From: a virus
IMG/VR virus record: IMGVR_UViG_3300030503_000566
Span: 1 to 64,000 of that record
Reading direction: 5' to 3' (one strand)
Length of the DNA stretch: 64,000 nucleotides
A program made the translations under genes and the position numbers. Below, one piece after another: positions 1 to 64,000 of the stretch (position 1 is its first letter; every line of letters begins with the position of its first letter). The notes beneath the pieces are model-generated. The model worked only from the letters and a program-made list of their open reading frames with translations, did no database searches and was not told the origin of the DNA.

Positions 1-1
1 G

Positions 2-313
2 GAACCTAAAACTCCTCAATATGATAATAACAAGAACTACAAGTGGACTCCTGAGGATAGATTTGTTTTTGATGGAAATGAATTTGGTGCTCTTTATCAG
101 GCTCTAAGAATTGATATTCTTAATCCGGGCGGGGCACCCAAAAAACAAATGGTAGATGTATTCCAGATTCTGGAAAATGCACTTAAGATGGCTGTAGAAG
201 CAGGTGTGGCAGTAGAGAATACTCCACTAAGCCCTACTCCTGAAACAACCCCTTTTAAGGGTCATACTGAGGACATACCAGACTTCTTAAAAGATTTGCA
301 GAAAAATAATTAA
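2..313 (+). CDS. 3' end of a rightward gene, function unknown (partial)
   Basis: An open frame enters from the left edge and stops at TAA 311-313, giving the last 103 residues of a protein. The fragment is acidic, has a predicted helical middle part and a Pro/Thr-rich stretch before an acidic-amphipathic C-terminus. It is the only rightward gene before the 49 kb region, so it is probably the end of the late block that begins near 49.8 kb and runs off the right edge, if the genome is circular or permuted (inference). I do not recognise the family. Confidence 0.75.
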   Translation, partial: EPKTPQYDNNKNYKWTPEDRFVFDGNEFGALYQALRIDILNPGGAPKKQMVDVFQILENALKMAVEAGVAVENTPLSPTPETTPFKGHTEDIPDFLKDLQKNN

Positions 314-352
314 AAGTAAAAACCCCGAGATATTATCCCGGGGTTCTTTATT
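314..352. terminator. Bidirectional intrinsic terminator
   Basis: The stem AACCCCG (321-327) pairs with CGGGGTT (339-345). A T-rich tail follows on the plus strand and an A-rich flank precedes it, which becomes a T-tail on the minus strand. It sits between convergent genes ending at 313 and 367, so it can end both transcripts. Confidence 0.85.
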
Positions 353-366
353 AAAATACTTAAATA

Positions 367-825
367 CTAGTATTTATCGTTTGGTCCTATCTGTGGTATA
401 TCTACCTCTGATTTAGCTTCATCGTCTATACCCTCAGCTTTTAGCTTCAAATCATCTGCTATTAAGTTAGGTTTTCCTTCTGCTACAGGTCCTAAATAAG
501 GACTCTCACCCTCTAACAAAATCTCCATAATATTCCTTAATCTAGCTGTATCTTCAGGATTAAGATTAATCTCAGTCTGTACCCAGATTTTCTGGTTTGC
601 TGTTGTCTTTACTCCATTCTTGCTCTGTACCTCTACTGCCTTAGTAGTTTCATGCCCATCTTTTAAAAGGATAATCGAACTACCATCTGGATACATTCTA
701 CCTCTCAAGATATATTCAGGATCAATACAATCCACTACTGAAATAATATTGTTTTTCCTCTTCTCTGCTATATCCTCTTTAGTAGGAGGACCAATCTGAA
801 ATTGTTTGAAATAAAATAATGCCAT
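367..825 (-). CDS. Phage protein of unknown function, 152 aa
   Basis: A 152-residue protein at the downstream end of the leftward replication block. The N-terminus starts MALFYFKQF and the middle has a beta-rich basic region (YILRGRMYPDGSSIILL). The C-terminus is acidic. No family recognised. The start codon lies in the context GTACACTATG-like (TACACTATGG), shared with the starts at 18546 and 25967. The gap to the next gene upstream is 9 nt, so they are probably co-transcribed. Confidence 0.75.
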   Translation of the reverse strand: MALFYFKQFQIGPPTKEDIAEKRKNNIISVVDCIDPEYILRGRMYPDGSSIILLKDGHETTKAVEVQSKNGVKTTANQKIWVQTEINLNPEDTARLRNIMEILLEGESPYLGPVAEGKPNLIADDLKLKAEGIDDEAKSEVDIPQIGPNDKY

Positions 826-834
826 AGTGTACGG

Positions 835-1050
835 TTATTTTTTATATGTAGCTGCCTTTACTGCCCACATAGCAGCATTTTCGTAATCTGTTAATGCTAA
901 TGATTTAACCCTAGCTGATTCCCCATCAGGGGTTATTACTAGTTCATCTACTAAATCAATTAACTCAGCACTTTTCTTCTTGATCTTGTCTATTATCGTA
1001 TCTCCAGATATATTAAAATCTACTCTAACTCTTGTTTCACCTTTTGTCAT
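835..1050 (-). CDS. Small phage protein of unknown function, 71 aa
   Basis: A 71-residue protein with a beta-strand N-terminus followed by a helix of alternating Lys/Glu and hydrophobic residues. Its start overlaps the end of the HNH gene (1047) by 4 nt, a translational-coupling arrangement. A consensus Bacteroidota promoter lies just upstream at 1067-1098, inside the HNH gene. Family unknown. Confidence 0.75.
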   Translation of the reverse strand: MTKGETRVRVDFNISGDTIIDKIKKKSAELIDLVDELVITPDGESARVKSLALTDYENAAMWAVKAATYKK

Positions 1051-1424
1051 AACTCTTGGTTTTTAGCAAAGCTACGATGTTTTTCTAATGCTTCCAAATA
1101 AAGTTTCTGAATTGTGGGAGGAATATTAACCCCTCGCTCAATTTGTTCATGTATAAAAGGTGAAACTATTACTATATTCCATTCATGATACCTGTGTTCT
1201 GGATATTTATTCTTTTCTTTAGGTAGAAGATGGTGAAAGTATGTTCTCATAGGTTCTTCCCCAAGATATTTACCCGTTACCACACAGGTATGTGATCTGT
1301 GTTTCCATATCCACAGGTAGATTGCGTCATCTTTTTGACGTAACTCCTTCTCCTCTTCTATCTTCTCCTTAGACTTTAGTTTTCTTTTTAAGCGTGACCT
1401 TTTTAATGGTGTCCTTCTTAACAT
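1047..1424 (-). CDS. HNH-type endonuclease (NinG/recombination nuclease-like)
   Basis: 125 residues. The first 30 are very Lys/Arg-rich. A Cys near residue 46 (HTCVVTG) is followed by the HNH signature FHHLLPK and a later WNIV...IHEQIE with a His, matching the two-strand-plus-helix His-metal layout of small phage HNH nucleases. Such proteins act in recombination or in nicking near packaging and replication. It overlaps the upstream gene by about 55 nt. Homing activity is not implied; the protein looks like a core phage recombination nuclease (inference). Confidence 0.7.
   Translation of the reverse strand: MLRRTPLKRSRLKRKLKSKEKIEEEKELRQKDDAIYLWIWKHRSHTCVVTGKYLGEEPMRTYFHHLLPKEKNKYPEHRYHEWNIVIVSPFIHEQIERGVNIPPTIQKLYLEALEKHRSFAKNQEL
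1067..1098 (-). promoter_or_regulatory. Bacteroidota-type promoter inside the HNH gene
   Basis: Read on the minus strand: TTTG (1095-1098), 20-nt spacer, TAGCTTTG (1067-1074). This matches TTTG-N19/20-TANNTTTG. The predicted start site is about 10 nt upstream of the ATG at 1050. Confidence 0.65.
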
Positions 1425-1686
1425 TTGGTAATTCTCTTAGAAAATTAATAAGGATATAACTATATGTACTATCGGTCCTGCGAATAGCTACTATATTAGC
1501 TAGTGCTGCATTTTCCAAAAAGATGGAATCATTTCTGAAACCCATACCCGTTGGGTATATTTGTCCATTCTCTACATAATATAAATCATATAGTTTTCCT
1601 ATCTTCTGTTGGGCTTTCAATGCACCAACTAGGAGTGACAGGATACTGCTTAATAAAAGGCTCTTTAAGGTTGTGTTTATTCTCAT
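1369..1686 (-). CDS. Small exported protein with signal peptide
   Basis: 105 residues. The first 26 form a classical signal peptide: a Lys-containing n-region, a Leu/Ser-rich hydrophobic core and an Ala-X-Ala-type end (ALKAQQ). The mature part is short, with a YDLYYVENG segment and a Lys-rich C-terminus. It overlaps both neighbours in other frames (about 100 nt with the gene upstream), which lowers confidence. If real, the product is periplasmic. Function unknown. Confidence 0.55.
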   Translation of the reverse strand: MRINTTLKSLLLSSILSLLVGALKAQQKIGKLYDLYYVENGQIYPTGMGFRNDSIFLENAALANIVAIRRTDSTYSYILINFLRELPNVKKDTIKKVTLKKKTKV

Positions 1687-2032
1687 CTCTTTTATCTGTT
1701 GATTTACTGAACCATAATGTTTTAACTAATGCTGTTTTGTTTTCAAATGGTATGATCACTAGATAGATTCTAGTATACTTTCTATATTGTAGCGATACCA
1801 AAAGCTGTGAAGGATGAATATCATCCTCAGTGTAAACCTCAATAACATTACTGTGTCTATTTATATTTATTAACCTAGGGTAAACTGGATCTTCTCCATG
1901 CCTTTCTTGAAATCTCTCAATTGCATGCTTGGAGTATATTAGATCGTGGAAACCCTCAGGGATCTGTAATGATAAGGGGAGTCCTAGTGGTCCCCTCCTG
2001 TGATATATCTTTAGTTCCTTCTGCGTCTCCAT
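1586..2032 (-). CDS. DUF4258-like / toxin-fold small protein
   Basis: About 148 residues from the ATG at 2032; a longer reading to 2074 is possible but adds an odd N-terminus. The segment YSKHAIERFQERHG is typical of DUF4258 and similar RelE/BrnT-like folds, followed by a beta-sheet (YRKYTRIYLVIIPF). In other phages such proteins are uncharacterised. It overlaps the receiver-domain gene by 77 nt. The family assignment rests on motif resemblance only. Confidence 0.55.
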   Translation of the reverse strand: METQKELKIYHRRGPLGLPLSLQIPEGFHDLIYSKHAIERFQERHGEDPVYPRLININRHSNVIEVYTEDDIHPSQLLVSLQYRKYTRIYLVIIPFENKTALVKTLWFSKSTDKRDENKHNLKEPFIKQYPVTPSWCIESPTEDRKTI

Positions 2033-2555
2033 TATTATAGTCTTTTTGTTGTAATTGTAAAGCCACTTGATCATAAGTAAATGACCAATCTTTCCTGAAA
2101 GTATTGGCTTTGGCTTTACCGTATCTACTTTCCTTCACTGTATATAGATACTGCATTAGATTCTGTGCCCCTAGTTCATTGTGATCATGGACTGCAAATA
2201 ATGTATCTTCAAAACTTACATTATTTTGATCCATGGTAATCACAAACCAAATTATAGCATGCATTCCACTTTTTGTCTTAAAATCCTTGTAATCTACTAT
2301 CCTTTCTCCCGGATGCTCAAAATTATAGTGAATATATTCAGGGGTGAGATCATGATCTAAGCTAATTAAAGCTGGTAATTCTTTATTCTTTTTATAGAAT
2401 TTAGTAATGAATTCTGTGAACTCATCATAACTCCTTAGGATATACCACTCATATCCCTCCGGTGTCTCTGTAGGAGTTCTATTATCATCAAGGTATATTG
2501 CTACCTTATTTTGACTCTTTCTCCTTAGGGAGTTCTCTAGGGCTTTCGTATCCAT
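1956..2555 (-). CDS. Cyclic-phosphate-processing receiver domain protein (cpREC-like)
   Basis: 199 residues. The N-terminal domain carries YLDDNRTP (D23, D24) and LISLDHDL (D67-H68-D69), then a segment with KSGMHAIIWF. This is the signature of the cyclic-phosphate-processing receiver-like domain predicted to act on 2',3'-cyclic phosphate or related nucleic-acid ends. The family is known from comparative genomics to travel with RNA ligases and repair enzymes, and this phage also has an RNA ligase (23529-24590). The C-terminal 60 residues are Gln/Lys-rich and unassigned. It overlaps recA's 3' end by 50 nt. Confidence 0.75.
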   Translation of the reverse strand: MDTKALENSLRRKSQNKVAIYLDDNRTPTETPEGYEWYILRSYDEFTEFITKFYKKNKELPALISLDHDLTPEYIHYNFEHPGERIVDYKDFKTKSGMHAIIWFVITMDQNNVSFEDTLFAVHDHNELGAQNLMQYLYTVKESRYGKAKANTFRKDWSFTYDQVALQLQQKDYNNGDAEGTKDISQEGTTRTPLIITDP

Positions 2556-3555
2556 CTTTTATCTTTTGTAATACTTGATCTTTAATAGTTTGGAAGTATT
2601 CAGGATTATCATTTAATAGAGCTTTAAGATTTTCCTCTCCCTGCACCTTATTTTCACCTATAGTATACCACCCTGCTCCCCCCTTAGTGATAATATCCAT
2701 TTCTGCTGCAAGGCTAATGATTTCTCCCACTTTATCAAATCCTACTCCCCATAATACATCAACTTTGGCAGTTCTAAAAGGATCAGAGAGCTTATTTTTT
2801 ACAATCTTAAATTTTGTAGTGTTTAATTCATTAGCCAGATCTAGACTTTTCCTGACATCAATTCTCATAGATGCGTAAAATCTAAGGGCATTCCCCCCAC
2901 TTGTAGTTTCAGGTGTGCCAAATATAACACCAATCTTTTCCCTAAGCTGGTTAATAAAAATAACAAGAGTATTATTATTATCAGCAATAGCTGCTAATTT
3001 CCTCATAGCTTGACCCATCATCCTACTCTGTAGACCCATAGTACTATCACCCATCTCCCCGTCAATTTCTTTCTTTGGAGTCATAGCAGCTACCGAATCA
3101 ATAATTATTACTCCAAACTCCCCTGTATTAATGAGTTCTTCTGCTACTGTTAGACCTTGCTCACCATAATCAGGTTGGGAAATTACTAAATCATCATTAT
3201 TTATACCAATAGCTTTTCCATAGATTGGATCATATGCATGTTCTGCATCAATCAAACCAGCTTGTAGACCTTTTGCCTGAGCTTCAGCTATTACATGTTC
3301 TATAAGAGTGGTCTTACCTGAAGATTCCCATCCATATATCTCGACAATCCTCCCTCTAGGAAGACCCCCTATTCCTGTAGCCATATCTAATCTGAGGGAG
3401 CCTGTAGATATTACATCCATATCCCAATGCCCAACAGGAGCATCTTTCATCTTCATAGCAGTACCTACTCCAAATTCTTTATTGAGTTTATCAAGAGCTA
3501 GCTGTGTTTTACTCTTTTTTTCTTCTTCGACTTTTACTTCTTTATCTTTTGCCAT
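2506..3555 (-). CDS. recA: RecA recombinase
   Basis: A bona fide RecA of 349 residues from the ATG at 3555. The Walker A is GWESSGKT, the Walker B IIIDSVAAMTPKKE, and the L1/L2 regions include MGLQSRMMGQAMRKL and INQLREKIGVIFGTPETTSGG. The C-terminal domain is short. It catalyses strand exchange in recombination-dependent replication. A longer reading from 3612 is rejected because the Bacteroidota-type promoter at 3582-3613 would fall inside it. It is monocistronic or first in a leftward unit with the receiver-domain gene. Confidence 0.95.
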   Translation of the reverse strand: MAKDKEVKVEEEKKSKTQLALDKLNKEFGVGTAMKMKDAPVGHWDMDVISTGSLRLDMATGIGGLPRGRIVEIYGWESSGKTTLIEHVIAEAQAKGLQAGLIDAEHAYDPIYGKAIGINNDDLVISQPDYGEQGLTVAEELINTGEFGVIIIDSVAAMTPKKEIDGEMGDSTMGLQSRMMGQAMRKLAAIADNNNTLVIFINQLREKIGVIFGTPETTSGGNALRFYASMRIDVRKSLDLANELNTTKFKIVKNKLSDPFRTAKVDVLWGVGFDKVGEIISLAAEMDIITKGGAGWYTIGENKVQGEENLKALLNDNPEYFQTIKDQVLQKIKDGYESPRELPKEKESK

Positions 3556-3581
3556 AATATAAAAATTAAGTGGGATAACTA

Positions 3582-3613
3582 CAAAGATAGTAATTATCCC
3601 ACTATTAGCCAAA
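3582..3613 (-). promoter_or_regulatory. Promoter of recA
   Basis: Minus strand: TTTG (3610-3613), 20-nt spacer, TATCTTTG (3582-3589), an exact match to the Bacteroidota consensus. The predicted start site is about 20 nt upstream of the recA ATG at 3555. Confidence 0.8.
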
Positions 3614-3634
3614 TGCTACAGCCTTAGAAATACT

Positions 3635-4369
3635 TTATTTTACAATATATTTTACTCCATTAAATAACAGGGTATTGATTGCTCTTACATTAACTTGCCT
3701 CTTACTAGAACCTGTTCTAATATCCATATCTACTACATCATAAAGGCCATTGACACTCTCAAACTGAGTTTTGTAACCCCTAAGAATCCTCTCCTCTCCC
3801 TTCTCTATAGGTAGGATGGGATTGGCTTGTAGATCAGCTATTACCTTCGCAGCGACTGCTGCTACACCCTTTTTATTCTTTGCAGCATCAGCAATTTTAG
3901 CCAGAGCCTCAGTGGCCTGTTTTGCCATAGCCTCACCCAAAGCCTTATTACTCAACTCTTTATTGGCTTTAGTGAACTTTACAGTGAATACTTGTTGGGA
4001 GTGAATATCGCTCCAGATAGAGAGAATACCTTTCTGTTTTACATCTCCTTCCTTGGGAAGTTCATTATATGTTCCAATAGGAAGTTCTTCAATTTGCTTT
4101 TTGGTCCATTTTTTATCCTCGATACCCACCTCCACCTCAGAGAAATATTGATCTGCTGTCTGTAGGAGTTCAGAGACATATTTCTCATCCAAATTTACAA
4201 CCTGACCACTCTCTAAGTGAAGGAATTGATATTCATTAGTAGAGGGTTTCCTCCCATTAAAGATATAATGACTTTGTTCTGAAAACACATCATTTTCTTT
4301 AATATCAGTGAGTATATTACTTGTTCCCTTTGTAATAGCTGTCTTTATTGGCATATTATTTTTTTTCAA
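3635..4369 (-). CDS. Unknown protein paired with the vWA protein
   Basis: 244 residues. The middle (about residues 130-180) is an Ala/Lys-rich helix (EAMAKQATEALAKIADAA), flanked by beta-rich parts. It overlaps the vWA gene by 14 nt, so the two are translationally coupled and may form a complex (inference). No family recognised. Confidence 0.8.
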   Translation of the reverse strand: MKKNNMPIKTAITKGTSNILTDIKENDVFSEQSHYIFNGRKPSTNEYQFLHLESGQVVNLDEKYVSELLQTADQYFSEVEVGIEDKKWTKKQIEELPIGTYNELPKEGDVKQKGILSIWSDIHSQQVFTVKFTKANKELSNKALGEAMAKQATEALAKIADAAKNKKGVAAVAAKVIADLQANPILPIEKGEERILRGYKTQFESVNGLYDVVDMDIRTGSSKRQVNVRAINTLLFNGVKYIVK

Positions 4370-5087
4370 CTGATTTTGTATAGAAAGTCTTTGAAGTACT
4401 AATTCCTCTTGTTTTTACCTCTTCCGAGAAAGCCATGGTAGCTCCTGCTCCTCTAGCATATGACATTTTAACACCTTCCCCAGTATTATTATGAGTAAAG
4501 GTATTACCGATATCAATACCAAGATTCTTAATAATTGTCTGTGTATCTTCAGGAGTTCCAACAAAAGTTACTGTAAACTTGTGATTATTTTGCACATCTT
4601 GAATGAGGTCATATAAAGCTTTTCTCCCTTTAGGCGTATTATTATAAAGCCCTAGAGGGTCAGAGTCATTCTCTTGCCCATCAGTAAAAATCTTAAGGAT
4701 TACTCTATCTTCTTGTGTCTTCTGACCTAGTATTTTCTCGATAGTATAACCTATTGCCTCATAAAGGGGAGTATTGCCGTGTGCTCCTTTCCCCTTAAAC
4801 ATTTTTACTTCACTAAGTGGTTTATTAACAATATATTCATTATATACTGCCGTTTTTGGATATGTAATCCCACTTGTAAATTGGATGATTGTCTGAAGAT
4901 AATCAGCATTTGGATCATTTTTCAAAATTCCCATTTCTGTGTTAATACCTTCCTCTGCATTCTCGTACTTATTGTTCCATGCCATGCTTGATGATCCATC
5001 AAGTAAGTGAACATTTAAAATTGTTGGCTTCTTTTCTCCAACTTTAACTAAATCTGTATCTTTCTTTTTGTCTGGAGTTAATCTCAT
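4356..5087 (-). CDS. von Willebrand factor A (vWA) domain protein
   Basis: 243 residues. A complete MIDAS metal site is visible: LDGSSSM (DxSxS) near residue 29, a Thr in GNTPLYEA near residue 105 and an Asp in FTDGQEND near residue 138. vWA domains bind metal and mediate protein complexes; in phages such genes sit in replication blocks without a known role. It is coupled to the unknown gene 3635-4369. Confidence 0.85.
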   Translation of the reverse strand: MRLTPDKKKDTDLVKVGEKKPTILNVHLLDGSSSMAWNNKYENAEEGINTEMGILKNDPNADYLQTIIQFTSGITYPKTAVYNEYIVNKPLSEVKMFKGKGAHGNTPLYEAIGYTIEKILGQKTQEDRVILKIFTDGQENDSDPLGLYNNTPKGRKALYDLIQDVQNNHKFTVTFVGTPEDTQTIIKNLGIDIGNTFTHNNTGEGVKMSYARGAGATMAFSEEVKTRGISTSKTFYTKSVEKK

Positions 5088-5088
5088 T

Positions 5089-5229
5089 TTAAAATAGTTT
5101 ATTTATAATTGGCTTCCAACTTTTCCAAATTCCAAATTGATACTTTGCAATCCTTATATAATATACTCTTCCAACAAAGTTTATTTCCCAGCCATCTTTA
5201 TAACTATAGGGAAATACTCTTATAACCAT
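5089..5229 (-). CDS. Small basic protein, 46 aa
   Basis: 46 residues, aromatic-rich and basic (YSYKDGWEINFVGRVYYIR). The ATG at 5229 lies 19 nt downstream of a consensus promoter -7 element, and it is followed by the vWA gene after 1 nt. Probably the first gene of the vWA unit. Function unknown. Confidence 0.65.
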   Translation of the reverse strand: MVIRVFPYSYKDGWEINFVGRVYYIRIAKYQFGIWKSWKPIINKLF

Positions 5230-5247
5230 ATTAATGATTTTGATTTA

Positions 5248-5279
5248 CAAAGTTACGAAATAAAAAACCCCTAACCAAA
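5248..5279 (-). promoter_or_regulatory. Promoter overlapping a terminator
   Basis: Minus strand: TTTG (5276-5279), 20-nt spacer, TAACTTTG (5248-5255). The upstream terminator's hairpin arm and T-run lie in this spacer, so the end of one unit and the start of the next are fused. Confidence 0.75.
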
Positions 5280-5294
5280 TTAATGATTAGGGGT
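5262..5294 (-). terminator. Intrinsic terminator after 5280-5666
   Basis: The stem ACCCCTAA/TTAGGGGT (arms 5287-5294 and 5267-5274) is followed on the minus strand by TTTTTTA. The stop codon of the gene ending at 5280 lies in the loop. Confidence 0.85.
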
Positions 5295-5666
5295 ACTTAC
5301 AAAATTCTTAATTTCCTCCCATTTTCTTTGTATCTGGGGATATTTACTACATCTCCTTATAAGATTTCTTTTACTTTGAACTGCTATTGATGTCCTATCA
5401 GTTTTATCCTTTACATACTCTTGTAATGTAAAGTAGGATATTCCGCTCTCTAATCCTAACCTATAGAAAAATGTCTTATAATCTTTAGGTATCTTAACTC
5501 TCTCTCTCCCATTTACTTCTTCAGTACCCAAATATGCTCCTATTCTCTTAGCTAATTTTCTTACTTCTTTATCTTCCCATTGTATTGTCTCAATCTCCTT
5601 TTGCAATCTATCTATAGTGCCCTTTAATCTTGCTATTTGTTGTTTCTTCTTATCTATTCTTTTCAT
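5280..5666 (-). CDS. Unknown coiled-coil/basic protein, 128 aa
   Basis: 128 residues. The N-terminal 30 form a Lys/Gln-rich coiled coil (KKKQQIARLKGTIDRLQKEI). The rest is helical and basic, with YFTLQEYVKDKTDR, and may bind nucleic acid (inference). Its start overlaps the stop of the upstream 48-aa gene (ATGA). A strong terminator follows it. Family unknown. Confidence 0.75.
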   Translation of the reverse strand: MKRIDKKKQQIARLKGTIDRLQKEIETIQWEDKEVRKLAKRIGAYLGTEEVNGRERVKIPKDYKTFFYRLGLESGISYFTLQEYVKDKTDRTSIAVQSKRNLIRRCSKYPQIQRKWEEIKNFVSTPNH

Positions 5667-5809
5667 CGCGGTTTCTCAACTGAGTATATAATACCTCTCA
5701 ACTCCTTCTTGACTTCCTCCTCCCTCCTCACAAGTTGTTGTAATTCAGCCATTAATACATTAGATCTTACATCCTGTTCAACTGAGTAGGGATATACTTG
5801 TTTTGCCAT
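5663..5809 (-). CDS. Small helical protein, 48 aa
   Basis: 48 residues; the second half is a charged helix (LQQLVRREEEVKKELRGII). It ends in an ATGA overlap with the coiled-coil gene downstream, which supports its translation. The 78 nt upstream (5810-5887) contain no gene. Confidence 0.65.
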   Translation of the reverse strand: MAKQVYPYSVEQDVRSNVLMAELQQLVRREEEVKKELRGIIYSVEKPR

Positions 5810-5887
5810 AAAGTTCTAGATTATTTGAAATGAGGTGTAAATGTAGACCATTTATCCTAACTAACCTCATTAAGACAGAAATATATA

Positions 5888-6394
5888 TTAAGGTCTTGCG
5901 TTAATAGTATTGACTTCTGTAAAGTAACTATAAAAAAGAGCGTTACAGAAAATGTGACCTATATGGGATAATCCTGATTCCTCATCATTTACTTCCCCTG
6001 CTAACAATGCAGTTGTATGCCTTAATAGGCTATCTAAAGTGTCTTTTAAACTAAGTCCATTTTTCCATTGATTCTCACTATATTTGTCCTTCCCATACAT
6101 GAGCACCTTTACCATAGGTTCAAGTGCTTTAAAATCAACTAAATGCCATTGTAATTTACCTTGATTGAACCTATTGCCCAATTCTTTGAGCTTTTTCAGC
6201 TTTTCTTCTTCTGGAAATCCAGCTTCTTTAGGTAATTTACCTTCTTTAACTAATTTATCGATTTGGTCTTTGCATTGTTGTTCAGGTTCTTCTTCCTTTC
6301 TTAGATCTGCAAGTCCTTTATTTCTTAAACTCTGTAGAACTGCTTGTTCATCTGCAATCTTTTGTGCTTCTCTGATACTAGTTTCTAAGCTCAT
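5888..6394 (-). CDS. dATP/dGTP diphosphohydrolase-like protein (DUF5664)
   Basis: 168 residues. The C-terminal domain (about 75-168) has the DUF5664 signature: GKLQWHLVDFKALEP, YGKDKYSENQWKNG, LLRHTTALLAGE, DEESGLSHIGH. These all-alpha MazG-like enzymes hydrolyse dATP/dGTP or related nucleotides and are common in phages. The N-terminal 70 residues are a charged helix. It overlaps thyX by 4 nt, so the two form a nucleotide-pool unit. Confidence 0.75.
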   Translation of the reverse strand: MSLETSIREAQKIADEQAVLQSLRNKGLADLRKEEEPEQQCKDQIDKLVKEGKLPKEAGFPEEEKLKKLKELGNRFNQGKLQWHLVDFKALEPMVKVLMYGKDKYSENQWKNGLSLKDTLDSLLRHTTALLAGEVNDEESGLSHIGHIFCNALFYSYFTEVNTINARP

Positions 6395-7092
6395 ATTCCT
6401 AGTGCTTTTGCTACGTTAGGGAAATATTGTTTAAATATCTTCTCAATCTCCAATGCCACCTCCCTGTGCTCCTTCTGTGCATGTTGGGAAGTTCTTTGTG
6501 CTAGATAGTAAATCCAGCTTCTAACACTGCCGTTGAGATACATAGTAGTACTTGTAGCCATAGGTAAAATCATTCTAGCACACTCTTTAGCTACATCTTT
6601 TTTTAACAATTCCTTATAGAGATGTAATCCTTCTTTGATATATGCATTAATCCTATCTGAAGCGTGAGAAGGACTACCATCAGGATTATAGTACATTGGA
6701 CTACCATCACTATCACTATCTATACACATCTCAGGATCAAAAGTTTCTTCGCTACTCTGCCTATTCTTACTAGCTTTTCTCCTCAACTCAATAGGTTCGA
6801 TCTCAGTCACTTCTGCATACCTCTGGCTAAACTCTTGAGGTTTAATACTCCAATGCCTCAAAATTTGAATTGCTATTGCCTTACTGGTAGTTACCTCCAC
6901 TGTGAGATTTACCATATCAAAAGGACTGTTATGTTGATTATCTAGTAGATGCTTTAATAACTTATCTGCTGTATCTAGATTCCCTTGGTTTTCTGGATTA
7001 CTTACTCTTGCTTCATAGGTAATCAAATCCTCTGAGGAGAGGTCTAATCCCTCTACAAGAGATTTTGTAATTGCTGTTGCTCTTACTTGCAT
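6391..7092 (-). CDS. thyX: Flavin-dependent thymidylate synthase
   Basis: 233 residues, the usual ThyX length. The signature reads RHW...QEFSQRYAEV (R79, H80, E87, S89, R91, Y92), and the late RSWIYYLAQRTSQHAQKEHR segment has the second conserved RxxxxxxxxAQxE block. It makes dTMP from dUMP with FAD, NADPH and methylene-THF. The third residue of the RHR motif is Trp here. The gene abuts 7092-7304 and overlaps the dATP/dGTP hydrolase gene. Confidence 0.9.
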   Translation of the reverse strand: MQVRATAITKSLVEGLDLSSEDLITYEARVSNPENQGNLDTADKLLKHLLDNQHNSPFDMVNLTVEVTTSKAIAIQILRHWSIKPQEFSQRYAEVTEIEPIELRRKASKNRQSSEETFDPEMCIDSDSDGSPMYYNPDGSPSHASDRINAYIKEGLHLYKELLKKDVAKECARMILPMATSTTMYLNGSVRSWIYYLAQRTSQHAQKEHREVALEIEKIFKQYFPNVAKALGI

Positions 7093-7304
7093 TACTCTAT
7101 ATTAAGTACTTGTTTTTTGGGTATGAATTTTGATGATTTACCTGATTTCCTATCCATTAATTCCACTTCCTTTCTCATTACAGGACCATCTCTTACATCT
7201 AACATAGGTACAGTGAAATCACCAAAGATACTATGGGTACAGTGTATATCTGCTGAGTACATTGGTTCTTTGGTCTCTTTATCCTCTCTTTGTACTATTT
7301 TCAT
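7092..7304 (-). CDS. Unknown small protein, 70 aa
   Basis: 70 residues with IHCTHSIFGDFTVPMLDVRDG in the centre and a Lys-rich tail. The start overlaps the upstream gene by 4 nt (ATGA) and its stop overlaps the thyX start. It is part of the thyX unit. No family recognised. Confidence 0.75.
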   Translation of the reverse strand: MKIVQREDKETKEPMYSADIHCTHSIFGDFTVPMLDVRDGPVMRKEVELMDRKSGKSSKFIPKKQVLNIE

Positions 7305-7663
7305 TTAGCTAACTGATTTTCAAGGGTTTCAAATGCTACTCCAAATCCTAACTCCTCTGCTGCTACTCTACTATCTGCTGAAAATGAATGTGGAGAACCT
7401 ACAATATGATAGCTCCAGTAGGTATCATCAACTCTATTAATTACTAATTCGTTACCCATATCATCAAAGAAATCGTATAATGCTCTAGGACTGAAATAGA
7501 AAATTGCCTTTAGAGATTGCTCATACAAAAGAGCATCTTTCCCTAGTACCTCTACATTAGGAAATGTACCTAACCACTCCTTAAAAACGTTTACTGAGAG
7601 TGGATATTGCTCCACTATCTTATCACCATTTAAGGAGGGTGTCTTTATCTTATTTTCACTCAT
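7301..7663 (-). CDS. Unknown protein, 120 aa
   Basis: 120 residues, soluble mixed alpha/beta, with aromatic-rich FYFSPRALYDFFDDMG and a W-S-Y-H-I-V strand. Both ends overlap neighbours by 4-8 nt. No family recognised. Confidence 0.75.
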   Translation of the reverse strand: MSENKIKTPSLNGDKIVEQYPLSVNVFKEWLGTFPNVEVLGKDALLYEQSLKAIFYFSPRALYDFFDDMGNELVINRVDDTYWSYHIVGSPHSFSADSRVAAEELGFGVAFETLENQLAK

Positions 7664-8219
7664 AATCCTTTATATTTATAGTTTCTCTTGAGAGTGTAGG
7701 AGATGACCAATATTCACTATCGGCATCTAACTCAACTCCCAATCTATTCTCCCAATAATCTCTCATTTTGTCACTTTTGTTAAATATATGCGCATAGAAG
7801 GAAGGTTCTTTGTAAGGAATATTCTTACTTGTAAGGCCACTTTTCTCTGTGGGAAAAAGATCTTTATATACCTTGCTAAACTTAGAGTATTTTCCTACCA
7901 AGAACTTTCGATAATCTTCCATATATTTTGATGGGAACTTATAAACCATCACCACATATCCATTTGGATAATCATAATCCTCAATAAATAGATGAGTTCT
8001 AATCTTCTCACTCTCTACAAAGAACTCAAATTCTACCAATGATGGTGGTTTGAATAGTACATATACACAATCTTCATAGTGCGGATCATGGTCTTTATCA
8101 TCAACAAATGCATTAATAAATCCATAAGGGATAAGCTCTGGTTTTAACAGTTCTATACCCCTCAGGAGAAATCTAGTGCTATCTGTTACTTTAATATCAT
8201 CTTTAATACTCATCTTCAA
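7656..8219 (-). CDS. Unknown protein, 187 aa
   Basis: 187 residues, acidic and Tyr/Phe-rich. It has strands such as DCVYVLFKPPSLVEFEFFVE and many Asp. Its start overlaps the end of the nuclease gene (8203) by 17 nt, so it may belong functionally with it. Start at Met1 or Met3 is undecided. No family recognised. Confidence 0.75.
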   Translation of the reverse strand: MKMSIKDDIKVTDSTRFLLRGIELLKPELIPYGFINAFVDDKDHDPHYEDCVYVLFKPPSLVEFEFFVESEKIRTHLFIEDYDYPNGYVVMVYKFPSKYMEDYRKFLVGKYSKFSKVYKDLFPTEKSGLTSKNIPYKEPSFYAHIFNKSDKMRDYWENRLGVELDADSEYWSSPTLSRETINIKDYE

Positions 8220-9273
8220 TAAAGGGTTTGATTTTTACAATCCCTTGAGTTTCATGGTTGAGCTTTGATATCTCCCAGATATTATTAGCCTTATGCCATG
8301 TAAGATCTTGGATTGCTCTGTTAACACCGGGGTAATACCTTCCATTCATCACAAATCCCTCTAACCCCTGCTGTAAATTTACAGCGTCTGTTTCATAAAT
8401 CAAAGGATTTTGGTAATTACTACTATCAGCAACTATAAACCTCATAAACTGTATCTGATAATCACCCCAACCCTCCTTTTGTGCCCAGTGGAGCACGGCT
8501 AAATAATATACTGCTGCCTGTATATAATACTTATATTTGTACCAATTACTCTGGAACTCTTTTTCATTATCCCAGCATGTCTTAAGATCCCATATGGAGA
8601 TAATCTTAAGAGTGTGATCTACTACTAATTTATCTAATAATGCTTTAAGTTTGTATCCTTTATGCTCAAAGACTATAGCTAGTTGAGTATAAACTTCATA
8701 ACGCCTATCACTCACAAGATTTATGATGTTTTTAGTCACCCAGTTATTCTTCAATGTAGATACTAACTTTTCAGCGGTTTGGACTTGATATAACTCTACT
8801 GTAATTTTGCCTATCGAAGACATTAACTGCCTGTAATATAGAATGGCCTCACCTTCAGTGAACTTTTCTAAAATACTCTCGTAAGAGGAACCTTTCTGTT
8901 TAAAGGCTACTATATTTCCATTTCTATCAAACTTAACCTCATTATAGGCCTCCTTAGTGAGAGTTTCAAAGTTCCTGCGTAAAGTACCATCTTCATCTCT
9001 GCACTCCACACTATTTTTGTAAAGAGCTTTAGTAAACTCTAACATCTGCCCAGTTGGTGCTTGAGCAGATGTTAGTGAAAACCTATTATCAAACTCATTA
9101 GGTTCAAAAATTAGGGTGTCGGTTAAGGAACCCATAATTAGTGAATTAGAAAGTTCTTGAACTTCGTCCTCCCTTAGAATCCATTTTCGATAGTATTTTT
9201 TCCTATCATCAATGAAATCCTTAATACTACTATAATTGTCGATTTCAAGGGAGCGGTATTCTTTCTCAGTCAT
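8203..9273 (-). CDS. PD-(D/E)XK exonuclease (RecE/YqaJ/Cas4-like)
   Basis: 356 residues. The nuclease core is visible: GSLTDTLIF (residues 49-57), KGYKLKALLDKL (D214) and ISIWDLKTCW (D229-L-K231), followed by QAAVYYLAV. This is the layout of RecE/lambda-exonuclease-like and DUF3799 proteins that resect DNA ends for recombination. Together with RecA and the Sak4-like ATPase it suggests a phage recombination system. It abuts 9273-9749. Confidence 0.8.
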   Translation of the reverse strand: MTEKEYRSLEIDNYSSIKDFIDDRKKYYRKWILREDEVQELSNSLIMGSLTDTLIFEPNEFDNRFSLTSAQAPTGQMLEFTKALYKNSVECRDEDGTLRRNFETLTKEAYNEVKFDRNGNIVAFKQKGSSYESILEKFTEGEAILYYRQLMSSIGKITVELYQVQTAEKLVSTLKNNWVTKNIINLVSDRRYEVYTQLAIVFEHKGYKLKALLDKLVVDHTLKIISIWDLKTCWDNEKEFQSNWYKYKYYIQAAVYYLAVLHWAQKEGWGDYQIQFMRFIVADSSNYQNPLIYETDAVNLQQGLEGFVMNGRYYPGVNRAIQDLTWHKANNIWEISKLNHETQGIVKIKPFIEDEY

Positions 9274-9749
9274 TAGTTATCGCTTTTAGCATAAGGAATA
9301 CTGTCTTCTTCCACTATCTGCATAAATTCTGCATTCTTTAGATCGATATCCAACATTTCCTCTCCTCTGATCAAACCCATAGTATTAACAGCATAGACTA
9401 CAGGTTTAAACTTAAAGTAATTCTCCTCACACCACCTGAGAAAAGTAAATTTAGGCTTATTATCTTTAATATCAATTTGTAACTCTGTGGGATGAGCATA
9501 ACTACCTGTAAATCCTTGTAATTTTAATTCACGAAATTCAGAGAACATCTCCTTTGCTCTAGCTTTAGAAAAGCTATCTTTCTTGCTACAAGCAATTACA
9601 TAAACATGTAATATATTTGGATAAAAAGCATCTTTGTCATCAATTTTGTACAGCCCAGCTTTCATACCGGGTATTGCAAATATTGCTAACCTACGTCCCT
9701 TCTCATCAAAGAATCTGTAAGTTACGTAATACGGCACATTATTCTCCAT
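9273..9749 (-). CDS. Unknown protein, 158 aa
   Basis: 158 residues, soluble. It starts MENNVPYYVTYRFFDEKGRRL and has a beta-rich first half and a short helix (KARAKEMFSEFRELKL). It overlaps the gene upstream by 11 nt and abuts the nuclease gene downstream. No family recognised. Confidence 0.75.
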   Translation of the reverse strand: MENNVPYYVTYRFFDEKGRRLAIFAIPGMKAGLYKIDDKDAFYPNILHVYVIACSKKDSFSKARAKEMFSEFRELKLQGFTGSYAHPTELQIDIKDNKPKFTFLRWCEENYFKFKPVVYAVNTMGLIRGEEMLDIDLKNAEFMQIVEEDSIPYAKSDN

Positions 9750-9939
9750 TGTCTGTGGTTTGTCTTTGTTTCTTAATATCTTTTAATAAACTATAAATAC
9801 TGTCTGAAATTCTTTGGGTATCTCTGAATTTATTGAAAATCAGTGTTCTACCTCTCATTTCATCTAGCCCTTTCATTGCATGATACAAGAGGTCTTCTGA
9901 TCTCTCTTCTATTGTCTGTGGTTTATTTATATCTTCCAT
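9739..9939 (-). CDS. Small helical protein, 66 aa
   Basis: 66 residues, all-helical and charged, with a DMRGRTLIFNKFRDTQR-like middle. It begins directly after the nuclease gene stop (9940) and overlaps the next gene by 11 nt. Function unknown. Confidence 0.7.
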   Translation of the reverse strand: MEDINKPQTIEERSEDLLYHAMKGLDEMRGRTLIFNKFRDTQRISDSIYSLLKDIKKQRQTTDNGE

Positions 9940-10611
9940 TTATCCTCTTAAATAAGTGTATAAATTCCTGATCTTCCATTTAATCATTCTCTTCTTTCCA
10001 GAAGGAGTAGTTAGATACTCTGTGGGTGTGAATGTTTTAGCAAACAGTTCTGGGCATTTGATCAAGTTAACATAGATCCTGTGCTTCTGCCACATCCATT
10101 TTTGATTAACCTTAAATAATCTCTCCATATTATTTTGGTCAAACATTGGTTTGATCTCTATGTATGTCTGATAGACAGGCCCGTGGGTCTGATCAAATTT
10201 CACTCCTAAAAATGGCTTAGTAGCTCTTTCGGATAGAGTATGGTCATTCACAAAAGCTTCAAAACCTTTTTCAGTCCAATAAATCCTAAATTCTGGAGTA
10301 TAGCTGTGACCATGCAAGATCATTTGCTGCATAGGCTTACTTTTAGTCTTCAGTTGCTCCGCATAACCAATTGTCATAGCGTCACAAAGAAGAAAACTTT
10401 GTGCCCTCTCAATGTGTTTGATAAAACCTGCAACCTTTAATTCCTTTGCCCATTGCAAGAATGCTAGCTCTTCTAAACTATCAAAATCTATGCCTTCGAA
10501 CACCCCTGTAGTTGCCTTCTTAGGTTCTCTTTTCGGCTTGTTGTTAAACTGAGCTTTAGCCGCTGTATCCGAGCGTTGTTTTGCTCTCCTAGAACCACTT
10601 CTTAATTTCAT
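9940..10611 (-). CDS. PD-(D/E)XK endonuclease (TnsA/Holliday-junction nuclease-like)
   Basis: 223 residues. The N-terminal 35 are very basic. The catalytic pattern is SLEELAFLQWAKEL (E47-E48), YTPEFRIYW (E107) and TYIEIKPMF (E152-I-K154), followed by a helix binding region. This order fits phage PD-(D/E)XK endonucleases that act on branched or transposon-end-like DNA. A consensus promoter (10644-10675) precedes it, so it heads the leftward unit that includes the exonuclease gene. Confidence 0.75.
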   Translation of the reverse strand: MKLRSGSRRAKQRSDTAAKAQFNNKPKREPKKATTGVFEGIDFDSLEELAFLQWAKELKVAGFIKHIERAQSFLLCDAMTIGYAEQLKTKSKPMQQMILHGHSYTPEFRIYWTEKGFEAFVNDHTLSERATKPFLGVKFDQTHGPVYQTYIEIKPMFDQNNMERLFKVNQKWMWQKHRIYVNLIKCPELFAKTFTPTEYLTTPSGKKRMIKWKIRNLYTYLRG

Positions 10612-10628
10612 TTTTAGTTTTTAGTAAA

Positions 10629-10672
10629 CAAAAAGGTAGGCCCCAAAGATAGCTACTTCTCTGGAACCTACC
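10629..10672 (-). terminator. Intrinsic terminator after rIIB, nested with a promoter
   Basis: Arms 10663-10672 and 10635-10644 form a 10-bp stem (GGTAGG/CCTACC plus GU and GC pairs) followed by TTTTTG on the minus strand. The promoter -7 element of the next gene lies in its loop. Confidence 0.8.
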
Positions 10673-10675
10673 AAA
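10644..10675 (-). promoter_or_regulatory. Promoter of the PD-(D/E)XK endonuclease gene
   Basis: Minus strand: TTTG (10672-10675), 20-nt spacer, TATCTTTG (10644-10651), an exact consensus match. It shares sequence with the terminator of the rIIA-rIIB unit. Confidence 0.75.
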
Positions 10676-10688
10676 TTTAACTTAAAAA

Positions 10689-12077
10689 CTATGAAACTTT
10701 TACCACTCTATTTTTGATCTCTTCCGTATAGTTATCTAGGGTCTTAACTACCTGATCTACAATGGGTTTTCCACCATACAACTTAATAAGTTTCTCTTCC
10801 TTTGTATTTGCACTACTGGCCAGAGTATGAAGATTCTTTATCTGATCAGAAGCATATTCATCCTCTAATGCCAAAGTATCTACATCTTCTAGCCATTCTT
10901 CCCATGGCCCCTCAATAACCCCTAAGGGCATATATTCGCATACTCTCATTTTATTCGCACTATGATTAGGAACTGCAACTACATTCATTGGGTTTACAGC
11001 AACTACGATAGCCACATTCCCACTACCATCTCCATATCTTTTGTTTTTGATATGGAGACCTGCTGAGCAATCGCTGTAGGGATTATGATCACACTTATCT
11101 CTATCCATAGTAACAGGAGTTCCTATTTTGATCTTCATAGTTCTAGTATAATCATCGGTATACTCATTATCCTCCAAATCACTAAGTTGATTATAAAGAT
11201 CAGCTAGAGTTCCTAGTACATTAGCAGATTTTATGAGTTCAGGAATGTGCTCATTTTTTAGAATGTTCAAAACTCCCTTATCATCTTGCCAAACAGAGAA
11301 GTTTTTAGGGCTTTTTTTCTGTTTTGTCTTGATATTCAAGTACTTATCAGTGATGAATGCAGTAATCTGTGCCGATTTATTGTTACCTTTACCCTCTACC
11401 TTTACTACATTACGAAAGCCGAGGAAAAATCCATTTTTTGTGATCTTAAAGTCTCCCCTCTCTAAAAATCCAAACAAATCTTCTCTAGCTACACTATCTG
11501 GATTAAGTACACACCAACACCAGAAATTCTTCAAACTATCATAATAAGTGGGGTCATCTCCCTTACCCGATTTAATGATCTCCTTAGCCAGAAGTTTAGG
11601 AATGGAAACATCTATCCCATTCATATATAAAGCTCCCGCAACTTCTGTGAAATCACCAGTGGCTACTATTTCGGGTATTAAACTCTGTATCTCATCATCG
11701 TATAGTTTTTCCTCCAAGTTTTTCTCATCTTCTTCTTGAAGATCATCAGCTAACATTATTACCTTGATATCTCCTTCAGTTTTTGCCTCTCTTACAGCTA
11801 GAAACATAGCCTTATTAGCATTTGTATTAGTGATAATATCACCACTAGTAAGGAAGACTGTTAATGTCTTATTAGAGAATACCGCTTTAAACTTCACTCC
11901 CGGCTCTTTAAGTGCCTGATCATCTTCAATTCTTTCATCCCACAAGTCTCTTTCCCCGGCCCCCTCATCATAGTCTCTATGTTGCACACCGAGAGTAGCT
12001 AAACTGGATGTTTCTTCTATTGGATCAGGTGTCTCCGCCTGTACTTGTTTCTTCTTTAACCAACTAAAAAGTCTCAT
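10689..12077 (-). CDS. rIIB: rIIB-like protein
   Basis: 462 residues. The segment NFWCWCVLNPDSVAREDLF, followed by GFFLGFRNV and later the Cys/His region CSAGLHIKNK, matches the T4 rIIB-type core. In T4 the rIIA/rIIB pair supports lysis inhibition and resistance to the RexAB exclusion system. The first 120 residues add a beta-rich domain. The partner rIIA-like gene is directly upstream (21-nt gap), which supports the call. Confidence 0.75.
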   Translation of the reverse strand: MRLFSWLKKKQVQAETPDPIEETSSLATLGVQHRDYDEGAGERDLWDERIEDDQALKEPGVKFKAVFSNKTLTVFLTSGDIITNTNANKAMFLAVREAKTEGDIKVIMLADDLQEEDEKNLEEKLYDDEIQSLIPEIVATGDFTEVAGALYMNGIDVSIPKLLAKEIIKSGKGDDPTYYDSLKNFWCWCVLNPDSVAREDLFGFLERGDFKITKNGFFLGFRNVVKVEGKGNNKSAQITAFITDKYLNIKTKQKKSPKNFSVWQDDKGVLNILKNEHIPELIKSANVLGTLADLYNQLSDLEDNEYTDDYTRTMKIKIGTPVTMDRDKCDHNPYSDCSAGLHIKNKRYGDGSGNVAIVVAVNPMNVVAVPNHSANKMRVCEYMPLGVIEGPWEEWLEDVDTLALEDEYASDQIKNLHTLASSANTKEEKLIKLYGGKPIVDQVVKTLDNYTEEIKNRVVKVS

Positions 12078-12098
12078 ATATACTTGATTTTAAACATT

Positions 12099-14513
12099 TT
12101 AAAAAGGTAAATCATATTCCTCTACAGGTACTAATGATGTTACTGAACCTATCTGTGCTATCTCATCTCCCTCTACATCAGGATTTTCCTCCTCCTCTTC
12201 CTCATCATCTGGATCTTCATCTGGATCTTCATCTTCATCTTCTACCTTCATAGGCACTACTGGTGGGTTTAGTTGAAGGTAATTCTCCCAATCCATCCTG
12301 AATTTCCTATGCCTTAGAATTTCTCTTGCTACCTCTAAGGACTGCTGTAAAATATGAGGGCTATAATTCAAAACTGTGATGAAATCCAACTTCTCTAATT
12401 TATCAGGCATTTCATTATAAATTAGCATTACTTCCTCATCAAATAGGTTATATTTTTCTGCCACCTCTCTAATCCCTTTAATAACATCATTACTTATATA
12501 TCCATCAGGATAGTTATCTCTCTTGTATTTAGATAAAAAATTCATCTTCTGTGCTAAGCCCGAAGAAAGATTAGAGATAAAATCTACAGAATTGAAGATA
12601 TCTCTGTACTTAGACTCCAGTTCAGAAATTAGAATAGCTGTAGCAAATGCTTTAAATGGCTTTGTTTTTCCTTTCATAAATTCTTCCATTGAAATAAAAT
12701 TAGAGAGATCTTTTACCTTTTTGAGATCATATCTATTAAGGATTACCAAAGTAACTCTTGGTTTTTTGTAGTTACTTCTCTTAATGAGGAGAAATAGCCT
12801 ATCCATCTCAGTTTTTTTCTCATGTGTCGTGTAAACTATAAGAGATTTAAGCTTTTTACCTATATCCTTGATAGCTATTACTCTAGGATCAAACGTTAAG
12901 TTATTATCACCTCTTTCGGCTTTTCTAGCTATCTTCAATGTTATTTCCTCATTACTGACTGTAGTTCTCTTACCTTTTGCTCTGTTTGCCTTTCTTTCAT
13001 CTAACCAATCCTGAGTTGGTTGAAGATCTTCCAGTTTAGGAAATGGATCAAGGATACTATTTAAGATGGTCTGAAATTCCTTGATTACCTCCCTCCATTG
13101 ACTTTTTGGATATTGTTTTAACCTTAGAAGATTCCTGTAGTTTGTTAGGTAATTATCATCCCAGCTATTATAATGATCTGTTTTTCCAAGAAATAGATCT
13201 CTCTTTTTATATAGGAATACAGCATTAGGGAATTTATCCTTTAGATATTCTAGCTGTAATCCTTTTGGTGTATGTTCAGATATAATAAGTTCTGTGTGCT
13301 GCCTTTGATATCTTAATAGATTAAAGTCAGTTTCCTCAAACTTACTACTAAAAACGCGATTCCAGATTCTACCTCTTATCTCATAGTTTTTAAATAAATC
13401 CCCTGTGTTCTCTGATAACTGCTTGAGATTCAGAAGTTTAATTCCTTTTACTGTTGGTAGAGCAAAAGGAATAGCGGTATGTTTTTCCAACTGGGAAACA
13501 TCAAAATCATAACCCTCTATAGTTACAGTTTTACTATTGAATTTGTTGTACACTTCAGAAAATGTGTCTGCCTCTACTCTCCCCTCATTAAATTTTGTTA
13601 CTAAATAATCAGCTACAGTATTTATTTTATTAATAATGAGAGTTTTAGCCTCGTCAGTATATTTGATATCTTCTCTTGAAGGAATCGGAAGTAAACCATC
13701 AGAGATACTAAAATTTAAACCTATTGATAGGTTTATTTGATGGATTCCAAGTCTCTGCCAATCAATCTCATAATATACATTTTCAAGGCAAATATGCATT
13801 GGTTTTCCTTTGGCAAGTTCGCTAAACTTCCAATCTTCAGATTTGAATACTTTAAAACTGTTATTAATACCAGTTACCTCAAAGTAAACCCCTTCAAAAT
13901 AAGCTAATTGTTCTTTGATCTTGCTTTCAAATACATAAACATCTGTTCTTTTTGTAAGCTGAATGCTAACAATGGTACCATTTCTCTCAGTAGTCTCCTG
14001 CTGATCAATCAAATCTATTTTCGTTCCTTCCTCACCCTTATACATCATATACTTATACTCCATACCTTCATATCTGGTAATGAATATAAAGCTATCAGTA
14101 TAGGCCAAGGGGGCTTTAAATCCTAACCCAAAATAACCTAAATAATCGTTACTTTGCCTTTTAGTTGAGGCTGCATATTTACTAAGGATATTTGTAACTC
14201 TATCAGGAGAAATACCAGTTCCAAAGTCCTGAACACTATAAATATAGTTATAATTCCCATCCATTTTTAACGCCACGATGATAGGTTCCTCTATTCCAGC
14301 TTCTTTATGTGCATCTAGGGCGTTTGATGCTGATTCCCTAATTAAGGAGCCTATAGGGTCTTTATATAAGTTTTCGCTCAAGATCATCATCAAAGCTGCC
14401 TGATCACTAGTATCTATAGACATCGAAATACTCTCCTCTACCCCCAGTGTCTCACTCTCAGCTTGATGTACATTAGGATTTAATATCATTCCGTTCTTTT
14501 TTTTCGTTTTCAA
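12099..14513 (-). CDS. rIIA: rIIA-like GHKL ATPase
   Basis: 804 residues. The GHKL (Hsp90/MutL) ATP-binding fold is clear: N-box ESASNALDAH (E60, N64, D67), G1 box DFGTGI (D96) and G2 box GYFGLGFKAP (126-135). The C-terminal 60 residues are an Asp/Glu run (EDEDPDEDPDDEEEEEE) near residue 770. This is the rIIA partner of the rIIB gene that follows. The start may also be Met9 (14489). It overlaps the 85-aa gene upstream by 41 nt. Confidence 0.8.
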   Translation of the reverse strand: MKTKKKNGMILNPNVHQAESETLGVEESISMSIDTSDQAALMMILSENLYKDPIGSLIRESASNALDAHKEAGIEEPIIVALKMDGNYNYIYSVQDFGTGISPDRVTNILSKYAASTKRQSNDYLGYFGLGFKAPLAYTDSFIFITRYEGMEYKYMMYKGEEGTKIDLIDQQETTERNGTIVSIQLTKRTDVYVFESKIKEQLAYFEGVYFEVTGINNSFKVFKSEDWKFSELAKGKPMHICLENVYYEIDWQRLGIHQINLSIGLNFSISDGLLPIPSREDIKYTDEAKTLIINKINTVADYLVTKFNEGRVEADTFSEVYNKFNSKTVTIEGYDFDVSQLEKHTAIPFALPTVKGIKLLNLKQLSENTGDLFKNYEIRGRIWNRVFSSKFEETDFNLLRYQRQHTELIISEHTPKGLQLEYLKDKFPNAVFLYKKRDLFLGKTDHYNSWDDNYLTNYRNLLRLKQYPKSQWREVIKEFQTILNSILDPFPKLEDLQPTQDWLDERKANRAKGKRTTVSNEEITLKIARKAERGDNNLTFDPRVIAIKDIGKKLKSLIVYTTHEKKTEMDRLFLLIKRSNYKKPRVTLVILNRYDLKKVKDLSNFISMEEFMKGKTKPFKAFATAILISELESKYRDIFNSVDFISNLSSGLAQKMNFLSKYKRDNYPDGYISNDVIKGIREVAEKYNLFDEEVMLIYNEMPDKLEKLDFITVLNYSPHILQQSLEVAREILRHRKFRMDWENYLQLNPPVVPMKVEDEDEDPDEDPDDEEEEEENPDVEGDEIAQIGSVTSLVPVEEYDLPF

Positions 14514-14730
14514 TACCCTCCTCTAGGGTCATTTGTCTCCATTTGGAGGTTTTTTCCCAATCCTCGCTAGAAAATATATGCGATATCTTTTTTCTAAGAT
14601 CTAGATAAGTCATCATCTGATTATATCTATGTATACCGGGTACAGGATTAGGAACATACTTTGCTATTATTCCATCTACCACAGATATATATTTTCTTAT
14701 TAGATCTGCTTCTTCAGATTTTAATTTCAT
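14473..14730 (-). CDS. Small helical protein, 85 aa
   Basis: 85 residues, helical and charged, containing VPNPVPGIHRYNQMMTYLDL. It overlaps the deoxyribosyltransferase-like gene upstream (ATGA) and rIIA downstream. Function unknown. Confidence 0.7.
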   Translation of the reverse strand: MKLKSEEADLIRKYISVVDGIIAKYVPNPVPGIHRYNQMMTYLDLRKKISHIFSSEDWEKTSKWRQMTLEEGIENEKKERNDIKS

Positions 14731-15107
14731 CTTTCTCCTAATAATTCTAGTATTACTTTTGTATCCTCATAACTCCTCATTCTGCTTGGAATTAGATTAG
14801 GTAACTCAATAATAGGCATCCCGAACTGTCTAGCCACATCTATCTCATACGCTACTCCACTACCTATAGTGCCATCCATATAAGCTCTAAATGCAAGTAG
14901 CTCACAATCTTTTATAAACGGAACAAAAACACTCATTATATTACTCCCACTAGAGCGAATTCCTCTTTTCCAATCTTCCACAGCGGCCTGTACTTTTTTG
15001 GAATTTGGATTAAGTACCTTAAAACCAAGCTTCTCTAAAAGCTCAACATCCCTGAACTCTTGTGCTGCACCATACAGATGCATGCTATGTGCATAATATA
15101 CTTTCAT
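14727..15107 (-). CDS. Nucleoside 2-deoxyribosyltransferase-like protein (DUF4406-like)
   Basis: 126 residues. The pattern MKVYYAHSM at the N-terminus, a conserved Asp in KDCELLAF and GTIGSGVAYEI with the catalytic-type Glu fit the deoxyribosyltransferase/DUF4406 Rossmann-like family. Members cleave or exchange the base of (deoxy)nucleosides, including NAD-derived ones. It lies 1 nt downstream of the UDG gene, so both may act on bases or nucleotides (inference). Confidence 0.7.
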   Translation of the reverse strand: MKVYYAHSMHLYGAAQEFRDVELLEKLGFKVLNPNSKKVQAAVEDWKRGIRSSGSNIMSVFVPFIKDCELLAFRAYMDGTIGSGVAYEIDVARQFGMPIIELPNLIPSRMRSYEDTKVILELLGER

Positions 15108-15108
15108 A

Positions 15109-15846
15109 TTAAAAGGGTGGTTTTTGGTAGATCCAATCTACTTTTTCCTTATTATTCTCCATTAAAAACTTATTAATAGTAGAAAATATGTATTTATGAT
15201 CCCATGGTCTCATCTGTCTAGCAGCAAAAGCGGGATGCTCTAGCTCAAATATATAGTGTTGCATGGGGTTAATCCATTTAGCAAACTCCTGAGAATCCTT
15301 GCCACAAAGGACAAAGATTAGACCATTATTATACTGAGCAAAAACATCCTCATACAAATATCTCATAAAGGGATGCCAAATAGCCTTATGAGAACCTGTC
15401 TTATCCTTCTCTACAGTAAGAGCAGTATTAGTTAGCATAATTCCCTGATTACAGAGATACTTTAGGTCAGGAAATCTCTCCATCTCTAAGTCTAGGCCTT
15501 TATATAAATCATCCTCAATAGCATTATAAAATAGTTCTAAGGAGGGTTGGAGGATGCCTGTGTTGGCACAAGACATGGCTATACCATCTGCTACAGGAAT
15601 TTGCTCTCCTCCTATTACTTTAACTGAAGGGTAAGGATCAAGAAGGACAAACACTGCTTTGAGGTCTTTGTAAGGAGTCTCAAGGAAGGCTCTATATATA
15701 TTTTGAGAGAGGGGGAAGATCTTTTTCCCCCTTTTACTCTCATCTTTAAGTTTTGCATACATTTTATCACACTCTTCACTCTCGATAAAGGGTTTTAGTT
15801 TAGGTCCCCAATCTGAAAGTAGTGGAGCGAATTTATCATAGTTCAT
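15109..15846 (-). CDS. ung: Divergent family-1 uracil-DNA glycosylase
   Basis: 245 residues. UNG motifs in order: LLDPYPSVKV (catalytic-type D70, compare GQDPYH), DGIAMSC (88-93), MLTNTALTVEKDKTGSH (137-153) and LEHPAF (H204, compare HPSPLS), then WDHKYIFSTINKFL. The His of GQDPYH is Pro73 here. UNG excises uracil from DNA; in crAss-like phages a divergent UDG is a core replication gene. Its overlap with the DUF932 gene shows they are co-translated. Confidence 0.85.
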   Translation of the reverse strand: MNYDKFAPLLSDWGPKLKPFIESEECDKMYAKLKDESKRGKKIFPLSQNIYRAFLETPYKDLKAVFVLLDPYPSVKVIGGEQIPVADGIAMSCANTGILQPSLELFYNAIEDDLYKGLDLEMERFPDLKYLCNQGIMLTNTALTVEKDKTGSHKAIWHPFMRYLYEDVFAQYNNGLIFVLCGKDSQEFAKWINPMQHYIFELEHPAFAARQMRPWDHKYIFSTINKFLMENNKEKVDWIYQKPPF

Positions 15847-16631
15847 TAGTTTTCATTTAAGATTAATTCTGCATCTGCAAGTTCTTCTTCCTCAACTGTT
15901 TGGGGGAGGGTGTAAAGACCACTTTTGTTTACAAAGAAGTTGTTAACTTCAATATGCCTATCCATCCAATTATGAGGATGGTCCTCTTTGAGGGCTAAAG
16001 TACAGTGATTATAAAGCTCCCACATACTATTTTTAGCACCATAATCAAAAGAGGGGTGTTGGATTTCTCTTTTGATTATACCTAATTGGGTAGCTGTAAT
16101 AGCCTCTTCCTCAATATATAACCTACCTATCAGTTCTGCTGTCACTGTTTTGGTAAGTTCAATTTCTTTCATTATCTCCTTACTTTCACTAAGCTCTCTA
16201 AAGGTATTTGCAGCATTCTTAGTGAATCCAGCTATGGAAGAAACAGCAATCTCCTCTACCCCTCCCATATGTTTTCTCTTAAAATAACTCATGTCACTGG
16301 AGATCATACCATTACCGCACACAAATACATGAGAACCAATACCCCATTTAAGGGTAGTGCTTTTATCATAGCTATTATTCCAAGCTATCATTAACCCCAT
16401 ATCCTTATCATCACCATACTTAATAAAGTATTTTCCAATTGCTTGTTGACCACCCCTTGCAGCCAAAAAGCTCTCTCCAATCACCTCAAAATTATTAGAG
16501 GCCAGAGCTTCCTCTGTAAGGGCCATAACTGTACTATGAGGTACAACTACATATTTCTCCTCTCCTGTTTGCACAGGGAGAGCTACATCTTGTAGGAATA
16601 ATTTAGTACTACTCCTCTTTATTCTATTCAT
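15846..16631 (-). CDS. DUF932-like phage/plasmid protein
   Basis: 261 residues. VFVCGNGMISSDM with a following basic segment (YFKRKHMGG) and the late WELYNHCTLALK are the DUF932 (phage/plasmid-like TIGR03299) signature. The family is widespread near replication genes, with no established biochemical role. It overlaps the primase gene by 4 nt. Confidence 0.75.
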   Translation of the reverse strand: MNRIKRSSTKLFLQDVALPVQTGEEKYVVVPHSTVMALTEEALASNNFEVIGESFLAARGGQQAIGKYFIKYGDDKDMGLMIAWNNSYDKSTTLKWGIGSHVFVCGNGMISSDMSYFKRKHMGGVEEIAVSSIAGFTKNAANTFRELSESKEIMKEIELTKTVTAELIGRLYIEEEAITATQLGIIKREIQHPSFDYGAKNSMWELYNHCTLALKEDHPHNWMDRHIEVNNFFVNKSGLYTLPQTVEEEELADAELILNEN

Positions 16632-17629
16632 GATACTATATTTTTTGATTGTAAATATTTATAAACTACATCTGGTCCATAAACTTTGATTAGATCCCCA
16701 AAATCCTTGATTCCCTCAGCTAGGTAATTATCTGGTACATTTAGGTGTTTGAACCCATATTTACCAGTTAGCTCCAAGCTTTTCTTTTTACCCGGAGGAT
16801 CACTATCATAAGTTATATATACTTCGTTGCAGTTTTCTTGCAAAAATAAGGCCGATTGCTCGTTTAGTGCAACAACACTCTCATTTTGTACACTACATAC
16901 TGTAGGTAGGAATTTGGAGAGTATTATTCTATCCTTTCGGGCCTTAGCTACTAATCCCTTATTAGCCCCTTTTAAAGCTTCCAAATTCTCTACCCCATCT
17001 ATAGGGATATTAGTCTTCCATTTGCGATCTTTACAGGCATAGGGCCTATATATCTTCCACAGGCTTCCTAATCTATAGCCAAATGTCAATTCCCCTAGCC
17101 TCATTGGCTGTACTTGCCAATCTATCAAGAACTTACGTACTGCAAATATTTCATTATCTTTTAATTCCTTGGGAGTAATATAGAATTGCTCCCAATACCT
17201 TAGTTCCTCAAGCGTAAATCTACTTGTATATTTGACTTGAAAGAACTTAGGCTTAGTTTCTATAAGGGGTACTTGAGTAAAAACGGGTCTTTCTCTCTCT
17301 GTAGAGGGAATAGAGGTAATTCCTAAGTTGAAATCCCTCTCAATCCTTCTAAGAGCACTGTTATAATTGGGTAACATCTCCTTTTGCATAACAAATTGGA
17401 AACAATTACCTTTGAACTTATCATCTGCAAAATCAATATGATATAAAAAGCCCCCTCTACAACCTATAAGAAAACTAGGATGGTTATCCCTTCTTCCGGG
17501 CATAGGCGAGTTAAAAGCTTCTCCCAGCTTAAAATCCTCTCCAAGATAATACCTATAAATATCACTCTCACTAATCCTGTTTAGGATTTCTTTTGCTGTT
17601 AAATTTGTTATTACTTTACCAGTAACCAT
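16628..17629 (-). CDS. DNA primase (toprim type)
   Basis: 333 residues. The N-terminal part resembles the DnaG catalytic lead (FLIGCRGGFLYHIDFADDKFKGNCFQFV without a clear zinc finger). The toprim core includes LVAKARKDRIIL, NEQSALFLQENC and EVYITYDSDPPGKKKS with D275 and D277. It makes primers for the replisome together with the DnaB-like helicase. A weak promoter overlaps the terminator upstream. Confidence 0.85.
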   Translation of the reverse strand: MVTGKVITNLTAKEILNRISESDIYRYYLGEDFKLGEAFNSPMPGRRDNHPSFLIGCRGGFLYHIDFADDKFKGNCFQFVMQKEMLPNYNSALRRIERDFNLGITSIPSTERERPVFTQVPLIETKPKFFQVKYTSRFTLEELRYWEQFYITPKELKDNEIFAVRKFLIDWQVQPMRLGELTFGYRLGSLWKIYRPYACKDRKWKTNIPIDGVENLEALKGANKGLVAKARKDRIILSKFLPTVCSVQNESVVALNEQSALFLQENCNEVYITYDSDPPGKKKSLELTGKYGFKHLNVPDNYLAEGIKDFGDLIKVYGPDVVYKYLQSKNIVS

Positions 17630-17633
17630 TATG

Positions 17634-17664
17634 CAAATCTACATATTTTAATTGTAAAATAAAA
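17634..17664 (-). promoter_or_regulatory. Candidate weak promoter of the primase gene
   Basis: A TAGATTTG -7 element (17634-17641, minus strand) lies 4 nt before the ATG at 17629. The -33 position 19 nt upstream reads TTTT instead of TTTG and overlaps the upstream terminator's tail. If used, the mRNA would be nearly leaderless. Confidence 0.4.
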
Positions 17665-17690
17665 AAGCCCACCCTAGAAAGGGTAGGCTT
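17661..17690 (-). terminator. Intrinsic terminator after the candidate SSB gene
   Basis: On the minus strand the stem AAGCCTACCCT/AGGGTGGGCTT (one U-G pair) is followed by TTTTATTTT. It separates the unit ending at 17725 from the primase unit. Confidence 0.85.
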
Positions 17691-17724
17691 GTTATACCTC
17701 TAGTAAGAGATACCATCACAAATT

Positions 17725-18546
17725 TTAAAGGTCGGGGCCATCTTCACTAATTGAGGTCTCCTCACCCGCTGCAATATTTTCTGCTGGATTATAGCTGTGT
17801 AAGGTTTTCAAAGAATCTCCATAGAAATCTTTGCATCCATACTCAGGATCTTCCACACTTGCAACAAACTTCTCCACAAACTTGGGTAGTTTAGCTCCAT
17901 TCAACCTAAAGAATTTCATATAGAAACCGGGTAAGAAGTTTCTATTATACACCTGCTGATATTCCTTTTCTCCATCCTTAGAGGTAGCAATGGTAGCAAG
18001 GGCTACAATACTTTGTGCGTACACACTTCCAATCATGTCACTGATTTCTTTTACATTACCCCTCATCAGCTTTTTCCACTCAAATTCCAGTTTTGCATCT
18101 GGGTCTCTCGTCTCAACTTTAAGCCAAGATCTAAGGAACCTATAAAGCTCCTCTTCTCCCACATGGGCAAATCTAAATGTCCTTCCGCCCTCATTGAACC
18201 AAGTGGGTAAATTCTCCTCACTATCTGCCCAACTAGTGTCACCAATACTATTGATATATTGATGTTTAGTCTCATCCTTATTTACTCTATCGGTGTCTTT
18301 AAGATAGAATTGAACTTTAAACAACCCTCCTTTTACCACCTCTTTTAGCCAAACTGCCAATGACAGAGTCTGTGCCCCATCTTTACTATCTTCTTTTAGA
18401 TACTCAGGGTCTTTCTCTAATTCCACCCCCAGTAATTTCTCTAGCTCTTCTCTTGAAGGATTAACTGCTACTATATTAGCTTCAAATAATCCTATTTGCT
18501 TTTCATACTCTTTAATTTCTCTTACTCTTCCTTGAACTGCACTCAT
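17725..18546 (-). CDS. Candidate single-stranded DNA-binding protein
   Basis: 273 residues, beta-rich and aromatic, ending in a short acidic tail (SISEDGPDL) as in SSB proteins. Its place between the primase, the Sak4-like ATPase and the helicases fits an SSB role, but no OB-fold signature is certain by eye. The start lies in the GTACACTATG context. A terminator follows. Alternative: another replisome accessory protein. Confidence 0.5.
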   Translation of the reverse strand: MSAVQGRVREIKEYEKQIGLFEANIVAVNPSREELEKLLGVELEKDPEYLKEDSKDGAQTLSLAVWLKEVVKGGLFKVQFYLKDTDRVNKDETKHQYINSIGDTSWADSEENLPTWFNEGGRTFRFAHVGEEELYRFLRSWLKVETRDPDAKLEFEWKKLMRGNVKEISDMIGSVYAQSIVALATIATSKDGEKEYQQVYNRNFLPGFYMKFFRLNGAKLPKFVEKFVASVEDPEYGCKDFYGDSLKTLHSYNPAENIAAGEETSISEDGPDL

Positions 18547-18573
18547 AGTGTACTTTTTTTATTAAAACTTTAA

Positions 18574-18810
18574 TTATAAACTAGCTAATAATTCGGCCTT
18601 TGTGCCAAAAACTTTATCTGCATCAGGAAATACGAAATCTGAATTAGCATGACCATCCCAGATTTTGTGAGGAAGTTGTATCATATACTTTACTTTTGTG
18701 ATACTCTCTGTTGCCTCACAATTAACCCAATATACTACACCCTCTTCAATCTTTCCATTTACAATTGTTAATACTTTATCTCTGGGATTAAATTTAGTTG
18801 TTATTGTCAT
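18574..18810 (-). CDS. Small SH3/KOW-like protein, 78 aa
   Basis: 78 residues: FNPRDKVLTIVNGKIEEG, then VYWVNCEAT, then a strand (VKYMIQLP), a pattern typical of small beta-barrel phage proteins. It lies 27 nt upstream of the candidate SSB gene. Function unknown. Confidence 0.65.
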   Translation of the reverse strand: MTITTKFNPRDKVLTIVNGKIEEGVVYWVNCEATESITKVKYMIQLPHKIWDGHANSDFVFPDADKVFGTKAELLASL

Positions 18811-18821
18811 AGTTTTGTCAT

Positions 18822-18995
18822 TTAATCAACATCCCAATCAGCTACAAATTCTAAGGCTGCCTCTTCAGGAGTTTTATTTTCTCTCATATCTTCCATAACT
18901 GTATCCCAATCAGGATTTTGTGTGATACTTCTTTCTCTTAGGAGTATTACAACTCTGTCATAATACTTCATCTCAGGAGTTATTACATTATTCAT
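18822..18995 (-). CDS. Small acidic protein, 57 aa
   Basis: 57 residues, helical and acidic, with REN-KTPEEAALEFVADWDVD at the end. It resembles the next small gene only in being acidic. Open from ATG 18995 to TAA 18822-18824. Function unknown. Confidence 0.6.
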   Translation of the reverse strand: MNNVITPEMKYYDRVVILLRERSITQNPDWDTVMEDMRENKTPEEAALEFVADWDVD

Positions 18996-19017
18996 TTTAT
19001 TGGGTATTTCTTATTAG

Positions 19018-19155
19018 CTATTGAGCAACTTCAAATGCACTCATTCCATTTTCTTGCATTTGTGCCACTTCTCCTAGGTCAGGATCTATATTAGAATGAG
19101 CTAACATTAGCTCGGCTTCTACATCCGCATAGAAATCCATAAGACTCTCATCCAT
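19018..19155 (-). CDS. Small acidic protein, 45 aa
   Basis: 45 residues, strongly acidic (MDESLMDFYADVEAELML...). It may mimic DNA or bind a basic partner, but nothing proves this. It sits 11 nt downstream of the next gene. Function unknown. Confidence 0.55.
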   Translation of the reverse strand: MDESLMDFYADVEAELMLAHSNIDPDLGEVAQMQENGMSAFEVAQ

Positions 19156-19165
19156 AGTATATTAT

Positions 19166-19480
19166 TTAAGGTAAATGAAATCCCTCTACTCCCCTTTGTT
19201 TTCTATCTTGTTCTCTATGATCCAGAGAAAGGATAGCATTTTGTATATGAGCTATTGCTTCAACATTCTCATTACAAGGCATTGCATCATCTAGAATATC
19301 TAACTCTCTTAAACATGCTTTTAACACTTCTCTAATAGTAGTGCCATTTCTAATGGTTACTAAAGCTTTACTTTCACCTCTTGGTTCCCTAATTACAAAG
19401 TCAAGATATCTACCTATATTGAGATTGTTCAGATCATCTTCTGAATATGGTTGTGAAAATAATCCTAATTTATGCCTCAT
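19166..19480 (-). CDS. Unknown protein, 104 aa
   Basis: 104 residues, mixed alpha/beta, with FVIREPRGESKALVTIRNG and two helices. It overlaps the Sak4-like ATPase gene by 11 nt, which suggests coupled expression. No family recognised. Confidence 0.7.
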   Translation of the reverse strand: MRHKLGLFSQPYSEDDLNNLNIGRYLDFVIREPRGESKALVTIRNGTTIREVLKACLRELDILDDAMPCNENVEAIAHIQNAILSLDHREQDRKQRGVEGFHLP

Positions 19481-20306
19481 TTTTATCGATATTTACAAAG
19501 ATTTTTGACCAATCGAGTGGCCCATTATATCCTACTAGATGTGAAGAACCTCTCATCCCCCCCACTTTTTCCTCATTATTTTGAAAATTGATCATGGTTT
19601 TTCCATCCTGATGATATATATACCCAATAGCATCCAATTCTCTGGCGATAATCTCTTTGAGAATTCCAGTTAAGGCCAGACCTCTTTCTGTAATCTCTAC
19701 ATTTTCATTATTTACCTTTCTAGTGATCTTATTTTCAACGTGATGCATAATAAAGATGGTGCATATTTGCCCCAGAGTACTCATCTCTCTATAGAGGTCT
19801 ACTAGCTCAATTCTAGACCATTTATAACCATAACCTCCCTCTTGATCATTAATACTTTGATAATCTTCATGACCAAATGGCATAATTTTACCCCAGAGCT
19901 CCTTTTTATTAGGATGATCCTCTTTATTCCACCTATTCCAGTTTTTACCTGCATTGGTCTTCATATACCTCTCAGTACCTGTCCACGCAGTCCATGTATC
20001 TACAATAGTAAGACTATCAACAGCTACGAATTTATATTTTTTAGGACTCTCTTTAAGTTTCTTAATGACGGCCCTAAGCCAAGCTATACTCTCTAAAGGG
20101 TTTAATCCATCAGGAATCCTCAGCTTTAGTCCCCTCTTAAAGTCTGTACCTCTAGGTTCTAGAGATATTGTTAAACAGTCTGGGAGGTCTAAAACTGCTG
20201 ATGTTTTACCAACTTTAGCCTTTCCAAATAATCCTAACGTAGCTGGATTCTCTAATATAGCTTCTGTAGGTTCTGAGGGTAATTCAATATCAAATTCTTT
20301 AATCAT
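19470..20306 (-). CDS. RecA-like AAA ATPase (Sak4/AAA_24-like)
   Basis: 278 residues. The Walker A GKAKVGKTS spans 28-36. The Walker B-like strand is KFVAVDSLTIVD, and ICTIFIMHHVEN is the following core strand. AAA_24 (Sak4) proteins are RecA-core ATPases of phage recombination and annealing, usually next to an SSB. The candidate SSB lies 0.9 kb downstream. It overlaps genes on both sides by 8-11 nt. Confidence 0.75.
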   Translation of the reverse strand: MIKEFDIELPSEPTEAILENPATLGLFGKAKVGKTSAVLDLPDCLTISLEPRGTDFKRGLKLRIPDGLNPLESIAWLRAVIKKLKESPKKYKFVAVDSLTIVDTWTAWTGTERYMKTNAGKNWNRWNKEDHPNKKELWGKIMPFGHEDYQSINDQEGGYGYKWSRIELVDLYREMSTLGQICTIFIMHHVENKITRKVNNENVEITERGLALTGILKEIIARELDAIGYIYHQDGKTMINFQNNEEKVGGMRGSSHLVGYNGPLDWSKIFVNIDKNEA

Positions 20307-20556
20307 TTATCTCTCCAGTTTTGATATATTCAAAGTATTGTTTTGCTATCTCTCTTACTCCTAACGTCCTACCCGTAATATCAGTTATGATTATACCTCT
20401 GGATATAACTTCAATTGCCCTTTCCAGACAATATTTCCTTAATTCTTGATCATCTTTCTCTGGACAATGTATATACATATATCCACTTGTTACAGTAGTG
20501 GTACCATCATCTCCCTGAGTTGTTATTGGGAAATTCCCTTCATTTATAGTTTCCAT
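20299..20556 (-). CDS. Small protein of unknown function, 85 aa
   Basis: 85 residues. GYMYIHCPEKDDQELRKYCLERA suggests a small alpha/beta protein with two Cys that could bind metal only weakly. It overlaps the ATPase gene by 8 nt. No family recognised. Confidence 0.7.
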   Translation of the reverse strand: METINEGNFPITTQGDDGTTTVTSGYMYIHCPEKDDQELRKYCLERAIEVISRGIIITDITGRTLGVREIAKQYFEYIKTGEIND

Positions 20557-20569
20557 ATTTGTTTAAAGT

Positions 20570-20728
20570 TTATTTTAATTCTTCATCATCATAAATGTCA
20601 CCAGTTACTATCTTTTTCACCCTTACAGTGAACATATGTCCTAACCCCCAAACAGTCAATGCTAAAAGAAAAGCAAACCCTATATAGTGCTTAAAGTCCT
20701 GAAATATGAATCTTAATATCTCTAACAT
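20570..20728 (-). CDS. Membrane micropeptide, 52 aa
   Basis: 52 residues with one transmembrane helix (YIGFAFLLALTVWGLGHMF) and an acidic C-tail (DDEELK). It has its own consensus promoter (20734-20765), whose -33 box lies in the helicase gene. Role unknown; membrane anchoring of the replisome is one possibility (speculation). Confidence 0.65.
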   Translation of the reverse strand: MLEILRFIFQDFKHYIGFAFLLALTVWGLGHMFTVRVKKIVTGDIYDDEELK

Positions 20729-20733
20729 ACGTG

Positions 20734-20765
20734 CAAATTTAATGATTATTCATCTTTAGGCCAAA
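20734..20765 (-). promoter_or_regulatory. Bacteroidota-type promoter
   Basis: Minus strand: TTTG (20762-20765), 20-nt spacer, TAAATTTG (20734-20741). The -7 box lies 5 nt before the micropeptide ATG (20728), so the transcript would be almost leaderless. Confidence 0.7.
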
Positions 20766-21939
20766 TATATTCGCTGATATATTGTGATCCTATTCCTCTT
20801 GTAGCTCTATCAAAATAATCTTCATCCTTTGTACCTCTGAGGATGAGTATGTAGACTTCAGGGGCAATAGATCTTAATGATCGACCTATCATTTGTTCTG
20901 CACTACCACTTTGATTATCAAGTTGTACTATAATGGCAGCCTCTATACCATTCAAGTTCATACTCTCTCTCAACATACCAACTGCATAAATATGCCTTGT
21001 TTTACCCTTTTGAAAGAGATTTAGAGATTCTTCAATTTCTTTTTTGGAAATTTTACTATGAATGGTCAGACTACCCCCTAATTCATCAGCCTGCTCTATA
21101 GAACCACAAAAACAGATATACCTTTTATCAGCTAGATATTGGAGGAGTAGTTGGGCAGCATCAGTTTTAGCTTTTGCTATAAACTTCTTACGCAGCCCCA
21201 TAATCTGTATCCATCTGTTATGTATCCAGTTCTGCTCCCCGCTTTCATCTGCTTCTCCTATTTGCTCCTCAAACCAATCTATTTTTTTACTTAGCTCTTT
21301 ATAATACTCCTTGGCCGTCATCATTCTAGCAGTAATTGCTCCCCCTCCTTTAGGTTTTTTAGTCCAAGGGGAAATAAAAACTTTCTTCGTATTTTCTAGA
21401 TCTACATAAACCACATAAATCTTAGGTTCTGGTAGTATTCCTCTATCTATAGCAGTTTGAAGGGAAATATGATACTCATAAAAGCCTGTTTTATAGGCCT
21501 TTATTCTCTTTTTAACCTCTTCTCCAACTGTAGCAGAAAGAGATATAATCTTATCACATTTAATGGTTTTAAGGTAATCTTCCCTCATTTCACTAAGAGC
21601 ATGACACTCATCAAGAATGAGAATATCTACTTCTTCCTCTACGTATTTGTGTAGTGAGGCATAGCATAGGAAGGTAACGCCAGTTAACAAGTAAGTTAAC
21701 CCCCATTTGGAGAACTCATCTCTCCAGTTCTGCTCATGGTTTGTCTCTTTTAAAACTATATAAATCTTTGGATATAAGCAGCTTGCGCTCCTAAGGTTTT
21801 CTATTATTCTGATTGCAGTTAATGTCTTACTAGTGCCGGTTGCCCAAGCGAGAAGGAGATTAAAATACTTATCAGAAAGCATTATTGCATTCTCTTGTAT
21901 CATCCCCTTCTCTCTTGAAGCTTTTTCAATATCAAACAT
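20746..21939 (-). CDS. SF2 DNA helicase (SNF2/DEAD-like)
   Basis: 397 residues, short for a SNF2 protein. Motif I is AWATGTSKT (31-39, Thr/Ser instead of the usual Gly-Lys-Gly), motif II LDECHAL (D110-E111-C112-H113), motif III SAT (135-137) and motif VI QMIGRSLRS near 360. A helicase or branch-migration role in replication is likely. It overlaps the 80-aa gene upstream by 8 nt. Confidence 0.8.
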   Translation of the reverse strand: MFDIEKASREKGMIQENAIMLSDKYFNLLLAWATGTSKTLTAIRIIENLRSASCLYPKIYIVLKETNHEQNWRDEFSKWGLTYLLTGVTFLCYASLHKYVEEEVDILILDECHALSEMREDYLKTIKCDKIISLSATVGEEVKKRIKAYKTGFYEYHISLQTAIDRGILPEPKIYVVYVDLENTKKVFISPWTKKPKGGGAITARMMTAKEYYKELSKKIDWFEEQIGEADESGEQNWIHNRWIQIMGLRKKFIAKAKTDAAQLLLQYLADKRYICFCGSIEQADELGGSLTIHSKISKKEIEESLNLFQKGKTRHIYAVGMLRESMNLNGIEAAIIVQLDNQSGSAEQMIGRSLRSIAPEVYILILRGTKDEDYFDRATRGIGSQYISEYIWPKDE

Positions 21940-22174
21940 ATATTAGCATTAAATGGGTAAATCCTTTTGCTTTTGACATTTGAAGAAATGCATTATATAG
22001 ATTAGTAGGCACCCCATCACTTTGATCTTGTATATACATATCTGTCGGCACTATCAAATATCTATCCTGATGATCGGTAACCACAGGTTTATCCTCCTTA
22101 CCTAGGACATGCATCCCTTTAAAGTACTCAAAAGAGAGGGCTAATTGTTCTTGTCTCAACTGTAAAATATTCAA
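21932..22174 (-). CDS. Small protein, 80 aa
   Basis: 80 residues, helix-strand mix, with a KPVVTDHQDRYLIVPTDMYI strand pair. It overlaps the SF2 helicase start by 8 nt. Function unknown. Confidence 0.7.
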   Translation of the reverse strand: MNILQLRQEQLALSFEYFKGMHVLGKEDKPVVTDHQDRYLIVPTDMYIQDQSDGVPTNLYNAFLQMSKAKGFTHLMLIYV

Positions 22175-22200
22175 ATTATGGATTTAAAAGGTTATAAGTA

Positions 22201-22449
22201 TCAACTATTTGTTTCAAACTGCCATTGCTGATCTATATTGAAATTATACTCTCTTGGAAAAGGATTATTCTGAAATAGATATTTATCTGTTTGAAAGTCA
22301 TTTTCCCCAATGGGGTTACCTACTGTTAATGTTTTTAATGATAAATAAGTACCTCCATTTACATACCCTAAAAGTTCTAGCTGTTTCGTAAATTCGTCCT
22401 TTCTTGATGCTTCTCCATTTAAAATTAAAGAGTGCTTAAATATACCCAT
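22201..22449 (-). CDS. Small protein, 82 aa
   Basis: 82 residues, with FPREYNFNIDQQWQFETNS at the end. It lies 12 nt downstream of the DnaB-like helicase gene. No family recognised. Confidence 0.7.
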   Translation of the reverse strand: MGIFKHSLILNGEASRKDEFTKQLELLGYVNGGTYLSLKTLTVGNPIGENDFQTDKYLFQNNPFPREYNFNIDQQWQFETNS

Positions 22450-22461
22450 TGTTGTTATGTT

Positions 22462-23532
22462 TTATATTGTTGGTAAAAAATAGGAACCATCCATTATACT
22501 CTGATAGGAAAAACTGGACATATTTGAAGGTTTAGGTAACTCCTTAAAGAAACCAGTTGCTCCTTGCATACCCATCCCTATATTTATGTCACTCTCACCA
22601 TAAGAATTCTTTAGGATTGATATACTCCTGAAGTGCCTCTCACCATTCTCACTTACAAATTGATCTGCATCATAGGAGAGATTCTTAGTTCTATATCTTA
22701 AAGGTTCAAATATACTTAATAATTGATCACAATCCTCTGCTGGTCTACCACTCTCTTTAACATCATCGATGGTTGGCTCGAAGCTCTCTTGCTTACTGTA
22801 GAGAGGATTATTGAGACCTCTGGTAAGCTGAGCAACATCTACAGGAGCATACCCAAGATAGTCCCTTGACCACTGTGCATATTCAGATAGCTTATCAATA
22901 GCTTCTTTTTTATTCATTTTACTCTCTACTTTTACTAGACCATGATGATCAAATATAGGAATAACTACCTCATTAGGGTCATTAGGGTGATAAATCTTGG
23001 TGAACTCATCTATAACTTCCTCAGTCCCATGGGATAAGGCGTATCTCTTAAGAACTTTATATATACCAGTAGGGTTTTGAGGGCCTTCAATAATCTCTAC
23101 CATATTCATTAGTTCATCTATATAGTCTTCGTACATCTCAAAGTATGCCCTCTCTGTGTCATTTATTTTATTCTCCCACCATCCTAACAATTTTGCTATT
23201 GGTATAAGTACTCCATGATCTAGGAAGATTTTTCTTGAGACCCATTTAGCTAAAGTGAGTACCTTACTCCTCTCCATAGAGAAGAGAAAGACTTTCATTC
23301 TTATATTCCTTTTATTAGCTTTACTTCTTATAAAATCAAAGGGATTAAGGATAAATGCATTGTGAACAAATGCACTTTTACCACTCCCACTAGGTCCGAA
23401 AACTAAGGTATATATCCTTTTATTAAGGCGCACAAATTTATTTAATCTAGGAAAACCGATAGGGAGACCCTCATTTTCTCCGAGAATCCCCCTATCAACC
23501 TCCTGTCTTAGTAGTGAAAACTCTGAACTCAT
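22462..23532 (-). CDS. DnaB-like replicative helicase
   Basis: 356 residues. It corresponds to the RecA-like C-terminal domain of DnaB, without the N-terminal primase-binding domain. Walker A is GPSGSGKS (46-53); KVFLFSMERSK, VIPIFDHHGLV (Walker B strand) and QLTRGLNN follow, plus KESGRPAEDCDQ, matching the DnaB ESG/SG motif. It unwinds the fork together with the toprim primase. It overlaps the RNA ligase gene by 4 nt. Confidence 0.85.
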   Translation of the reverse strand: MSSEFSLLRQEVDRGILGENEGLPIGFPRLNKFVRLNKRIYTLVFGPSGSGKSAFVHNAFILNPFDFIRSKANKRNIRMKVFLFSMERSKVLTLAKWVSRKIFLDHGVLIPIAKLLGWWENKINDTERAYFEMYEDYIDELMNMVEIIEGPQNPTGIYKVLKRYALSHGTEEVIDEFTKIYHPNDPNEVVIPIFDHHGLVKVESKMNKKEAIDKLSEYAQWSRDYLGYAPVDVAQLTRGLNNPLYSKQESFEPTIDDVKESGRPAEDCDQLLSIFEPLRYRTKNLSYDADQFVSENGERHFRSISILKNSYGESDINIGMGMQGATGFFKELPKPSNMSSFSYQSIMDGSYFLPTI

Positions 23533-24590
23533 TCCTTTTCTTTTAATAAGAATTGATTAGATATTACCTTAAACGAAATTGTCCTCTCTAAGTTTCTCAA
23601 CACCAAGCCCTCTCTTGAGGTTTTAGGGTTGAGCACTGATGGACCATCAGCAAGTTTAATCAAATCTTCAATTTCTTCTGGTAGTTCAAATCTATCACTT
23701 AAAAAAGGTACGTGCTCTATTTGTAGTAGGCCACAATAGTTTTGGAATTTAAACATATTCATATATTGTTGATTGTCAATATCAAATATGTTAAAAGCTT
23801 TAATTGTATTACCTTTAAGATTATAAGGATTTCCTTGAATACCTTCACCTATTAATTCCCCTTGGAGGCAAATATTCTCATTAATTCCTCTCATATATTC
23901 TTCCAACCTTAAATTTCTGGTAGCTTTCCAAAATGCATTTCCTTCAGTTTCAATCAATTCTAGGTTCCTACTACATACACCAAAAGTATCATTATTTAGA
24001 TAACAGGTAAAGGAGGAACCATCTAATTTCTCACTGACATAATATTTACTCTTCTTTAAATTCTCATATATCCCTGAGAGATTTTGTATCCTCTCCTCAT
24101 CTGTTTTCCTAAGGAAAGCTGGAAAATTACCTTTTACTTTACCCCCTAGTCGTGCGGGTACCGGTGGGTCCCACTTAACTACTCCTAGCTCATCAGTTAC
24201 GTCATTCCCAATGTTAAATCCATCTCTTACAATATAATTTTCTGCACAGTCGCAGTATCTTTTATCTGGTAAAATACTAATATCTGGTAAAATACTAACT
24301 GGTAATACCAACCCTTGAGATATTTGCCCCCTAAGTTTAATAGTTTTTAGTCTTAAACCCTCTATATCCCCCATTTTTCTATAGGAGTTCTTCTTCAAAA
24401 ACTCATACTTCTCCTCTAATGGTAGGAAGCTATCTACCTCAAAGTATACACAGAGATCTCCTACCTTAAATTCTCCTTTTTTTACTACTACCTTCCATCC
24501 CCTGACTGTCGCAACCTCTATATTATCAGAATTTGGTATTTCTTCCAAATTCACTATCTTTTCAATTGTTGCTAATTTTCTCTCTTCCAT
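23529..24590 (-). CDS. RNA ligase of the DRB0094 (Rnl5-like) type
   Basis: 353 residues. The N-terminal OB-like domain (residues 1-100, beginning MEERKLATIEKIV) is followed by the nucleotidyltransferase core: EKLDGSS with the lysine K188 (adenylation site), CSRN, EGLVLRN and SFKVISNQ. Such ligases seal RNA nicks, for example after tRNA cleavage by host anticodon nucleases. An in-frame duplication SILPDISILPD lies near residue 100. It overlaps the glycosyltransferase gene by 29 nt. Confidence 0.85.
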   Translation of the reverse strand: MEERKLATIEKIVNLEEIPNSDNIEVATVRGWKVVVKKGEFKVGDLCVYFEVDSFLPLEEKYEFLKKNSYRKMGDIEGLRLKTIKLRGQISQGLVLPVSILPDISILPDKRYCDCAENYIVRDGFNIGNDVTDELGVVKWDPPVPARLGGKVKGNFPAFLRKTDEERIQNLSGIYENLKKSKYYVSEKLDGSSFTCYLNNDTFGVCSRNLELIETEGNAFWKATRNLRLEEYMRGINENICLQGELIGEGIQGNPYNLKGNTIKAFNIFDIDNQQYMNMFKFQNYCGLLQIEHVPFLSDRFELPEEIEDLIKLADGPSVLNPKTSREGLVLRNLERTISFKVISNQFLLKEKE

Positions 24591-25293
24591 TATTTTCTAA
24601 GGTACTTTTATATATTAAAACTTTCCTAGTATCACTTGCTAAATGACCTAGATGTACATACATATCATATGCTTTATGATCTGGATCAGCTAATTTCTCA
24701 CACTCTAGGTATAGAGCATCTTTTACCGCCTTGCCATTAGAATAATGTTTATGTTCAATTATTATATCGGCAAAATAATGGATGTTATTAATCCTTATAC
24801 CTAAATCTTTCCAATAATTGTCTATATAGAAATGAGTCAATGTGGGAGGAGCCATGGACCCAACAGCTTCAACTATCTCTCTATGGATGAAGATATTATT
24901 AGGGAGTATCTCCCCTTGTAAAAGATCATTACAATAAACAATACCCCTATTCTCCTCTATCTTATTTACTACTCTATCTTCCCAGTTTTCAGTTTGAAAA
25001 ACACAATCATCCCCCATAAATGCAACACCTATAGAGGGACCAAAGTCTCCTCTTATAATTCCTTCAGCTACAATATTTAGCTTAGGTGTTAGCATATATC
25101 TTTTATCCAAAACTACTACAGTTACTCCCATCCTCACCTCTTCAAATAACCTTTTATATTTATTTGTTTCGTCTTTATCTATCACTACTAACATCTCTGT
25201 CCTCTCACCCCTAGTTTTAGTATAGCTATCTATTAGATCCCATAAAGACTCTCTACCTCCTCTTGAGGGTACTATAATAAATACTTTCTTCAT
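24562..25293 (-). CDS. Glycosyltransferase-like protein (GT-A fold)
   Basis: 243 residues. It starts MKKVFIIVPSRGGRESL, with VVIDKDET and a DXD-like FMGDDCVF near residue 100, followed by an acceptor-binding part with an aromatic stretch. It could glycosylate DNA bases, sugars or a structural protein; the early-gene position favours nucleic-acid modification over surface decoration (inference). It overlaps the genes on both sides. Confidence 0.7.
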   Translation of the reverse strand: MKKVFIIVPSRGGRESLWDLIDSYTKTRGERTEMLVVIDKDETNKYKRLFEEVRMGVTVVVLDKRYMLTPKLNIVAEGIIRGDFGPSIGVAFMGDDCVFQTENWEDRVVNKIEENRGIVYCNDLLQGEILPNNIFIHREIVEAVGSMAPPTLTHFYIDNYWKDLGIRINNIHYFADIIIEHKHYSNGKAVKDALYLECEKLADPDHKAYDMYVHLGHLASDTRKVLIYKSTLENNGREKISNN

Positions 25294-25967
25294 ATATCAA
25301 TCCTTTTTGTTATTGCATCAACTGTTAATACTGCTTCCGGTGTTCTAAGTAGCTCAATAAATGGCTCAAATGTCCTCTGATTTAAATACGTTAGGCTGTT
25401 CTGAAAATAAGACATCTTGTTATGTCCTACTCTTATACTTTCTTCCATCTTTTGTGTCTTCTCTAACTCCAAGGCACCTATCATCTCCTCTATAGTATAT
25501 TCACCCTCCGTAAGTATTTTGTGTATCTTTGGTATACATTGCTCTTTATTCTGCCTGAGGGTTCTACTACCTTTAAATTGTTTACCTTTATAGGTAAAGT
25601 TATCAGTTCCCGGATATGCTTTCCACCATAAGTCGAAATTGTTCACTATAAGCTCCTGCTTTTCTCTTTTCTTCTTCACTATAGATATATTGCCTATTCC
25701 AATATCTGATAGTAGTTGATTCCCCGAAGGTAAGATTTCTCCTATAGCCGAAAGGTATCCCTTCCTTATTAATGTTTGCTTCCATGATTCTCCTCTACCT
25801 GCATTTATATGTTTAGTTAAATCAGTCCCCTGAGCAAATCCCTCTAGTATGAAAATATGATTTAAATCAATTCCCAACTGAAGGATTTGCTCAAAGGTCT
25901 TACTATTGATTGGAATTATGCTCTTTTCTTCCTGTAAATCTAGCGCTACGCCAGTTTGTTCTTCCAT
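25290..25967 (-). CDS. Replisome-organizer-like protein
   Basis: 225 residues from the ATG at 25967; the upstream TTG is rejected because it lies in the promoter -7 box. The second half holds FDLWWKAYPGTDNFTYKGK and a long helix (IEEMIGALELEKTQ), resembling C-terminal domains of phage replisome organizers (helicase loaders). A consensus promoter sits immediately upstream, so the mRNA would be leaderless. The start context is GTACACTATG. Confidence 0.55.
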   Translation of the reverse strand: MEEQTGVALDLQEEKSIIPINSKTFEQILQLGIDLNHIFILEGFAQGTDLTKHINAGRGESWKQTLIRKGYLSAIGEILPSGNQLLSDIGIGNISIVKKKREKQELIVNNFDLWWKAYPGTDNFTYKGKQFKGSRTLRQNKEQCIPKIHKILTEGEYTIEEMIGALELEKTQKMEESIRVGHNKMSYFQNSLTYLNQRTFEPFIELLRTPEAVLTVDAITKRIDI

Positions 25968-25973
25968 AGTGTA

Positions 25974-26005
25974 CAAATTTACTACGCTTTTTCATAGGTA
26001 ACAAA
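25974..26005 (-). promoter_or_regulatory. Promoter of 25290-25967
   Basis: Minus strand: TTTG (26002-26005), 20-nt spacer, TAAATTTG (25974-25981). The box ends 6 nt before the ATG at 25967, implying a leaderless or nearly leaderless transcript. Confidence 0.75.
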
Positions 26006-26011
26006 ACTACT

Positions 26012-26746
26012 TTATATACTTTCTCCTGATCCCCATCTTTTTCTAAATTCTCTATCTCCATCAATTTCTGACTGCTCTTTATCTGCCATTCCACAGGAGT
26101 CATCTCCAATCCAGTATGCTCTACCTGCTGCATGTGTTGTTCCTCCTCCATGACTTGCTGCCATAGGATATCCTGCTGCATCTGGTCTTCTGATATTATC
26201 AGGGCCCTCTCCTGTTGAGGTAACATCTCCCAATCTTGAGAGAGCCACACGATTTTCATGTCCTTGGAGTTTATCATATTCTACAACTGTTAGATCCATA
26301 TCCTTCAAATTGTCATTCATAATGGAGGAAACCATGGGTTGAAAAGCTCCTGCAAGGCCACACCCAACCCAAGGAAGACCTATCTTTTTTCCTGCATAAG
26401 TGAAGTTAATCTTCTTACAGATAACTGCAAATGCATCATAATCAAATGGTATATCACATCCGGGGGAAATATCTCCGGGCCACATTTGAGTATACATGTT
26501 GAGAATCACAAAGCTAGACTTTTCATCATTATAATAGAATGCACTATAATTTCCCATCATGTCAATATAGTTGATCCCCGCATATCTTCTATATTCTCGA
26601 TCTACTATATAAGCATCAGGAAACCTATGTGCTATCTGTGCAGCTATCCCTGCCCCCATCACATTTTGGGTGTTACAACCATGTCCTATAAGGTCAAATT
26701 GGTTTTGTAAAGCGAGAGTAATTAGATTACCTTTAATGATTCTCAT
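26012..26746 (-). CDS. Macrodomain (ADP-ribose-binding) protein
   Basis: 244 residues. The first about 155 form a macrodomain: IGHGCNTQNVMGAGIAAQIA is the ligand-binding loop, followed by GLPWVGCGLAGA (second loop). These proteins bind or process ADP-ribose, ADP-ribose-1''-phosphate or ADP-ribosylated targets. The last 85 residues, Gly/Ala-rich (HGGGTTHAAGRAYW), are unexplained. Codon use (A/T third positions) shows this frame, not the overlapping one, is real. It overlaps 26733-27149 by 14 nt. Confidence 0.85.
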   Translation of the reverse strand: MRIIKGNLITLALQNQFDLIGHGCNTQNVMGAGIAAQIAHRFPDAYIVDREYRRYAGINYIDMMGNYSAFYYNDEKSSFVILNMYTQMWPGDISPGCDIPFDYDAFAVICKKINFTYAGKKIGLPWVGCGLAGAFQPMVSSIMNDNLKDMDLTVVEYDKLQGHENRVALSRLGDVTSTGEGPDNIRRPDAAGYPMAASHGGGTTHAAGRAYWIGDDSCGMADKEQSEIDGDREFRKRWGSGESI

Positions 26747-27149
26747 TTTTGATAGTTTTAACGATTTTATAATAAATGTACTGAGGAAATTCTCCGAACA
26801 CCCATAGTGTTACATCAGAAAGCCATAAATATTTACTGTTATAGCCTGTATAATATTTACCAGTGATAGTGGGAATATAATCTGCCCTAATGAGATATTC
26901 CCAGTTGTGTGGTACAAATGCTGGCAATTTGTCGTGGATTCTGATTTCTTGAATATTAGGTGTTATAAGGAGGGTTATTTCATTCTCATTATCAGTTGTA
27001 GATGCTAGTTCGGCAAGGAATTTATCAGCCCCTAAAACCATCTGTAAATCAGCTTTGCTAGCTCCTAATACCTTCATATCCTCTAAATAATTAGGTATAT
27101 CAGCATACCACACTCCATCTGGTTCTTTGTAGAATCTTATTTCTTGCAT
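26733..27149 (-). CDS. Unknown protein, 138 aa
   Basis: 138 residues, soluble. It begins MQEIRFYKEPDGVWYADIPN and has a beta-rich middle (ITLLITPNIQEIRIHDK). The stop/start overlap TAATG with the 29-aa micropeptide gene upstream indicates coupling. The domain resembles no family I know. Confidence 0.75.
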   Translation of the reverse strand: MQEIRFYKEPDGVWYADIPNYLEDMKVLGASKADLQMVLGADKFLAELASTTDNENEITLLITPNIQEIRIHDKLPAFVPHNWEYLIRADYIPTITGKYYTGYNSKYLWLSDVTLWVFGEFPQYIYYKIVKTIKNENH

Positions 27150-27238
27150 TATAGATGATGTATATATTTAGAGAATATCCCTAGTAAAACGAGGATTGAG
27201 GAGCCTATTAAGAAATAGATTATGCTTTTTTTATTCAT
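27149..27238 (-). CDS. Membrane micropeptide, 29 aa
   Basis: 29 residues with one hydrophobic helix (IIYFLIGSSILVLLGIF). The start ATGAATAA overlaps the upstream gene's stop and its own stop TAA overlaps the next ATG by one base. Two such overlaps strongly suggest real translation. Role unknown. Confidence 0.65.
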   Translation of the reverse strand: MNKKSIIYFLIGSSILVLLGIFSKYIHHL

Positions 27239-27512
27239 GTTTAATGTTATTTTGTTCAAGATATTGTAATACTGCTAAATATGCATCCACCTCCCCCCTC
27301 TCATTAAAAGGAAAAGTCTTTCTAAAATAGTTTTTATCCCCCTTTCTTCCATATACCGCTGTCCATAAAGGGTGTCTTCCTTTTCTCATACCACTTACAC
27401 CTACCCCATTCTGCATAGTATAAACATATTTATACCTAGAGGTAATTCTTACTCCCATTCTATTTGCTTCCCATAAAAATTGAAGCTGATTTACTCCTTG
27501 TGGTATTACCAT
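27231..27512 (-). CDS. HTH/AP2-like small protein, 93 aa
   Basis: 93 residues, basic. GMRKGRHPLWTAVYGRKGDKN, then FPFNERGEVDAYLAVLQYLE, looks like a small AP2-like or beta-hairpin DNA-binding fold (weak). It overlaps PolB by 7 nt. Alternative: unrelated phage protein. Confidence 0.6.
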   Translation of the reverse strand: MVIPQGVNQLQFLWEANRMGVRITSRYKYVYTMQNGVGVSGMRKGRHPLWTAVYGRKGDKNYFRKTFPFNERGEVDAYLAVLQYLEQNNIKHE

Positions 27513-29611
27513 AAAGTCTGTTGATTGGGATTATGAATACTCTTTTTGCCTTTCTTTTGACCTCTTTCAATACTATCTATGAATTCGTGAGCCGCTTCAA
27601 GATAGTATTTTTCACATACTCCTCTTTCTTTAAAAGTGGCTGATCCATAGTTATTACACTCTGTTGTTCTCCAATAACTTTGATCTCTAGCCTCACAATT
27701 GCTGATTTGGGGACCAGTAGCTTCACTACCCTCATTCTTAACTTTAATAAGAAGCTTTCCCTCATTGGATACATAATATCTAACAACCCTATTGTATTTG
27801 GTAATGTCCTTGCCAGAGGAATCTGTTGCTTCGTAGTGATAGTTTCTAGAAGCTTTGAGACCAATACAGAAGTCTGATATGTCTTCATAGGACTTAAGAT
27901 AATCTTCTGGTGATACTCCTTTGGTAAAATACTGTTCATATATTAATGGTAGGATTCTCCTACTAGGATTCTTATTTAATTCAAACTCTGTCATAAAATC
28001 ACCCTTCTTCTTCACTTTTCCCTCTATAGGCATAGCGATATAATCATTTACTGATTTCTGTACCATTTTGGAGTACTCTGTAAACTCTAGTGCTCCAAGT
28101 AATTGGCCCTCAACTATTGGCATTTGTACCTTTTTCTCCCATGCATGACAAATCTCATAGTATTTATCAAGCTTGTTTTTATCAAAGAGACAAACAATAC
28201 CATCAGTATTGGCACTAACTACATGTATACCGCCTTCTACTTCAAGAGCTTCAATTAGCATTAAGATTTCAAATTGATTACCAATAGTGCAGCTAAACGC
28301 AGCAAAAGGATCATATTGCCAATTAGTAGGCTCATTGAGCTTACCGAAGCCCCCCCCATTCAAACTCAATTTGAGCATCTCTGCTACTCCTTTAGCTCGT
28401 TTATCAGTTTTACCCCTCGCTTTATATGATATACGTCGTACAATAGTGCTACCATACATAGTAAGCCATTCAGGACCCAAATGTGAGGGGAAGAGCTTGC
28501 GTTTGAATATGGCACAGGGATACTGACTCCCAATGTCAGCGTCCATAAGATGCTCGCTCTCAGATGGTATAAGAGTTCTATTTTTTTCATTGCTATGCAA
28601 GCCTCCTCTGGCTAGTGTGTATATAGTTCCATTAAATGTAAATTTGAAGAATTGGCTTCTTTTTTTACCGTCTTTGTCTTTTTTATCCCTTAGTTCTACT
28701 TTAACAGGTCCAATCCTCTCCAATAAATCCCTAAAAGCCGGAGTAGTAAAATTAATGTAATTAGGGATGCAATCACGATAAGTAAAACCTTTTCTAGCTT
28801 TTCTATTCTTTTTGAGATCATATAAAACTCTTTCATTTTGGATCTTTTTGAGCTTCATATACCCCAGTTTATTCAACTCGTCTCCTATTTTCACATCACT
28901 ATAGTTCATAGCCTCTGGGGGTAGGTTGAACTCTGTGATAATGTCAATTCTATCCTGTATCTTGTTTTTACCCTTATACACTTCATTTTCAACATTTCCT
29001 AGGGTATAATCCAGCAATTTACAAGTAGCCTTAACATCATTCCTTCTATAGTGATCTGTCATCTCAAACTCTTTGGGCCCCCATAGCCTATCCTTCGGAA
29101 CCCTATGATTTCCAATCCATTCCCACTCTACGTGAGGTAGGGGCATTTCCTCTATATCCTCCATATCCATAGTGTACTCACACCACTTAAGAGAAGTACT
29201 ACGGGCATCATTATCAAAGTGATGTATTTTGAATAGATCCATTTGTTTTGCCCATAAGTACTTCTCTCTATATGGAGGGAATAAACCATTATTAGTCAAA
29301 TCAATGACATCAGTAGCAAACTGCCAGATTAAGGCACATATCTCAGCCCCTGTTTTATCTACCCATCTCTCTTGGTTATCAAGTACAAATTGGCAAACCT
29401 GAGCGTCAAATTGTACATTATTATAGCCGCACCAATAATTTACAGAAATATCCTGAAGAGCTTTACAAATACTATCAATTTGATTAGTGAATCTATTGAT
29501 TCTCAAATCTAAAGGATTCTTAAATCCCGGGTCACTAATAGTAATAGAAAATTCTTCGAAGAGTGTTTCGATGTCATGGACCTTAATTATTAATTCATTC
29601 CAAGCTTTCAT
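27506..29611 (-). CDS. polB: Family B DNA polymerase with 3'-5' exonuclease
   Basis: 701 residues. Exonuclease motifs: HDIETL (D13, E15), NNVQFD (N65, D69) and YRRND (Y188-D192). Polymerase motif A is DADIGSQYP (D359), motif B KLSLNGGGFG (K414, N418) and motif C SANTDGI (N468-T-D470). The first Asp of the usual DTD is Asn. It lacks a C-terminal cysteine-rich region. This is the phage replicase; in crAss-like phages either PolA or PolB is used. It is followed after 2 nt (on the minus strand, upstream) by the AAA ATPase gene. Confidence 0.92.
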   Translation of the reverse strand: MKAWNELIIKVHDIETLFEEFSITISDPGFKNPLDLRINRFTNQIDSICKALQDISVNYWCGYNNVQFDAQVCQFVLDNQERWVDKTGAEICALIWQFATDVIDLTNNGLFPPYREKYLWAKQMDLFKIHHFDNDARSTSLKWCEYTMDMEDIEEMPLPHVEWEWIGNHRVPKDRLWGPKEFEMTDHYRRNDVKATCKLLDYTLGNVENEVYKGKNKIQDRIDIITEFNLPPEAMNYSDVKIGDELNKLGYMKLKKIQNERVLYDLKKNRKARKGFTYRDCIPNYINFTTPAFRDLLERIGPVKVELRDKKDKDGKKRSQFFKFTFNGTIYTLARGGLHSNEKNRTLIPSESEHLMDADIGSQYPCAIFKRKLFPSHLGPEWLTMYGSTIVRRISYKARGKTDKRAKGVAEMLKLSLNGGGFGKLNEPTNWQYDPFAAFSCTIGNQFEILMLIEALEVEGGIHVVSANTDGIVCLFDKNKLDKYYEICHAWEKKVQMPIVEGQLLGALEFTEYSKMVQKSVNDYIAMPIEGKVKKKGDFMTEFELNKNPSRRILPLIYEQYFTKGVSPEDYLKSYEDISDFCIGLKASRNYHYEATDSSGKDITKYNRVVRYYVSNEGKLLIKVKNEGSEATGPQISNCEARDQSYWRTTECNNYGSATFKERGVCEKYYLEAAHEFIDSIERGQKKGKKSIHNPNQQTLW

Positions 29612-29613
29612 AG

Positions 29614-30777
29614 TTAAATATGGAGTTTTTCTATTTCTTCTTTAGCTTTTATAGAGTCCTTTGGATTTCTTATACATATCTCCTGTATAGTGGCTATAGG
29701 GAGGGAGAAGTTACCTGCAAAGGTAGCATTTTCCTCATAAAATAAATCAAAATATGCTTTTATTTCTCTGTTGGTAGAGTAGGGGATTTCTTCTCTAATA
29801 TCTACTCTACCATCTCTTAATAATGCAGGATCAAGCTTCTCTATATGATTGGTTGTCATCATTATAACAGCACCATGCCTGCTAAAAGGACCATCTATAC
29901 AGTTTAATAATCCCCCCAATGGTACGAAAGGCTTCTCATCCTCAAAAGCTCTATCAATGTCTTCTAATAAGAGAATCCCATTACTAGGAACTAAGGAGAA
30001 AAGTTTCACTATTTCCTGTGCCGTTTTAACTGAAGTTAAATCAATTATATAGATATCTTTCTCCATACTTTTTGCTACAGATAAACAAAGAGAAGTCTTT
30101 CCTGTTCCCGGAGGCCCATAAAGACAATAGCATCTCTTATAAGGAATTCCTCTCTCTAGATACCATTTCTCCTGAGATTCAAACATTTCTAAATCCTCAA
30201 GAATTTTAGTACCTTTATCTTCAGGATACACCAAAGTTTTAATGTCCTTAGGGAACACCTCTACCCTCTCACTCATAAAATCACTATAGGTATCCTTAGT
30301 ACTAAACACACCCACTGCTCCTTTTTTTCTGTTCTTTGAATATTTCTTTGCGACATAAGCTAAAAGGTTTTCGATATTCCTTTTTGCTTTGTAACCTCTG
30401 ATAGTTATTGTATGAAATGAAAAACCAAAGTCGGTTACCCTCTGGAGTTCTTTTTCTGCACTTGTAATAAACAACCTTTTACCCTCATATCTTATGCTGA
30501 AGAAGTCATTATTCTGCTTATAAGTCAGCTTAGGAACTGTAGCATATTTCTCTAGTTTTGCCGAAACATTATTAAATTTATTACTATAGTTCTCCTGCAA
30601 CCACCTTGAAAAGCTATCATATATTAGGTTTTCTTCAGACAAAACCACTCTATATACAAATTTTGCTTTTATTTTAGAGAGAAGGGTGAAGTGTAGGCTC
30701 TTCAATTGTGAAATTGCAGTAGCTCCAACCGAACCTATAAGTAAAAGAGCATATGGATTACTTAATATTTGATGCAT
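29614..30777 (-). CDS. BCS1-like AAA+ ATPase with an N-terminal hydrophobic segment
   Basis: 387 residues. A hydrophobic N-terminal segment (YALLLIGSVGATAI) comes before a regulatory domain; Walker A is GPPGTGKT (221-228) and Walker B LLLEDIDRA (268-277), followed by MMTTNHIEKLDPALLRDGR with the arginine finger region. BCS1-type AAA genes are a core feature of crAss-like phages; their job there is unproven. The gene precedes PolB in the same unit. Confidence 0.8.
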   Translation of the reverse strand: MHQILSNPYALLLIGSVGATAISQLKSLHFTLLSKIKAKFVYRVVLSEENLIYDSFSRWLQENYSNKFNNVSAKLEKYATVPKLTYKQNNDFFSIRYEGKRLFITSAEKELQRVTDFGFSFHTITIRGYKAKRNIENLLAYVAKKYSKNRKKGAVGVFSTKDTYSDFMSERVEVFPKDIKTLVYPEDKGTKILEDLEMFESQEKWYLERGIPYKRCYCLYGPPGTGKTSLCLSVAKSMEKDIYIIDLTSVKTAQEIVKLFSLVPSNGILLLEDIDRAFEDEKPFVPLGGLLNCIDGPFSRHGAVIMMTTNHIEKLDPALLRDGRVDIREEIPYSTNREIKAYFDLFYEENATFAGNFSLPIATIQEICIRNPKDSIKAKEEIEKLHI

Positions 30778-30795
30778 CCGGCTTATATTTTAATT

Positions 30796-31302
30796 TTACT
30801 GATTATATTGAAAATCCTCAAGGTTTTTGAAATCTTGCTTCTCCCAATCTACAGGTTCCCACTTCTTAGGTTTCTTATTTGAAAGCACTCTGTTATTCCA
30901 TATCTTTAGTGAGTTAATAATACCCGGTAGGAGCTTAAGATTTGTTAACGAACTCTTATATTGAGTAATGGCATCTAATGCTTTTACACATACTATTGTG
31001 TTGGTTACATAAGAACCTTCCCAGAATCTATCTCCTTTTATCTGATATATATTATGTAGCTCACTCTGGGTAGAGGATAGAATTGCTGCCCACACTATGT
31101 TATCTTCAACTTTAAATATCAATGCTGGATGAGTGCCTAGTATATTAAACATAAACACATCACCTACCTGTAGTGTTGAAATAGTTCCTCCTACTCTTCT
31201 ACCTGTAATCTCAAAAGTCATCATCATACCCCTAACCTCTTCCGTACTCCAATTTTGCCGTGTACCTAACCTAGATAAAAACCTATTCATATTGTCTTCC
31301 AT
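30796..31302 (-). CDS. Unknown protein, 168 aa
   Basis: 168 residues: N-terminal NRFLSRLGTRQNWSTEEVRG, a central beta-sheet (GDVFMFNILGTHPALIFKV) and a KKPKKWEPVDWEKQ C-terminal end. It opens the small-gene block and lies 18 nt upstream of the AAA ATPase gene. No family recognised. Confidence 0.75.
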   Translation of the reverse strand: MEDNMNRFLSRLGTRQNWSTEEVRGMMMTFEITGRRVGGTISTLQVGDVFMFNILGTHPALIFKVEDNIVWAAILSSTQSELHNIYQIKGDRFWEGSYVTNTIVCVKALDAITQYKSSLTNLKLLPGIINSLKIWNNRVLSNKKPKKWEPVDWEKQDFKNLEDFQYNQ

Positions 31303-31343
31303 GTTAATCTTTTGTTTATGTAGTTAAATAAAAGTAGGAAGTC

Positions 31344-31385
31344 TAGAGAGACCTCCCTTGATAGTCTTTAGACCCTGCTTTTAAA
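31344..31385 (-). terminator. Candidate intrinsic terminator
   Basis: On the minus strand AAAAGCAGGGTCTA pairs with TAGACTTCCTACTTTT through two segments (GTCTA/TAGAC and AAAAG-AGG/CCT-CTTTT with a mismatch), followed by TTTATTT. It overlaps the stop of the gene ending at 31381. Confidence 0.5.
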
Positions 31386-31638
31386 ATTTTACATTTTTAC
31401 CTTTGAGTGGGATTTTCTTACTTACATAGTTAAAGTATGATTGTGAGGGTTGATAAGAATAATAACCATTCACAATATGTACATTACCTTTATGAGTCTT
31501 TGACATACCTTTCCTTATTATAACCTCAATAAGGGGAGTCTCATAAACTGGTTCCGAAGGTCTACCCCACCCTGAGAGAAAGGGTGGGTGTATCCTGTAA
31601 AACATTGATCTCTTTACTCTGTTAATGGATACTGACAT
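31381..31638 (-). CDS. Small basic protein, 85 aa
   Basis: 85 residues, basic, with many Tyr and Pro (VHIVNGYYSYQPSQSYFNYV). Nothing identifies its fold. It lies between two unrelated small genes. Confidence 0.65.
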   Translation of the reverse strand: MSVSINRVKRSMFYRIHPPFLSGWGRPSEPVYETPLIEVIIRKGMSKTHKGNVHIVNGYYSYQPSQSYFNYVSKKIPLKGKNVKF

Positions 31639-31661
31639 ATGTTGGATATTTAGTTTGGTGA

Positions 31662-32108
31662 CTACTTAATACCATGAAGCTTACAAAGCTCCAAAAATCT
31701 ACTTTTGGTTATAACCCTCTCCAAAATTAATTCCCTCGAAATTATATCTCCTCCTGTTCCCCTGTAATAAGGAGTGCCTTTAGGTATTGTACACTCTATA
31801 AGTCTTATAGAATAGCCTCTATTAAAGATGCTGCTTCTATTCTTATAATGCTTTATCTTATTTAGATCAAATGAGTGCATACCTTGATCAGTCATGGAAT
31901 ATGGAGCATTTTCTAGGGGAAAATTATCATTAATATAGTGATAACCAAGCTCATACTTAAATGCAAAATGAACTGATATGAATTCCCTTCTTTTAAAAGG
32001 TGGTCCAAATGACTTATTGGCCTCTGGAACTCTCTTTAGTTTTTTATATACGGTGATATCCCCTTTTGCTATTTTTGCTATAGGGGACCCTTTTCTGTCT
32101 AAACACAT
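31662..32108 (-). CDS. Unknown phage protein, 148 aa
   Basis: 148 residues. It starts MCLDRKGSPIAKIAKGDITV and has repeated short strands: HYINDNFPLENAPYS, a D-Q-G-M-H-S-F motif, IPKGTPYYRGTGGDI. The pattern (Lys-His rich, YYRG) resembles a widespread phage protein of unknown function. It overlaps no other gene. Confidence 0.7.
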   Translation of the reverse strand: MCLDRKGSPIAKIAKGDITVYKKLKRVPEANKSFGPPFKRREFISVHFAFKYELGYHYINDNFPLENAPYSMTDQGMHSFDLNKIKHYKNRSSIFNRGYSIRLIECTIPKGTPYYRGTGGDIISRELILERVITKSRFLELCKLHGIK

Positions 32109-32110
32109 TA

Positions 32111-32440
32111 TTAAAAGTTTAAGTTTTTAGTGAGTTGATACTCCCTCTCCCACTCTTTAACCATCTCCATAGTGAGAGGGGTACCCCCTAATGTAGCAAA
32201 CCTTGTTACGTTCCAGTAGGGCTCTATCATAGTAGTTCCTAATATAGGATGAGCTATTGGAACTTTTGGATTATTAATCTCATTAAGAAGAATACCGCTA
32301 TTTCCCTCACTGTTTTTAGCTATTATCTCTCTTACTGTATATAGGACATCTTGTAAGGGATGAGTAACCCCCCAGTGTACCCAAAAGGCTAATTGGTCGG
32401 CTGTAAACTTTGCATCTACACATATTATTTGCTCATCCAT
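32111..32440 (-). CDS. Unknown protein, 109 aa
   Basis: 109 residues from the ATG at 32440 (MDEQIICVDAKFTADQL). A longer frame to 32509 would cross the terminator hairpin at 32457-32483, so that start is rejected. The protein is alpha/beta with HPLQDVLYTVREIIAK. Family unknown. Confidence 0.7.
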   Translation of the reverse strand: MDEQIICVDAKFTADQLAFWVHWGVTHPLQDVLYTVREIIAKNSEGNSGILLNEINNPKVPIAHPILGTTMIEPYWNVTRFATLGGTPLTMEMVKEWEREYQLTKNLNF

Positions 32441-32452
32441 AATAAGTAAATT

Positions 32453-32483
32453 GAAAAATAGGAGGATATCAAGTCCTCCTATT
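32453..32483 (-). terminator. Strong intrinsic terminator
   Basis: A perfect 10-bp stem AATAGGAGGA/TCCTCCTATT (32457-32466 and 32474-32483) with a 7-nt loop is followed by TTTTC on the minus strand. It ends the unit of 32487-32840. Confidence 0.9.
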
Positions 32484-32486
32484 GAG

Positions 32487-32840
32487 TTAAACTTTTTCGG
32501 TTTCTTCAATCTTTTTTAAATCCTCCTCATTGGGCAATTCAGGAACTTTATTCCTTATGTTACCAACGTGGGCTACAAGTGCCTCTCCAAAAGGGATAGT
32601 TCCTATACCATGAACACCAAATCCAACAATCTCTCCAATATAATGGATAATATATATATCCCCCGTCAGATGGGAGATAACAACACCTATAGTCATCATA
32701 ATAATACCTGCACCCATTCTATGATGTAAAGTGTGATCCTCACCTATTAGATGTATACAGATAATCCTTGGAATATCTATTTTCAGCAGGGTTTTTTTTC
32801 TGTTGGATTTAGTTGGGGGAGGGCGCTTGTTTTTGGTCAT
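32487..32840 (-). CDS. Membrane protein, 117 aa
   Basis: 117 residues. The first 22 are basic and Pro/Lys-rich. Two hydrophobic stretches follow (MGAGIIMMTIGVVISHL and IYIIHYIGEIVGFGVHGIG), then a soluble C-terminal tail. It may be an inner-membrane protein. His-rich stretches around residue 38 are notable. Role unknown. Confidence 0.65.
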   Translation of the reverse strand: MTKNKRPPPTKSNRKKTLLKIDIPRIICIHLIGEDHTLHHRMGAGIIMMTIGVVISHLTGDIYIIHYIGEIVGFGVHGIGTIPFGEALVAHVGNIRNKVPELPNEEDLKKIEETEKV

Positions 32841-32866
32841 AGTTTTGCTTTTGATGATGGTTGATT

Positions 32867-33316
32867 TTATTTATTTTTCCTACTCTCGCCGGGTTTTCCA
32901 TTAATTTCCTCTGATTCTCTGATAATCTTTTTAATAGGATCTTCCTCCACATTCCCTGCTTGGAGACCTCCCAACTCTACTTTCAAAACATTTATTTTTG
33001 GCCCCCCACTCCTACCTGTTGTGATTGCTAGATAACCTCCAAAAGCATACATAGCAAGAGCTAATTCAGTGGGGGTTTTGCATTGTTCAGATATTTCTGT
33101 AATGCAAGGAATAGCAAGGGTATATTTCCCAATCTTTTTGTCCTCGCCAGTAGCACTATCAAAAGCTTTTATAATCATCCCTGTAATTTCAGAACCTCTC
33201 TCATTAGAAATTCCAAAGAAAGAAAGTATAGAGCCCTCAAGGTCTAGAGAGTCAGGATTATATACTTTACCTATAGTGAGATCAAAACCCTCGGGAACAT
33301 TTTCAGTACCTTTCAT
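32867..33316 (-). CDS. Paralogue family member A, 149 aa
   Basis: 149 residues. It shows the pattern of a family repeated at 34171, 34639, 34999 and 36244: FGISNERGSEITGMI, later TPTELALAMYAFGGYLA. The C-terminus is Lys/Glu-rich. An 11-bp tandem repeat (33325-33368) lies directly upstream. A structured RNA candidate follows. Function unknown. Confidence 0.75.
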   Translation of the reverse strand: MKGTENVPEGFDLTIGKVYNPDSLDLEGSILSFFGISNERGSEITGMIIKAFDSATGEDKKIGKYTLAIPCITEISEQCKTPTELALAMYAFGGYLAITTGRSGGPKINVLKVELGGLQAGNVEEDPIKKIIRESEEINGKPGESRKNK

Positions 33317-33324
33317 AACTGATT

Positions 33325-33368
33325 GATTTATAGTTGATTTATAGTTGATTTATAGTTGATTAATAATT
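33325..33368 (-). repeat. 11-bp tandem repeat, four copies
   Basis: On the plus strand: GATTTATAGTT three times (33325-33357), then a degraded copy GATTAATAATT (33358-33368). The period of 11 bp is about one helical turn, and the array begins 8 nt before the start of gene 32867-33316. It could be an operator array; a chance slippage repeat is the alternative. Confidence 0.8.
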
Positions 33369-33380
33369 CACAAATTGTAA

Positions 33381-33560
33381 ATAAAAAGAGAGCCTAGCGT
33401 TAATGTCTTTATAAAATTAAGTATAATAGAGCTATCTTCGGTGTTTACGGCTGTTAACCTACCGATCCCTATGTGGATAAATATCCTCTAAGTACTTTCG
33501 AGAGTTTCTCTTATTATAGAAATTGAGTATATTGCAGGCTCACACTGCTAAGGCTCCTTT
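33381..33560 (-). ncRNA. Candidate structured non-coding RNA
   Basis: No gene lies between 33369 and 33581. On the minus strand GAGCC-TTAGC at the 5' end (33547-33556) pairs with GCTA-GGCTC (33390-33398), enclosing about 150 nt. Internal stems include TCGGT/ACCGA (33461-33465 with 33438-33442) and GGATA/TATCC. A T-run (TTTTTATTT) follows the outer stem on the minus strand, as in an intrinsic end. It fits a discrete small RNA in the leftward unit. The family is unknown. Confidence 0.5.
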
Positions 33561-33581
33561 ACGTATCCCTACTAAGGAAGA

Positions 33582-33644
33582 TTAGAATAATACTATAACT
33601 GCTACATAAGCAGCCAGCATTACTACAATTATTAGATTCTTCAT
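33582..33644 (-). CDS. Hydrophobic micropeptide, 20 aa
   Basis: 20 residues (MKNLIIVVMLAAYVAVIVLF), almost entirely a transmembrane helix. It lies 1 nt downstream of the gene stop at 33646 and is open by ATG 33644 and TAA 33582. A sister peptide of the same size is at 47200-47262. Very short, so confidence is limited. Confidence 0.5.
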   Translation of the reverse strand: MKNLIIVVMLAAYVAVIVLF

Positions 33645-33645
33645 A

Positions 33646-34092
33646 TTAAATTACTTGTTTTTGAAGGTCGATTTGAGCAATTGTGTCCTCTGCAATATCA
33701 AAAGCTTTTAGTGAGAGGGCTACCTCTTTCTTTATAATATAACAAGGGCAAGAAAAGGCACCAAACATTAAACCTACCATACCTCCAGTAAGATATTCAG
33801 GATAAAGTTTGCTCATTTCTGTCTCTATAGGTGAGTGTATAACTATGGGGTGGACAATTCTTAAGTCCTCTTTTAGAGCTTCGAGATCTTTAGATGCGTT
33901 TAGAGCAATTTGCATTCCCTTATTAATAAACTCTTTTCGTCCGAATACCTCAATACCTTTAGAATTACCTTGGATAAAGGTTCCTGCCTCTGTGATAAAC
34001 ACAACAGAAAAGCCCTCACATGTAATACCATTGACTATTTGCTGTGATATTTCAATCTCTTCTCCGGTGTCTTCTAATATTATCTTTTTCAT
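33646..34092 (-). CDS. Unknown protein, 148 aa
   Basis: 148 residues from the ATG at 34092 (MKKIILEDTGEEIEISQQIV). The longer frame to 34161 crosses the terminator at 34117-34153, so it is rejected. Cys residues in AFSCPCYIIKK could bind metal weakly. Beta-rich first half, helical second half. Family unknown. Confidence 0.7.
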   Translation of the reverse strand: MKKIILEDTGEEIEISQQIVNGITCEGFSVVFITEAGTFIQGNSKGIEVFGRKEFINKGMQIALNASKDLEALKEDLRIVHPIVIHSPIETEMSKLYPEYLTGGMVGLMFGAFSCPCYIIKKEVALSLKAFDIAEDTIAQIDLQKQVI

Positions 34093-34116
34093 GAATTTTT
34101 CTGTTGGATGTGCTAA

Positions 34117-34153
34117 AATGAAAATAGGAGGAGGGATACCGCCCTCCCCCCCA
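34117..34153 (-). terminator. Intrinsic terminator
   Basis: On the minus strand GGGGGGAGGG pairs with CCCTCCTCC over a short loop and is followed by TATTTTCATTTT. It ends the transcript of gene 34171-34554. Confidence 0.75.
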
Positions 34154-34170
34154 TAAATCAAGCTGGTTAA

Positions 34171-34554
34171 CTAACTGTTATCATCATTGTCAGAGAGGGG
34201 ACTGAAATCTTCTCCGTCCCCCTCACCTTTTCCCAAAGAGGCTAAAAGTGAAGAGAGAGGATTTTCACCACCCTCCTGATCTTCAAAACCACTTTGGTCA
34301 TCATTCATGCCAATACCGTGGCCTATAGCCCATGCTGCAAAAAGCCTTTCACTCTCCATGGGTAGGCCTACTGCTGCATTCCACACAGCACCTTTGATAT
34401 TCTCTCCAAAACCATCAACTTTGGCACCCGCATTAATGAGGGCGACAATCTCTGTGGCACGGTCATTACTTACCCCAAGGTTCTCCCTTACATCTTCTGA
34501 GGTGGGGTTTGCGAGTGTAAATGCAGAGGCGACTGATGCTGTTGCTGTGTTCAT
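34171..34554 (-). CDS. Paralogue family member B, 127 aa
   Basis: 127 residues with the family pattern LGVSNDRATEIVALI and, in place of the second motif, RLFAAWAIGHGIG. The C-terminus is acidic, Gly/Asp-rich (EGEDGDDF-like). It is one of five homologous small proteins between 32.8 and 36.6 kb. Confidence 0.75.
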   Translation of the reverse strand: MNTATASVASAFTLANPTSEDVRENLGVSNDRATEIVALINAGAKVDGFGENIKGAVWNAAVGLPMESERLFAAWAIGHGIGMNDDQSGFEDQEGGENPLSSLLASLGKGEGDGEDFSPLSDNDDNS

Positions 34555-34638
34555 TTTTCTGTTTTAAAATTGTTAATGAAAATTAATAAAAAAGGAAAGA
34601 TTTAATGATTTCTGCTATTTGATTACTGTAACAAAGGA

Positions 34639-34971
34639 CTAATTACCATCATCCTCCAAATCATTATCAGTAATAGCACCGCCTAAGGCTGCTGCTAATG
34701 CTGCAAGGGGGTTTTGAGAATTCTGGCGATCTGCCATAAAACAACCAAAGATAAACATGGTAAAAGCCAATTCATTGTGATTAGTAGTACTCGAAGCTAC
34801 TATTGCCATTCTCTCAGAGATATCAAATTCATCTCCCTCAGCATTTTCTTCAATAATACCGCAAAGTTCATCTCTGCGAGTATCCTCAATACCAAGGGTC
34901 TCCGCAATGTACTTTCTGTTGGGTGTTAATGTAAGGCTGATTTTTTCTCCTGTTTGAGTGTTCGTTTCCAT
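34639..34971 (-). CDS. Paralogue family member C, 110 aa
   Basis: 110 residues. LGIEDTRRDELCGII and NELAFTMFIFGCFM correspond to the two family motifs. The end has LAALAAALGGAI. The gap to the next family member downstream is about 84 nt without a gene. Confidence 0.75.
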   Translation of the reverse strand: METNTQTGEKISLTLTPNRKYIAETLGIEDTRRDELCGIIEENAEGDEFDISERMAIVASSTTNHNELAFTMFIFGCFMADRQNSQNPLAALAAALGGAITDNDLEDDGN

Positions 34972-34998
34972 TTTACTGGTTTTTGTTTGTTATGAAAA

Positions 34999-35286
34999 TT
35001 AATCGTCTCCTAAAGTTGTCTCAACTATACCTCTCTTAAAATGCTTAGTACCAAAATAATACATGCAATAAGAGAGTTCATTTGCATTATCAGCTATTTG
35101 CTGAATACCAGCCATAATAGTGAGGTTTGTGGGATTTGGACTGAGAACTACCTCCAAATTGACAGCCTCTTCTAATTTTCTCCTTCTATGAGGGAGTATT
35201 CCTAACATAGTAGGCAAATCTGAGTTTTGATCCCCATTTGCAATGATTAAACCCAGATTCTTTCTTCTAAGCAATGTAGAGTGCAT
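34999..35286 (-). CDS. Paralogue family member D, 95 aa
   Basis: 95 residues. LGILPHRRRKLEEAV and NELSYCMYYFGTKHF match the family motifs. Basic-acidic mix, probably all-helical. Function unknown. Confidence 0.75.
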   Translation of the reverse strand: MHSTLLRRKNLGLIIANGDQNSDLPTMLGILPHRRRKLEEAVNLEVVLSPNPTNLTIMAGIQQIADNANELSYCMYYFGTKHFKRGIVETTLGDD

Positions 35287-35297
35287 ATAGTTGGTTT

Positions 35298-35627
35298 TTA
35301 GTGTAATGTATTACTTTTACTAAAGTCAAGGATAAATCCTTCACCGTTCATTATAGGGATAAGATAGCTGTTTTTATTGTTTTTATTGTTATTAATAAGG
35401 TATCCTCGATCCTGAAGAGCTTTCTTTTCTATTAAAGTATCCTCTTTTGGGTTATAGATATTGAAGGTATCATCTATCCAACCTGTAGCAACTGTATCTC
35501 CATATTTAACATTAAGTACCGTTTGAGAAACTATTATGTACTTACTATGTTGAGATCTTTTACACTCAAATAAAAATAAAAGGCTAATAAGAAATGTTAG
35601 CGTCAAATAAAACTTTGTTGATTGCAC
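35298..35627 (-). CDS. Probable lipoprotein or exported protein, 109 aa
   Basis: 109 residues. The N-terminus (FYLTLTFLISLLFLFECKRS) looks like a lipoprotein signal with a Cys at residue 22, although the lipobox LFEC is not perfect. The mature part has Asn/Lys-rich repeats. It may sit in the host envelope, for example in superinfection control (inference). Confidence 0.6.
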   Translation of the reverse strand: MQSTKFYLTLTFLISLLFLFECKRSQHSKYIIVSQTVLNVKYGDTVATGWIDDTFNIYNPKEDTLIEKKALQDRGYLINNNKNNKNSYLIPIMNGEGFILDFSKSNTLH

Positions 35628-35631
35628 GAAA

Positions 35632-35961
35632 TCATTTTTTTGATGGTATATATAGGTAAGATCCTGAATAGGTTACTCCATCCCACTTAAGATCTTCGTC
35701 TATCTCCAATCCTGTTTCCGCATTAAAATCCCACTCTGGCATTTGTGAAAATTCAGGAACATTAAGAAGACCCAAGGCTTGGAGGGTTTGCCTTATCTCT
35801 TTTAAAACCTCTTCTTTTGACCTAGGGACTGATACAGTAATAATCTTATCGTCTCTTCTAATCACAATGCACTTTATTCCTACAATTCCTGCTAGGAATC
35901 TCTCGACTATATCCCCCACCTCTAATTCATCTAGCTGTTCTCTTGTCGCTTTTGTATGCAT
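35632..35961 (-). CDS. Unknown protein, 109 aa
   Basis: 109 residues, soluble, with a beta-strand core (GIKCIVIRRDDKIITVSVP) and a YSGSYLYIP tail. It lies 4 nt upstream of the lipoprotein gene. No family recognised. Confidence 0.7.
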   Translation of the reverse strand: MHTKATREQLDELEVGDIVERFLAGIVGIKCIVIRRDDKIITVSVPRSKEEVLKEIRQTLQALGLLNVPEFSQMPEWDFNAETGLEIDEDLKWDGVTYSGSYLYIPSKK

Positions 35962-35962
35962 A

Positions 35963-36232
35963 TTAAAGATATTCAGTTATAATACAAGTAGTCATAGGGA
36001 TAGTCTTTTTTATAGCTTTCCCTTGCTCATTTACTCCTGTAATTTGTAAGGTGTATTGGTAAAAGCCCTTCAGTGGGTCATATACACCCTTATCCACAGT
36101 GATCTTATCCTCATTTGGTGGAGTGATAACCTCATTTATTAGCCCACTCATGAAATCCCTCTCATCAGGATAGCTAACCTCTACTCTCTCAATAGTGTCC
36201 TGATCTTTGTAATATACATTAACATAAATCAT
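35963..36232 (-). CDS. Unknown protein, 89 aa
   Basis: 89 residues, beta-rich (MIYVNVYYKDQDTIERVEVS), ending in a short hydrophobic segment. It sits 1 nt upstream of the next gene. No family recognised. Confidence 0.7.
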   Translation of the reverse strand: MIYVNVYYKDQDTIERVEVSYPDERDFMSGLINEVITPPNEDKITVDKGVYDPLKGFYQYTLQITGVNEQGKAIKKTIPMTTCIITEYL

Positions 36233-36243
36233 AATTATGAATT

Positions 36244-36558
36244 TTACAGTCCAAATATATCTCTAAAAGCATCTGAGGTGTAATTTACCTTTGCCTTGGC
36301 TAGCTGTATAGCACTTATGACTACTGTTGATATGACATAGCTAATAAAACACAATTCTTCAGGTGTTTCGGGGGAAGCCTTTTTTATAAATTCTATTAAT
36401 ATATCTCCACTGTTAAGTTTATCCCCTTTCTTTGCATTATTAACAAAAGCGGCTGCTGCTTCAGCAATCTTATCAGTAAGTTCTGTATATCTTTCATCAG
36501 ATAATCCGAGAGTTAAATACATATTTGATTGTCCTTTATTTAATGTGAGATTTATCAT
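36244..36558 (-). CDS. Paralogue family member E, 104 aa
   Basis: 104 residues: LGLSDERYTELTDKIA and EELCFISYVISTVVIS correspond to the two family motifs, with an Ala-rich helix between. Its gene lies apart from the others by three unrelated genes, so the family spread by more than one duplication. Confidence 0.75.
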   Translation of the reverse strand: MINLTLNKGQSNMYLTLGLSDERYTELTDKIAEAAAAFVNNAKKGDKLNSGDILIEFIKKASPETPEELCFISYVISTVVISAIQLAKAKVNYTSDAFRDIFGL

Positions 36559-36580
36559 TTTGTTACTTTATACGTTAAAA

Positions 36581-36618
36581 ATAAAAATGGGGGTAGTAGT
36601 TTTACCTACTTTCCCCCC
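36581..36618 (-). terminator. Intrinsic terminator
   Basis: The minus-strand stem GGGGGAAAGTAG/CTACTACCCCC (with a small bulge) is followed by ATTTTTATTTTT. It ends the unit of 36670-36999. Confidence 0.8.
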
Positions 36619-36669
36619 TAACACCTAACAAGCTCCTGAAAGGCACCCACCCATAAGAGAGCTATAATC

Positions 36670-36999
36670 TTAACAGTTTTCGTTAATTCTTTTGAGTTTT
36701 AGCTTTACTATAGGTATACCAATGAGGCTTACTTTTGCTTCTTCTGATATTCTATTAATATCCTCTATACTATACGATTTTTTCCAAGGCTTTAGATTTG
36801 GACCAACTTCCCCCCATCTATAGGGAATTTTATATTTCTGACCCCCCTCATCCCAAATAAAGAGAAAAGTACTCCCAACCTCGGAACGATATCCCTTCCT
36901 TTTAAGAGCCTGATATAGAGGACATTGCTCAGAACCATAATATCCATGATTAGCATCCCTAAAATCCTCAGGTGTTATAGTTACCTTAATTGATGACAT
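36670..36999 (-). CDS. Unknown protein, 109 aa
   Basis: 109 residues, basic. The N-terminus starts MSSIKVTITPEDFRDANHGYYGSEQCPL, then GEVGPNLKPWKK. Two Cys near 26 are not in a metal motif. A terminator follows. No family recognised. Confidence 0.7.
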   Translation of the reverse strand: MSSIKVTITPEDFRDANHGYYGSEQCPLYQALKRKGYRSEVGSTFLFIWDEGGQKYKIPYRWGEVGPNLKPWKKSYSIEDINRISEEAKVSLIGIPIVKLKLKRINENC

Positions 37000-37010
37000 A
37001 AATTAATATT

Positions 37011-37391
37011 TTAAAACTTTCCAGTTAATGAGTACTCCATAATAGTATGATCCTCAGGATCACACTCAGCAGGTTCAAGTTTCAGGTGAAGTTCAAACAC
37101 TCCTGTACCATGATTCTCTGCTGCTTGGAGGAGGGCTTTTGCTGCTACTTGGCACATTATTTCACAGGAACCAACATGGTTTTGGAGAGCATCAGTAACA
37201 ACAGCTTTTATCTCTTTATTATCAAGGATAAAGCCATCTTTGTCCATATTACTCTCCAAGCATACTATAGATGCAGAGTATTTATACTTCTTCCATCCTC
37301 TATCCCAACATTGGGTGTCAGAAGTATGCTCAATATCTACCTTCCCCAAACGGGTGATTTTTAGAAACATGATACTTGTTTTAGTTGTCAA
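37011..37391 (-). CDS. Unknown protein, 126 aa
   Basis: 126 residues, alpha/beta. It contains QNHVGSCEIMCQVAAKALLQ and a short C-terminal strand. Likely a soluble enzyme fold, but no family is evident. Confidence 0.7.
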   Translation of the reverse strand: MTTKTSIMFLKITRLGKVDIEHTSDTQCWDRGWKKYKYSASIVCLESNMDKDGFILDNKEIKAVVTDALQNHVGSCEIMCQVAAKALLQAAENHGTGVFELHLKLEPAECDPEDHTIMEYSLTGKF

Positions 37392-37396
37392 TAATA

Positions 37397-37600
37397 TTAA
37401 GTGCCCTGAGGGGGTTGAATAATAGGATATCTGGGTCCTCTATCACTATCAGGGTACATCCATCCGGGGTCTGTAGGCTCAAAATCCTTATCAATTGCTC
37501 CTCCCCTTGGTAAATCTGGAGCATAAGGATTAATAAGATCAAATTCTTGCAATAACTCTTCAAAACCTTTTTTGGTGGACTTTCTCTTCTTGGTGGGCAT
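37397..37600 (-). CDS. Small Pro-rich protein, 67 aa
   Basis: 67 residues, basic at the N-terminus, Pro-rich at the C-terminus (RGPRYPIIQPPQGT). Codon use (A/T third positions) supports this frame over the overlapping one at 37381-37563, which is judged a shadow. Function unknown. Confidence 0.65.
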   Translation of the reverse strand: MPTKKRKSTKKGFEELLQEFDLINPYAPDLPRGGAIDKDFEPTDPGWMYPDSDRGPRYPIIQPPQGT

Positions 37601-37612
37601 TTTAGGTGGGTT

Positions 37613-37711
37613 TTAACTATTACGATGTTTTATACAGTATCCTGCTAAACAAAGGCATAAGATAAGAGCTAATATAAGCACTACTCTTATTGGTATTTGG
37701 GTGGGGTCCAT
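37613..37711 (-). CDS. Membrane micropeptide, 32 aa
   Basis: 32 residues with a transmembrane helix (VVLILALILCLCLAGY) containing Cys. It overlaps the end of 37687-38196 by 25 nt. Function unknown. Confidence 0.55.
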   Translation of the reverse strand: MDPTQIPIRVVLILALILCLCLAGYCIKHRNS

Positions 37712-38196
37712 AGATATTGATTTTTAGGTAAATATAATTTGTCTAACAGATCTCCTTTAAGACTAAAGAGCCTACAAACTTCATTGATTAGTTCTTCCTC
37801 CCTTTTTCTCTCTTTAATAGCACCCATCACAAGCTGTATAGCTATTTTCTCATATTTAACGGCCTCTAATAGATGTTTAGTCTTTATACTTGAATCAGAG
37901 GCACTGTCTGCCCTACCCTTGCAAACTGTACTCATCGAATCCCATAAATTAGATTCAACTACTAATCTATTTTCATCGCTATCAAGATATGCTAAAGAGT
38001 CAAGAATAATTAGTCCTCTCTCAATGCTATCAATATTTGTAAGAGTACATTGCATAAATGGTGTAACGGCATTCCACCCAGCTACTGAATCTGTATCTTT
38101 TTGATGTATTACCCAAGGACCCAGTGTGTCCTTAATTTGTGCAAATCCACCCATAGAGATAAAAGTACTAAAGATCCAAATGATTGCTTGTTTCAT
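37687..38196 (-). CDS. Exported protein with signal peptide, 169 aa
   Basis: 169 residues. The N-terminal 20 residues (MKQAIIWIFSTFISMGGFAQ) form a signal peptide with an Ala-X-Ala-like end (GFAQ). The mature part has helices with ERKREEELINEVCRL. Probably periplasmic. Function unknown. Confidence 0.65.
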   Translation of the reverse strand: MKQAIIWIFSTFISMGGFAQIKDTLGPWVIHQKDTDSVAGWNAVTPFMQCTLTNIDSIERGLIILDSLAYLDSDENRLVVESNLWDSMSTVCKGRADSASDSSIKTKHLLEAVKYEKIAIQLVMGAIKERKREEELINEVCRLFSLKGDLLDKLYLPKNQYLWTPPKYQ

Positions 38197-38199
38197 GAT

Positions 38200-38433
38200 T
38201 TAATTTTTAGCGCGTGTAAATTTTTGTACCCAAAATTCAGTTCCATAGAGCTTGGTTTTCTCCCCTTTTATAATAGAGGACAATTTATCATCTAAGTAGT
38301 TGTCATTTAAGGAGATATGGAACTGAGATTTAATATCCTCAAGGGTAGGTTCCTCCCAATATACTATCTCTAGTGAGCTAGTGGGACTCTGGTGCTCTTG
38401 GGATTGCGACAAAAGGATCCAAATCTGTTCCAT
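38200..38433 (-). CDS. Small protein, 77 aa
   Basis: 77 residues: a first part with QSQEHQSPTSSLEIVYW and a second part (GTEFWVQKFTRAKN) that may form a beta-strand pair. No family recognised. Confidence 0.65.
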   Translation of the reverse strand: MEQIWILLSQSQEHQSPTSSLEIVYWEEPTLEDIKSQFHISLNDNYLDDKLSSIIKGEKTKLYGTEFWVQKFTRAKN

Positions 38434-38476
38434 CTTTGTTTAATTTAATGATTAAAGCGCATTCTAATAAAGGGCA

Positions 38477-38611
38477 CTAACTGGGTTGTGTATCCCTCTC
38501 ATAGCTACCTATCCATAGGGGTGGTGCTGCTGGATGCTGACAAAATTCCTCATACGAATCATATAATGGACAATTAAGACAGTTTCTTACATTAGTTTCT
38601 TGTAGCATCAT
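38477..38611 (-). CDS. Small Cys-rich metal-binding-like protein, 44 aa
   Basis: 44 residues from the ATG at 38611 (MMLQETNVRNCLNC). CLNC...FCQHP has CxxC and CxH spacing, as in small Fe-S or zinc folds. A longer start (38659) overlaps the upstream gene and adds a hydrophobic leader; the shorter one is chosen. Role unknown. Confidence 0.55.
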   Translation of the reverse strand: MMLQETNVRNCLNCPLYDSYEEFCQHPAAPPLWIGSYERDTQPS

Positions 38612-38888
38612 AAAATACCTTTTGTCTTTTGTTGTATAAATCAATAAGATATCTCTCAAATCTCCTCCTAATACTCTCTATTTCCCACTCAACTCTATAG
38701 GCTGCATGAAGGGCATTATATATATCCTCTCCCTCTACTCTATGAGTAGTATCACTATAGGTAAGTATAAGGTAGCCCATCTCATTATTACCAAATGGAC
38801 CTTTACTAGGAGGCTGTATAGTTCCCGTACATCCTCTACCTATCATATACTCAACTAACTGTAATACTATTGGATCTTTATCCCACAT
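38592..38888 (-). CDS. Unknown protein, 98 aa
   Basis: 98 residues with a helix (NALHAAYRVEWEIESIRRRF) and basic C-terminus. It overlaps the upstream gene by 11 nt. No family recognised. Confidence 0.7.
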   Translation of the reverse strand: MWDKDPIVLQLVEYMIGRGCTGTIQPPSKGPFGNNEMGYLILTYSDTTHRVEGEDIYNALHAAYRVEWEIESIRRRFERYLIDLYNKRQKVFYDATRN

Positions 38889-39081
38889 TCTTCAAGGATT
38901 TAACTCTAAAGATATATTGTGTAGGTTCTGTACAACTATAGATAAAGGCTGTATATAGGTTTCCATCATCGAGATAAACATGCAGTGTCCCTCCCCCCTC
39001 TATTTGTTTGAATACCTCTATCACACTATCTACTTTTAATTTTTTCCCTGTAGTATTATAAGAATAGGTAAATGGTTCCAT
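38878..39081 (-). CDS. Small beta-rich protein, 67 aa
   Basis: 67 residues, beta-rich (GGGTLHVYLDDGNLYTAFIY). It shares one base with the gene upstream (39081) and overlaps the next by 11 nt. Function unknown. Confidence 0.65.
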   Translation of the reverse strand: MEPFTYSYNTTGKKLKVDSVIEVFKQIEGGGTLHVYLDDGNLYTAFIYSCTEPTQYIFRVKSLKNVG

Positions 39082-39311
39082 TAGTATTTGATTTTTGACA
39101 TTTGATCTAATGCTTGATCCATCTCTTCATTAGCATCTACAAACTTATTCTCACTCTCAGTATGAGCATTGAGAACATCAGTAATTCCATTAGCTGCATC
39201 AAGACTCTCCTCACTAAGATCTTGAATAATCTGATAGGTATAGTATTTGTTTTTTCCTATATAGAGTTCGTGAATCCACTTATTTATCTGGTCAATAGTG
39301 TAAGATTTCAT
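39081..39311 (-). CDS. Small helical acidic protein, 76 aa
   Basis: 76 residues, all-helical and acidic, with a heptad-like pattern (NKFVDANEEMDQALDQMSKI). It may form a coiled coil. Function unknown. Confidence 0.65.
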   Translation of the reverse strand: MKSYTIDQINKWIHELYIGKNKYYTYQIIQDLSEESLDAANGITDVLNAHTESENKFVDANEEMDQALDQMSKIKY

Positions 39312-39314
39312 ATA

Positions 39315-39884
39315 CTAAGGTTTAAATGTTCCTTTATTAGCGATAATATTTTTGCAGATACCTATTAATCTCTCATTATCTTTTTTATAAGTTCTTCCAA
39401 ATTCTTTGGCTTTACTCGTAACATCATTGACATTCCAAAAGGTAAGAGTATCTTTTTCATCTGTTATACCTCTCTTTTCAAAAGCACTCTCTATAAGACT
39501 TAACTGGCGTGGAGTAAACGCTCTTCTTAGGTATTTTCTCCAGTTGTAATCATCTTGTAATGCCTCAATACTCCAGCTTCTATAAAACGCACTCTCAGAC
39601 CCCTCTATATCAGATAATCTTAAATTATCACCCAAATTGACTAGACTTATAAAGCAAGAGCCTAGAGCACACGCCTGACATGTGTTATTTGAAAAAACAC
39701 TATCAAGAGGTATATCCTCATTATTGATCTTTTTTTTATTTTTTATATGTATATAAAGACCCTCTTTAGGTTTTATTTTACCTTTGGAGATTTGTTTGAT
39801 AATATCTTTTGCAATAGCTACCCTTTTCTCAGATTTACTAAGCCTCCAAAAAGCTTTATTTTTAGCTGATAATTTCTGTTTCAT
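39315..39884 (-). CDS. Unknown protein, 189 aa
   Basis: 189 residues. The N-terminal 60 are Lys-rich. The middle has CQACALGSCFISLVNLG with four Cys, then helices and a basic C-terminal region with FGRTYKKDNERLIGICKNIIA. The Cys could bind metal. No family assigned. Confidence 0.65.
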   Translation of the reverse strand: MKQKLSAKNKAFWRLSKSEKRVAIAKDIIKQISKGKIKPKEGLYIHIKNKKKINNEDIPLDSVFSNNTCQACALGSCFISLVNLGDNLRLSDIEGSESAFYRSWSIEALQDDYNWRKYLRRAFTPRQLSLIESAFEKRGITDEKDTLTFWNVNDVTSKAKEFGRTYKKDNERLIGICKNIIANKGTFKP

Positions 39885-39904
39885 TATTAGTTATTTTAAA
39901 AGTT

Positions 39905-39930
39905 AAAAAAAGTGCCATAGAAATGGCACT
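39905..39930 (-). terminator. Intrinsic terminator
   Basis: A perfect 8-bp stem AGTGCCAT/ATGGCACT with a 4-nt loop is followed by TTTTTT on the minus strand. It ends the unit starting upstream of 39961. Confidence 0.9.
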
Positions 39931-39960
39931 ACATCACTCAAATCGTAAGTATAACACGTC

Positions 39961-40173
39961 CTAAACTCTTTCTTTAAGGATTGCTATCTCCTTAGTAATA
40001 CGTTTTTTGTCATGTTCTGAATAAAGAGGGAAACTTGGTCTTTGCTTGAGATAACTATTATTTACAATTTTGTCAAAATCTTTTGTTTGCTCCTGTAATC
40101 TCATCAATGCCCCTTGTCTTCTAGCTTTAGCTTTGGGACCCTGTGATAGGTGCCCTCTTTTCCAAATTGTCAT
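39961..40173 (-). CDS. Small basic protein, 70 aa
   Basis: 70 residues, basic, with GPKAKARRQGALMRLQEQ near the start. It may bind nucleic acid (inference). It overlaps the next gene by 47 nt in another frame. Function unknown. Confidence 0.6.
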   Translation of the reverse strand: MTIWKRGHLSQGPKAKARRQGALMRLQEQTKDFDKIVNNSYLKQRPSFPLYSEHDKKRITKEIAILKERV

Positions 40174-40435
40174 CTTCTACTTGTTGTTTTGTTTTAAATA
40201 ATCCATGGGGAAAATATATTCTATCCCCACAACATGAACATGTTTCATGAAATTCCTCCAAATAAAAGTAAGGATTGGGATATGCTTTTAACATAGCTTT
40301 AACAGATTCAACATTTTCAGGTCCTTTATCGTTAATATCAAAATTAAAGCTTTCCTCAACATGATATCTGTTACCTATAATGAGATCTTCATAAGGTTTC
40401 CTATTTGAAATACAAACTACATAATTATCTTCCAT
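40127..40435 (-). CDS. Unknown protein with a CxxC, 102 aa
   Basis: 102 residues. A CSCCGDRIYF segment near residue 65 has a CxCC motif that may bind zinc or form a disulfide. The first part is beta-rich. Function unknown. Confidence 0.65.
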   Translation of the reverse strand: MEDNYVVCISNRKPYEDLIIGNRYHVEESFNFDINDKGPENVESVKAMLKAYPNPYFYLEEFHETCSCCGDRIYFPHGLFKTKQQVEDDNLEKRAPITGSQS

Positions 40436-40446
40436 GATAGAGTGTT

Positions 40447-40484
40447 AAAAAATCAGCCCACTATAGGTGAATATAATGGGCTGA
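40447..40484 (-). terminator. Intrinsic terminator
   Basis: The 8-bp stem TCAGCCCA/TGGGCTGA (40453-40460 with 40477-40484) is followed by TTTTTT on the minus strand. It ends the 40511-40717 transcript. Confidence 0.9.
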
Positions 40485-40510
40485 GACCATTAATAATTAT
40501 CAGATAGCTA

Positions 40511-40717
40511 CTATTCTGCACCCTCTAACTCCTCCTCAAGGAGTTCTTCTTTGAGGTCAAGGCACTCTTCCTCTGCATCCTTTGCTACGGGATTATCACT
40601 ATCAGATTTTGTGGGATCAAATGAAGCTACTTCGCCCTCCAGAGTCTCAGGATTACGAACTTCTTTTGCTCTGTTGTGTGCTGCGGGTCTCTCTGCATGT
40701 TTTACATTCTTGTGCAT
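40511..40717 (-). CDS. Small acidic protein, 68 aa
   Basis: 68 residues with a basic N-terminus (MHKNVKHAERPAAHNRAKE) and a strongly acidic C-terminus (EEECLDLKEELLEEELEGAE). Such a charge split often marks DNA mimics or chaperone-bound proteins. Function unknown. Confidence 0.65.
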   Translation of the reverse strand: MHKNVKHAERPAAHNRAKEVRNPETLEGEVASFDPTKSDSDNPVAKDAEEECLDLKEELLEEELEGAE

Positions 40718-40761
40718 TGTTTTCGTTTTTATGATGAATAAATAGAGAATTAACTTAGATA

Positions 40762-41094
40762 TTATCTATCCTTAATTTGTAGAAATAAAGTATCATTTCT
40801 ACTCCATACTAATAGCTCACTAGGATTCCCCCTGTCTCCTACACTATCAATGTCATGATCATCAGGCCAATCTATATAACTATATTTAGTAGGGCAATTA
40901 GGAGAATGGTGATGTACACTGCTAGTACTTGTGTCACTTAAAGCCTCTTGTATATCACCATTATCATTTGAGGCAGGTAATAAAAGTCGCTCTTCATCCC
41001 TATGACCATTATAATAGCCAATGGTATAAATAACACCAAATCCAAAAACTGCCACTAGTATTACTAATAATATACCTAATAGTTTCATAAACAA
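40762..41094 (-). CDS. Membrane-anchored protein, 110 aa
   Basis: 110 residues. An N-terminal transmembrane helix (LGILLVILVAVFGFGVIYTI) is followed by a His-rich cytoplasmic or periplasmic part (SSVHHHSPNCPTKY). The C-terminal strand LLVWSRNDTLFLQIKD is beta-like. Role unknown. Confidence 0.65.
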   Translation of the reverse strand: MFMKLLGILLVILVAVFGFGVIYTIGYYNGHRDEERLLLPASNDNGDIQEALSDTSTSSVHHHSPNCPTKYSYIDWPDDHDIDSVGDRGNPSELLVWSRNDTLFLQIKDR

Positions 41095-41113
41095 CGATTT
41101 AAAAGTTGATAAA

Positions 41114-41350
41114 TTAGAGTGGATTCATAAGGAGGATATTTACCTCATATAAATAACCTAGTTTTCCCAGTGCTAGTAATACTCCCTCCTTGTTATTTGA
41201 GGGGCCAAGATTGGGAAGAATCTCTCCACATGTACTAGAGGTGGGTTGAAGTTCTACTATTTCAAAAGTGAGTAATAATGGGCTCATCTCTGTGCCCCCA
41301 CCTGTAGTGATCTCTTTTTTGTATGTGAATGAGACAAAGTATTTTTTCAT
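41114..41350 (-). CDS. Small protein, 78 aa
   Basis: 78 residues, beta-rich N-terminus (MKKYFVSFTYKKEI), then a hydrophobic C-terminal half. The start overlaps the stop of the next micropeptide gene (ATGA). Function unknown. Confidence 0.65.
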   Translation of the reverse strand: MKKYFVSFTYKKEITTGGGTEMSPLLLTFEIVELQPTSSTCGEILPNLGPSNNKEGVLLALGKLGYLYEVNILLMNPL

Positions 41351-41475
41351 TCGTATAACGTATTTAATAGAGTTAATATTCCAATTATGATAATAAAAAA
41401 CAGAAAGATAATTGTAGTGACTTTTCTATCCCTATCATCATCGTTAGGAGTAAATGAAGTTGTATCATGAATCAT
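41347..41475 (-). CDS. Membrane micropeptide, 42 aa
   Basis: 42 residues with one transmembrane helix (VTTIIFLFFIIIIGILTLL). Both ends overlap neighbours by 4 nt (ATGA), which supports real coupled translation. Function unknown. Confidence 0.65.
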   Translation of the reverse strand: MIHDTTSFTPNDDDRDRKVTTIIFLFFIIIIGILTLLNTLYE

Positions 41476-41645
41476 ATACCTTTGGTTTTATCTTTCTCAA
41501 GATCGGATATTCTTTTTTCCAATCCCTCAACCTTTGTAGCAAGGTTAATGATACTGGCTGATATCTTGCTAATTAACTGATCTAAACTACTCATTGTTAT
41601 AGCTATCTCGATCATTTGTTGGGCTAATTCTTCCATAAAATTGTT
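41472..41645 (-). CDS. Coiled-coil protein, 57 aa
   Basis: 57 residues from the ATG at 41645, downstream of the terminator at 41664-41696, so the longer frame to 41699 is rejected. Strong heptads: ISASIINLATKVEGLEKRIS. It overlaps the membrane micropeptide gene and may act with it (inference). Confidence 0.65.
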   Translation of the reverse strand, partial: NNFMEELAQQMIEIAITMSSLDQLISKISASIINLATKVEGLEKRISDLEKDKTKGI

Positions 41646-41663
41646 AATTTTAACATTAATAAT

Positions 41664-41696
41664 AAATAAAATGGCCCCTTGTAGAAACAAGAGGCC
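41664..41696 (-). terminator. Intrinsic terminator
   Basis: GGCCTCTTGT/ACAAGGGGCC on the minus strand (one U-G pair, loop of 4) is followed by ATTTTATTTATT. It ends the unit of 41727-41954. Confidence 0.85.
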
Positions 41697-41726
41697 CAAC
41701 TTAACTCTAAATTACAAACGCTACAA

Positions 41727-41954
41727 TTACTTTAATTGAGGGAATATTAGCATCTCCCATACACTGAGTTTAGATTCAGTAGTTTCAGGGGTAGCCTCCA
41801 TCAGATCTTTACTAAGATCCCTGAAGAATTGTAATTTGGTAGCATCTGCAAACGGTTGGGTACTTATACCCTCCATTAGAGTTATTAATTTCTCGAAATT
41901 AGGACTAGAGCCTCTTATTTGAGCAAGCTCTTGCTCTGTCAATAAATGTTGCAT
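41727..41954 (-). CDS. Small helical protein, 75 aa
   Basis: 75 residues, helical, with a Glu/Leu-rich pattern (MQHLLTEQELAQIRG). The 10-bp element AACTCTAAAT lies 11 nt upstream of the start. Function unknown. Confidence 0.65.
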   Translation of the reverse strand: MQHLLTEQELAQIRGSSPNFEKLITLMEGISTQPFADATKLQFFRDLSKDLMEATPETTESKLSVWEMLIFPQLK

Positions 41955-41980
41955 AGATTTTTGTTATTTAGAGTTTAAAA

Positions 41981-42178
41981 TTACACACTCCCACTTCTAC
42001 TCCAACTCCCACTCCAACCCCAACTCCCACTCCCACTCCCACTTCTACTCCAACTCCCACTTCTACTCCCACTTCTACTCCCACTTCTACTTCTACTCCA
42101 ACTCCCACTCCCACTCCCACTCCCACTCCCACTCCCACTTCTACTCCTGTATAATTTATTCTGATGTGAGGTAATCAT
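41981..42178 (-). CDS. Ser-Arg/Ser-Gly repeat protein, 65 aa
   Basis: 65 residues, of which about 50 are an (R/G)S repeat (SRSGSGSGSGSGSGSWSRS). It is encoded by a hexanucleotide tandem array (CCCACT/TCTACT/CCAACT on the plus strand). The ATGA overlap with 42175 argues that it is translated. The repeat could be unstable, giving strain-to-strain length changes. Alternative: non-coding repeat array. Confidence 0.55.
   Translation of the reverse strand: MITSHQNKLYRSRSGSGSGSGSGSGSWSRSRSGSRSGSRSGSWSRSGSGSGSWGWSGSWSRSGSV
41989..42147 (+). repeat. Hexanucleotide tandem repeat array
   Basis: About 26 six-base units of CCCACT with TCTACT and CCAACT variants, in phase with the frame of the leftward gene 41981-42178. 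The plus strand reads almost without A or G runs (pyrimidine-rich), so strong strand asymmetry is expected. Confidence 0.85.
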
Positions 42179-42453
42179 AAAGTTGATTTAAAAGATTCAC
42201 CGAAAGATTCAATTGCTGAATTTTGTATATACCATTCAGAGGCAAGTTTTTGAGCATCTTTAAATTTACTATCACTAAAAGCTCCTGTTTCAAAGACTTG
42301 ATATACATCCTTTAATTTAATACAACTTTCATTTACTCCTACTAATTCACCATAGTAAAAGTAATTAAAGCAAAAAATAAGAACTTTCTTACCTAATAGT
42401 GCAAATAAACCCTCTATAGGGACATCGATAACTTGTGTTGGTAACATTTTCAT
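42175..42453 (-). CDS. Unknown protein, 92 aa
   Basis: 92 residues. LFALLGKKVLIFCFNYFYYGELVG looks like a KOW- or beta-barrel-like core, and the C-terminal half is helical. The start may be Met1 or Met3. Function unknown. Confidence 0.65.
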   Translation of the reverse strand: MKMLPTQVIDVPIEGLFALLGKKVLIFCFNYFYYGELVGVNESCIKLKDVYQVFETGAFSDSKFKDAQKLASEWYIQNSAIESFGESFKSTL

Positions 42454-42478
42454 TTTATTTGATTTAAGTGTTTATAAA

Positions 42479-42730
42479 TTATTTAATACCTGCGTGTTGT
42501 TTTATATAATCAAGATTGTTATTGATGGATATGATCTCTTCTGGTAATAAGGGGAAGCCCATTCTATATCTGCATTTAAATTCTCCCTCCTTAAAGTCAA
42601 ATAGATGACGAGGGCTAGTGTTCTTATAAGTATTGCGATATAACCTACTCATCGCAGAGTAGGCATCAGAATCTAAAAGTGATTCCATGTATAAAGGTGG
42701 TCCCTCTTCAATTCTCTTTTCCATCTTCAT
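42479..42730 (-). CDS. Small protein, 83 aa
   Basis: 83 residues, charged, with MGFPLLPEEIISINNNLDYI near the end. It overlaps the upstream 59-aa gene by 23 nt. Function unknown. Confidence 0.65.
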   Translation of the reverse strand: MKMEKRIEEGPPLYMESLLDSDAYSAMSRLYRNTYKNTSPRHLFDFKEGEFKCRYRMGFPLLPEEIISINNNLDYIKQHAGIK

Positions 42731-42887
42731 GTTGGTTTATATATTCAAGGGTGGTATTATAGGCAGTTTTTTGGCTCCCTTTTCTTATAAGCTTATGGAG
42801 ATCTTTAGGCTCCTCAAGCATTAGCTGATTCCACTCCTCTTGGAGCTTATTAATCCTCATTTTTAACCAAGATTTAATCTCTTCCAT
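42708..42887 (-). CDS. Small helical protein, 59 aa
   Basis: 59 residues, all-helical and basic (EEIKSWLKMRINKLQEEWNQ). Open from ATG 42887 to TGA 42708-42710; it overlaps both neighbours. Function unknown. Confidence 0.6.
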   Translation of the reverse strand: MEEIKSWLKMRINKLQEEWNQLMLEEPKDLHKLIRKGSQKTAYNTTLEYINQHEDGKEN

Positions 42888-42966
42888 TATTGTGTGTATT
42901 CGGTTGTATTATTACTGCTAGGATTATAAATACTAACAGTAGAATGAATGCCATAGTAAATAACAT
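42874..42966 (-). CDS. Membrane micropeptide, 30 aa
   Basis: 30 residues with a transmembrane helix (MAFILLLVFIILAVII) and a short polar tail. It overlaps the helical gene's start by 14 nt. Function unknown. Confidence 0.55.
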   Translation of the reverse strand: MLFTMAFILLLVFIILAVIIQPNTHNNGRD

Positions 42967-42978
42967 AAAATGGTGTAT

Positions 42979-43431
42979 TTAATAGTTTTTTAGCAAGAAT
43001 TCCTCCTGCAATTCATGTTTAAACTCATAGTGAAACCTCTCTTTCTCCTCTTTAATAGCATCTTTGACTGACCATCCAAGAGCTACTCTAGCCAATACAG
43101 AGAATGTAGAAGTTCTACCATGCCCATGAGTACAGTGTATAAGAGCAGGTTCTCTAAGCTTTGTTACATCTGCAATGAACCTGTTAGCCTGTATCACAGT
43201 AGGAATTTCATGATCCTTGACTCTGAACTGTTTTATCTTTATCCCTATACCTTTTACTGATCTTATATCAATATTCTCAGGTCTAAGATCAAATATTACC
43301 TTGATTCCCAATACGTTATGTAACCACTTATATTCATACCTATAGAGAGGTTGAGCACTACGGTATATATTTCTCCCCTCATCTAGTATACCAAAATTCC
43401 TAAGGGGAACTAGTCCAAACTCCTTTTTCAT
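42979..43431 (-). CDS. Dual-specificity / tyrosine phosphatase
   Basis: 150 residues. The catalytic loop HCTHGHGRTST (C100 with R106) is the HCxxGxxR signature, with a general-acid region VKDHEIP near residue 73 and the N-terminal IYRSAQP typical of DSPs acting on Tyr(P), lipids or RNA 5' ends. In phages it may remove 5'-phosphates of RNA or dephosphorylate host proteins. It is the gene just downstream of tRNA-Ile. Confidence 0.8.
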   Translation of the reverse strand: MKKEFGLVPLRNFGILDEGRNIYRSAQPLYRYEYKWLHNVLGIKVIFDLRPENIDIRSVKGIGIKIKQFRVKDHEIPTVIQANRFIADVTKLREPALIHCTHGHGRTSTFSVLARVALGWSVKDAIKEEKERFHYEFKHELQEEFLLKNY

Positions 43432-43453
43432 TAGTTTAAATTTAAGAATTAAG

Positions 43454-43527
43454 TAGGCTCATCAAGACTTGAACTTGAAACCCCCAAGGTATAAGCTTGG
43501 TGCTCTAACCAATTGAGCTATAAGCCC
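43454..43527 (-). tRNA. tRNA-Ile (anticodon UAU)
   Basis: A full cloverleaf on the minus strand: acceptor GGGCTTA/TGAGCCT (two wobbles), D-stem GCTC/GAGC with GG in the loop, anticodon stem CCAAG/CTTGG with loop CTTATAC (anticodon TAT) and T-stem TCAAG/CTTGA with loop TTCAAGT. The discriminator is A; CCA is not encoded. It reads AUA, a codon the phage uses often but many hosts read inefficiently. Confidence 0.9.
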
Positions 43528-43530
43528 ATA

Positions 43531-43773
43531 AAAATACAACCTACAATTAGCTCGGTTGTCTTATGGCTTATTACTGAGCATGTCCCTCCTCAGTTTATCT
43601 GGCTAATCAGATATTTGCAGCTACCTATATATTGCTGTTTTGCCATAGGCCCAAACCCCTATGATCCTGAACTTTCGCCCTTACAGCAGCTTTTTTCCTT
43701 GTACTTCGGTATACAGGCATATTAAAAATCAAGGCTAGATCTTATTGGAACCCTGCAAATAGTACTCCAATGA
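43531..43773. ncRNA. Candidate structured non-coding RNA next to tRNA-Ile
   Basis: No gene fits here, yet hairpins follow each other: ACAACC/GGTTGT (43536-43559), ACTGAG/CTCAGT (43573-43594), TATCTG/CAGATA (43596-43613), TGCTGT/ACAGCA (43633-43688) enclosing CATAGG/CCTATG, a C(TTCG)G-capped stem (43697-43717) and ATTGGA/TCCAAT (43744-43771). ATTTGCAG (43613-43620) also matches CTGCAAAT (43753-43760), a possible long-range or loop contact. The TTCG cap and a T-run at 43691-43696 favour the plus strand; the local genes point the other way. Family unknown. Confidence 0.55.
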
Positions 43774-43775
43774 GT

Positions 43776-43874
43776 TTATTTATGAAGAAACAACATTACA
43801 ATCATGAGCTTACTATGATGAGGTCTTGCCTCAATAAACTTCATTGCTATAGCATCTAAGTCTATCTTATCCAT
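43776..43874 (-). CDS. Micropeptide, 32 aa
   Basis: 32 residues, N-terminal acidic helix (MDKIDLDAIAMKFIEA) and a hydrophobic end. It lies just upstream (in the leftward unit) of the structured region. Function unknown. Confidence 0.5.
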   Translation of the reverse strand: MDKIDLDAIAMKFIEARPHHSKLMIVMLFLHK

Positions 43875-43891
43875 AGTAATAAATTTAAAAG

Positions 43892-44299
43892 TTAAAGTCT
43901 TTTATCAGTATGAAACTGTTGAATTTGCTGACCCTGATTTACCCAGCTTCCCGGCCCCATATCATCAGGACGATAATAGACTGTATGACAACTCTCACAT
44001 TGCTTTTTCTCCTTGTTCAGAGTACTGATATCATGCAGTCGACCACCATCTTCAGGACATTCATTATTGCATATCTTTTCGTAGTTGTTCATAGATAACT
44101 TGTTTAAACGTTCTGTTTTTGCTGTATCCAGTTTAAGCATAATAACATCTTGATCAGTGGAAATCATAGATAATTGATTTAAAGAATTAAATAAAGCTAG
44201 TTCTTTGTGTTTTACTCTTAGGGTAGCTGTACCTCTCACCACTGGAAAACTAGCAAGCCGCTGCTTCTTTAGTAAGTTAATGATACCCAAGTTATACAA
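43892..44299 (-). CDS. Unknown protein with a C-terminal zinc-ribbon-like motif
   Basis: 135 residues. The first 80 are helical and basic. The second part has NNECPEDGG and CESCHTVYYRPDD, with Cys/His spacing like a zinc ribbon. It may bind nucleic acid. The 96-nt gap upstream holds hairpins but no gene. Confidence 0.6.
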   Translation of the reverse strand: MYNLGIINLLKKQRLASFPVVRGTATLRVKHKELALFNSLNQLSMISTDQDVIMLKLDTAKTERLNKLSMNNYEKICNNECPEDGGRLHDISTLNKEKKQCESCHTVYYRPDDMGPGSWVNQGQQIQQFHTDKRL

Positions 44300-44395
44300 G
44301 GTTCATAACCCCTTGAATCAGTATACGTCTATACTGCTTGTACATGGTCTAATCCATACGCTACTCCTTTGAGATATAACTTAAGTATCAAAGAG
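44300..44395. other. Non-coding gap with two hairpins
   Basis: CAGTATA-CGTC-TATACTG (44319-44336) is a perfect 7-bp stem, and CTTTGA...TCAAAG frames a second stem near 44367-44394. No T-run is present, so they are not simple terminators. They may be part of a leader or a processing site. Confidence 0.5.
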
Positions 44396-44800
44396 TTATG
44401 CAAACTGTAATTCCTCAATAGCTGGTAATGAGGATATTAATTCTTCCGCTGTAATAGGGGGATCGCTAATCTCAACCGATAATCTTCTTTGATAGAAAGA
44501 CACCAAGCTTCTAATATCCATCAATGCAGCTAATACTCTTTGTTTAGGAGTTTCTTGGTTATAGGAATTAGATAACCCATCATTTATACTAGTAACCTCT
44601 GATTCAAGGTATGTCCTTATTATTCTTTGGAGTGCAACTGCCTCTTTAGTAACTTCTAAAAGACCAGTACGGCTGGATCCACTCCCACAATGCCCCAATG
44701 CACAGAATGCTGTTCTCTCTGTATTGTTATAGTTACCCTCGTACCAATTTTCCTCAGGTATTGCCTGAAACTTTGCGATAAAATAATCGACTGTGTACAT
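44396..44800 (-). CDS. Paralogue of 46658-46972, 134 aa
   Basis: 134 residues from the ATG at 44800 (MYTVDYFIAKFQAIPEENW). Shared with the gene at 46658: AFCALGHCG, an EA-AL segment, ND-L-N-SY and ETPKQRVLAALMDI. The CxxxGHCG Cys/His spacing may bind metal. A longer start to 44842 includes a hydrophobic leader that overlaps the next gene. Function unknown. Confidence 0.7.
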   Translation of the reverse strand: MYTVDYFIAKFQAIPEENWYEGNYNNTERTAFCALGHCGSGSSRTGLLEVTKEAVALQRIIRTYLESEVTSINDGLSNSYNQETPKQRVLAALMDIRSLVSFYQRRLSVEISDPPITAEELISSLPAIEELQFA

Positions 44801-44811
44801 AATAAATGTTT

Positions 44812-44979
44812 TTAATGTGATAAATAATATAAACATGACCATAGGAGTATCGCAATAAAGAAGGTTATCACATTAAGATTGTTTTTTTTAACCCCTCCTT
44901 CGAGAGAATCTTCGATAAAGCTAATAAGATATAGCCATGTAAAAACTAGAGCAAATGCAAAAACGAATGTAGGTAACAT
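44812..44979 (-). CDS. Membrane protein, 55 aa
   Basis: 55 residues from the ATG at 44979, which lies after the stop of the gene upstream (44991). Two transmembrane segments (VFAFALVFTWLYLISF and VITFFIAILLWSCLYYL). Function unknown. Confidence 0.6.
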   Translation of the reverse strand: MLPTFVFAFALVFTWLYLISFIEDSLEGGVKKNNLNVITFFIAILLWSCLYYLSH

Positions 44980-44990
44980 AAATATGATTT

Positions 44991-45296
44991 TTATAATATG
45001 AAAGTAAAGCCCCAAAGGACTAATAGGGTAATCCATGGTCCAATTAATGCCCCTGCCAATTCATACCAGACCTCTCCTTTTTTCTGTTGCTCGTTCTTCA
45101 TGCGGAGAGGCCTAAATATTCCCACAATTAGCATTACAGCAACTGAACCATAAAAGGAAAGATTGAAATGGAGACCTATAATAGGAAAGTACCATAAACA
45201 GGCTTTGTAAAGCACAAAACCCTGTATAAATGCTCCCAATATTATAAGAATGGGAATGAGAAATATTCCTCCTACCACTGCAAGAAATGATTTCAT
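44991..45296 (-). CDS. Membrane protein, 101 aa
   Basis: 101 residues with about three transmembrane helices (GIFLIPILIILGAFIQGFVL, then two more). Possibly a holin-like or envelope protein, but it lies in the early small-gene block, so a host-membrane modifier is as likely. Not proven. Confidence 0.6.
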   Translation of the reverse strand: MKSFLAVVGGIFLIPILIILGAFIQGFVLYKACLWYFPIIGLHFNLSFYGSVAVMLIVGIFRPLRMKNEQQKKGEVWYELAGALIGPWITLLVLWGFTFIL

Positions 45297-45319
45297 AAAT
45301 AGAGTTTTTAAATTGTTGA

Positions 45320-45496
45320 TTAATTATCATGTTCCTCATCATAATCAGGATCATCCAAAGGGTCAATGGTATTAGCCCCCCTTATGTTCTCTGCTGAGAG
45401 ATTATATATTATATCACCCCTTGAGTTCTGTGACAGCAAATACTTCCTTATCTCCTCAATAGTGAATTTGTCTTCAATATCATATGTTTGTGACAT
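45320..45496 (-). CDS. Small acidic protein, 58 aa
   Basis: 58 residues: MSQTYDIEDKFTIEEIRKYL, then an acidic C-terminal tail (DPLDDPDYDEEHDN). Function unknown. Confidence 0.6.
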   Translation of the reverse strand: MSQTYDIEDKFTIEEIRKYLLSQNSRGDIIYNLSAENIRGANTIDPLDDPDYDEEHDN

Positions 45497-45518
45497 AAAT
45501 GATATTTTAAATGGTTAA

Positions 45519-45614
45519 TTATTCCTCAAAGAGCTTTATATCAGCTTCCATGAGTTTATAGAGTGCAATAGCCCATAATAGAGCTACTATACCAAAAGCA
45601 ATATTTCCTAGCAT
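45519..45614 (-). CDS. Membrane micropeptide, 31 aa
   Basis: 31 residues with a transmembrane helix (MLGNIAFGIVALLWAIALY) and a short charged tail. Function unknown. Confidence 0.55.
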   Translation of the reverse strand: MLGNIAFGIVALLWAIALYKLMEADIKLFEE

Positions 45615-45646
45615 AAAATTAGAAGTTTAAGTGGTTATTAAAATGA

Positions 45647-45877
45647 TTAATGATTTGATGGTTTGTAAAAAGGGCACATTTTCTCATCTTTTAAGAATCT
45701 ATCAAGATGGTCTCTAACAGCTATTAATCTCTCTTTTACCTTTAGATAGTCCTCAGAGTGATCAAAATGAGTCCACATTGAGACATCATCTTTACCCCAA
45801 ACATCAAACTCTAATATCAAATTAGGTTGTCCATGCTTAGAGATTAATGCCTCCCTTTGTTTGTTTGAGAATGACAT
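45647..45877 (-). CDS. Unknown protein, 76 aa
   Basis: 76 residues with an alpha/beta pattern (QPNLILEFDVWGKDDVSMW). A degenerate copy of the 17-bp element (45896-45908) lies about 18 nt upstream of its start. Function unknown. Confidence 0.65.
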   Translation of the reverse strand: MSFSNKQREALISKHGQPNLILEFDVWGKDDVSMWTHFDHSEDYLKVKERLIAVRDHLDRFLKDEKMCPFYKPSNH

Positions 45878-45916
45878 GTTTAATGATTTTTGGTGTTAAT
45901 GCTATATAATGTGGTG

Positions 45917-46132
45917 TTAATTAATGCCCCTATAGGTAAGAATGGCCTTAAGTTTGTCAATAAATACCTGCCGTTGTGATATCCCACTTTCAGCAAATAT
46001 TATTTCTTTTTTGTATTGAGGAGGATTTCTCCTATAAACAGCTAAAAGTGCATTTTTCTCATCTATTTCAGCTTGAGTATCAGCTATATCTTGCTGTATC
46101 TCATTAGTGGAAATATGATCGAACTCTTTCAT
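45917..46132 (-). CDS. Coiled-coil small protein, 71 aa
   Basis: 71 residues, all-helical (TNEIQQDIADTQAEIDEKNA), probably a coiled coil. Function unknown. Confidence 0.65.
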   Translation of the reverse strand: MKEFDHISTNEIQQDIADTQAEIDEKNALLAVYRRNPPQYKKEIIFAESGISQRQVFIDKLKAILTYRGIN

Positions 46133-46153
46133 AATAAATTGATTTATAAAGGT

Positions 46154-46366
46154 CTATGATGCACTCCTAATAGTTATAGTTTTACCTAGATTGTTAGTTC
46201 TATTCTTACCTTTCCTCTTCATAGTCTCTTGGACTCTTGAGGTAGTAAGACCTAAAGCTTTGGCACAACCAGTAATAGTCTCAAATACTCCTATAACTCT
46301 CTTAGTTTCAACATCATAGACCTTACATTTTGTCTTATCAAATGCAAATCCCTTAATATTACTCAT
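46154..46366 (-). CDS. NUMOD1-like DNA-binding protein, 70 aa
   Basis: 70 residues. CKVYDVETKRVIGVFETITGC, then AKALGLTTSRVQETMKRK, matches the NUMOD1 helix-turn-helix used as a DNA-recognition module in homing endonucleases. Here it stands alone, so it may be a remnant or a small regulator. It overlaps the next gene by 8 nt. Confidence 0.65.
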   Translation of the reverse strand: MSNIKGFAFDKTKCKVYDVETKRVIGVFETITGCAKALGLTTSRVQETMKRKGKNRTNNLGKTITIRSAS

Positions 46367-46505
46367 TGGTTATACCTCTACTGATCAAAATGGATTTCAG
46401 TTTATGAATTTCTTTTCTTGTATCACCTGCCTTTTTTAATTCAGCACGTTTATCCCGGATATCTTGTAATATCTTTGCTGTAGGCCATTTGCTAAAATCT
46501 TCCAT
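46359..46505 (-). CDS. Small helical protein, 48 aa
   Basis: 48 residues, helical and basic (AKILQDIRDKRAELKKAG). It overlaps the NUMOD1-like gene start by 8 nt. Function unknown. Confidence 0.6.
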   Translation of the reverse strand: MEDFSKWPTAKILQDIRDKRAELKKAGDTRKEIHKLKSILISRGITNE

Positions 46506-46513
46506 AAATAGTT

Positions 46514-46624
46514 TTATTCAGCCCTCTCATAAAGGTCATTCTCCTGATCTATAGTAAGGCTATTGTCTGCTGTAATGACTAATAGCCTTATATAATTTGC
46601 TGGATTGTTGGGAAATGTGTACAT
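46514..46624 (-). CDS. Micropeptide, 36 aa
   Basis: 36 residues (MYTFPNNPANYIRLLVITAD...). The AACTCTAAAT element ends 9 nt upstream of the start. Function unknown. Confidence 0.55.
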   Translation of the reverse strand: MYTFPNNPANYIRLLVITADNSLTIDQENDLYERAE

Positions 46625-46657
46625 AGATGGTTGATTTAGAGTTATTTAATATATTTA

Positions 46658-46972
46658 CTACAATTTGTTTAGTTTGCCTTGCTTTATATCATTAAGGTAG
46701 GCCAATATCCTTAGTTTAGGAGTATCCTGTGTGTACAGTGGACTTAGATTATCATTTACGACATCTATCCTGGGGAAATAATTCACTGTTAAACTGTATA
46801 GAGCAGAAGCTTCTACTGAATCATCTATTTCATTCTTAGCTCCACATTGCCCATAAGCACAATACCTAACTGAAGATCCCTGATCATCCCTACAGATAAA
46901 CTGGTACATACACCACTTATCATCAGGTATATCTTCAAACTTCTTAATATAGTGGTCGATATCGTATTTCAT
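46658..46972 (-). CDS. Paralogue of 44396-44800, 104 aa
   Basis: 104 residues from the ATG at 46972 (MKYDIDHYIKKFEDIPDDKW). Shared with the sister gene: YCAYGQCG, an EA-AL stretch, ND-L-PLY and DTPKLRILAYLNDI. A longer frame to 47023 is not needed. Function unknown. Confidence 0.7.
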   Translation of the reverse strand: MKYDIDHYIKKFEDIPDDKWCMYQFICRDDQGSSVRYCAYGQCGAKNEIDDSVEASALYSLTVNYFPRIDVVNDNLSPLYTQDTPKLRILAYLNDIKQGKLNKL

Positions 46973-46994
46973 AATACATTGATTTTTAACTGGT

Positions 46995-47183
46995 TTATAA
47001 TATTTTAAAATCAATCTCAGCACTTGTAATATAAGAGAAGAGTTTATAATAACCCTCTTCAGTCATACTGTAGGTATAAGCGTTTGAGGTTGCACCCTCC
47101 CATTTAACATAATATTGGTAAATATCATTACCAAATCTTCTATCAATAGGATCTCTTGAGCGAGCTACATATATCTTCTTCAT
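46995..47183 (-). CDS. Small protein, 62 aa
   Basis: 62 residues with a Tyr-rich centre (DIYQYYVKWEGATSNAYTYS). The AACTCTAAAT element lies 8 nt upstream. Function unknown. Confidence 0.6.
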   Translation of the reverse strand: MKKIYVARSRDPIDRRFGNDIYQYYVKWEGATSNAYTYSMTEEGYYKLFSYITSAEIDFKIL

Positions 47184-47199
47184 AGTTAATAATTTAGAG

Positions 47200-47262
47200 T
47201 TAAAATAGAAGTATTAAGACCAGAAGTAGCATGATAAATAGCACGTATAGTATAATCTTCAT
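47200..47262 (-). CDS. Hydrophobic micropeptide, 20 aa
   Basis: 20 residues (MKIILYVLFIMLLLVLILLF), a single membrane helix, like the one at 33582-33644. The AACTCTAAAT element precedes it by 8 nt. Very short, so confidence is limited. Confidence 0.5.
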   Translation of the reverse strand: MKIILYVLFIMLLLVLILLF

Positions 47263-47264
47263 AA

Positions 47265-47363
47265 TCAATGATTTAGAGTTTTGATAAATACCATTTGAAC
47301 ACTTGTCTCGCTATTCTTAATTACTAAGTATAGCTCACCCTGATTTGAGAGTATTAAATACAT
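47265..47363 (-). CDS. Micropeptide, 32 aa
   Basis: 32 residues starting MYLILSNQGELYLVIKNS. The beginning resembles the 37-aa peptide at 47694-47807 (MYLILTKYGE), so they may be paralogues. Function unknown. Confidence 0.5.
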   Translation of the reverse strand: MYLILSNQGELYLVIKNSETSVQMVFIKTLNH

Positions 47364-47396
47364 AGTAATAAGATTTAATGGTTAATAATTAAATGA

Positions 47397-47672
47397 TTAG
47401 AGAGTCATTGTGTTATAGATAGTCTCAAGATTATCAATAACATACTGAGAATCAGCCTCTTGCAATGGTTTCTCTACTCTATTTTTGGTAGTGACAACCG
47501 CTGTATCCTTTATACCCCTCCTCGGATTACTATCTAGCCCAAAAGCAATTGCATTATCCTTATCTATAGTACACCCAATTAGTAAAAGACCATCACTGTA
47601 CTGTATCTTATCAATAATACCAAGGGCTAAGGCTTTATTAAGAAGCCTAACTTGTTGTTCTGAGAGTTTCAT
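47397..47672 (-). CDS. Small protein, 91 aa
   Basis: 91 residues, helix then beta (LLLIGCTIDKDNAIAFGLDS), with a basic middle part. Function unknown. Confidence 0.65.
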   Translation of the reverse strand: MKLSEQQVRLLNKALALGIIDKIQYSDGLLLIGCTIDKDNAIAFGLDSNPRRGIKDTAVVTTKNRVEKPLQEADSQYVIDNLETIYNTMTL

Positions 47673-47693
47673 GTTAATATAAATTAATGATTA

Positions 47694-47807
47694 TCAATTA
47701 AATAAAGAATTGGGTTGCATAAATGTTGACCACTTCATTAAATACTCAAAGAAGCGCCACTCATTATCCTCATTCACCTCACCATATTTGGTTAATATTA
47801 AGTACAT
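47694..47807 (-). CDS. Micropeptide, 37 aa
   Basis: 37 residues (MYLILTKYGEVNEDNEWRFF...), aromatic-rich. Its beginning resembles the 32-aa peptide at 47265. Function unknown. Confidence 0.5.
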   Translation of the reverse strand: MYLILTKYGEVNEDNEWRFFEYLMKWSTFMQPNSLFN

Positions 47808-47889
47808 GATTTACAATTTATGAATTGTTAATTAGTTGAAAATGAGAGTGATATACATTAGATACCACTCTCCAATCCGAACCCTAACC

Positions 47890-48201
47890 TCAACCAATAG
47901 CATTTGGTTCAAATAATATAATAAAAGTCTCAAATCTCCTACCTTCATAATTAAACTGAGCTTTACCATTCACTAGATCAACATCAAATGATTTATACCA
48001 AAGGTCACAATCTTTAGCATGTTTATACTCAGGGCCATATATACACTTAATATAAGAGAGATCATTAAGTCTCATCTTAGTGGTAAGGTTGTATAAATGG
48101 CCAAATATTTCAGGGAATACGGCCAATAACTCATTCCTTTCCTTCATATTCTTGGAATGTTTATACATTCTAACCAAATATGCGATTTGTGCGGTAGTCA
48201 T
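47890..48201 (-). CDS. Unknown protein, 103 aa
   Basis: 103 residues: helical first half (MTTAQIAYLVRMYKHSKN) and a beta-strand second half. AACTCTAAAT begins 2 nt upstream of the ATG. Function unknown. Confidence 0.65.
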   Translation of the reverse strand: MTTAQIAYLVRMYKHSKNMKERNELLAVFPEIFGHLYNLTTKMRLNDLSYIKCIYGPEYKHAKDCDLWYKSFDVDLVNGKAQFNYEGRRFETFIILFEPNAIG

Positions 48202-48248
48202 AATTTAGAGTTTTAATGTTAATAAAATAGTATTAATATAACAATGAG

Positions 48249-48500
48249 CTACTCGATAGCCAAGTAATAGCTGGCGACCAGCTTAACCAGCTTAACCAGC
48301 TTACGCAATACGAGTTTAAGCCTCAGCTTAATCTGGCATGGAGTATTATTTATAGCAAGCGTACACTCTTTATGCTCATTAGTATTCCTATTAGAAGAGA
48401 ACATAATATGACCGGTATTTTGACATGCAACTATACAATTGCACCAGTAAGTCACAATAGGTTTAGCCTCCTCAAAATAGATTTGTTGTAAGTCTTTCAT
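48249..48500 (-). CDS. Cys-containing protein with a 9-nt repeat, 83 aa
   Basis: 83 residues. CNCIVACQNTG near the N-terminus, then a basic LVLRKLVKLVKLV end made by a 9-nt repeat (gcttaacca). AACTCTAAAT lies 8 nt upstream. Function unknown. Confidence 0.6.
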   Translation of the reverse strand: MKDLQQIYFEEAKPIVTYWCNCIVACQNTGHIMFSSNRNTNEHKECTLAINNTPCQIKLRLKLVLRKLVKLVKLVASYYLAIE

Positions 48501-48539
48501 TTTCAGATATTTAGAGTTAAGTCAATGATAATGAATAGT

Positions 48540-48689
48540 TTATAACGAATCTCTATATGAGTATATCATAAGAGCTTCATCATAGGGAAAAAGATAAACA
48601 GCACCCTTAATAGAATCAGCTAGTCTTTTAGCTTCTTCTTTGTTATCAAGAGTAATAAAGTGCTTAAAATCACAGGTAATAGTATACAT
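48540..48689 (-). CDS. Small protein, 49 aa
   Basis: 49 residues with an alpha/beta pattern (MYTITCDFKHFITLDNKEEA). It is the first gene of the leftward small-gene block; both AACTCTAAAT (2 nt) and the 17-bp element (22 nt) precede it. Function unknown. Confidence 0.6.
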   Translation of the reverse strand: MYTITCDFKHFITLDNKEEAKRLADSIKGAVYLFPYDEALMIYSYRDSL

Positions 48690-48691
48690 AG

Positions 48692-48701
48692 ATTTAGAGT
48701 T
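48692..48701 (-). promoter_or_regulatory. AACTCTAAAT element
   Basis: One of seven exact 10-mers (also 41966, 46634, 47192, 47271, 48203, 48509), each a few nt upstream of a start codon on the minus strand. See findings. Confidence 0.7.
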
Positions 48702-48711
48702 TAATTAGTTG

Positions 48712-48728
48712 TTAATGCCATATAGAGC
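48712..48728 (-). promoter_or_regulatory. 17-bp recurring element (GCTCTATATGGCATTAA)
   Basis: Read on the minus strand 22 nt upstream of the first small gene. Also at 61220-61236 (same), 54427-54443 (one mismatch, opposite orientation) and partly at 45896-45908. Candidate phage promoter or operator. Confidence 0.55.
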
Positions 48729-48864
48729 TAATACCGTTACTGTTTATAACACTGTTATTTTATCCTAACACTGTTAGATATGGGTGATATTACACCATTT
48801 ATAGACTTGAGTAGTCTAAACACGTAAGTCTTCAGTGTAATACAATATATAATGGAGTAAAACA

Positions 48865-48878
48865 TTGACAATTGTCAA
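48865..48878. promoter_or_regulatory. Perfect palindrome TTGACAATTGTCAA
   Basis: A perfect 14-bp palindrome in the non-coding region, the size and shape of a dimeric repressor operator. It is not seen elsewhere in the window by eye. Confidence 0.55.
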
Positions 48879-48926
48879 CAAATGGATATAAATGAGTAAG
48901 AAATGTAGTAAATAAAGGGGAATATA

Positions 48927-48958
48927 TTTGGTTATGTCAGTAATACTGCATACATTTG
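48927..48958 (+). promoter_or_regulatory. Rightward Bacteroidota-type promoter without a downstream gene
   Basis: TTTG (48927-48930), 20-nt spacer, TACATTTG (48951-48958). The next 340 nt rightward hold no gene, so it would make a non-coding or antisense transcript. Confidence 0.6.
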
Positions 48959-49247
48959 CATTTCAGTTTAACATTTCATTAGGACACATAGATAAGTTAT
49001 AGGCTACGGACTCACTGGCTACTATACCCCTAAGTAATTGATTCACTGAAAGTTGCCTCATTTGTCCCACCTTTTTCACTACCTTAGTGTCAAAGGTTTT
49101 GTTGTTTGTGTTACTGTAGGTAATTGAGTAAAGAGGGTTGCTAAAGTTTTATACCATTATATATAGTAACACTCAACCTACCCATAGTGTGAATAATGTA
49201 GTACATTACTGAAAAATGTAGTACAAGGGAGAACCTATATACTGTTA

Positions 49248-49282
49248 TAATAGGGACCAGCCATTACAGCCAGTCCCTATTA
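49248..49282. terminator. Hairpin downstream of 49297-49659
   Basis: A 10-bp perfect stem TAATAGGGAC/GTCCCTATTA encloses a short inner region. A T-run is missing on both strands, so it is a likely transcript end or processing hairpin rather than a classic terminator. Confidence 0.5.
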
Positions 49283-49296
49283 ATCAGCCATTTACA

Positions 49297-49659
49297 TTAG
49301 AAGGCAGCACCCGCCAGTTTGGCAACAGCAGCCTCAGAGAGATTGAGAGTCTTAGCGACCTTCTGCACTTCGGCAGCAACCTCTGCTTCGAGAGTACCAA
49401 CCTCAGCAGCAGCCTCGATAGCACTCACTTTGTCAGGAAAGGTAGCAGTGATCTGCCAGATTTCGCGAGGTGTCTCCAGTTTAACCAGATTGCCATCTTC
49501 GTCAGTGGTCATTGTCTGTGTAGTCTTGATGGCATAGGCATACTGGCCTGCTACAAGCTCCATGGTCTTAGTCCTTGGAAAGAATACTCTGCCTGTGATG
49601 TCATTGGCATAAGTCCTGTCGCTGCCACTTTTGGCAACATTTGCGATTTTGATTAACAT
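49297..49659 (-). CDS. Unknown protein with GC-rich codon use, 120 aa
   Basis: 120 residues. The N-terminal half is basic and beta-rich (MLIKIANVAKSGSDRTYAND). The C-terminal half is an Ala/Glu/Val-rich helix (EAAAEVGTLEAEVAAEVQKV) ending KLAGAAF. The gene is clearly richer in G and C than all neighbours, typical of high expression or recent arrival. It is monocistronic between the two gene blocks. Function unknown; a nucleoid- or DNA-associated protein is possible (inference). Confidence 0.75.
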   Translation of the reverse strand: MLIKIANVAKSGSDRTYANDITGRVFFPRTKTMELVAGQYAYAIKTTQTMTTDEDGNLVKLETPREIWQITATFPDKVSAIEAAAEVGTLEAEVAAEVQKVAKTLNLSEAAVAKLAGAAF

Positions 49660-49829
49660 GATTAAAAGTTTAAATGTTTAAGAAATTACTAATCAGGCAG
49701 GCAGCTACCCGGGGGTACCCACCTACCGCTATAATACCTAGGGGGTTTTGGGATGGTGTATACTTACCTCCCATAAAAATGAAAACTTTTTCTGGAGAAA
49801 AAAAATTATTTTCCAAACCCAAAATAACC

Positions 49830-49837
49830 TACCTTTG
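49830..49837 (+). promoter_or_regulatory. -7 element before the rightward block
   Basis: TACCTTTG matches TANNTTTG and ends 5 nt before the ATG at 49843, giving a leaderless transcript if used. No convincing TTTG is seen at -33. Confidence 0.45.
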
Positions 49838-49842
49838 TAATT

Positions 49843-50040
49843 ATGGATCATGCAATAAACATAAATGTAGACTATCTTGGGTACTCAGAAGATTTCTCCC
49901 TGACAATGGAGTTCATTAGGCAGTTACCTGATAAGGGTAAAATTGCCTTAGTTAATAGGATTGTTAAGGTGAGTAAAAGACTTGAGTTTATTAGGAATCA
50001 GGGTAGTGCTATACCCTTACCTGCTGATTTAAGAGATTAA
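49843..50040 (+). CDS. Small protein, 65 aa
   Basis: 65 residues, alpha/beta, with a basic middle (DKGKIALVNRIVKVSKRLEF). First gene of the rightward block. Function unknown. Confidence 0.7.
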   Translation: MDHAININVDYLGYSEDFSLTMEFIRQLPDKGKIALVNRIVKVSKRLEFIRNQGSAIPLPADLRD

Positions 50041-50053
50041 TAAAGAATATAAT

Positions 50054-50284
50054 ATGAACTTTATAGTAATGATATACCCCGATGGGTTAGTACATAAGCT
50101 TCCTCAGGATGATCCTATGTATACGGACCTTATGACAAAGATAAAAAATGCTGCCCCTACCTTTACTCCTTACTCAGATGATGGAGATTTAGGTTTGTTC
50201 TTTGATGTTGTAGGCTCTAAGGGTCCTGTCAGGTTTAAGGTACCTACTACCAGTAGCACAACTACAACAAGCACAACTCAGTAA
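50054..50284 (+). CDS. Small protein with Ser/Thr tail, 76 aa
   Basis: 76 residues. The C-terminus is a Ser/Thr tract (PTTSSTTTTSTTQ). The first part is beta-rich (MNFIVMIYPDGLVHKLPQDD). The terminator that follows ends this two-gene unit. Function unknown. Confidence 0.65.
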   Translation: MNFIVMIYPDGLVHKLPQDDPMYTDLMTKIKNAAPTFTPYSDDGDLGLFFDVVGSKGPVRFKVPTTSSTTTTSTTQ

Positions 50285-50290
50285 AAAATA

Positions 50291-50324
50291 AACCCCTAAG
50301 TATAGAGATACTCGTGGGGTTTTC
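50291..50324 (+). terminator. Intrinsic terminator
   Basis: AACCCC...GGGGTT (50291-50296 with 50316-50321) with an inner AGTAT/ATACT pair, followed by TTCTT. It ends 50054-50284. Confidence 0.85.
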
Positions 50325-50364
50325 TTAAACACAATATTTTATCCCAAGATTAATGATATTTTAA

Positions 50365-50396
50365 TTTGGTGGTTATGAGAATGTAGCATATCTTTG
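50365..50396 (+). promoter_or_regulatory. Bacteroidota-type promoter
   Basis: TTTG (50365-50368), 20-nt spacer, TATCTTTG (50389-50396), an exact match. The -7 box ends 5 nt before the ATG at 50402. Confidence 0.85.
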
Positions 50397-50401
50397 TGAG
50401 C

Positions 50402-50707
50402 ATGATAATTACATTAATTATACTATTGGTATCCATAGGATTAGGATATGGTCTATTTACTTCCCATTTCTTTTATTGGGGATATAATATTTTATCCCTA
50501 AAGTACCCCTATTATAATTTTGGTGTCTCTTTTAAGGGTTTTCACCTAACAACTTCCGAGGGTAAACAGTTCCTACGAAATACTTTTATCTTAGGGCTTG
50601 TACTGGTTGAGATTTGGGTTTCCTTTTATATAAGAATTGATGGTGACAAAATAGAACAAGAAGATGATATTACAACTATCCCCACCCCTACCTCTCTGGT
50701 CAGTTGA
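50402..50707 (+). CDS. Membrane protein, 101 aa
   Basis: 101 residues with two transmembrane segments (ITLIILLVSIGLGYGLF and a second near residue 66). The GTG at 50396 lies in the promoter -7 box, so the ATG at 50402 is the start. Function unknown. Confidence 0.7.
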   Translation: MIITLIILLVSIGLGYGLFTSHFFYWGYNILSLKYPYYNFGVSFKGFHLTTSEGKQFLRNTFILGLVLVEIWVSFYIRIDGDKIEQEDDITTIPTPTSLVS

Positions 50708-50933
50708 TCACCAAGAGGAGTGCTATGCTTTTATAGCCTTAGACTATGGTATTGAGGATTTTATGTATTTTGTAGTAGCATTGGAGAAAACAGGAGAGAT
50801 TTGGGTTATACCCTCCTCTAAACTTAGAGCATCAAAGAATTTCACTGCTGGTAGGCCCTCACTCAATAAGGAACCCTACTCAGCATATTTACAACATGGA
50901 TCGCCGGAGATCAAACCACTTGCAAAGGATTAA
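50664..50933 (+). CDS. Unknown protein, 89 aa
   Basis: 89 residues with a beta-rich first half (CYAFIALDYGIEDFMYFVV) and basic second half. It overlaps 50402-50707 by 44 nt; the start choice is uncertain. Function unknown. Confidence 0.6.
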   Translation: MILQLSPPLPLWSVDHQEECYAFIALDYGIEDFMYFVVALEKTGEIWVIPSSKLRASKNFTAGRPSLNKEPYSAYLQHGSPEIKPLAKD

Positions 50934-50934
50934 A

Positions 50935-51669
50935 ATGAGGACGTACTATTGGACTAAAAAACCTAATTTTGGAGATCTCCTAACCCCTCTTCTATTAAAG
51001 AGGTTTACGGGCTTGCCCTCCACCCTCTCTACTCCACAGGATGCTGAATTAGTTATGGTGGGTTCTATCCTGCATCATTTATCATCTGACTATAAAGGGG
51101 TAATTGCTGGGTGTGGTGCTTTACAACCACTTCATTATTGGTTTCCTAAAGCTAATATATTAGCAGTAAGGGGGCCATTGACATTACACTCTATTAAAAG
51201 TAAAAAGGGCTATATAGTACTAGGTGATCCGGGGTTATTAGCTGATGAACTTGTGCCTCCTCAAGATAGGATATATGAGTTGGGAGTAGTACCACATTGG
51301 AGTGATACACAACTTGCTAAAGATGAACGCTTTACTAAATATGATCCTAAGATTATAGATGTAACTCAAGACCCACTGAAGGTGATTACTGAGATTGCTC
51401 AGTGTAAAAAGATTGTCTCCTCATCCCTACATGGTATCATATTAGCAGATGCTTTTTATATCCCTAGGAGGATTGAATTGGCTCCCGATATGATAAGTAA
51501 TCCTTTTGAGGGGGGAACATTTAAATGGGAAGACTATTCCCTCTCTATAGGTATGAAATTTAAGACAGGGCTTACACAGGAACCTGAAAGAAATAAAATC
51601 ACAGAACGGCAACATGAACTTTATGATGTTATGCAGGAGATCAAGGGAATTTTTAAAAAGACTATATAG
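50935..51669 (+). CDS. Polysaccharide pyruvyl transferase-like protein
   Basis: 244 residues from the ATG at 50935. The pattern NFGDLLTPLL, VGSILHHL, AVRGPLTL, LGDPGLL and a late SSLHGII is the polysaccharide pyruvyltransferase/WcaK signature. The enzyme would add pyruvate ketals to sugars. With the next gene it may modify glycans of the host or virion (inference). A longer start at 50896 overlaps the gene before it. Confidence 0.75.
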   Translation: MRTYYWTKKPNFGDLLTPLLLKRFTGLPSTLSTPQDAELVMVGSILHHLSSDYKGVIAGCGALQPLHYWFPKANILAVRGPLTLHSIKSKKGYIVLGDPGLLADELVPPQDRIYELGVVPHWSDTQLAKDERFTKYDPKIIDVTQDPLKVITEIAQCKKIVSSSLHGIILADAFYIPRRIELAPDMISNPFEGGTFKWEDYSLSIGMKFKTGLTQEPERNKITERQHELYDVMQEIKGIFKKTI

Positions 51670-51670
51670 A

Positions 51671-52555
51671 ATGTTTTTTAAGAAGAGACCTGTTATTTCC
51701 TTATTGATACCCTTCTCCTCGAAGGACCCACTTAGAAAGAAGAACTTCAAGTGGCTTCTTCAGTATTGGAGGTATGAGTTACCTGAGGCTGAGGTAGTTG
51801 TAGGTAAATCCTCCTCCAAGATCTTTTGTAAAGGAGAGGCACTTAACGATGCAGCCTCAAGAGCTAGGGGAGATATATTTGTTATACTGGATGCAGATGC
51901 CTACCTGAATGGATATATACTTAGGGAGTGTGCTAATTCAATATTGCAATCACTTAAGGAGGGATACCCTTTGTGGTATGTACCTTATAGAAATCTGTAT
52001 AGGCTAAAAGAGGGTATAACTAAAGCTGTAGTAGCCTCTAATCCTCGTAATCCCCTAAGACTAACCCCATTAGATAACTGGATTTTGGCTGAGGAGGGTG
52101 GTGCTAAAGCAAGATATGGACATAGGTATGGTGCTATGTGTATGATGTTCCCTAGGGAGGCCTATGATCTTATAGGTAACTTTGACGAGAGATTTAAAGG
52201 ATGGGGTGGAGAGGATGTTGCTCTACTCAGAATGCTGGATACTCTATATGGGAAACATAAAACAGTTGAGGAGAATATATATCATCTTTGGCATCCCACT
52301 ATAGGTGATAGCTATGATACTAGGAGATGGGTGGGCCAAGATTCTGGATCTATAAATTGGTCACTAGCAAAGCGTTATAATAGGGCGGTTAGATGGCCCT
52401 CCCGTATGCAGGAGATACTTGAGGAGAGTCAGTACTATTATAAGTACAAGGTTGAGAGTAAGGATGAGTATCCTGACTATGAGACTGCTGTAAAGCGAGG
52501 ACATCTCCCCTCCATAGAGAATATTAGAGATCTTTTAAAAAGAATAAATAAATAA
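51671..52555 (+). CDS. Family 2-like glycosyltransferase
   Basis: 294 residues from the ATG at 51671, 1 nt after the stop of the pyruvyl transferase-like gene. It has ISLLIPFSSKDPLR, a DXD-like ILDADAYLNG, and GNFDERFKGWGGED, the galactosyltransferase-type acceptor motif. The two genes look like a glycan-modifying pair. Confidence 0.8.
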   Translation: MFFKKRPVISLLIPFSSKDPLRKKNFKWLLQYWRYELPEAEVVVGKSSSKIFCKGEALNDAASRARGDIFVILDADAYLNGYILRECANSILQSLKEGYPLWYVPYRNLYRLKEGITKAVVASNPRNPLRLTPLDNWILAEEGGAKARYGHRYGAMCMMFPREAYDLIGNFDERFKGWGGEDVALLRMLDTLYGKHKTVEENIYHLWHPTIGDSYDTRRWVGQDSGSINWSLAKRYNRAVRWPSRMQEILEESQYYYKYKVESKDEYPDYETAVKRGHLPSIENIRDLLKRINK

Positions 52556-52557
52556 TT

Positions 52558-53361
52558 ATGGCAAGTACTTTCAGCGTAAAAGGTTATTGGAAACATAAGA
52601 AATTAGGTAGGAAGGCTGTATCAAAAGCACCTACCTTAAAACTATCTAAGTATTTGAATTATAAGTCATTACCTCCTATTCCTGCTGAACTAGAGAGGTA
52701 TACCTCCCTCACAGATTGGACTATGATGGGTAATGATACTTATGGTGATTGTACCTGTGCTGCTGCTGGACATGGGATTATGGCTTGGACTAGTGAGTAC
52801 TCCCTCATTACACCTTCAGAAACTTCTGTACTTGCGGTATATACTGCCGTAACTGCTAAGGAGTGCTCATGTGCAGGTTTTAATGCTACAACTGATGCTA
52901 ATGATAATGGTTGCATTATTACAGATGTTCAGGATTATTGGAAGACGGTAGGTGTAGATGGTCATAAGATTGATTTATATACCTCAGTAGATATTACCAA
53001 TCATGGTGAGGTTAGAAATGCCACCTACCTATTCGGCCTATTGAATATTGGACTGGCTCTCCCATTAACTGCTCAGGATCAACCTACTTTATGGGATGTA
53101 ACTGATACCACCCTTAGTGGTAATGCTGCCCCCGGTTCTTGGGGAGGACATGATGTTATTATAGTAGGGTATAACGCAACTACTCTAGATCTGATCACTT
53201 GGGGTGAGAGGATTAAGATGACTTGGGCTTTTTGGAATGCTTATGTAGATGAGGCATACGCTATACTTGCACCAGATTGGTTCTCAACCTCTTCTCCACA
53301 TCACATCTCACCAACAGGCTTAAGCTTGGCACAGTTGGAGGCTGATATGAAACTAGTTTAA
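52558..53361 (+). CDS. Papain-like cysteine protease homologue
   Basis: 267 residues. GNDTYGDCTCAAAGHG places C65 and C67 in the papain-type active-site region, SWGGHDVIIVGYN gives His198, and ITWGERIKMTW corresponds to the usual Asn/Trp-Gly segment (Thr instead of Asn). The protein could process a structural or host protein, or be a receptor-binding-associated enzyme. It has no signal peptide. Confidence 0.75.
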   Translation: MASTFSVKGYWKHKKLGRKAVSKAPTLKLSKYLNYKSLPPIPAELERYTSLTDWTMMGNDTYGDCTCAAAGHGIMAWTSEYSLITPSETSVLAVYTAVTAKECSCAGFNATTDANDNGCIITDVQDYWKTVGVDGHKIDLYTSVDITNHGEVRNATYLFGLLNIGLALPLTAQDQPTLWDVTDTTLSGNAAPGSWGGHDVIIVGYNATTLDLITWGERIKMTWAFWNAYVDEAYAILAPDWFSTSSPHHISPTGLSLAQLEADMKLV

Positions 53362-53814
53362 ATTATCAAACTCCCAATGACAGTTTGGGCATAAACCTCT
53401 TAAATTATCAGGATGGTTTATTTCAGATAATTTTGTATCTGGAGAGAATGAAGATACTGCTCTGATATGACAGGCTTCTATATGTTTATCATAACCGCAA
53501 TTTTGACAAGATACAATTCCTAATTGTTTAAGAATAGATCTAGCTCTACTTCGTACTAGAGCGAAAGCCGAGCTTCTATGATGTTTGATATAAATTGCTT
53601 TTTCTAATGTGAGATCATCTATTTGAGGAATTGTTCTTATACCTCTGCAATCTTCACAATATGTCCAAGCAGATCGTATAGATCTGCCACAATTTTTACA
53701 ATTTCCTTCTTTTTTTCTTCTTGGGTTAAGTTTATTATTGTAACTTACAGAGCAAGAACGAGAACAAAATTTAGGATTATTAGTTTCTTCGTTGCAATTT
53801 ATACAGTTATTCAT
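53353..53814 (-). CDS. HNH endonuclease with zinc knuckles
   Basis: 153 residues from the ATG at 53814. Three Cys clusters (CINCNEE, FCSRSCS, CKNCGRS...CEDC) come before SCQNCGYDKHIEACHI and CPNCHWEF, the HNH core with structural zinc. It is the only leftward gene here and lies 2 nt from the tRNA-Arg 5' end. A longer start to 53880 is rejected because it would run through the tRNA. Likely a free-standing homing-type nuclease. Confidence 0.8.
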   Translation of the reverse strand: MNNCINCNEETNNPKFCSRSCSVSYNNKLNPRRKKEGNCKNCGRSIRSAWTYCEDCRGIRTIPQIDDLTLEKAIYIKHHRSSAFALVRSRARSILKQLGIVSCQNCGYDKHIEACHIRAVSSFSPDTKLSEINHPDNLRGLCPNCHWEFDNLN

Positions 53815-53816
53815 TG

Positions 53817-53889
53817 GGAGATATAGTTCAACTGGAAAGAATAGAGGCCTTCTAAGCCCCTGATGATGGATCATCCCCATCTATCTCCT
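53817..53889 (+). tRNA. tRNA-Arg-like (anticodon UCU)
   Basis: Acceptor GGAGATA/TATCTCC pairs perfectly, the D-stem GTTC/GAAT has GG in its loop, the anticodon stem GAGGC/GCCCC (one A-C mismatch) has loop CTTCTAA, and the T-stem GATGG/CCATC is perfect. The T-loop ATCATCC swaps the usual T54/A58 pair to A54/T58. It would read AGA, the main Arg codon of the phage. The discriminator is T, unusual for Arg, so it may be degenerate. Confidence 0.65.
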
Positions 53890-53934
53890 CAAATATATGA
53901 ATTGAAAGTGAATGTACAAAATTTATTTTTTATT

Positions 53935-53960
53935 TAGATTCGATTCCCAAATGAGGCCTT
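53935..53960 (+). other. tRNA 3'-end-like remnant
   Basis: TTCGATTCCC followed by AAATGAGGCC looks like a tRNA T-loop and acceptor 3' half, but no D-arm or matching 5' half is found upstream. Probably a decayed tRNA or a chance match. Confidence 0.3.
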
Positions 53961-53963
53961 TAT

Positions 53964-54036
53964 GGCGGGTTAGAGAAGTGGTTATCTCGCTAGGCTCATA
54001 ACCTAGAGATCGTTGGTTCGAATCCTTCACTCGCTA
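53964..54036 (+). tRNA. tRNA-Met (anticodon CAU)
   Basis: Acceptor GGCGGGT/ACTCGCT (two wobbles), D-stem GAGA/TCTC with GG in the loop, anticodon stem CTAGG/CCTAG with loop CTCATAA, T-loop TTCGAAT. The T-stem GTTGG/CCTTC has two U-U mismatches. An elongator Met or an Ile2 (lysidine) tRNA; the initiator mismatch at 1-72 is absent. No CCA is encoded. Confidence 0.8.
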
Positions 54037-54038
54037 CT

Positions 54039-54125
54039 ATGATAAGTGTATTAGAAGGAGTATTGATTATATTTGTATTTTGTTACATATGTTACAAGGT
54101 CATGAAATGGGTAATCAACGGGTAG
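54039..54125 (+). CDS. Membrane micropeptide, 28 aa
   Basis: 28 residues with a transmembrane helix (VLEGVLIIFVFCYICYKVM). Starts 3 nt after the tRNA-Met. Function unknown. Confidence 0.5.
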   Translation: MISVLEGVLIIFVFCYICYKVMKWVING

Positions 54126-54217
54126 TTCGGTAATATATACGAACTGTCTGTTATTCCGTACAAAATACCGAACTTTGTTTGTTATATCAGACATTAAAAA
54201 GATTTGGCTATTCCGTA
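54125..54217. promoter_or_regulatory. Cluster of TTCSGTA-type repeats
   Basis: GTTCGGTA (54125-54132), CGAAC (54140-54144), ATTCCGTA (54153-54160), TACCGAAC (54166-54173) and ATTCCGTA (54210-54217) form inverted and direct copies around a promoter. The last copy lies inside the promoter spacer, as an operator would. Confidence 0.6.
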
Positions 54218-54234
54218 AAAAGTTCTTATCTTTA
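54203..54234 (+). promoter_or_regulatory. Promoter upstream of a micropeptide
   Basis: TTTG (54203-54206), 20-nt spacer, TATCTTTA (54227-54234), one mismatch to consensus. The spacer carries an ATTCCGTA copy. Confidence 0.65.
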
Positions 54235-54254
54235 TATTCACTAAATTATTTTAT

Positions 54255-54341
54255 ATGTTAACAGTAATTGTGGGCGTACTCGCTTATTTTGCAGGGGTGA
54301 TTACAGTATATGTGGTTAGAAATAATAAGAATAGTCTATAA
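54255..54341 (+). CDS. Membrane micropeptide, 28 aa
   Basis: 28 residues with a transmembrane helix (MLTVIVGVLAYFAGVITVYV) and a basic tail. It has its own promoter and terminator, which argues for a real transcript. Function unknown. Confidence 0.6.
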   Translation: MLTVIVGVLAYFAGVITVYVVRNNKNSL

Positions 54342-54375
54342 GATATTAATCTAATTAGTCCGTCCCATTGCAGGT

Positions 54376-54410
54376 AACTCTCTAGCCCCTAGGCTAGGGA
54401 GTTTTTTGTT
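54376..54410 (+). terminator. Strong intrinsic terminator
   Basis: AACTCTCTAGCC/GGCTAGGGAGTT with a 4-nt loop, followed by TTTTTTG. It ends the micropeptide transcript. Confidence 0.9.
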
Positions 54411-54426
54411 TTTAATAAAAAACTTT

Positions 54427-54443
54427 GCTCTATATAGCATTAA
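54427..54443 (+). promoter_or_regulatory. 17-bp recurring element (GCTCTATATAGCATTAA)
   Basis: One mismatch from the copies at 48712 and 61220. It precedes the late promoter by 24 nt and could be an activator or phage-RNA-polymerase site. Confidence 0.5.
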
Positions 54444-54467
54444 TCCAAAAAGATTGCTATAATCAAT

Positions 54468-54498
54468 TTTGTTAGGATTGTAATACTTACTACCTTTG
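54468..54498 (+). promoter_or_regulatory. Promoter of the packaging/head operon
   Basis: TTTG (54468-54471), 19-nt spacer, TACCTTTG (54491-54498), an exact Bacteroidota consensus. The ATG of the first gene is at 54520. Confidence 0.9.
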
Positions 54499-54519
54499 TT
54501 CTCAAACCAGTATAACTAA

Positions 54520-54870
54520 ATGGGTGATTTTCTTGTACAGACGCTCAAAAAAGAGTTTGAGGATCCATTGGAGAAAGCGGAGAAATATTATTCCCTTCTT
54601 TCTGTATGGAATAACCTATATCTTACCCAAAGAGAAATTGAGCTTTTGGCATATACTGCTGTGGAGGGTACAATCTCCTATGGAGCCTCTAAAGAGAAAT
54701 TCTCCCAGTTATATAACTCATCACCAGCCACTGTTAATAACATGATTTCCAAGTTAAAGGGGATGGGTTTATTGGTTAAAAATGGGGGTAAATATAAAGT
54801 TAATCCAAAGATTCAATTAGACTTTTCTCGTGAAATAGTTCTTGGTTTTAAACTTATTGATCATGCTTAG
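54520..54870 (+). CDS. Winged-helix DNA-binding protein
   Basis: 116 residues. The segment SSPATVNNMISKLKGMGLLV followed by KNGGKYKVNP is a clear winged helix-turn-helix recognition helix and wing. As the first gene of the late operon it could be a regulator of late genes or bind the packaging site. Not assigned to TerS. Confidence 0.75.
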   Translation: MGDFLVQTLKKEFEDPLEKAEKYYSLLSVWNNLYLTQREIELLAYTAVEGTISYGASKEKFSQLYNSSPATVNNMISKLKGMGLLVKNGGKYKVNPKIQLDFSREIVLGFKLIDHA

Positions 54871-55318
54871 CCCCCATGAGGATATAAAGCCTAAGAATCT
54901 TAAGCTTCATGATTTCCTTGTCAGGAAAACAGGAGTGAAGTTGATGATAGATGAAACTGTTGTGGAGAAGGTTATCTCCTTTGAGAAGAGGGGAATTCAT
55001 CAAGCTCTAAAGGAGTTCACAGAAGTTGAGATCTCTGGTTTTGGAAAACTCTTCATCTCACCCGTCAAACTACATAAACGGATAAAGAAACAATTATATA
55101 TAATTGAGTGCTTAGAAGCTAAAGCCGCTAGGGGTGAGGATGTTACTAGGGGGATGGAAATTGCTACAAGAGACTTAGAATTTTATCAGAAAAAGCTAGG
55201 AGATTATGAAAATAGATGTACGGGGAATATTAGAGGCTCTAAAGAATACCCACTTTCCAGCGAAAGAGTTGAAGGAATTGATAGATCAAACAGCGGAGCA
55301 GAGGAAGGAGATATGTAA
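54863..55318 (+). CDS. Unknown protein (possible HU-like segment), 151 aa
   Basis: 151 residues from the ATG at 54863 (MLSPHEDIKPKNLKLHDFLV). VISFEKRGIHQALKEFTEVE and SGFGKLFISPVKL recall the N-terminal half of HU/IHF folds, but the rest does not. It overlaps the gene after it by 113 nt in another frame, so its C-terminus is less certain. Function unknown. Confidence 0.55.
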   Translation: MLSPHEDIKPKNLKLHDFLVRKTGVKLMIDETVVEKVISFEKRGIHQALKEFTEVEISGFGKLFISPVKLHKRIKKQLYIIECLEAKAARGEDVTRGMEIATRDLEFYQKKLGDYENRCTGNIRGSKEYPLSSERVEGIDRSNSGAEEGDM

Positions 55319-55553
55319 TACTTGTCCTTTTTTCTCCCCGAATGCAGAGATACAAGGTTATAAACCCTCAGTTCCCCGTTTTGATCAGCACTGTATCAGT
55401 TGTGGGTGTAGTATCTTTTACAAGACTAGATGCCTTTCTTGTGAGTGCCCGCAAGGTAAATGGGGGGCTGTTGTCACAGAAGTAGAGGATCAGAAGCTAT
55501 TTGATAGAGCAAAGGAAGAAAATGAAAAGAGTAATAAGAAACATACCAACTAA
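55206..55553 (+). CDS. Zinc-ribbon protein, 115 aa
   Basis: 115 residues. CNTCPFF, then HCISCGCSIFYKTRCLSCECP gives two zinc-like knuckles with CxxC spacing. Such proteins occur near terminase genes in phages of this kind; the role is unproven. The overlap with the gene before it is in a different frame. Confidence 0.65.
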   Translation: MKIDVRGILEALKNTHFPAKELKELIDQTAEQRKEICNTCPFFSPNAEIQGYKPSVPRFDQHCISCGCSIFYKTRCLSCECPQGKWGAVVTEVEDQKLFDRAKEENEKSNKKHTN

Positions 55554-55731
55554 AGATCTTCTACTGTTATTGGCTCAGGCCAATAAATTAAGCTGTCCTT
55601 TTGTCGATCTAGGTTTTGATACAGAGAGAAAAGTAGTCAGTGTTACTCCTATTACTACTGCTGAGGGTAATAAAAGATTTGATCAAGGCAAGGAGGGAAC
55701 TAGTATGGAAGACTTAATAAATGAATCATGA
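55522..55731 (+). CDS. Small protein, 69 aa
   Basis: 69 residues from the ATG at 55522 (MKRVIRNIPTKDLLLLLAQA), alpha/beta. It overlaps the zinc-ribbon gene by 32 nt. Function unknown. Confidence 0.65.
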   Translation: MKRVIRNIPTKDLLLLLAQANKLSCPFVDLGFDTERKVVSVTPITTAEGNKRFDQGKEGTSMEDLINES

Positions 55732-56036
55732 GCAAAGTTACTGAGCACTCTCAGATTATAGAGATACTGAGACAACTAAAGGTAGAGTATCCCAATCAGG
55801 GGATTGGTAGACATCTCTCTAATATACTCTCTGATTACCCAAATTACTGGGGAATGTCAGATAAAGAATTTTTATTTGCATTAGAGAAGTACAAATTTGA
55901 GTTAGATGATAATCACTTACCCCCAGAGAAAGAAATTGAAAAACTTGTAGATGAATCTTCATCTATTGAGAATCTTAGAGAAGGTATTGATGAGTATACA
56001 GAATTTGATGAGGAGGGGGATGATTATGGCGACTAA
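55728..56036 (+). CDS. Acidic protein, 102 aa
   Basis: 102 residues, helical, with a strongly acidic C-terminus (DEYTEFDEEGDDYGD). ATGA overlap with the previous gene. Function unknown; acidic partners are common next to terminases. Confidence 0.7.
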   Translation: MSKVTEHSQIIEILRQLKVEYPNQGIGRHLSNILSDYPNYWGMSDKEFLFALEKYKFELDDNHLPPEKEIEKLVDESSSIENLREGIDEYTEFDEEGDDYGD

Positions 56037-56361
56037 AAAGAATAACTATATAACTGCTGAATTAGACTTTGCAGAAGAGCAACTTGCTACTTGGAAGCAA
56101 TATATATTAGACCGGCCAGTAGATCAATTAAAAGATAGAATTGAGTGGAAGCAAACTAAGGGTGGGGGGATGATGCCTATGGTTATCGCCTCTATAGAGG
56201 CACAAGGTAAATTCCTACAAGAGACTCTCAAGAATTATCTCTCATTATTAGAGGTAGTAAATAAGTTAAGAGAACAAGAGGAGGCTAAAGTTGAAGCTAG
56301 AGGAGGCAAGGAGATAAAGGGTGGAATGATGGGTAGACTTGTTAAAGGAGAAGATGAATGA
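56026..56361 (+). CDS. Candidate small terminase subunit
   Basis: 111 residues from the ATG at 56026; a longer frame to 55951 is in the previous gene's span. It is helical (LDFAEEQLATWKQYILDRPV, then a coiled coil LLEVVNKLREQEEAKVEARG). It overlaps TerL by 4 nt (ATGA), which is where TerS usually sits. No DNA-binding motif is obvious, so this is inference from position. Confidence 0.45.
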   Translation: MATKKNNYITAELDFAEEQLATWKQYILDRPVDQLKDRIEWKQTKGGGMMPMVIASIEAQGKFLQETLKNYLSLLEVVNKLREQEEAKVEARGGKEIKGGMMGRLVKGEDE

Positions 56362-58397
56362 GCATAATTACATCACCTGAGTTTTTTAGAAATGTCAAGA
56401 GACCTCCAACTCCAGATTCTGCGGAGTATGAGCATTTCTTTGAATATGAATTGGATAAAATCAAGTATGGTGTAACCATTAATGGAGTCTTTATAGATCC
56501 TTGGCTCTATTGGCATCTTAATCATTGGAATATTTATATTAATGATAAAGATGAGAGAGATGACTCTACCAAAAGAGTGTTTACTCACCCTACTCCCAGA
56601 GATAATGAGTGGGCCTTGGCTGAGGCAAGAGCAGAAGCTATTAAGCAGAAAAAAGGATTAGTAGCTATTGGTATTCGTAGGTTTGGTAAATCTGAGATAG
56701 AGGCTTCTATTATAGCAAGATCAGCAACTATTTACCAAGGTTCTGAAAATGTTGTTTCCTCCGGTAATGATAAAGATTTAGGGCTTATAACTGATAAACT
56801 TGAGAGAGGCCTGACCTCCGTACACCCTTATTTTCAATGGCAAAGGGTAGAGGATAATTGGAAGAGGCAGGTTACACTAGGGATAAAAAAGAAAAGTGGT
56901 GAGAAATTACCATTCTCTTATATATTAATAAGGAACTATGATGATGGTATCAATAGTGAAGCAGCCGCAGGTATCACAGCCAAAGAGTTTATTATTGACG
57001 AAATTGGAAAATTCCTCTTTCTTCGAGCATTTGAGGCAGCAATGCCAGCTTTTACCTCAGAATTCGGGTGGATATGTAGTCCTCTCCTTGTAGGGACAGG
57101 AGGGGCTTTCGAGAAAGGTAGTGATGCAGAGAAGGTTTTCTTAGATCCTGAGGGACATAATATGCTAGGTTTCCAATGGAAGGAGGAACCTAAGAAAATT
57201 GGTTTCTTTGTTGGGCATAAAAATAGACTTGAGGCCAAAGTGGATACTACACTGGGGGATTGGATAACTACAGAGAAGGGAATTATAATCCCCGCAGGTT
57301 CAGAGCTTTACACAATCCCCTTTAAGGCATCTGATGCTGAGAAAGCTGAGAAAATAACTGATGAGAAAAGAGCACAGAAGAAAAAGGCTAACGATCCTCA
57401 GGCTTACCTTAAAGAAGTAATGTACTTCCCCAAGAATCCACAGGAATGCTTCTTAACTCTAGGTAATTCGTTCTATAATAGTGAGATGGCTAGAGCACAA
57501 AAGGCCAGATTACTCTCTATGGGTAGGAATGGTACCCCCGTAGTCCTCTTTGAGGATGGGCAGGAGATAAAACATCAGTTCTCAGATAAGGGTCCAGTAA
57601 TGAATTGGCCAGCTAAGGCCATGGATGATAAAGATGCTCCTATTATCATATATGAGTTTCCAATGGAGAATCCACCATTTGGATTATATGTAGCTGGTGT
57701 TGACCCTTATAAACAAGATCAGGCTAAGTACTCAGAATCCCTTGGGTCTGTTTACATTTACAAAAGAATACATGATATTCTCGGAGAGGGATATAGAGAT
57801 GTGTTTGTAGCCTCCTACGCAGCAAGACCTAAAAATATTGATACGTGGAATGAACAAAGTCGTCTCTTAATAAAGTTCTATAACGCTAGAACATTATGTG
57901 AGAATGAGGATATGGGATTTATTAACTATATGATTTATAAGGGAGATGGGCATTTTATGGAGGATCAACCTGAGTGGTTAAGGGAGATAGTCCCCAATAC
58001 ACAGGTGAATCGTAAGAAGGGGATACATCGTTCCTCTTCCCAAATAAGAACTTATCTACACTCAGTTCTTAAACATTATTTCGAAGAGAAGATAGGTGTT
58101 CGTCGTAATGATAAAGATGAAGTTATAGGTGATGTGTTAGGAATAACACGAGTACCTGATGTTATGTTATGTGAGGAAATTGCCCGTTTTAATGAAGAGG
58201 ATAACTTTGATAGAGAAGTAGCAGCTTCTCTAGCAGTAGCATTAGCAAGACATCTTGATCCTCAATTTGTTGTCTCATCTATAGAGAAAGATATTAGAAT
58301 AAGAGCTTATTTTGATAGAGCTAAATCACAACAGAATCAAAGCTTCATAGATAGAAAGACCCCAAGCTTCTTAAATAGGAAGACTAAATTTGTATAA
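56358..58397 (+). CDS. terL: Large terminase subunit (TerL)
   Basis: 679 residues. Walker A-like GIRRFGKS (105-112), Walker B FIIDEIGKF (D214-E215), then a nuclease half starting GLYVAGVDPYKQD with the first catalytic-type Asp near 452. It cuts concatemers and pumps DNA into the prohead. Length fits crAss-like and related terminases. Confidence 0.92.
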   Translation: MSIITSPEFFRNVKRPPTPDSAEYEHFFEYELDKIKYGVTINGVFIDPWLYWHLNHWNIYINDKDERDDSTKRVFTHPTPRDNEWALAEARAEAIKQKKGLVAIGIRRFGKSEIEASIIARSATIYQGSENVVSSGNDKDLGLITDKLERGLTSVHPYFQWQRVEDNWKRQVTLGIKKKSGEKLPFSYILIRNYDDGINSEAAAGITAKEFIIDEIGKFLFLRAFEAAMPAFTSEFGWICSPLLVGTGGAFEKGSDAEKVFLDPEGHNMLGFQWKEEPKKIGFFVGHKNRLEAKVDTTLGDWITTEKGIIIPAGSELYTIPFKASDAEKAEKITDEKRAQKKKANDPQAYLKEVMYFPKNPQECFLTLGNSFYNSEMARAQKARLLSMGRNGTPVVLFEDGQEIKHQFSDKGPVMNWPAKAMDDKDAPIIIYEFPMENPPFGLYVAGVDPYKQDQAKYSESLGSVYIYKRIHDILGEGYRDVFVASYAARPKNIDTWNEQSRLLIKFYNARTLCENEDMGFINYMIYKGDGHFMEDQPEWLREIVPNTQVNRKKGIHRSSSQIRTYLHSVLKHYFEEKIGVRRNDKDEVIGDVLGITRVPDVMLCEEIARFNEEDNFDREVAASLAVALARHLDPQFVVSSIEKDIRIRAYFDRAKSQQNQSFIDRKTPSFLNRKTKFV

Positions 58398-61001
58398 ATG
58401 ATCATTTTACATACTAAAGATACCGATATTCGGTATGCATATCTTAACCTATATCCAGACCAATTTGTCTCTGAGGAAGAGAAGAAGACTGATGACTGGA
58501 TAAAGCCCACGTTAGATTATTTTGCAAATGTAGCATACGCTCAGTATAATAAGAATGTTATGACCTTTACCAGAAACTACAAACTGGTTAAAGGCATTAT
58601 TGATAGAGGAGATTTTTTTGAGAATCCTGTTGAGGTTCAAAGCTTTACAGATACCTTAATGCAGAATGTTGACCTTCCCTCAAATATAGTCCATTATCCT
58701 ATTCTCAATCCTCCCCTTAATACCCTTGTTGGTGAATTAGCCAAAAGGCCAGATAATACCTTTGTTAGAGCTTTTGATGATGAGAGTAAATCTGAAGAAT
58801 TGGAAGCAAAGACAGATATGCTCATGCAGTTTATTATGCAGCAGGGTAAACAGGAGGTTTTAAGAAAGCTTGCATTGCAAGGTGAGAAAGTTCCAGATGA
58901 AAAGGATTTAGATCAAATGACTATGGATGAGGTTGAGGAGTATATGACTGATTACACCTCCTTAGCTGAACAATGGTCTAATCATATATTAAAAGCCATG
59001 AAGATGGAGTTTAATATGAAGGAGAAATCTGAGGATGCCTTTAGAGACTTGTTAATTAGTGGAAGACAGTTCTATCATATATTTGAAGATAACTCTAAAT
59101 TAGGATTTAATATCGAGGTAGCTAACGTAAAAAATGTATGGTTTTTAACAGTCCCCGATAGGAAATATACCTCCGAACCTACCTCCAGAGAAGGTTGTTA
59201 TGCAGGAGGAATTATAGAGGTAATGGAACTCTCCGAAATTATAGAGAAGTTTGATCTCACAAAAGAGGAGATTGATCATCTTAAAAATGGTGTTAAACAG
59301 TTCAACTTATTAAATGTCAGGGAGTCCAACTTAATCAATACTAGAAATGTAGGTATAAACTCAGTCACATATGATGTGTATGATCCTTTAGTATTACAGG
59401 AGAGACTAAAGGCTGAAAGCTTCCTCAAAGAAAATAATGACCAACTTAAAGACTTTCTAGGCCTCTCTAATAACGTAACGGCTTATGGTAATAAATATGC
59501 TGTAATGAGGGCTTACTGGATTTCTAAGAAAAAGATGGGGAAACTAACCTTTCTAGATGAACAAGGGGTAGAGCAGGTGATCCAAGTAGATGAACATTAT
59601 GTAGAGGGTTCCATACCTACAGAGATATCAATTGAGTGGGGATTTATCAATCAGTGGTATCAGGGAGTTAAGATAGGACCAGATATTTACCAACTAAAAC
59701 CTTTTACCCTTCTAGATTATTGCCCCCTTATAGGTCTTGTACACGAGATCAAGAATACAGAGTCTCGTGCCCTAGTGGATTTGATGAAGAATTATCAGAC
59801 AATTTATAATGTCTGTATGAATCAAATCTTCCAGTTACTCTCTAAGGAGATAGGTAACGTGTATCTTACCTCTATAAGGCAGGTTCCTACTCCTAAGGAT
59901 GGAGATGGACAGGATGCATTAGAACTATTTGAGGAACAGGCTCGTAAAAATGGTATCCTTTATGTGGATGATAGTCCTGAGAATATGAAGGCCCCCTCCA
60001 ATTTCAATCAGAATAGGAATGTAGATCTCACAAGAACTCAAGAAATAGAATCTCGCTTTAAGATAGCTACACAAATGAAACAGGAGTGCTGGCAGCTAGT
60101 GGGGGTCTCTGAGCAAAGAGTAGGTGAGGTAGCAGCTACCGAGACTGCAACAGGCACACAAGCTGCTCTCTCTCAATCATTTGCACAGACAGAGCCTTAT
60201 TTTGCAGCCCACTCGTATGTTCTAAATATGCTTTATCAGGCTATCTTAGATGCTGCCCAATATGTAGAGAGTACTAAACCTCTCTCCACTATTAAGTATG
60301 TATCCTCTGAGGGTGAGAATGCTTTTATACAAGTTAATGGTAAGGATATTAAGAATAGGGATCTTAAAGTATTTGTTACTGATAGAGCAGATGATTTACG
60401 TAACTTACAGGATATCAGGGGTTTATCTCAAGAGATGTTACAAAATGGTGCCTCTGCTTATGAGATAATTAAATTCTATAACACCACCTCCATGAGGAAG
60501 ATGGAACAGATTGCCAAAAAGCTTAAGGATCAAAATGATCAAATGCAGCAGCAGGCAATGCAACAGAAACAGCAAGAGCTTGATCAGCAACAGAAACAAC
60601 ATGAGGCTGAACTTGAACAAGCTGCTCAACAGCATGAATCTGACCAAGAAAATCAAGATAATCAAAACGATCTTGATAGGATTAATAAGAGAGAGATTGC
60701 TCTTATTACCGCCCTCGCAGGAAAGAATGATCCATTTGGTCCAACAACTCCAGAGGGAGAACCAGACATTCTTGCTTATACTAGCTTGCAAAATGACCAA
60801 GCTAAGGATGCACAAGATCATGATCTTGAGAATAGAAAGTTCCTACAACAGCAAAAAGAGCATAGTGATAAAATGGGAGTGGAATACAAGAAGATTCAGG
60901 CTGAGAAGGAGAGAACTAAAGCGGATTTAGCTAAAGGAAGAATGGAACTTAAGAAGGCTAAGATTGCAAAAGCTGCTCAAGCAAAGAAAACCAAGAAGTA
61001 A
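58398..61001 (+). CDS. Portal protein
   Basis: 867 residues, starting directly after the TerL stop. Residues 1-640 have portal-like helices and wing/stem regions. The last about 170 are Gln- and Lys-rich coiled coil (QMQQQAMQQKQQELDQQQKQ). Very large portals with Gln-rich tails are typical of crAss-like phages. It forms the 12-fold channel for DNA. Confidence 0.85.
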   Translation: MIILHTKDTDIRYAYLNLYPDQFVSEEEKKTDDWIKPTLDYFANVAYAQYNKNVMTFTRNYKLVKGIIDRGDFFENPVEVQSFTDTLMQNVDLPSNIVHYPILNPPLNTLVGELAKRPDNTFVRAFDDESKSEELEAKTDMLMQFIMQQGKQEVLRKLALQGEKVPDEKDLDQMTMDEVEEYMTDYTSLAEQWSNHILKAMKMEFNMKEKSEDAFRDLLISGRQFYHIFEDNSKLGFNIEVANVKNVWFLTVPDRKYTSEPTSREGCYAGGIIEVMELSEIIEKFDLTKEEIDHLKNGVKQFNLLNVRESNLINTRNVGINSVTYDVYDPLVLQERLKAESFLKENNDQLKDFLGLSNNVTAYGNKYAVMRAYWISKKKMGKLTFLDEQGVEQVIQVDEHYVEGSIPTEISIEWGFINQWYQGVKIGPDIYQLKPFTLLDYCPLIGLVHEIKNTESRALVDLMKNYQTIYNVCMNQIFQLLSKEIGNVYLTSIRQVPTPKDGDGQDALELFEEQARKNGILYVDDSPENMKAPSNFNQNRNVDLTRTQEIESRFKIATQMKQECWQLVGVSEQRVGEVAATETATGTQAALSQSFAQTEPYFAAHSYVLNMLYQAILDAAQYVESTKPLSTIKYVSSEGENAFIQVNGKDIKNRDLKVFVTDRADDLRNLQDIRGLSQEMLQNGASAYEIIKFYNTTSMRKMEQIAKKLKDQNDQMQQQAMQQKQQELDQQQKQHEAELEQAAQQHESDQENQDNQNDLDRINKREIALITALAGKNDPFGPTTPEGEPDILAYTSLQNDQAKDAQDHDLENRKFLQQQKEHSDKMGVEYKKIQAEKERTKADLAKGRMELKKAKIAKAAQAKKTKK

Positions 61002-61004
61002 TAT

Positions 61005-61193
61005 ATGGCAAAACAATCATATAAGTACGAATTAGGCCAATTGGTATACCTCGTGCATGACCCAGATCAATATCTGAGAATGATTACAACAATACATCTG
61101 AACCTGACAGGAGTTAATTATCAAGTATCATGCGGAGCAGAAGTACTTGATGTTTATGAAGAAGAGATAGCACTAGATAAAAAAGTATTCTAA
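61005..61193 (+). CDS. Small KOW-like protein, 62 aa
   Basis: 62 residues: YELGQLVYLVHDPDQYLRMI, then a NYQVSCGAEVLDVYEEE strand. Looks like a small beta-barrel. It follows the portal after 3 nt. Role unknown; such proteins are seen after the portal in this kind of phage. Confidence 0.65.
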   Translation: MAKQSYKYELGQLVYLVHDPDQYLRMITTIHLNLTGVNYQVSCGAEVLDVYEEEIALDKKVF

Positions 61194-61330
61194 TTGACTT
61201 AGTTAAGGAGAATTTTTGATTAATGCCATATAGAGCGATAAAAATCAAGCTTTTACCTATTTTTCCTTTGCTAGTATCAATAGTAACCTTAATTTTACAT
61301 CCATAAACCACTCATAAATAACTACATTAT
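61194..61330. other. Intergenic control region of the capsid unit
   Basis: Holds one 17-bp element (61220-61236, leftward reading) and the promoter at 61267-61297. No gene supported. Confidence 0.6.
61267..61297 (+). promoter_or_regulatory. Promoter before the scaffold-capsid genes
   Basis: TTTG (61267-61270), 19-nt spacer, TAATTTTA (61290-61297), one mismatch to TANNTTTG. It would give extra transcription for the capsid genes beyond the operon promoter at 54.47 kb. Confidence 0.6.
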
Positions 61331-62569
61331 ATGCCTGCTGAAGCTAAAGAGAAACTTAGCCTTGATTTTGGTATTGAGGACACGGTGGATGCTGGGGATA
61401 AGGAAGTGCTAAATTCATTTTTCGGTACCTCTTCCTCTGCCAATCCAGACGATGTTATTAGTAATGATACTGATTCATCCACTACAGATAAGACTACAAC
61501 CAAAACTCCTGCTAAACCTGATCCTAATAAGAAACCAGACTCGAAGAAGCCTGAAGAAAAGAAGGATGAGAATACAATAGAGGTTGATCTTGAGGAAGAA
61601 GTTCTTGGTGGTGACACTGAGGGTGATGATAAAAAGGTTAAACCTGATGAGGCAAATACCAACACTAATAACCAACAGGAAGATGCTAAGAGCACAATGG
61701 CTGCTTTAGCAGAAGAATTCGTTGGTATGGGAATTTTTGCACTTGACGAAGGTGAAACTATTGATCCTACCTTAGCTCCAGAAGAATTCTTAAAGTTATA
61801 TGACAGGAATCAGAAGAGGCAAATCAATGATACTATTGAGAATTTCCTCGAAAAGTTTGGGGAAGATTACAAAGAGATGTTTGATGCAGTCTTTGTGAAT
61901 GGTGTTGACCCAAGAGCCTATCTACAGACATTTACCAAATTACAGGATATTGCTTCTCTTGATATGACCCAAGAGGCCTCACAGGAGAAAGTCTTCAAGG
62001 AGTATTGGAGAAGACAAGGATTTCCTGAAGATAAGATTGAGGCAAGATTAGCCAAAACTAAAGTTAATGGAGATCTAGAAGATGATTCTACCGAGTTTCA
62101 CAAAGCCCTTGTTGAGCAAGACTCTAAAGATCTTGAGGTAAAGGCTGAGGATGCAAAAAGGAAGAATGTAGAAGAGAGAAGAGTTAAGCAGGAATTTGCA
62201 CAGAACATTAATAAAATTTTGGTTGAGAAGGCAAGGGATAAAGATTTCGAAGGAATCCCTGTTACTGATCAAATTGCAAAAAGCGCTTTTGAGTTCCTCA
62301 CACAGGAAAAATACAAACTGCCTACTGGCGAACCTCTTACAGAGTTTGACAAGGCAATCCTAGAACTCAGAAGACCTCAGAACCATTCACTTAAAGTGAA
62401 ATTAGCTCTCTTGCTAATGAATGGTCTGGACCTTACTAAGGTTAAAGTAAAAGAACAAAATACTACTACTTCCAAGGCCTTCGATTGGGCTACTAAAGGT
62501 AGGGGTATTACAAATACCACCAAGAGTGGAAAACAGGCTCAGGTTAAAGAAACCGAACCCTTTATATAA
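61331..62569 (+). CDS. Scaffold-like protein
   Basis: 412 residues between portal and capsid. The first 110 are acidic and low-complexity (Asp/Thr/Lys-rich, KPDPNKKPDSKKPEEKKDEN), then helices and coiled coil. No protease motif seen. Position and composition fit an internal scaffold (inference). Confidence 0.65.
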   Translation: MPAEAKEKLSLDFGIEDTVDAGDKEVLNSFFGTSSSANPDDVISNDTDSSTTDKTTTKTPAKPDPNKKPDSKKPEEKKDENTIEVDLEEEVLGGDTEGDDKKVKPDEANTNTNNQQEDAKSTMAALAEEFVGMGIFALDEGETIDPTLAPEEFLKLYDRNQKRQINDTIENFLEKFGEDYKEMFDAVFVNGVDPRAYLQTFTKLQDIASLDMTQEASQEKVFKEYWRRQGFPEDKIEARLAKTKVNGDLEDDSTEFHKALVEQDSKDLEVKAEDAKRKNVEERRVKQEFAQNINKILVEKARDKDFEGIPVTDQIAKSAFEFLTQEKYKLPTGEPLTEFDKAILELRRPQNHSLKVKLALLLMNGLDLTKVKVKEQNTTTSKAFDWATKGRGITNTTKSGKQAQVKETEPFI

Positions 62570-62594
62570 AAGCAAATCTAAATAGATAAGTACA

Positions 62595-64000
62595 ATGGCT
62601 TTACAAACAATTCCCGGGTTTACTGGGTACGCTGCCGCTAGAGTTTCTTCTCTTGATAAAAGAGCAGTAGGTAAACTGACAGATACCAATCACTTGGAAT
62701 CCTTACACCAGATTGAACCTGCTCATTATGACAAGAAGATAATCTCCCTGTATACACAGACTTCTTTGTATAGCAACGACTTCTTGGAGATGATTAATCA
62801 ATCCACTCCATATTACATTGAGAGTAATTCGGATAGCTGGCAGTGGGATATTCAGGTTCCATACAAGTTTCCTAAGATCATCCAAGTTCCTGATGCAACT
62901 AACTCGTTAACCAGACCGGGTATTGATGGGCAGGACTTTCAGTTGGTACTTGATACCAATGAATTTGTCTTGAATGATGTGGTCACCCCCCATAAGATGT
63001 ATTGTGATACTCCCTTAGTAGTTGCAAAAGATCCACTTCCTTATGCTGATGGATTCCTTTATGATTTTACTATCCTTAGTGAGAATCCCCTGACTACTTT
63101 TATTCAATCCAACTTTATTCAGCCGGGTGTTGAATTACAACAGATTGATAACAGTACTGGTGAATTTGATCAGGATCTCTCTGGTCTACCTAGATTGGGA
63201 GAAAGAATTACATTGTATGAAACATTGGGTTCTGGTTACTCTGTTGAGCACTCCATAACTGGTTGGGCTGATGACAGAATGCTGAGAGATGGAGATGGTA
63301 AACCACTGGATATCACCATCTTTGCTAAACTACGTAGAAATGAAATTGGTACTAATGACCTCCAAGGGGTTAGATGGGAACCTTATGTAGAGACAATGAT
63401 GAGGAAGAAGATGCTGGATCTGAAGGTTAATAGAATGGTATGGGGTAAACCCGGTACTACTAAGACCAGAGGTTCTCGTCAGGAACTCAAGAAAGTCTCT
63501 GGTGGCATATACTACAAGATGAGAAATAACGGGAATAGAGTTACCTATAATAGAGGTGAGTTCTCGCTAGAGCTTTTGAGAGATGTATTTGGTGATTTAT
63601 TCTATCGTAGGGTTGATATTAAAGATAGAAGGGTTAAGATCTACACTAATGAAGCAGGGTTTGATCTTTTTAATCAGGCTAACAAGCAGGATTTGCTGAA
63701 CTCTGGTTTGACTATTATCGCTGATGACAGGTTCATCGAAGGTAAAGGTCAGCATATGACCATCAGTTATGGTTTTGATGCAATGGTTACTCGTGAAACT
63801 GGTAGGATTGATTTAGTTCACCTTAGAGAACTTGATCTTCCACAGACTAACTTGGAATTTGGTCAGAACAAAAAGTCCACTCCTCTATTCATGGTATTTG
63901 ATGTATCTACCACTGGGGATGGTACTCTAAAGAATAATATTAGAGAAGTAAGATTGAAGGGTAGACCTTCAATGACTTGGGGTTATATAGATGGTAGAAG
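62595..64000 (+). CDS. Major capsid protein (partial, runs off the right edge)
   Basis: 468 residues seen from the ATG at 62595 (MALQTIPGFTGYAAARVSSL). The order scaffold then a long soluble protein with many Gly/Asp turns, and segments like GLPRLGERITLYETLGSG and RFIEGKGQHMTISYG, fits the crAss-like HK97-fold capsid protein. The end lies beyond the window. Confidence 0.75.
   Translation, partial: MALQTIPGFTGYAAARVSSLDKRAVGKLTDTNHLESLHQIEPAHYDKKIISLYTQTSLYSNDFLEMINQSTPYYIESNSDSWQWDIQVPYKFPKIIQVPDATNSLTRPGIDGQDFQLVLDTNEFVLNDVVTPHKMYCDTPLVVAKDPLPYADGFLYDFTILSENPLTTFIQSNFIQPGVELQQIDNSTGEFDQDLSGLPRLGERITLYETLGSGYSVEHSITGWADDRMLRDGDGKPLDITIFAKLRRNEIGTNDLQGVRWEPYVETMMRKKMLDLKVNRMVWGKPGTTKTRGSRQELKKVSGGIYYKMRNNGNRVTYNRGEFSLELLRDVFGDLFYRRVDIKDRRVKIYTNEAGFDLFNQANKQDLLNSGLTIIADDRFIEGKGQHMTISYGFDAMVTRETGRIDLVHLRELDLPQTNLEFGQNKKSTPLFMVFDVSTTGDGTLKNNIREVRLKGRPSMTWGYIDGR

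Follow-up and report, generated by a model that had tools for sequence, protein, structure and literature searches.

Short repeats placed directly in front of phage start codons are known from the Start-Associated Sequences (SAS) of cluster K mycobacteriophages, which are 13 bp long, GC-rich and contain the Shine-Dalgarno (SD) core AGGAG (PMC3203893). In our hands, SAS were recovered from phage Angelica at 16 forward sites, nearly all of them directly before starts. A signal of another kind has been described in F. johnsoniae, where A residues at positions -12/-13, -6 and -3 promote initiation, A is enriched from -14 to -11, and SD pairing is unused (Baez et al., PMC6847099). Finally, the RegA protein of T4 binds AU-rich sites that overlap or just precede the AUG (PMC3014915). 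How translation starts in phages of Bacteroidota is hardly known, because the hosts do not use SD pairing, and the same holds for the timing of their small early genes.

Here we analyzed a decamer, AACTCTAAAT, repeated in a crAss-like phage record of 85,557 bases (85.6 kb), the first reading of which covered a window of 64,000 nt, that is, the whole stretch of DNA presented above. Proteins including the portal and the large terminase have matches in families of crAss-like phages; the nearest annotated relatives belong to Crassvirales and similar phages (22-30% identity), and the terminase has relatives in IMG/VR at 28 to 68% identity. Promoters of the Bacteroidota type, TTTG-n-TAnnTTTG, lie upstream of several replication genes, so that the host is likely a member of this phylum. 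The closest annotated relative of the portal (PP438436.1, 29%) has the cyanobacterium Leptolyngbya as its recorded host; the leaders of that genome are nonetheless A-rich in the Bacteroidota manner, and it may be worth verifying this host assignment. Above the Rfam threshold, only tRNAs were found.

SAS and the decamer are alike in being short, asymmetric, exact repeats that occur in one orientation a few nucleotides ahead of where unrelated, non-structural genes start, and in being specific to a phage group. In our record, 7 of the 9 decamer copies are located 1-11 nt before an ATG, and the start-associated copies are confined to the region at 41.9-48.7 kb, with none preceding structural genes. 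However, unlike the 13-bp GGGATAGGAGCCC with its SD core, AACTCTAAAT is AT-rich and carries neither AGGAG nor another SD core, and no inverted repeat of the ESAS type was seen upstream of it. Given the absence of the SD-containing 13-mer, the decamer is an analogue of SAS, not a member. An inverted SAS of Angelica was considered as a parallel to the inverted decamer copy described below and dropped after a test: it is located inside gp92, whereas the inverted decamer belongs to a 3' UTR that runs into a terminator-like hairpin. With the initiation region of Bacteroidota, the leaders analyzed here share A enrichment from -14 to -10, lack of SD sequences and weak structure, but the signal in the former is compositional (PMC6847099), whereas the repeats seen here consist of one exact decamer and of an AAC-n-TTAAA frame. 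The RegA operators, located at the start codon in numerous early genes, resemble the decamer in being AU-rich and unstructured, but take in the AUG and lack clear sequence conservation (PMC3014915).

Exact copies before small leftward genes

The preliminary description listed seven decamers in minus-strand sense, each 1-11 nt before an ATG, and all seven are present. Going leftward from 48692 to 41966, the measured gaps are 2, 8, 1, 8, 8, 9 and 11 nt. In this order, the copy at 48692..48701 precedes a 49-aa ORF (48540-48689), the copy at 48509..48518 an 83-aa ORF (48249-48500), and the copy at 48203..48212 a 103-aa ORF (47890-48201). The fourth copy (47271..47280) precedes a hydrophobic ORF of 20 codons (47203-47262) and falls within the final coding portion of the 32-aa ORF upstream. 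The fifth (47192..47201), in front of a 62-aa ORF (46995-47183), shares bases with the stop codon of the preceding ORF. The remaining two, at 46634..46643 and 41966..41975, precede ORFs of 36 aa (46514-46624) and 75 aa (41727-41954), respectively. A shorter form, AACTCTAT, had been reported before the starts at 45296 and 41350. At the former, it occupies 45299..45306 on the minus strand, 2 nt before the ATG of ORF 44991-45296; near 41350 it is also present, but the gap of 16 nt makes this site less convincing.

A motif search of the whole record brought the total to nine copies, all within the window. The two that had been missed are on the plus strand, at 41703-41712 and 59091-59100; the latter, inside the portal gene (58398-61001) with no start codon next to it, is probably a chance copy. 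Dinucleotide shuffles yield 0.42 copies per window on average and 2 at most. When one mismatch is allowed, the 22 matches hardly exceed the 13.9 expected by chance, and thus the signal is the exact decamer. Start association was counted within 12 nt of ORFs of at least 30 codons, with 15 shifted windows as the control. By this measure, AACTCTAAAT ranks first among all decamers of the genome, with 6 of its 9 copies before ORFs of at least 30 aa (p = 2.5e-8), compared to 7e-5 in the best shifted window; the site serving the 20-codon ORF is excluded from this count. Furthermore, among 2000 simulations under a leader model, none produced any decamer repeated 7 times. Elsewhere in the window, at 33317-33357 on the minus strand, AACTATAAATC, one letter off the decamer, is repeated three times in tandem directly before the ATG at 33316.

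The products of the seven genes, 20 to 103 residues long, are unrelated to one another, so that gene duplication does not account for the repeats. Those of the proteins that were scanned against PHROGs had no match, and our scans retrieved no close relatives of the block proteins or of the block DNA. Several other leftward genes of this region have recognizable features. A low-complexity protein rich in Ser, Gly and Arg is encoded by GTGGGA/GTAGAA hexamer repeats in ORF 41981-42178, the product of 42979-43431 carries a tyrosine/dual-specificity phosphatase signature (Pfam PF03162, E 7.6e-10), and the small proteins encoded at 44396-44800 and 46658-46972 are paralogous (35% identity) and belong to no assigned family.

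The AAC-n-TTAAA leader

The preliminary description proposed three roles for the decamer, namely, part of a promoter, a signal for translation, or one for RNA processing. Its position at start codons, the associated A-run, the weak structure and the existence of a looser form favor the second, and the promoter part lost ground (see below). On balance, we consider it probable that the phage has a translation-initiation leader of the Bacteroidota type, one that would resemble SAS in its working but dispense with SD pairing, and that AACTCTAAAT is its commonest exact version and acts on RNA. The general leader would consist of AAC, a short spacer, TTAAA, then 9-12 nt and the ATG. The looser pattern was defined as AAC-n(0-4)-T(1-3)AAA[AT] about 9-12 nt before the ATG. 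Within the block of approximately 36 small leftward genes (40762..49659, minus strand), AAC-n(0-4)-TTAAA is found in 16 of 36 leaders, whereas the control windows average 0.7. Fewer leaders carry it in the replication block (5/47), and it is almost missing from the leaders of rightward genes (1/14 and 1/20). When the 36 block starts are aligned, position -12 is A in 83% of the leaders and position -11 in 75%, the genome-wide frequencies at these positions being 0.66 and 0.71; the bases ahead of the A-run are often AAC plus pyrimidines. The GC content of the block leaders is 20%, and SD-like tetramers occur in 1 of the 36.

The decamer appears to occupy the slot of the general leader in five of the seven genes and to adjoin a second copy of the slot in the other two. 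In the latter, the spacing to the ATG is short: the copy before 48689 overlaps an upstream AACTAATTAAA, and the copy before 48201 has AACATTAAA upstream, just as the short form before 45296 is preceded by AACAATTTAAA, so that each of the three adjoins an AAC-n-TTAAA at the usual spacing of 10 nt. All seven decamer leaders have an A at -13 and/or -12; in five, the AAA of the decamer itself falls within -15 to -10, and in the other two, a neighboring A-run does, so that in every one of the seven an A-run is located at or next to -13 to -10. Predicted structure in these leaders is weak (mean -2.0 kcal/mol). Thus, the decamer would be part of an A-rich, unstructured ribosome-landing site serving tightly packed small leftward genes. 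That it acts in translation is the most likely role, considering its position and the established work in the phylum; we further infer that the small-gene block is co-transcribed and early.

The looser leader extends to the relatives. AAC-n-TTAAA was start-associated in all 15 crAss-like relatives tested, reaching 36 of 167 leaders versus 2.5 in the nearest long relative, and 13 pooled relatives contained 199 occurrences versus 89 in shuffles that preserve leader composition. By contrast with this pattern, CTCTAAA was not enriched in the relatives (3 versus 4.5 expected). Nor did the decamer itself prove to be repeated likewise in relatives: the 22 related records searched contain 0-4 scattered copies each, and hence offer no orthologous leader for comparison. 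Among sampled viral contigs in which the decamer precedes ATGA, none was comparably enriched for it. Since AAC-n-TTAAA is common to the relatives and exceeds what leader composition predicts, the decamer, as judged from these comparisons, represents a single fixed variant of a leader that the group shares, amplified only here among the phages examined.

The scan for decamers tied to start codons also revealed such decamers, each phage having its own, in two other crAss-like phages, namely, AACATTATCA in cr52_1 (5 of 6 copies) and TAATTAAATA in crAss002 (4 of 6 copies). Phage-specific decamers of this kind may therefore be a wider habit of the crAss-like group. In another crAss-like relative (record G018), three start-associated copies contain CTACGGAGGAGGTGAG, an extended Shine-Dalgarno sequence. 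Together, the exact leader repeat and the AAC-n-TTAAA of the relatives provide concrete sequences for addressing initiation strength and joint control.

Exact repetition and possible joint control

The preference of the ribosome for A leaves the conservation of the C-T-C-T letters and the sevenfold identity unexplained, which makes room for a sequence-specific regulator. The exact repetition may result from selection for recognition by a trans factor or from recombination that copied the leader between gene cassettes, and it is possible that the decamer marks the seven genes for joint control, as a regulon.

In the first case, the decamer would be the operator of a trans-acting RNA regulator, either a phage protein or an antisense RNA, governing a translational regulon of seven genes. 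We regard this as rather unlikely, although it is compatible with a translation leader and both can hold together. The exact identity of the copies exceeds the needs of the ribosome, and the position of the RegA sites of T4 offers a precedent (PMC3014915), but those sites are not exact repeats. A further observation concerns the inverted copy, which is located on the plus strand at 41703..41718, in the presumed 3' UTR of ORF 41727-41954, itself a decamer gene. The decamer of this gene extends to AACTCTAAATaACAAA, which is complementary to the 3' UTR at 15 of 16 positions, so that 41703..41718 and 41960-41975 form a 16-nt inverted repeat (94%). The 3' UTR reads TTTGTAATTTAGAGTTAA, followed by a 10-pair hairpin with a U-rich tail; this intrinsic-terminator-like hairpin (41673..41696, minus strand; 6 G-C pairs, tail AUUUUAUUU) lies 6 nt downstream of the antisense copy. 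The match is an outlier among genes: complementarity between a leader and its own 3' UTR reaches 16 nt here, at most 11 nt in all 151 other genes, and at most 14 nt in 1485 genes of relatives.

Such a 3' UTR could fold the message back onto its own leader, or it could serve as an antisense RNA in trans. Judging from the sequences, an RNA with this antisense 3' end could base-pair with each motif leader over 10-14 nt. That RNA released from the 3' UTR at 41672-41735 pairs with the seven start sites, its own included, and thereby switches the small-gene block off or on jointly is nevertheless quite improbable. When the antisense 3' UTR was compared to all start regions, motif genes accounted for just three of the ten most stable predicted duplexes; the predicted fold of the whole transcript leaves the two arms unpaired; and the antisense site is single and was noticed after the fact. 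A complementarity of 14 nt between leader and 3' UTR also involves the start-associated decamer of crAss002, where 0.79 antisense decamers are expected per 50 kb. No clear terminator adjoins it, and neither stretch differs in the relative cr107_1. Three terminator-like hairpins on the minus strand of our phage (39911-39930, 40453-40484 and 41673-41696) are only about 17-36 nt before start codons, and in two of them the U-run merges into an AAC-rich leader.

Alternatively, the decamer could be a recombination junction or a copied leader that spread among shuffled small-gene cassettes and adds no function to that of the general A-rich leader. The intervals between the copies are made up of whole genes, and three paralogue pairs attest to gene duplication in the block, both of which would suit such spread. 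Yet none of the paralogue pairs has the decamer as a common leader, and the likeness between sites ends sharply at the decamer, which is too short for usual homologous recombination. Neutral spread is accordingly a doubtful account of the repeats.

Promoter elements

As noted in the preliminary description, the small-gene block is devoid of host-type promoters: the minus strand at 41.0-49.7 kb contains 0 TAnnTTTG, with 5.0-5.7 expected (P(0) = 0.002-0.006). This gap could be filled by a phage promoter element upstream of each gene, for example, one read by the virion RNA polymerase, which is thought to transcribe the early genes of crAss-like phages (PMC8375218). For the decamer, this role is very unlikely, because nothing is conserved in its surroundings (no column in at least 6 of the 7 sites within 45 nt on each side, a result with which a promoter consisting of the decamer only would still be compatible) and two copies are 1-2 nt from the ATG, where transcription starting downstream would yield leaderless or truncated messages; in addition, the gap before the ATG is variable (1 to 11 nt), a coding end contains one copy and another falls on a stop codon, and the relatives share the looser form in the position of a translation-initiation signal. 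Repeats of CTATAGGT were also considered as phage promoters and rejected, being mostly inside genes. Among the host-type promoters elsewhere in the genome, some are overlapped by hairpins, at 3569-3603 and 10635-10672.

Follow-up and report, generated by a model that had tools for sequence, protein, structure and literature searches.

A candidate structured non-coding RNA beside the tRNA-Ile gene of an uncultured crAss-like phage

The window analyzed here, a stretch of 64,000 nt, derives from an 85.6-kb IMG/VR virus record in which the terminase, the portal and the major head protein have matches among phage families. The terminase matches of this uncultured crAss-like phage include members of that abundant phage group; the nearest relatives found have ~50% of the terminase in common with it. 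By terminase (56358-58397), the closest named phage is Leptolyngbya phage Lbo-JY46 (45%), for which a cyanobacterial host is recorded, an unusual one for a crAss-like relative. Between 0.4 and 50 kb, the non-overlapping ORFs of at least 90 aa lie on the minus strand, and within this region a non-coding stretch of ~250 nt separates a 32-aa ORF (43776-43874, minus) from a tRNA-Ile(UAU) gene, downstream of which a tyrosine-phosphatase-like protein is encoded. The candidate studied here occupies that stretch and has a GC content of 0.39; its longest minus-strand ORF (within 43531-43773) spans 35 aa, and a 70-aa plus-strand ORF (43513-43725) overlaps it and runs antisense over the tRNA. Two small neighboring minus-strand proteins (44396-44842 and 46658-47023) resemble paralogues when judged by eye: each starts with a YxxDYxIxKFxxIPxxxW-like motif and has QxTPKxRxLAxLxDI in its C-terminal part.

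A sequence-only reading of this locus had described seven stems spread over ~240 nt. Every arm that it listed is present where it was placed, and the paired arms are exact reverse complements; the TTCG-capped stem corresponds to HP6. The features are as follows.

43453-43527, minus: tRNA-Ile(UAU), directly downstream of the candidate on the minus strand
43531-43773 (243 nt), minus preferred: candidate structured non-coding RNA, proposed on hairpin, kissing-loop and pseudoknot statistics and the lack of a long minus-strand ORF
43520-43571, minus: extended HP1, AUAAGCC-AUAAG-ACAACC / GGUUGU-AUUUUUAU-G-GGCUUAU
43536-43559: HP1, ACAACC (43536) with GGTTGT (43554), 12-nt loop TACAATTAGCTC
43573-43594: HP2, ACTGAG (43573) with CTCAGT (43589), 10-nt loop
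43596-43613: HP3, TATCTG (43596) with CAGATA (43608), 6-nt loop GCTAAT
43612-43620 and 43753-43761: putative pseudoknot arms, TATTTGCAG and CTGCAAATA, 9 bp
43633-43688: P4, TGCTGT (43633) with ACAGCA (43683), enclosing P5
43644-43663: P5, CATAGG (43644) with CCTATG (43658), inside P4
43680-43669, minus only: GNRA hairpin GGGC(GAAA)GUUC within P4, with two G-U pairs
43697-43717: HP6, with a cUUCGg cap and a G-U pair on plus
43741-43774: HP7, ATTGGA (43744) with TCCAAT (43766), 9 bp, one of them U-G on plus, 16-nt loop; followed on plus by UUUAUUUAU

Beyond these local stems, two longer-range contacts can be drawn. The sequence-only reading had noted an 8-base match between ATTTGCAG (43613) and CTGCAAAT (43753); the match is present and its length comes to 9 bp, and because CTGCAAATA sits in the loop of HP7, the pairing would constitute a pseudoknot. 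In addition, ATTAGC in the HP1 loop (43546-43551) is complementary to GCTAAT (43602-43607), which makes up the entire HP3 loop, such that the two hairpins could engage in a 6-nt kissing loop. Neither the kissing loop nor the placement of the pseudoknot in the HP7 loop had been recognized earlier, and by virtue of these two loop complementarities the case for a structured RNA is somewhat stronger than that reading knew.

The third relationship involves the tRNA itself. It had been suggested that TAAGCC (43521) could, on the minus strand, pair across the leader and the tRNA acceptor with GGCTTA (43565), and the two are indeed exact reverse complements. On the minus strand, this complementarity lies in register with HP1 (which is followed there by the U-run AUUUUUAU) and prolongs it into an imperfect hairpin of ~18 bp with two bulges, the extended HP1, which incorporates GGCUUAU from the 5′ acceptor strand of tRNA-Ile; by folding energy it ranks within the best 0.9% of the 64-nt windows on the minus strand. 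Among ~30 tRNAs (from this phage, its relatives and Lbo-JY46), tRNA-Ile is the only one whose acceptor strand is matched in this way over 7 nt upstream; taken alone, the anti-acceptor match has P ~0.03 for this tRNA-Ile, and no anti-acceptor leader precedes the IMG/VR tRNA-Ile genes that share the same acceptor start. The computed energies of the tRNA alone (-22.4 kcal/mol) and of the competing hairpin (-20.6 kcal/mol) are about equal, and a switch between extended HP1 and folded tRNA-Ile is therefore possible on these folding models.

We compared the candidate with known RNA families and systems. GOLLD and ROOL are ornate RNAs of phages and prophages, often found near tRNA islands, that employ kissing loops and pseudoknots; lengths above 800 nt are common in GOLLD, and residue numbers in ROOL run beyond 460 (PMC12286853). 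Our candidate is likewise phage-borne, tRNA-adjacent and non-protein-coding, with a putative pseudoknot and a possible kissing loop, whereas its ~243 nt fall short of many hundred and no homologue of it was found. The sequence-only reading could not match it to either class, and Rfam was negative at the gathering score and up to E 10; membership was rejected by the Rfam and length tests, proximity to a phage tRNA gene being the one point of agreement, and the resemblance is one of position and style, not of family. The best non-tRNA Rfam match in the stretch, the Bacteroides sRNA BTnc005 (RF04178, minus), aligns HP1 and its U-run against a terminator end and stands at chance level, scoring 16.3 bits where the gathering cut-off is 174.8 (E 0.14). 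Within 43531-43773 there is no tRNA or tmRNA match by ARAGORN or by the tRNA model, even at E 10, and no tandem repeat of the kind that would indicate a type III toxin-antitoxin RNA. Phage T4 makes two stable small RNAs, C and D, which are encoded beside its tRNA genes and for which no function is known; as small RNAs of a phage tRNA transcript, they may resemble the candidate, a likeness that is no more than a lead.

Searches for relatives of the candidate were negative throughout. We found none by blastn in 50,697 phage records, a separate blastn in phage records yielded listed matches covering the tRNA only, and among 43 crAss-like records collected via the terminase the inspected matches were short and mostly coding sequence. 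Three DNA patterns run against IMG/VR, and one against genomes, together with back-translated words, gave no relative among the matches listed, and extension of the pattern matches by BLAST and nhmmer retrieved short matches around the pattern only. A single-sequence covariance model of 43531-43622 gave weak matches only (E at least 0.4) in the 43 relatives and further loci. As regards the surroundings, two neighboring proteins are without relatives in IMG/VR, as is the 70-aa plus-strand ORF, a search for the phosphatase in phages returned nothing, and a suspected conservation of the 32-aa ORF (43776-43874) was dropped on inspection of the blastn matches in relatives. That the neighboring proteins also have no IMG/VR relatives suggests that this phage region is poorly sampled, and the absence of homologues then says little; the collections searched may moreover omit records very near the window.

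Several other elements were also observed. On the plus strand, between tRNA-Met and the late genes, 54110-54205 is a further tRNA-adjacent structured-RNA candidate, in which a long hairpin (CAACGGGTAGTTCG ... CGAACTGTCTGTT) is accompanied by another stem and the folding is slightly better than that of shuffles (z -1.7, equaled in 9/200), and 54370-54410 (plus), downstream of tRNA-Arg and tRNA-Met, contains a strong terminator-like hairpin, CTCTCTAGCCCCTAGGCTAGGGAG, then a T-run. Two repeat arrays lie elsewhere: at 41986-42147 a 6-bp unit (CACTCC on the plus strand) recurs in 27 imperfect copies, with two minus frames open that would be GV- or SG-rich, and there are 3.9 near-perfect copies of the 11-bp unit TTGATTTATAG at 33323-33365, in a 329-nt gap between ORFs. 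Related phages have in common a G-rich run, GGGTGGGTGGG (L050 ~1725, L051 ~880, L059 ~2170), which lies ahead of an ORF in non-coding, AT-rich sequence and may form a G-quadruplex.

How readily such features could arise without selection bears on the interpretation, and a chance origin of the stem combination is a serious rival. The stretch might be an ordinary untranslated spacer that encodes no functional RNA, its inverted repeats being accidental or weakly selected (for example, as a terminator-like hairpin before the tRNA); we consider this somewhat unlikely. It accords with the folding energy of the 243 nt, whose nested minimum is ordinary on either strand when pseudoknots are disallowed (z -0.13 plus, -0.68 minus), with the lack of any relative found, and with a loose count of 6-bp inverted repeats, where the seven present against 3.2 expected make a weak excess (42/1000 shuffles) that 152/1046 equally long genome windows (15%) also reach. 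Dinucleotide shuffling of the sequence, 40,000 times, was harder to reconcile with a spacer: at least five simple hairpins arose in 11 shuffles (the shuffle mean being near 1), a kissing pair of at least 6 bp in 136 and a loop pseudoknot of at least 8 bp in 586, while the three together arose in none, these statistics having been chosen post hoc, after the features had been seen. In real phage DNA (35,854 overlapping windows over 1.4 Mb of this and related phages) the triple combination recurs at a handful of loci, all with a GC of 0.20-0.31 and thus more AT-rich than the candidate; no other window of similar GC has it. Sliding folds localize the outlying part to 43480-43640, comprising HP1-HP3 and the tRNA end (z ~-4 minus, -3 to -3.5 plus), and 43440-43632 on the minus strand folds better than 199/200 shuffles, with the tRNA included in that stretch. 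The earlier proposal of a structured RNA thus stands as plausible, with a kissing loop and a pseudoknot added to it and with an ordinary whole-stretch energy and no homologue set against it; that 43531-43773 encodes, on one strand or the other, an RNA whose structure is under selection we judge slightly more probable than not.

The direction of such an RNA had been left in doubt, justifiably, given that features favor both strands. A structured RNA read from the plus strand, antisense to the genes, starting at ~43531 (or inside the tRNA antisense) and reaching HP7, is in our estimation unlikely. The cUUCGg tetraloop and three G-U pairs (in HP6, HP7 and P4) are exclusive to plus; the tetraloop and a G-U pair had been cited for that strand, and both exist; the minus strand has G-U pairs of its own in the GNRA hairpin. 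A score for the packing of crossing helices over 43513-43776 also favors plus (z -3.4, 0/200 shuffles, against -1.6 on minus); 5/318 control windows were equally extreme, all of them minus and none among the 159 plus controls. The same ordinary nested folding weighs against a plus-strand RNA, as does the failure to find a promoter-like motif upstream of it; promoter evidence was found on neither strand, nor was terminator evidence found for a minus-strand RNA, an early-motif search located no motif in the candidate stretch, and the best early motif proved not to be enriched. Gene direction (as noted before, the surrounding ORFs are on minus), the U-run after HP1, the GNRA hairpin and the lower energy of most hairpins favor the minus strand, and we prefer it because a plus-strand RNA would sit alone within a long minus-strand region. 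Finally, perfect inverted repeats suit DNA as well as RNA of either strand, and the locus could instead be a DNA-level element or a remnant, such as protein-binding or origin-like inverted repeats or a decayed tRNA or gene copy; this appears decidedly improbable. A weak collinear similarity of tRNA-Ile to ~43787-43727 (minus) would fit a decayed copy, its score being matched by 4% of shuffles, but the tRNA model has no match there at E 10 and no related protein or DNA was found, and the GC-skew turn (~48-52 kb) lies several kb from the candidate, contrary to an origin-like role.

A selected RNA structure on the minus strand, acting with tRNA-Ile as an orphan leader RNA of ~240 nt, is accordingly the reading that we put forward tentatively, as possible rather than probable. 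The structured leader would share a minus-strand transcript with tRNA-Ile(UAU), and the kissing loop and pseudoknot would fold it into a compact, stable body with HP1 at its end. Extended HP1, with its leader complementarity in register, could then compete with the acceptor stem, such that the precursor would alternate between a state in which the 5′ end of the tRNA is hidden and one in which the folded tRNA can be cleaved by RNase P, a cleavage that may also free the leader as a small RNA. We hold this competition step to be about half as likely as the minus-strand structured RNA itself. That the candidate represents a previously undescribed class of small phage RNAs, in which a kissing loop/pseudoknot body carries a terminal hairpin that sequesters the tRNA 5′ strand and switches its maturation during infection, is a highly speculative extension.

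Little work seems to exist on the non-coding RNAs of crAss-like phages, and our literature search found no study of one. If real, the RNA at this locus would be a small and tractable addition to the puzzling phage RNAs that are linked to tRNAs and have no known role, and a leader that is complementary to the acceptor strand offers a directly testable idea of how such an RNA may act.
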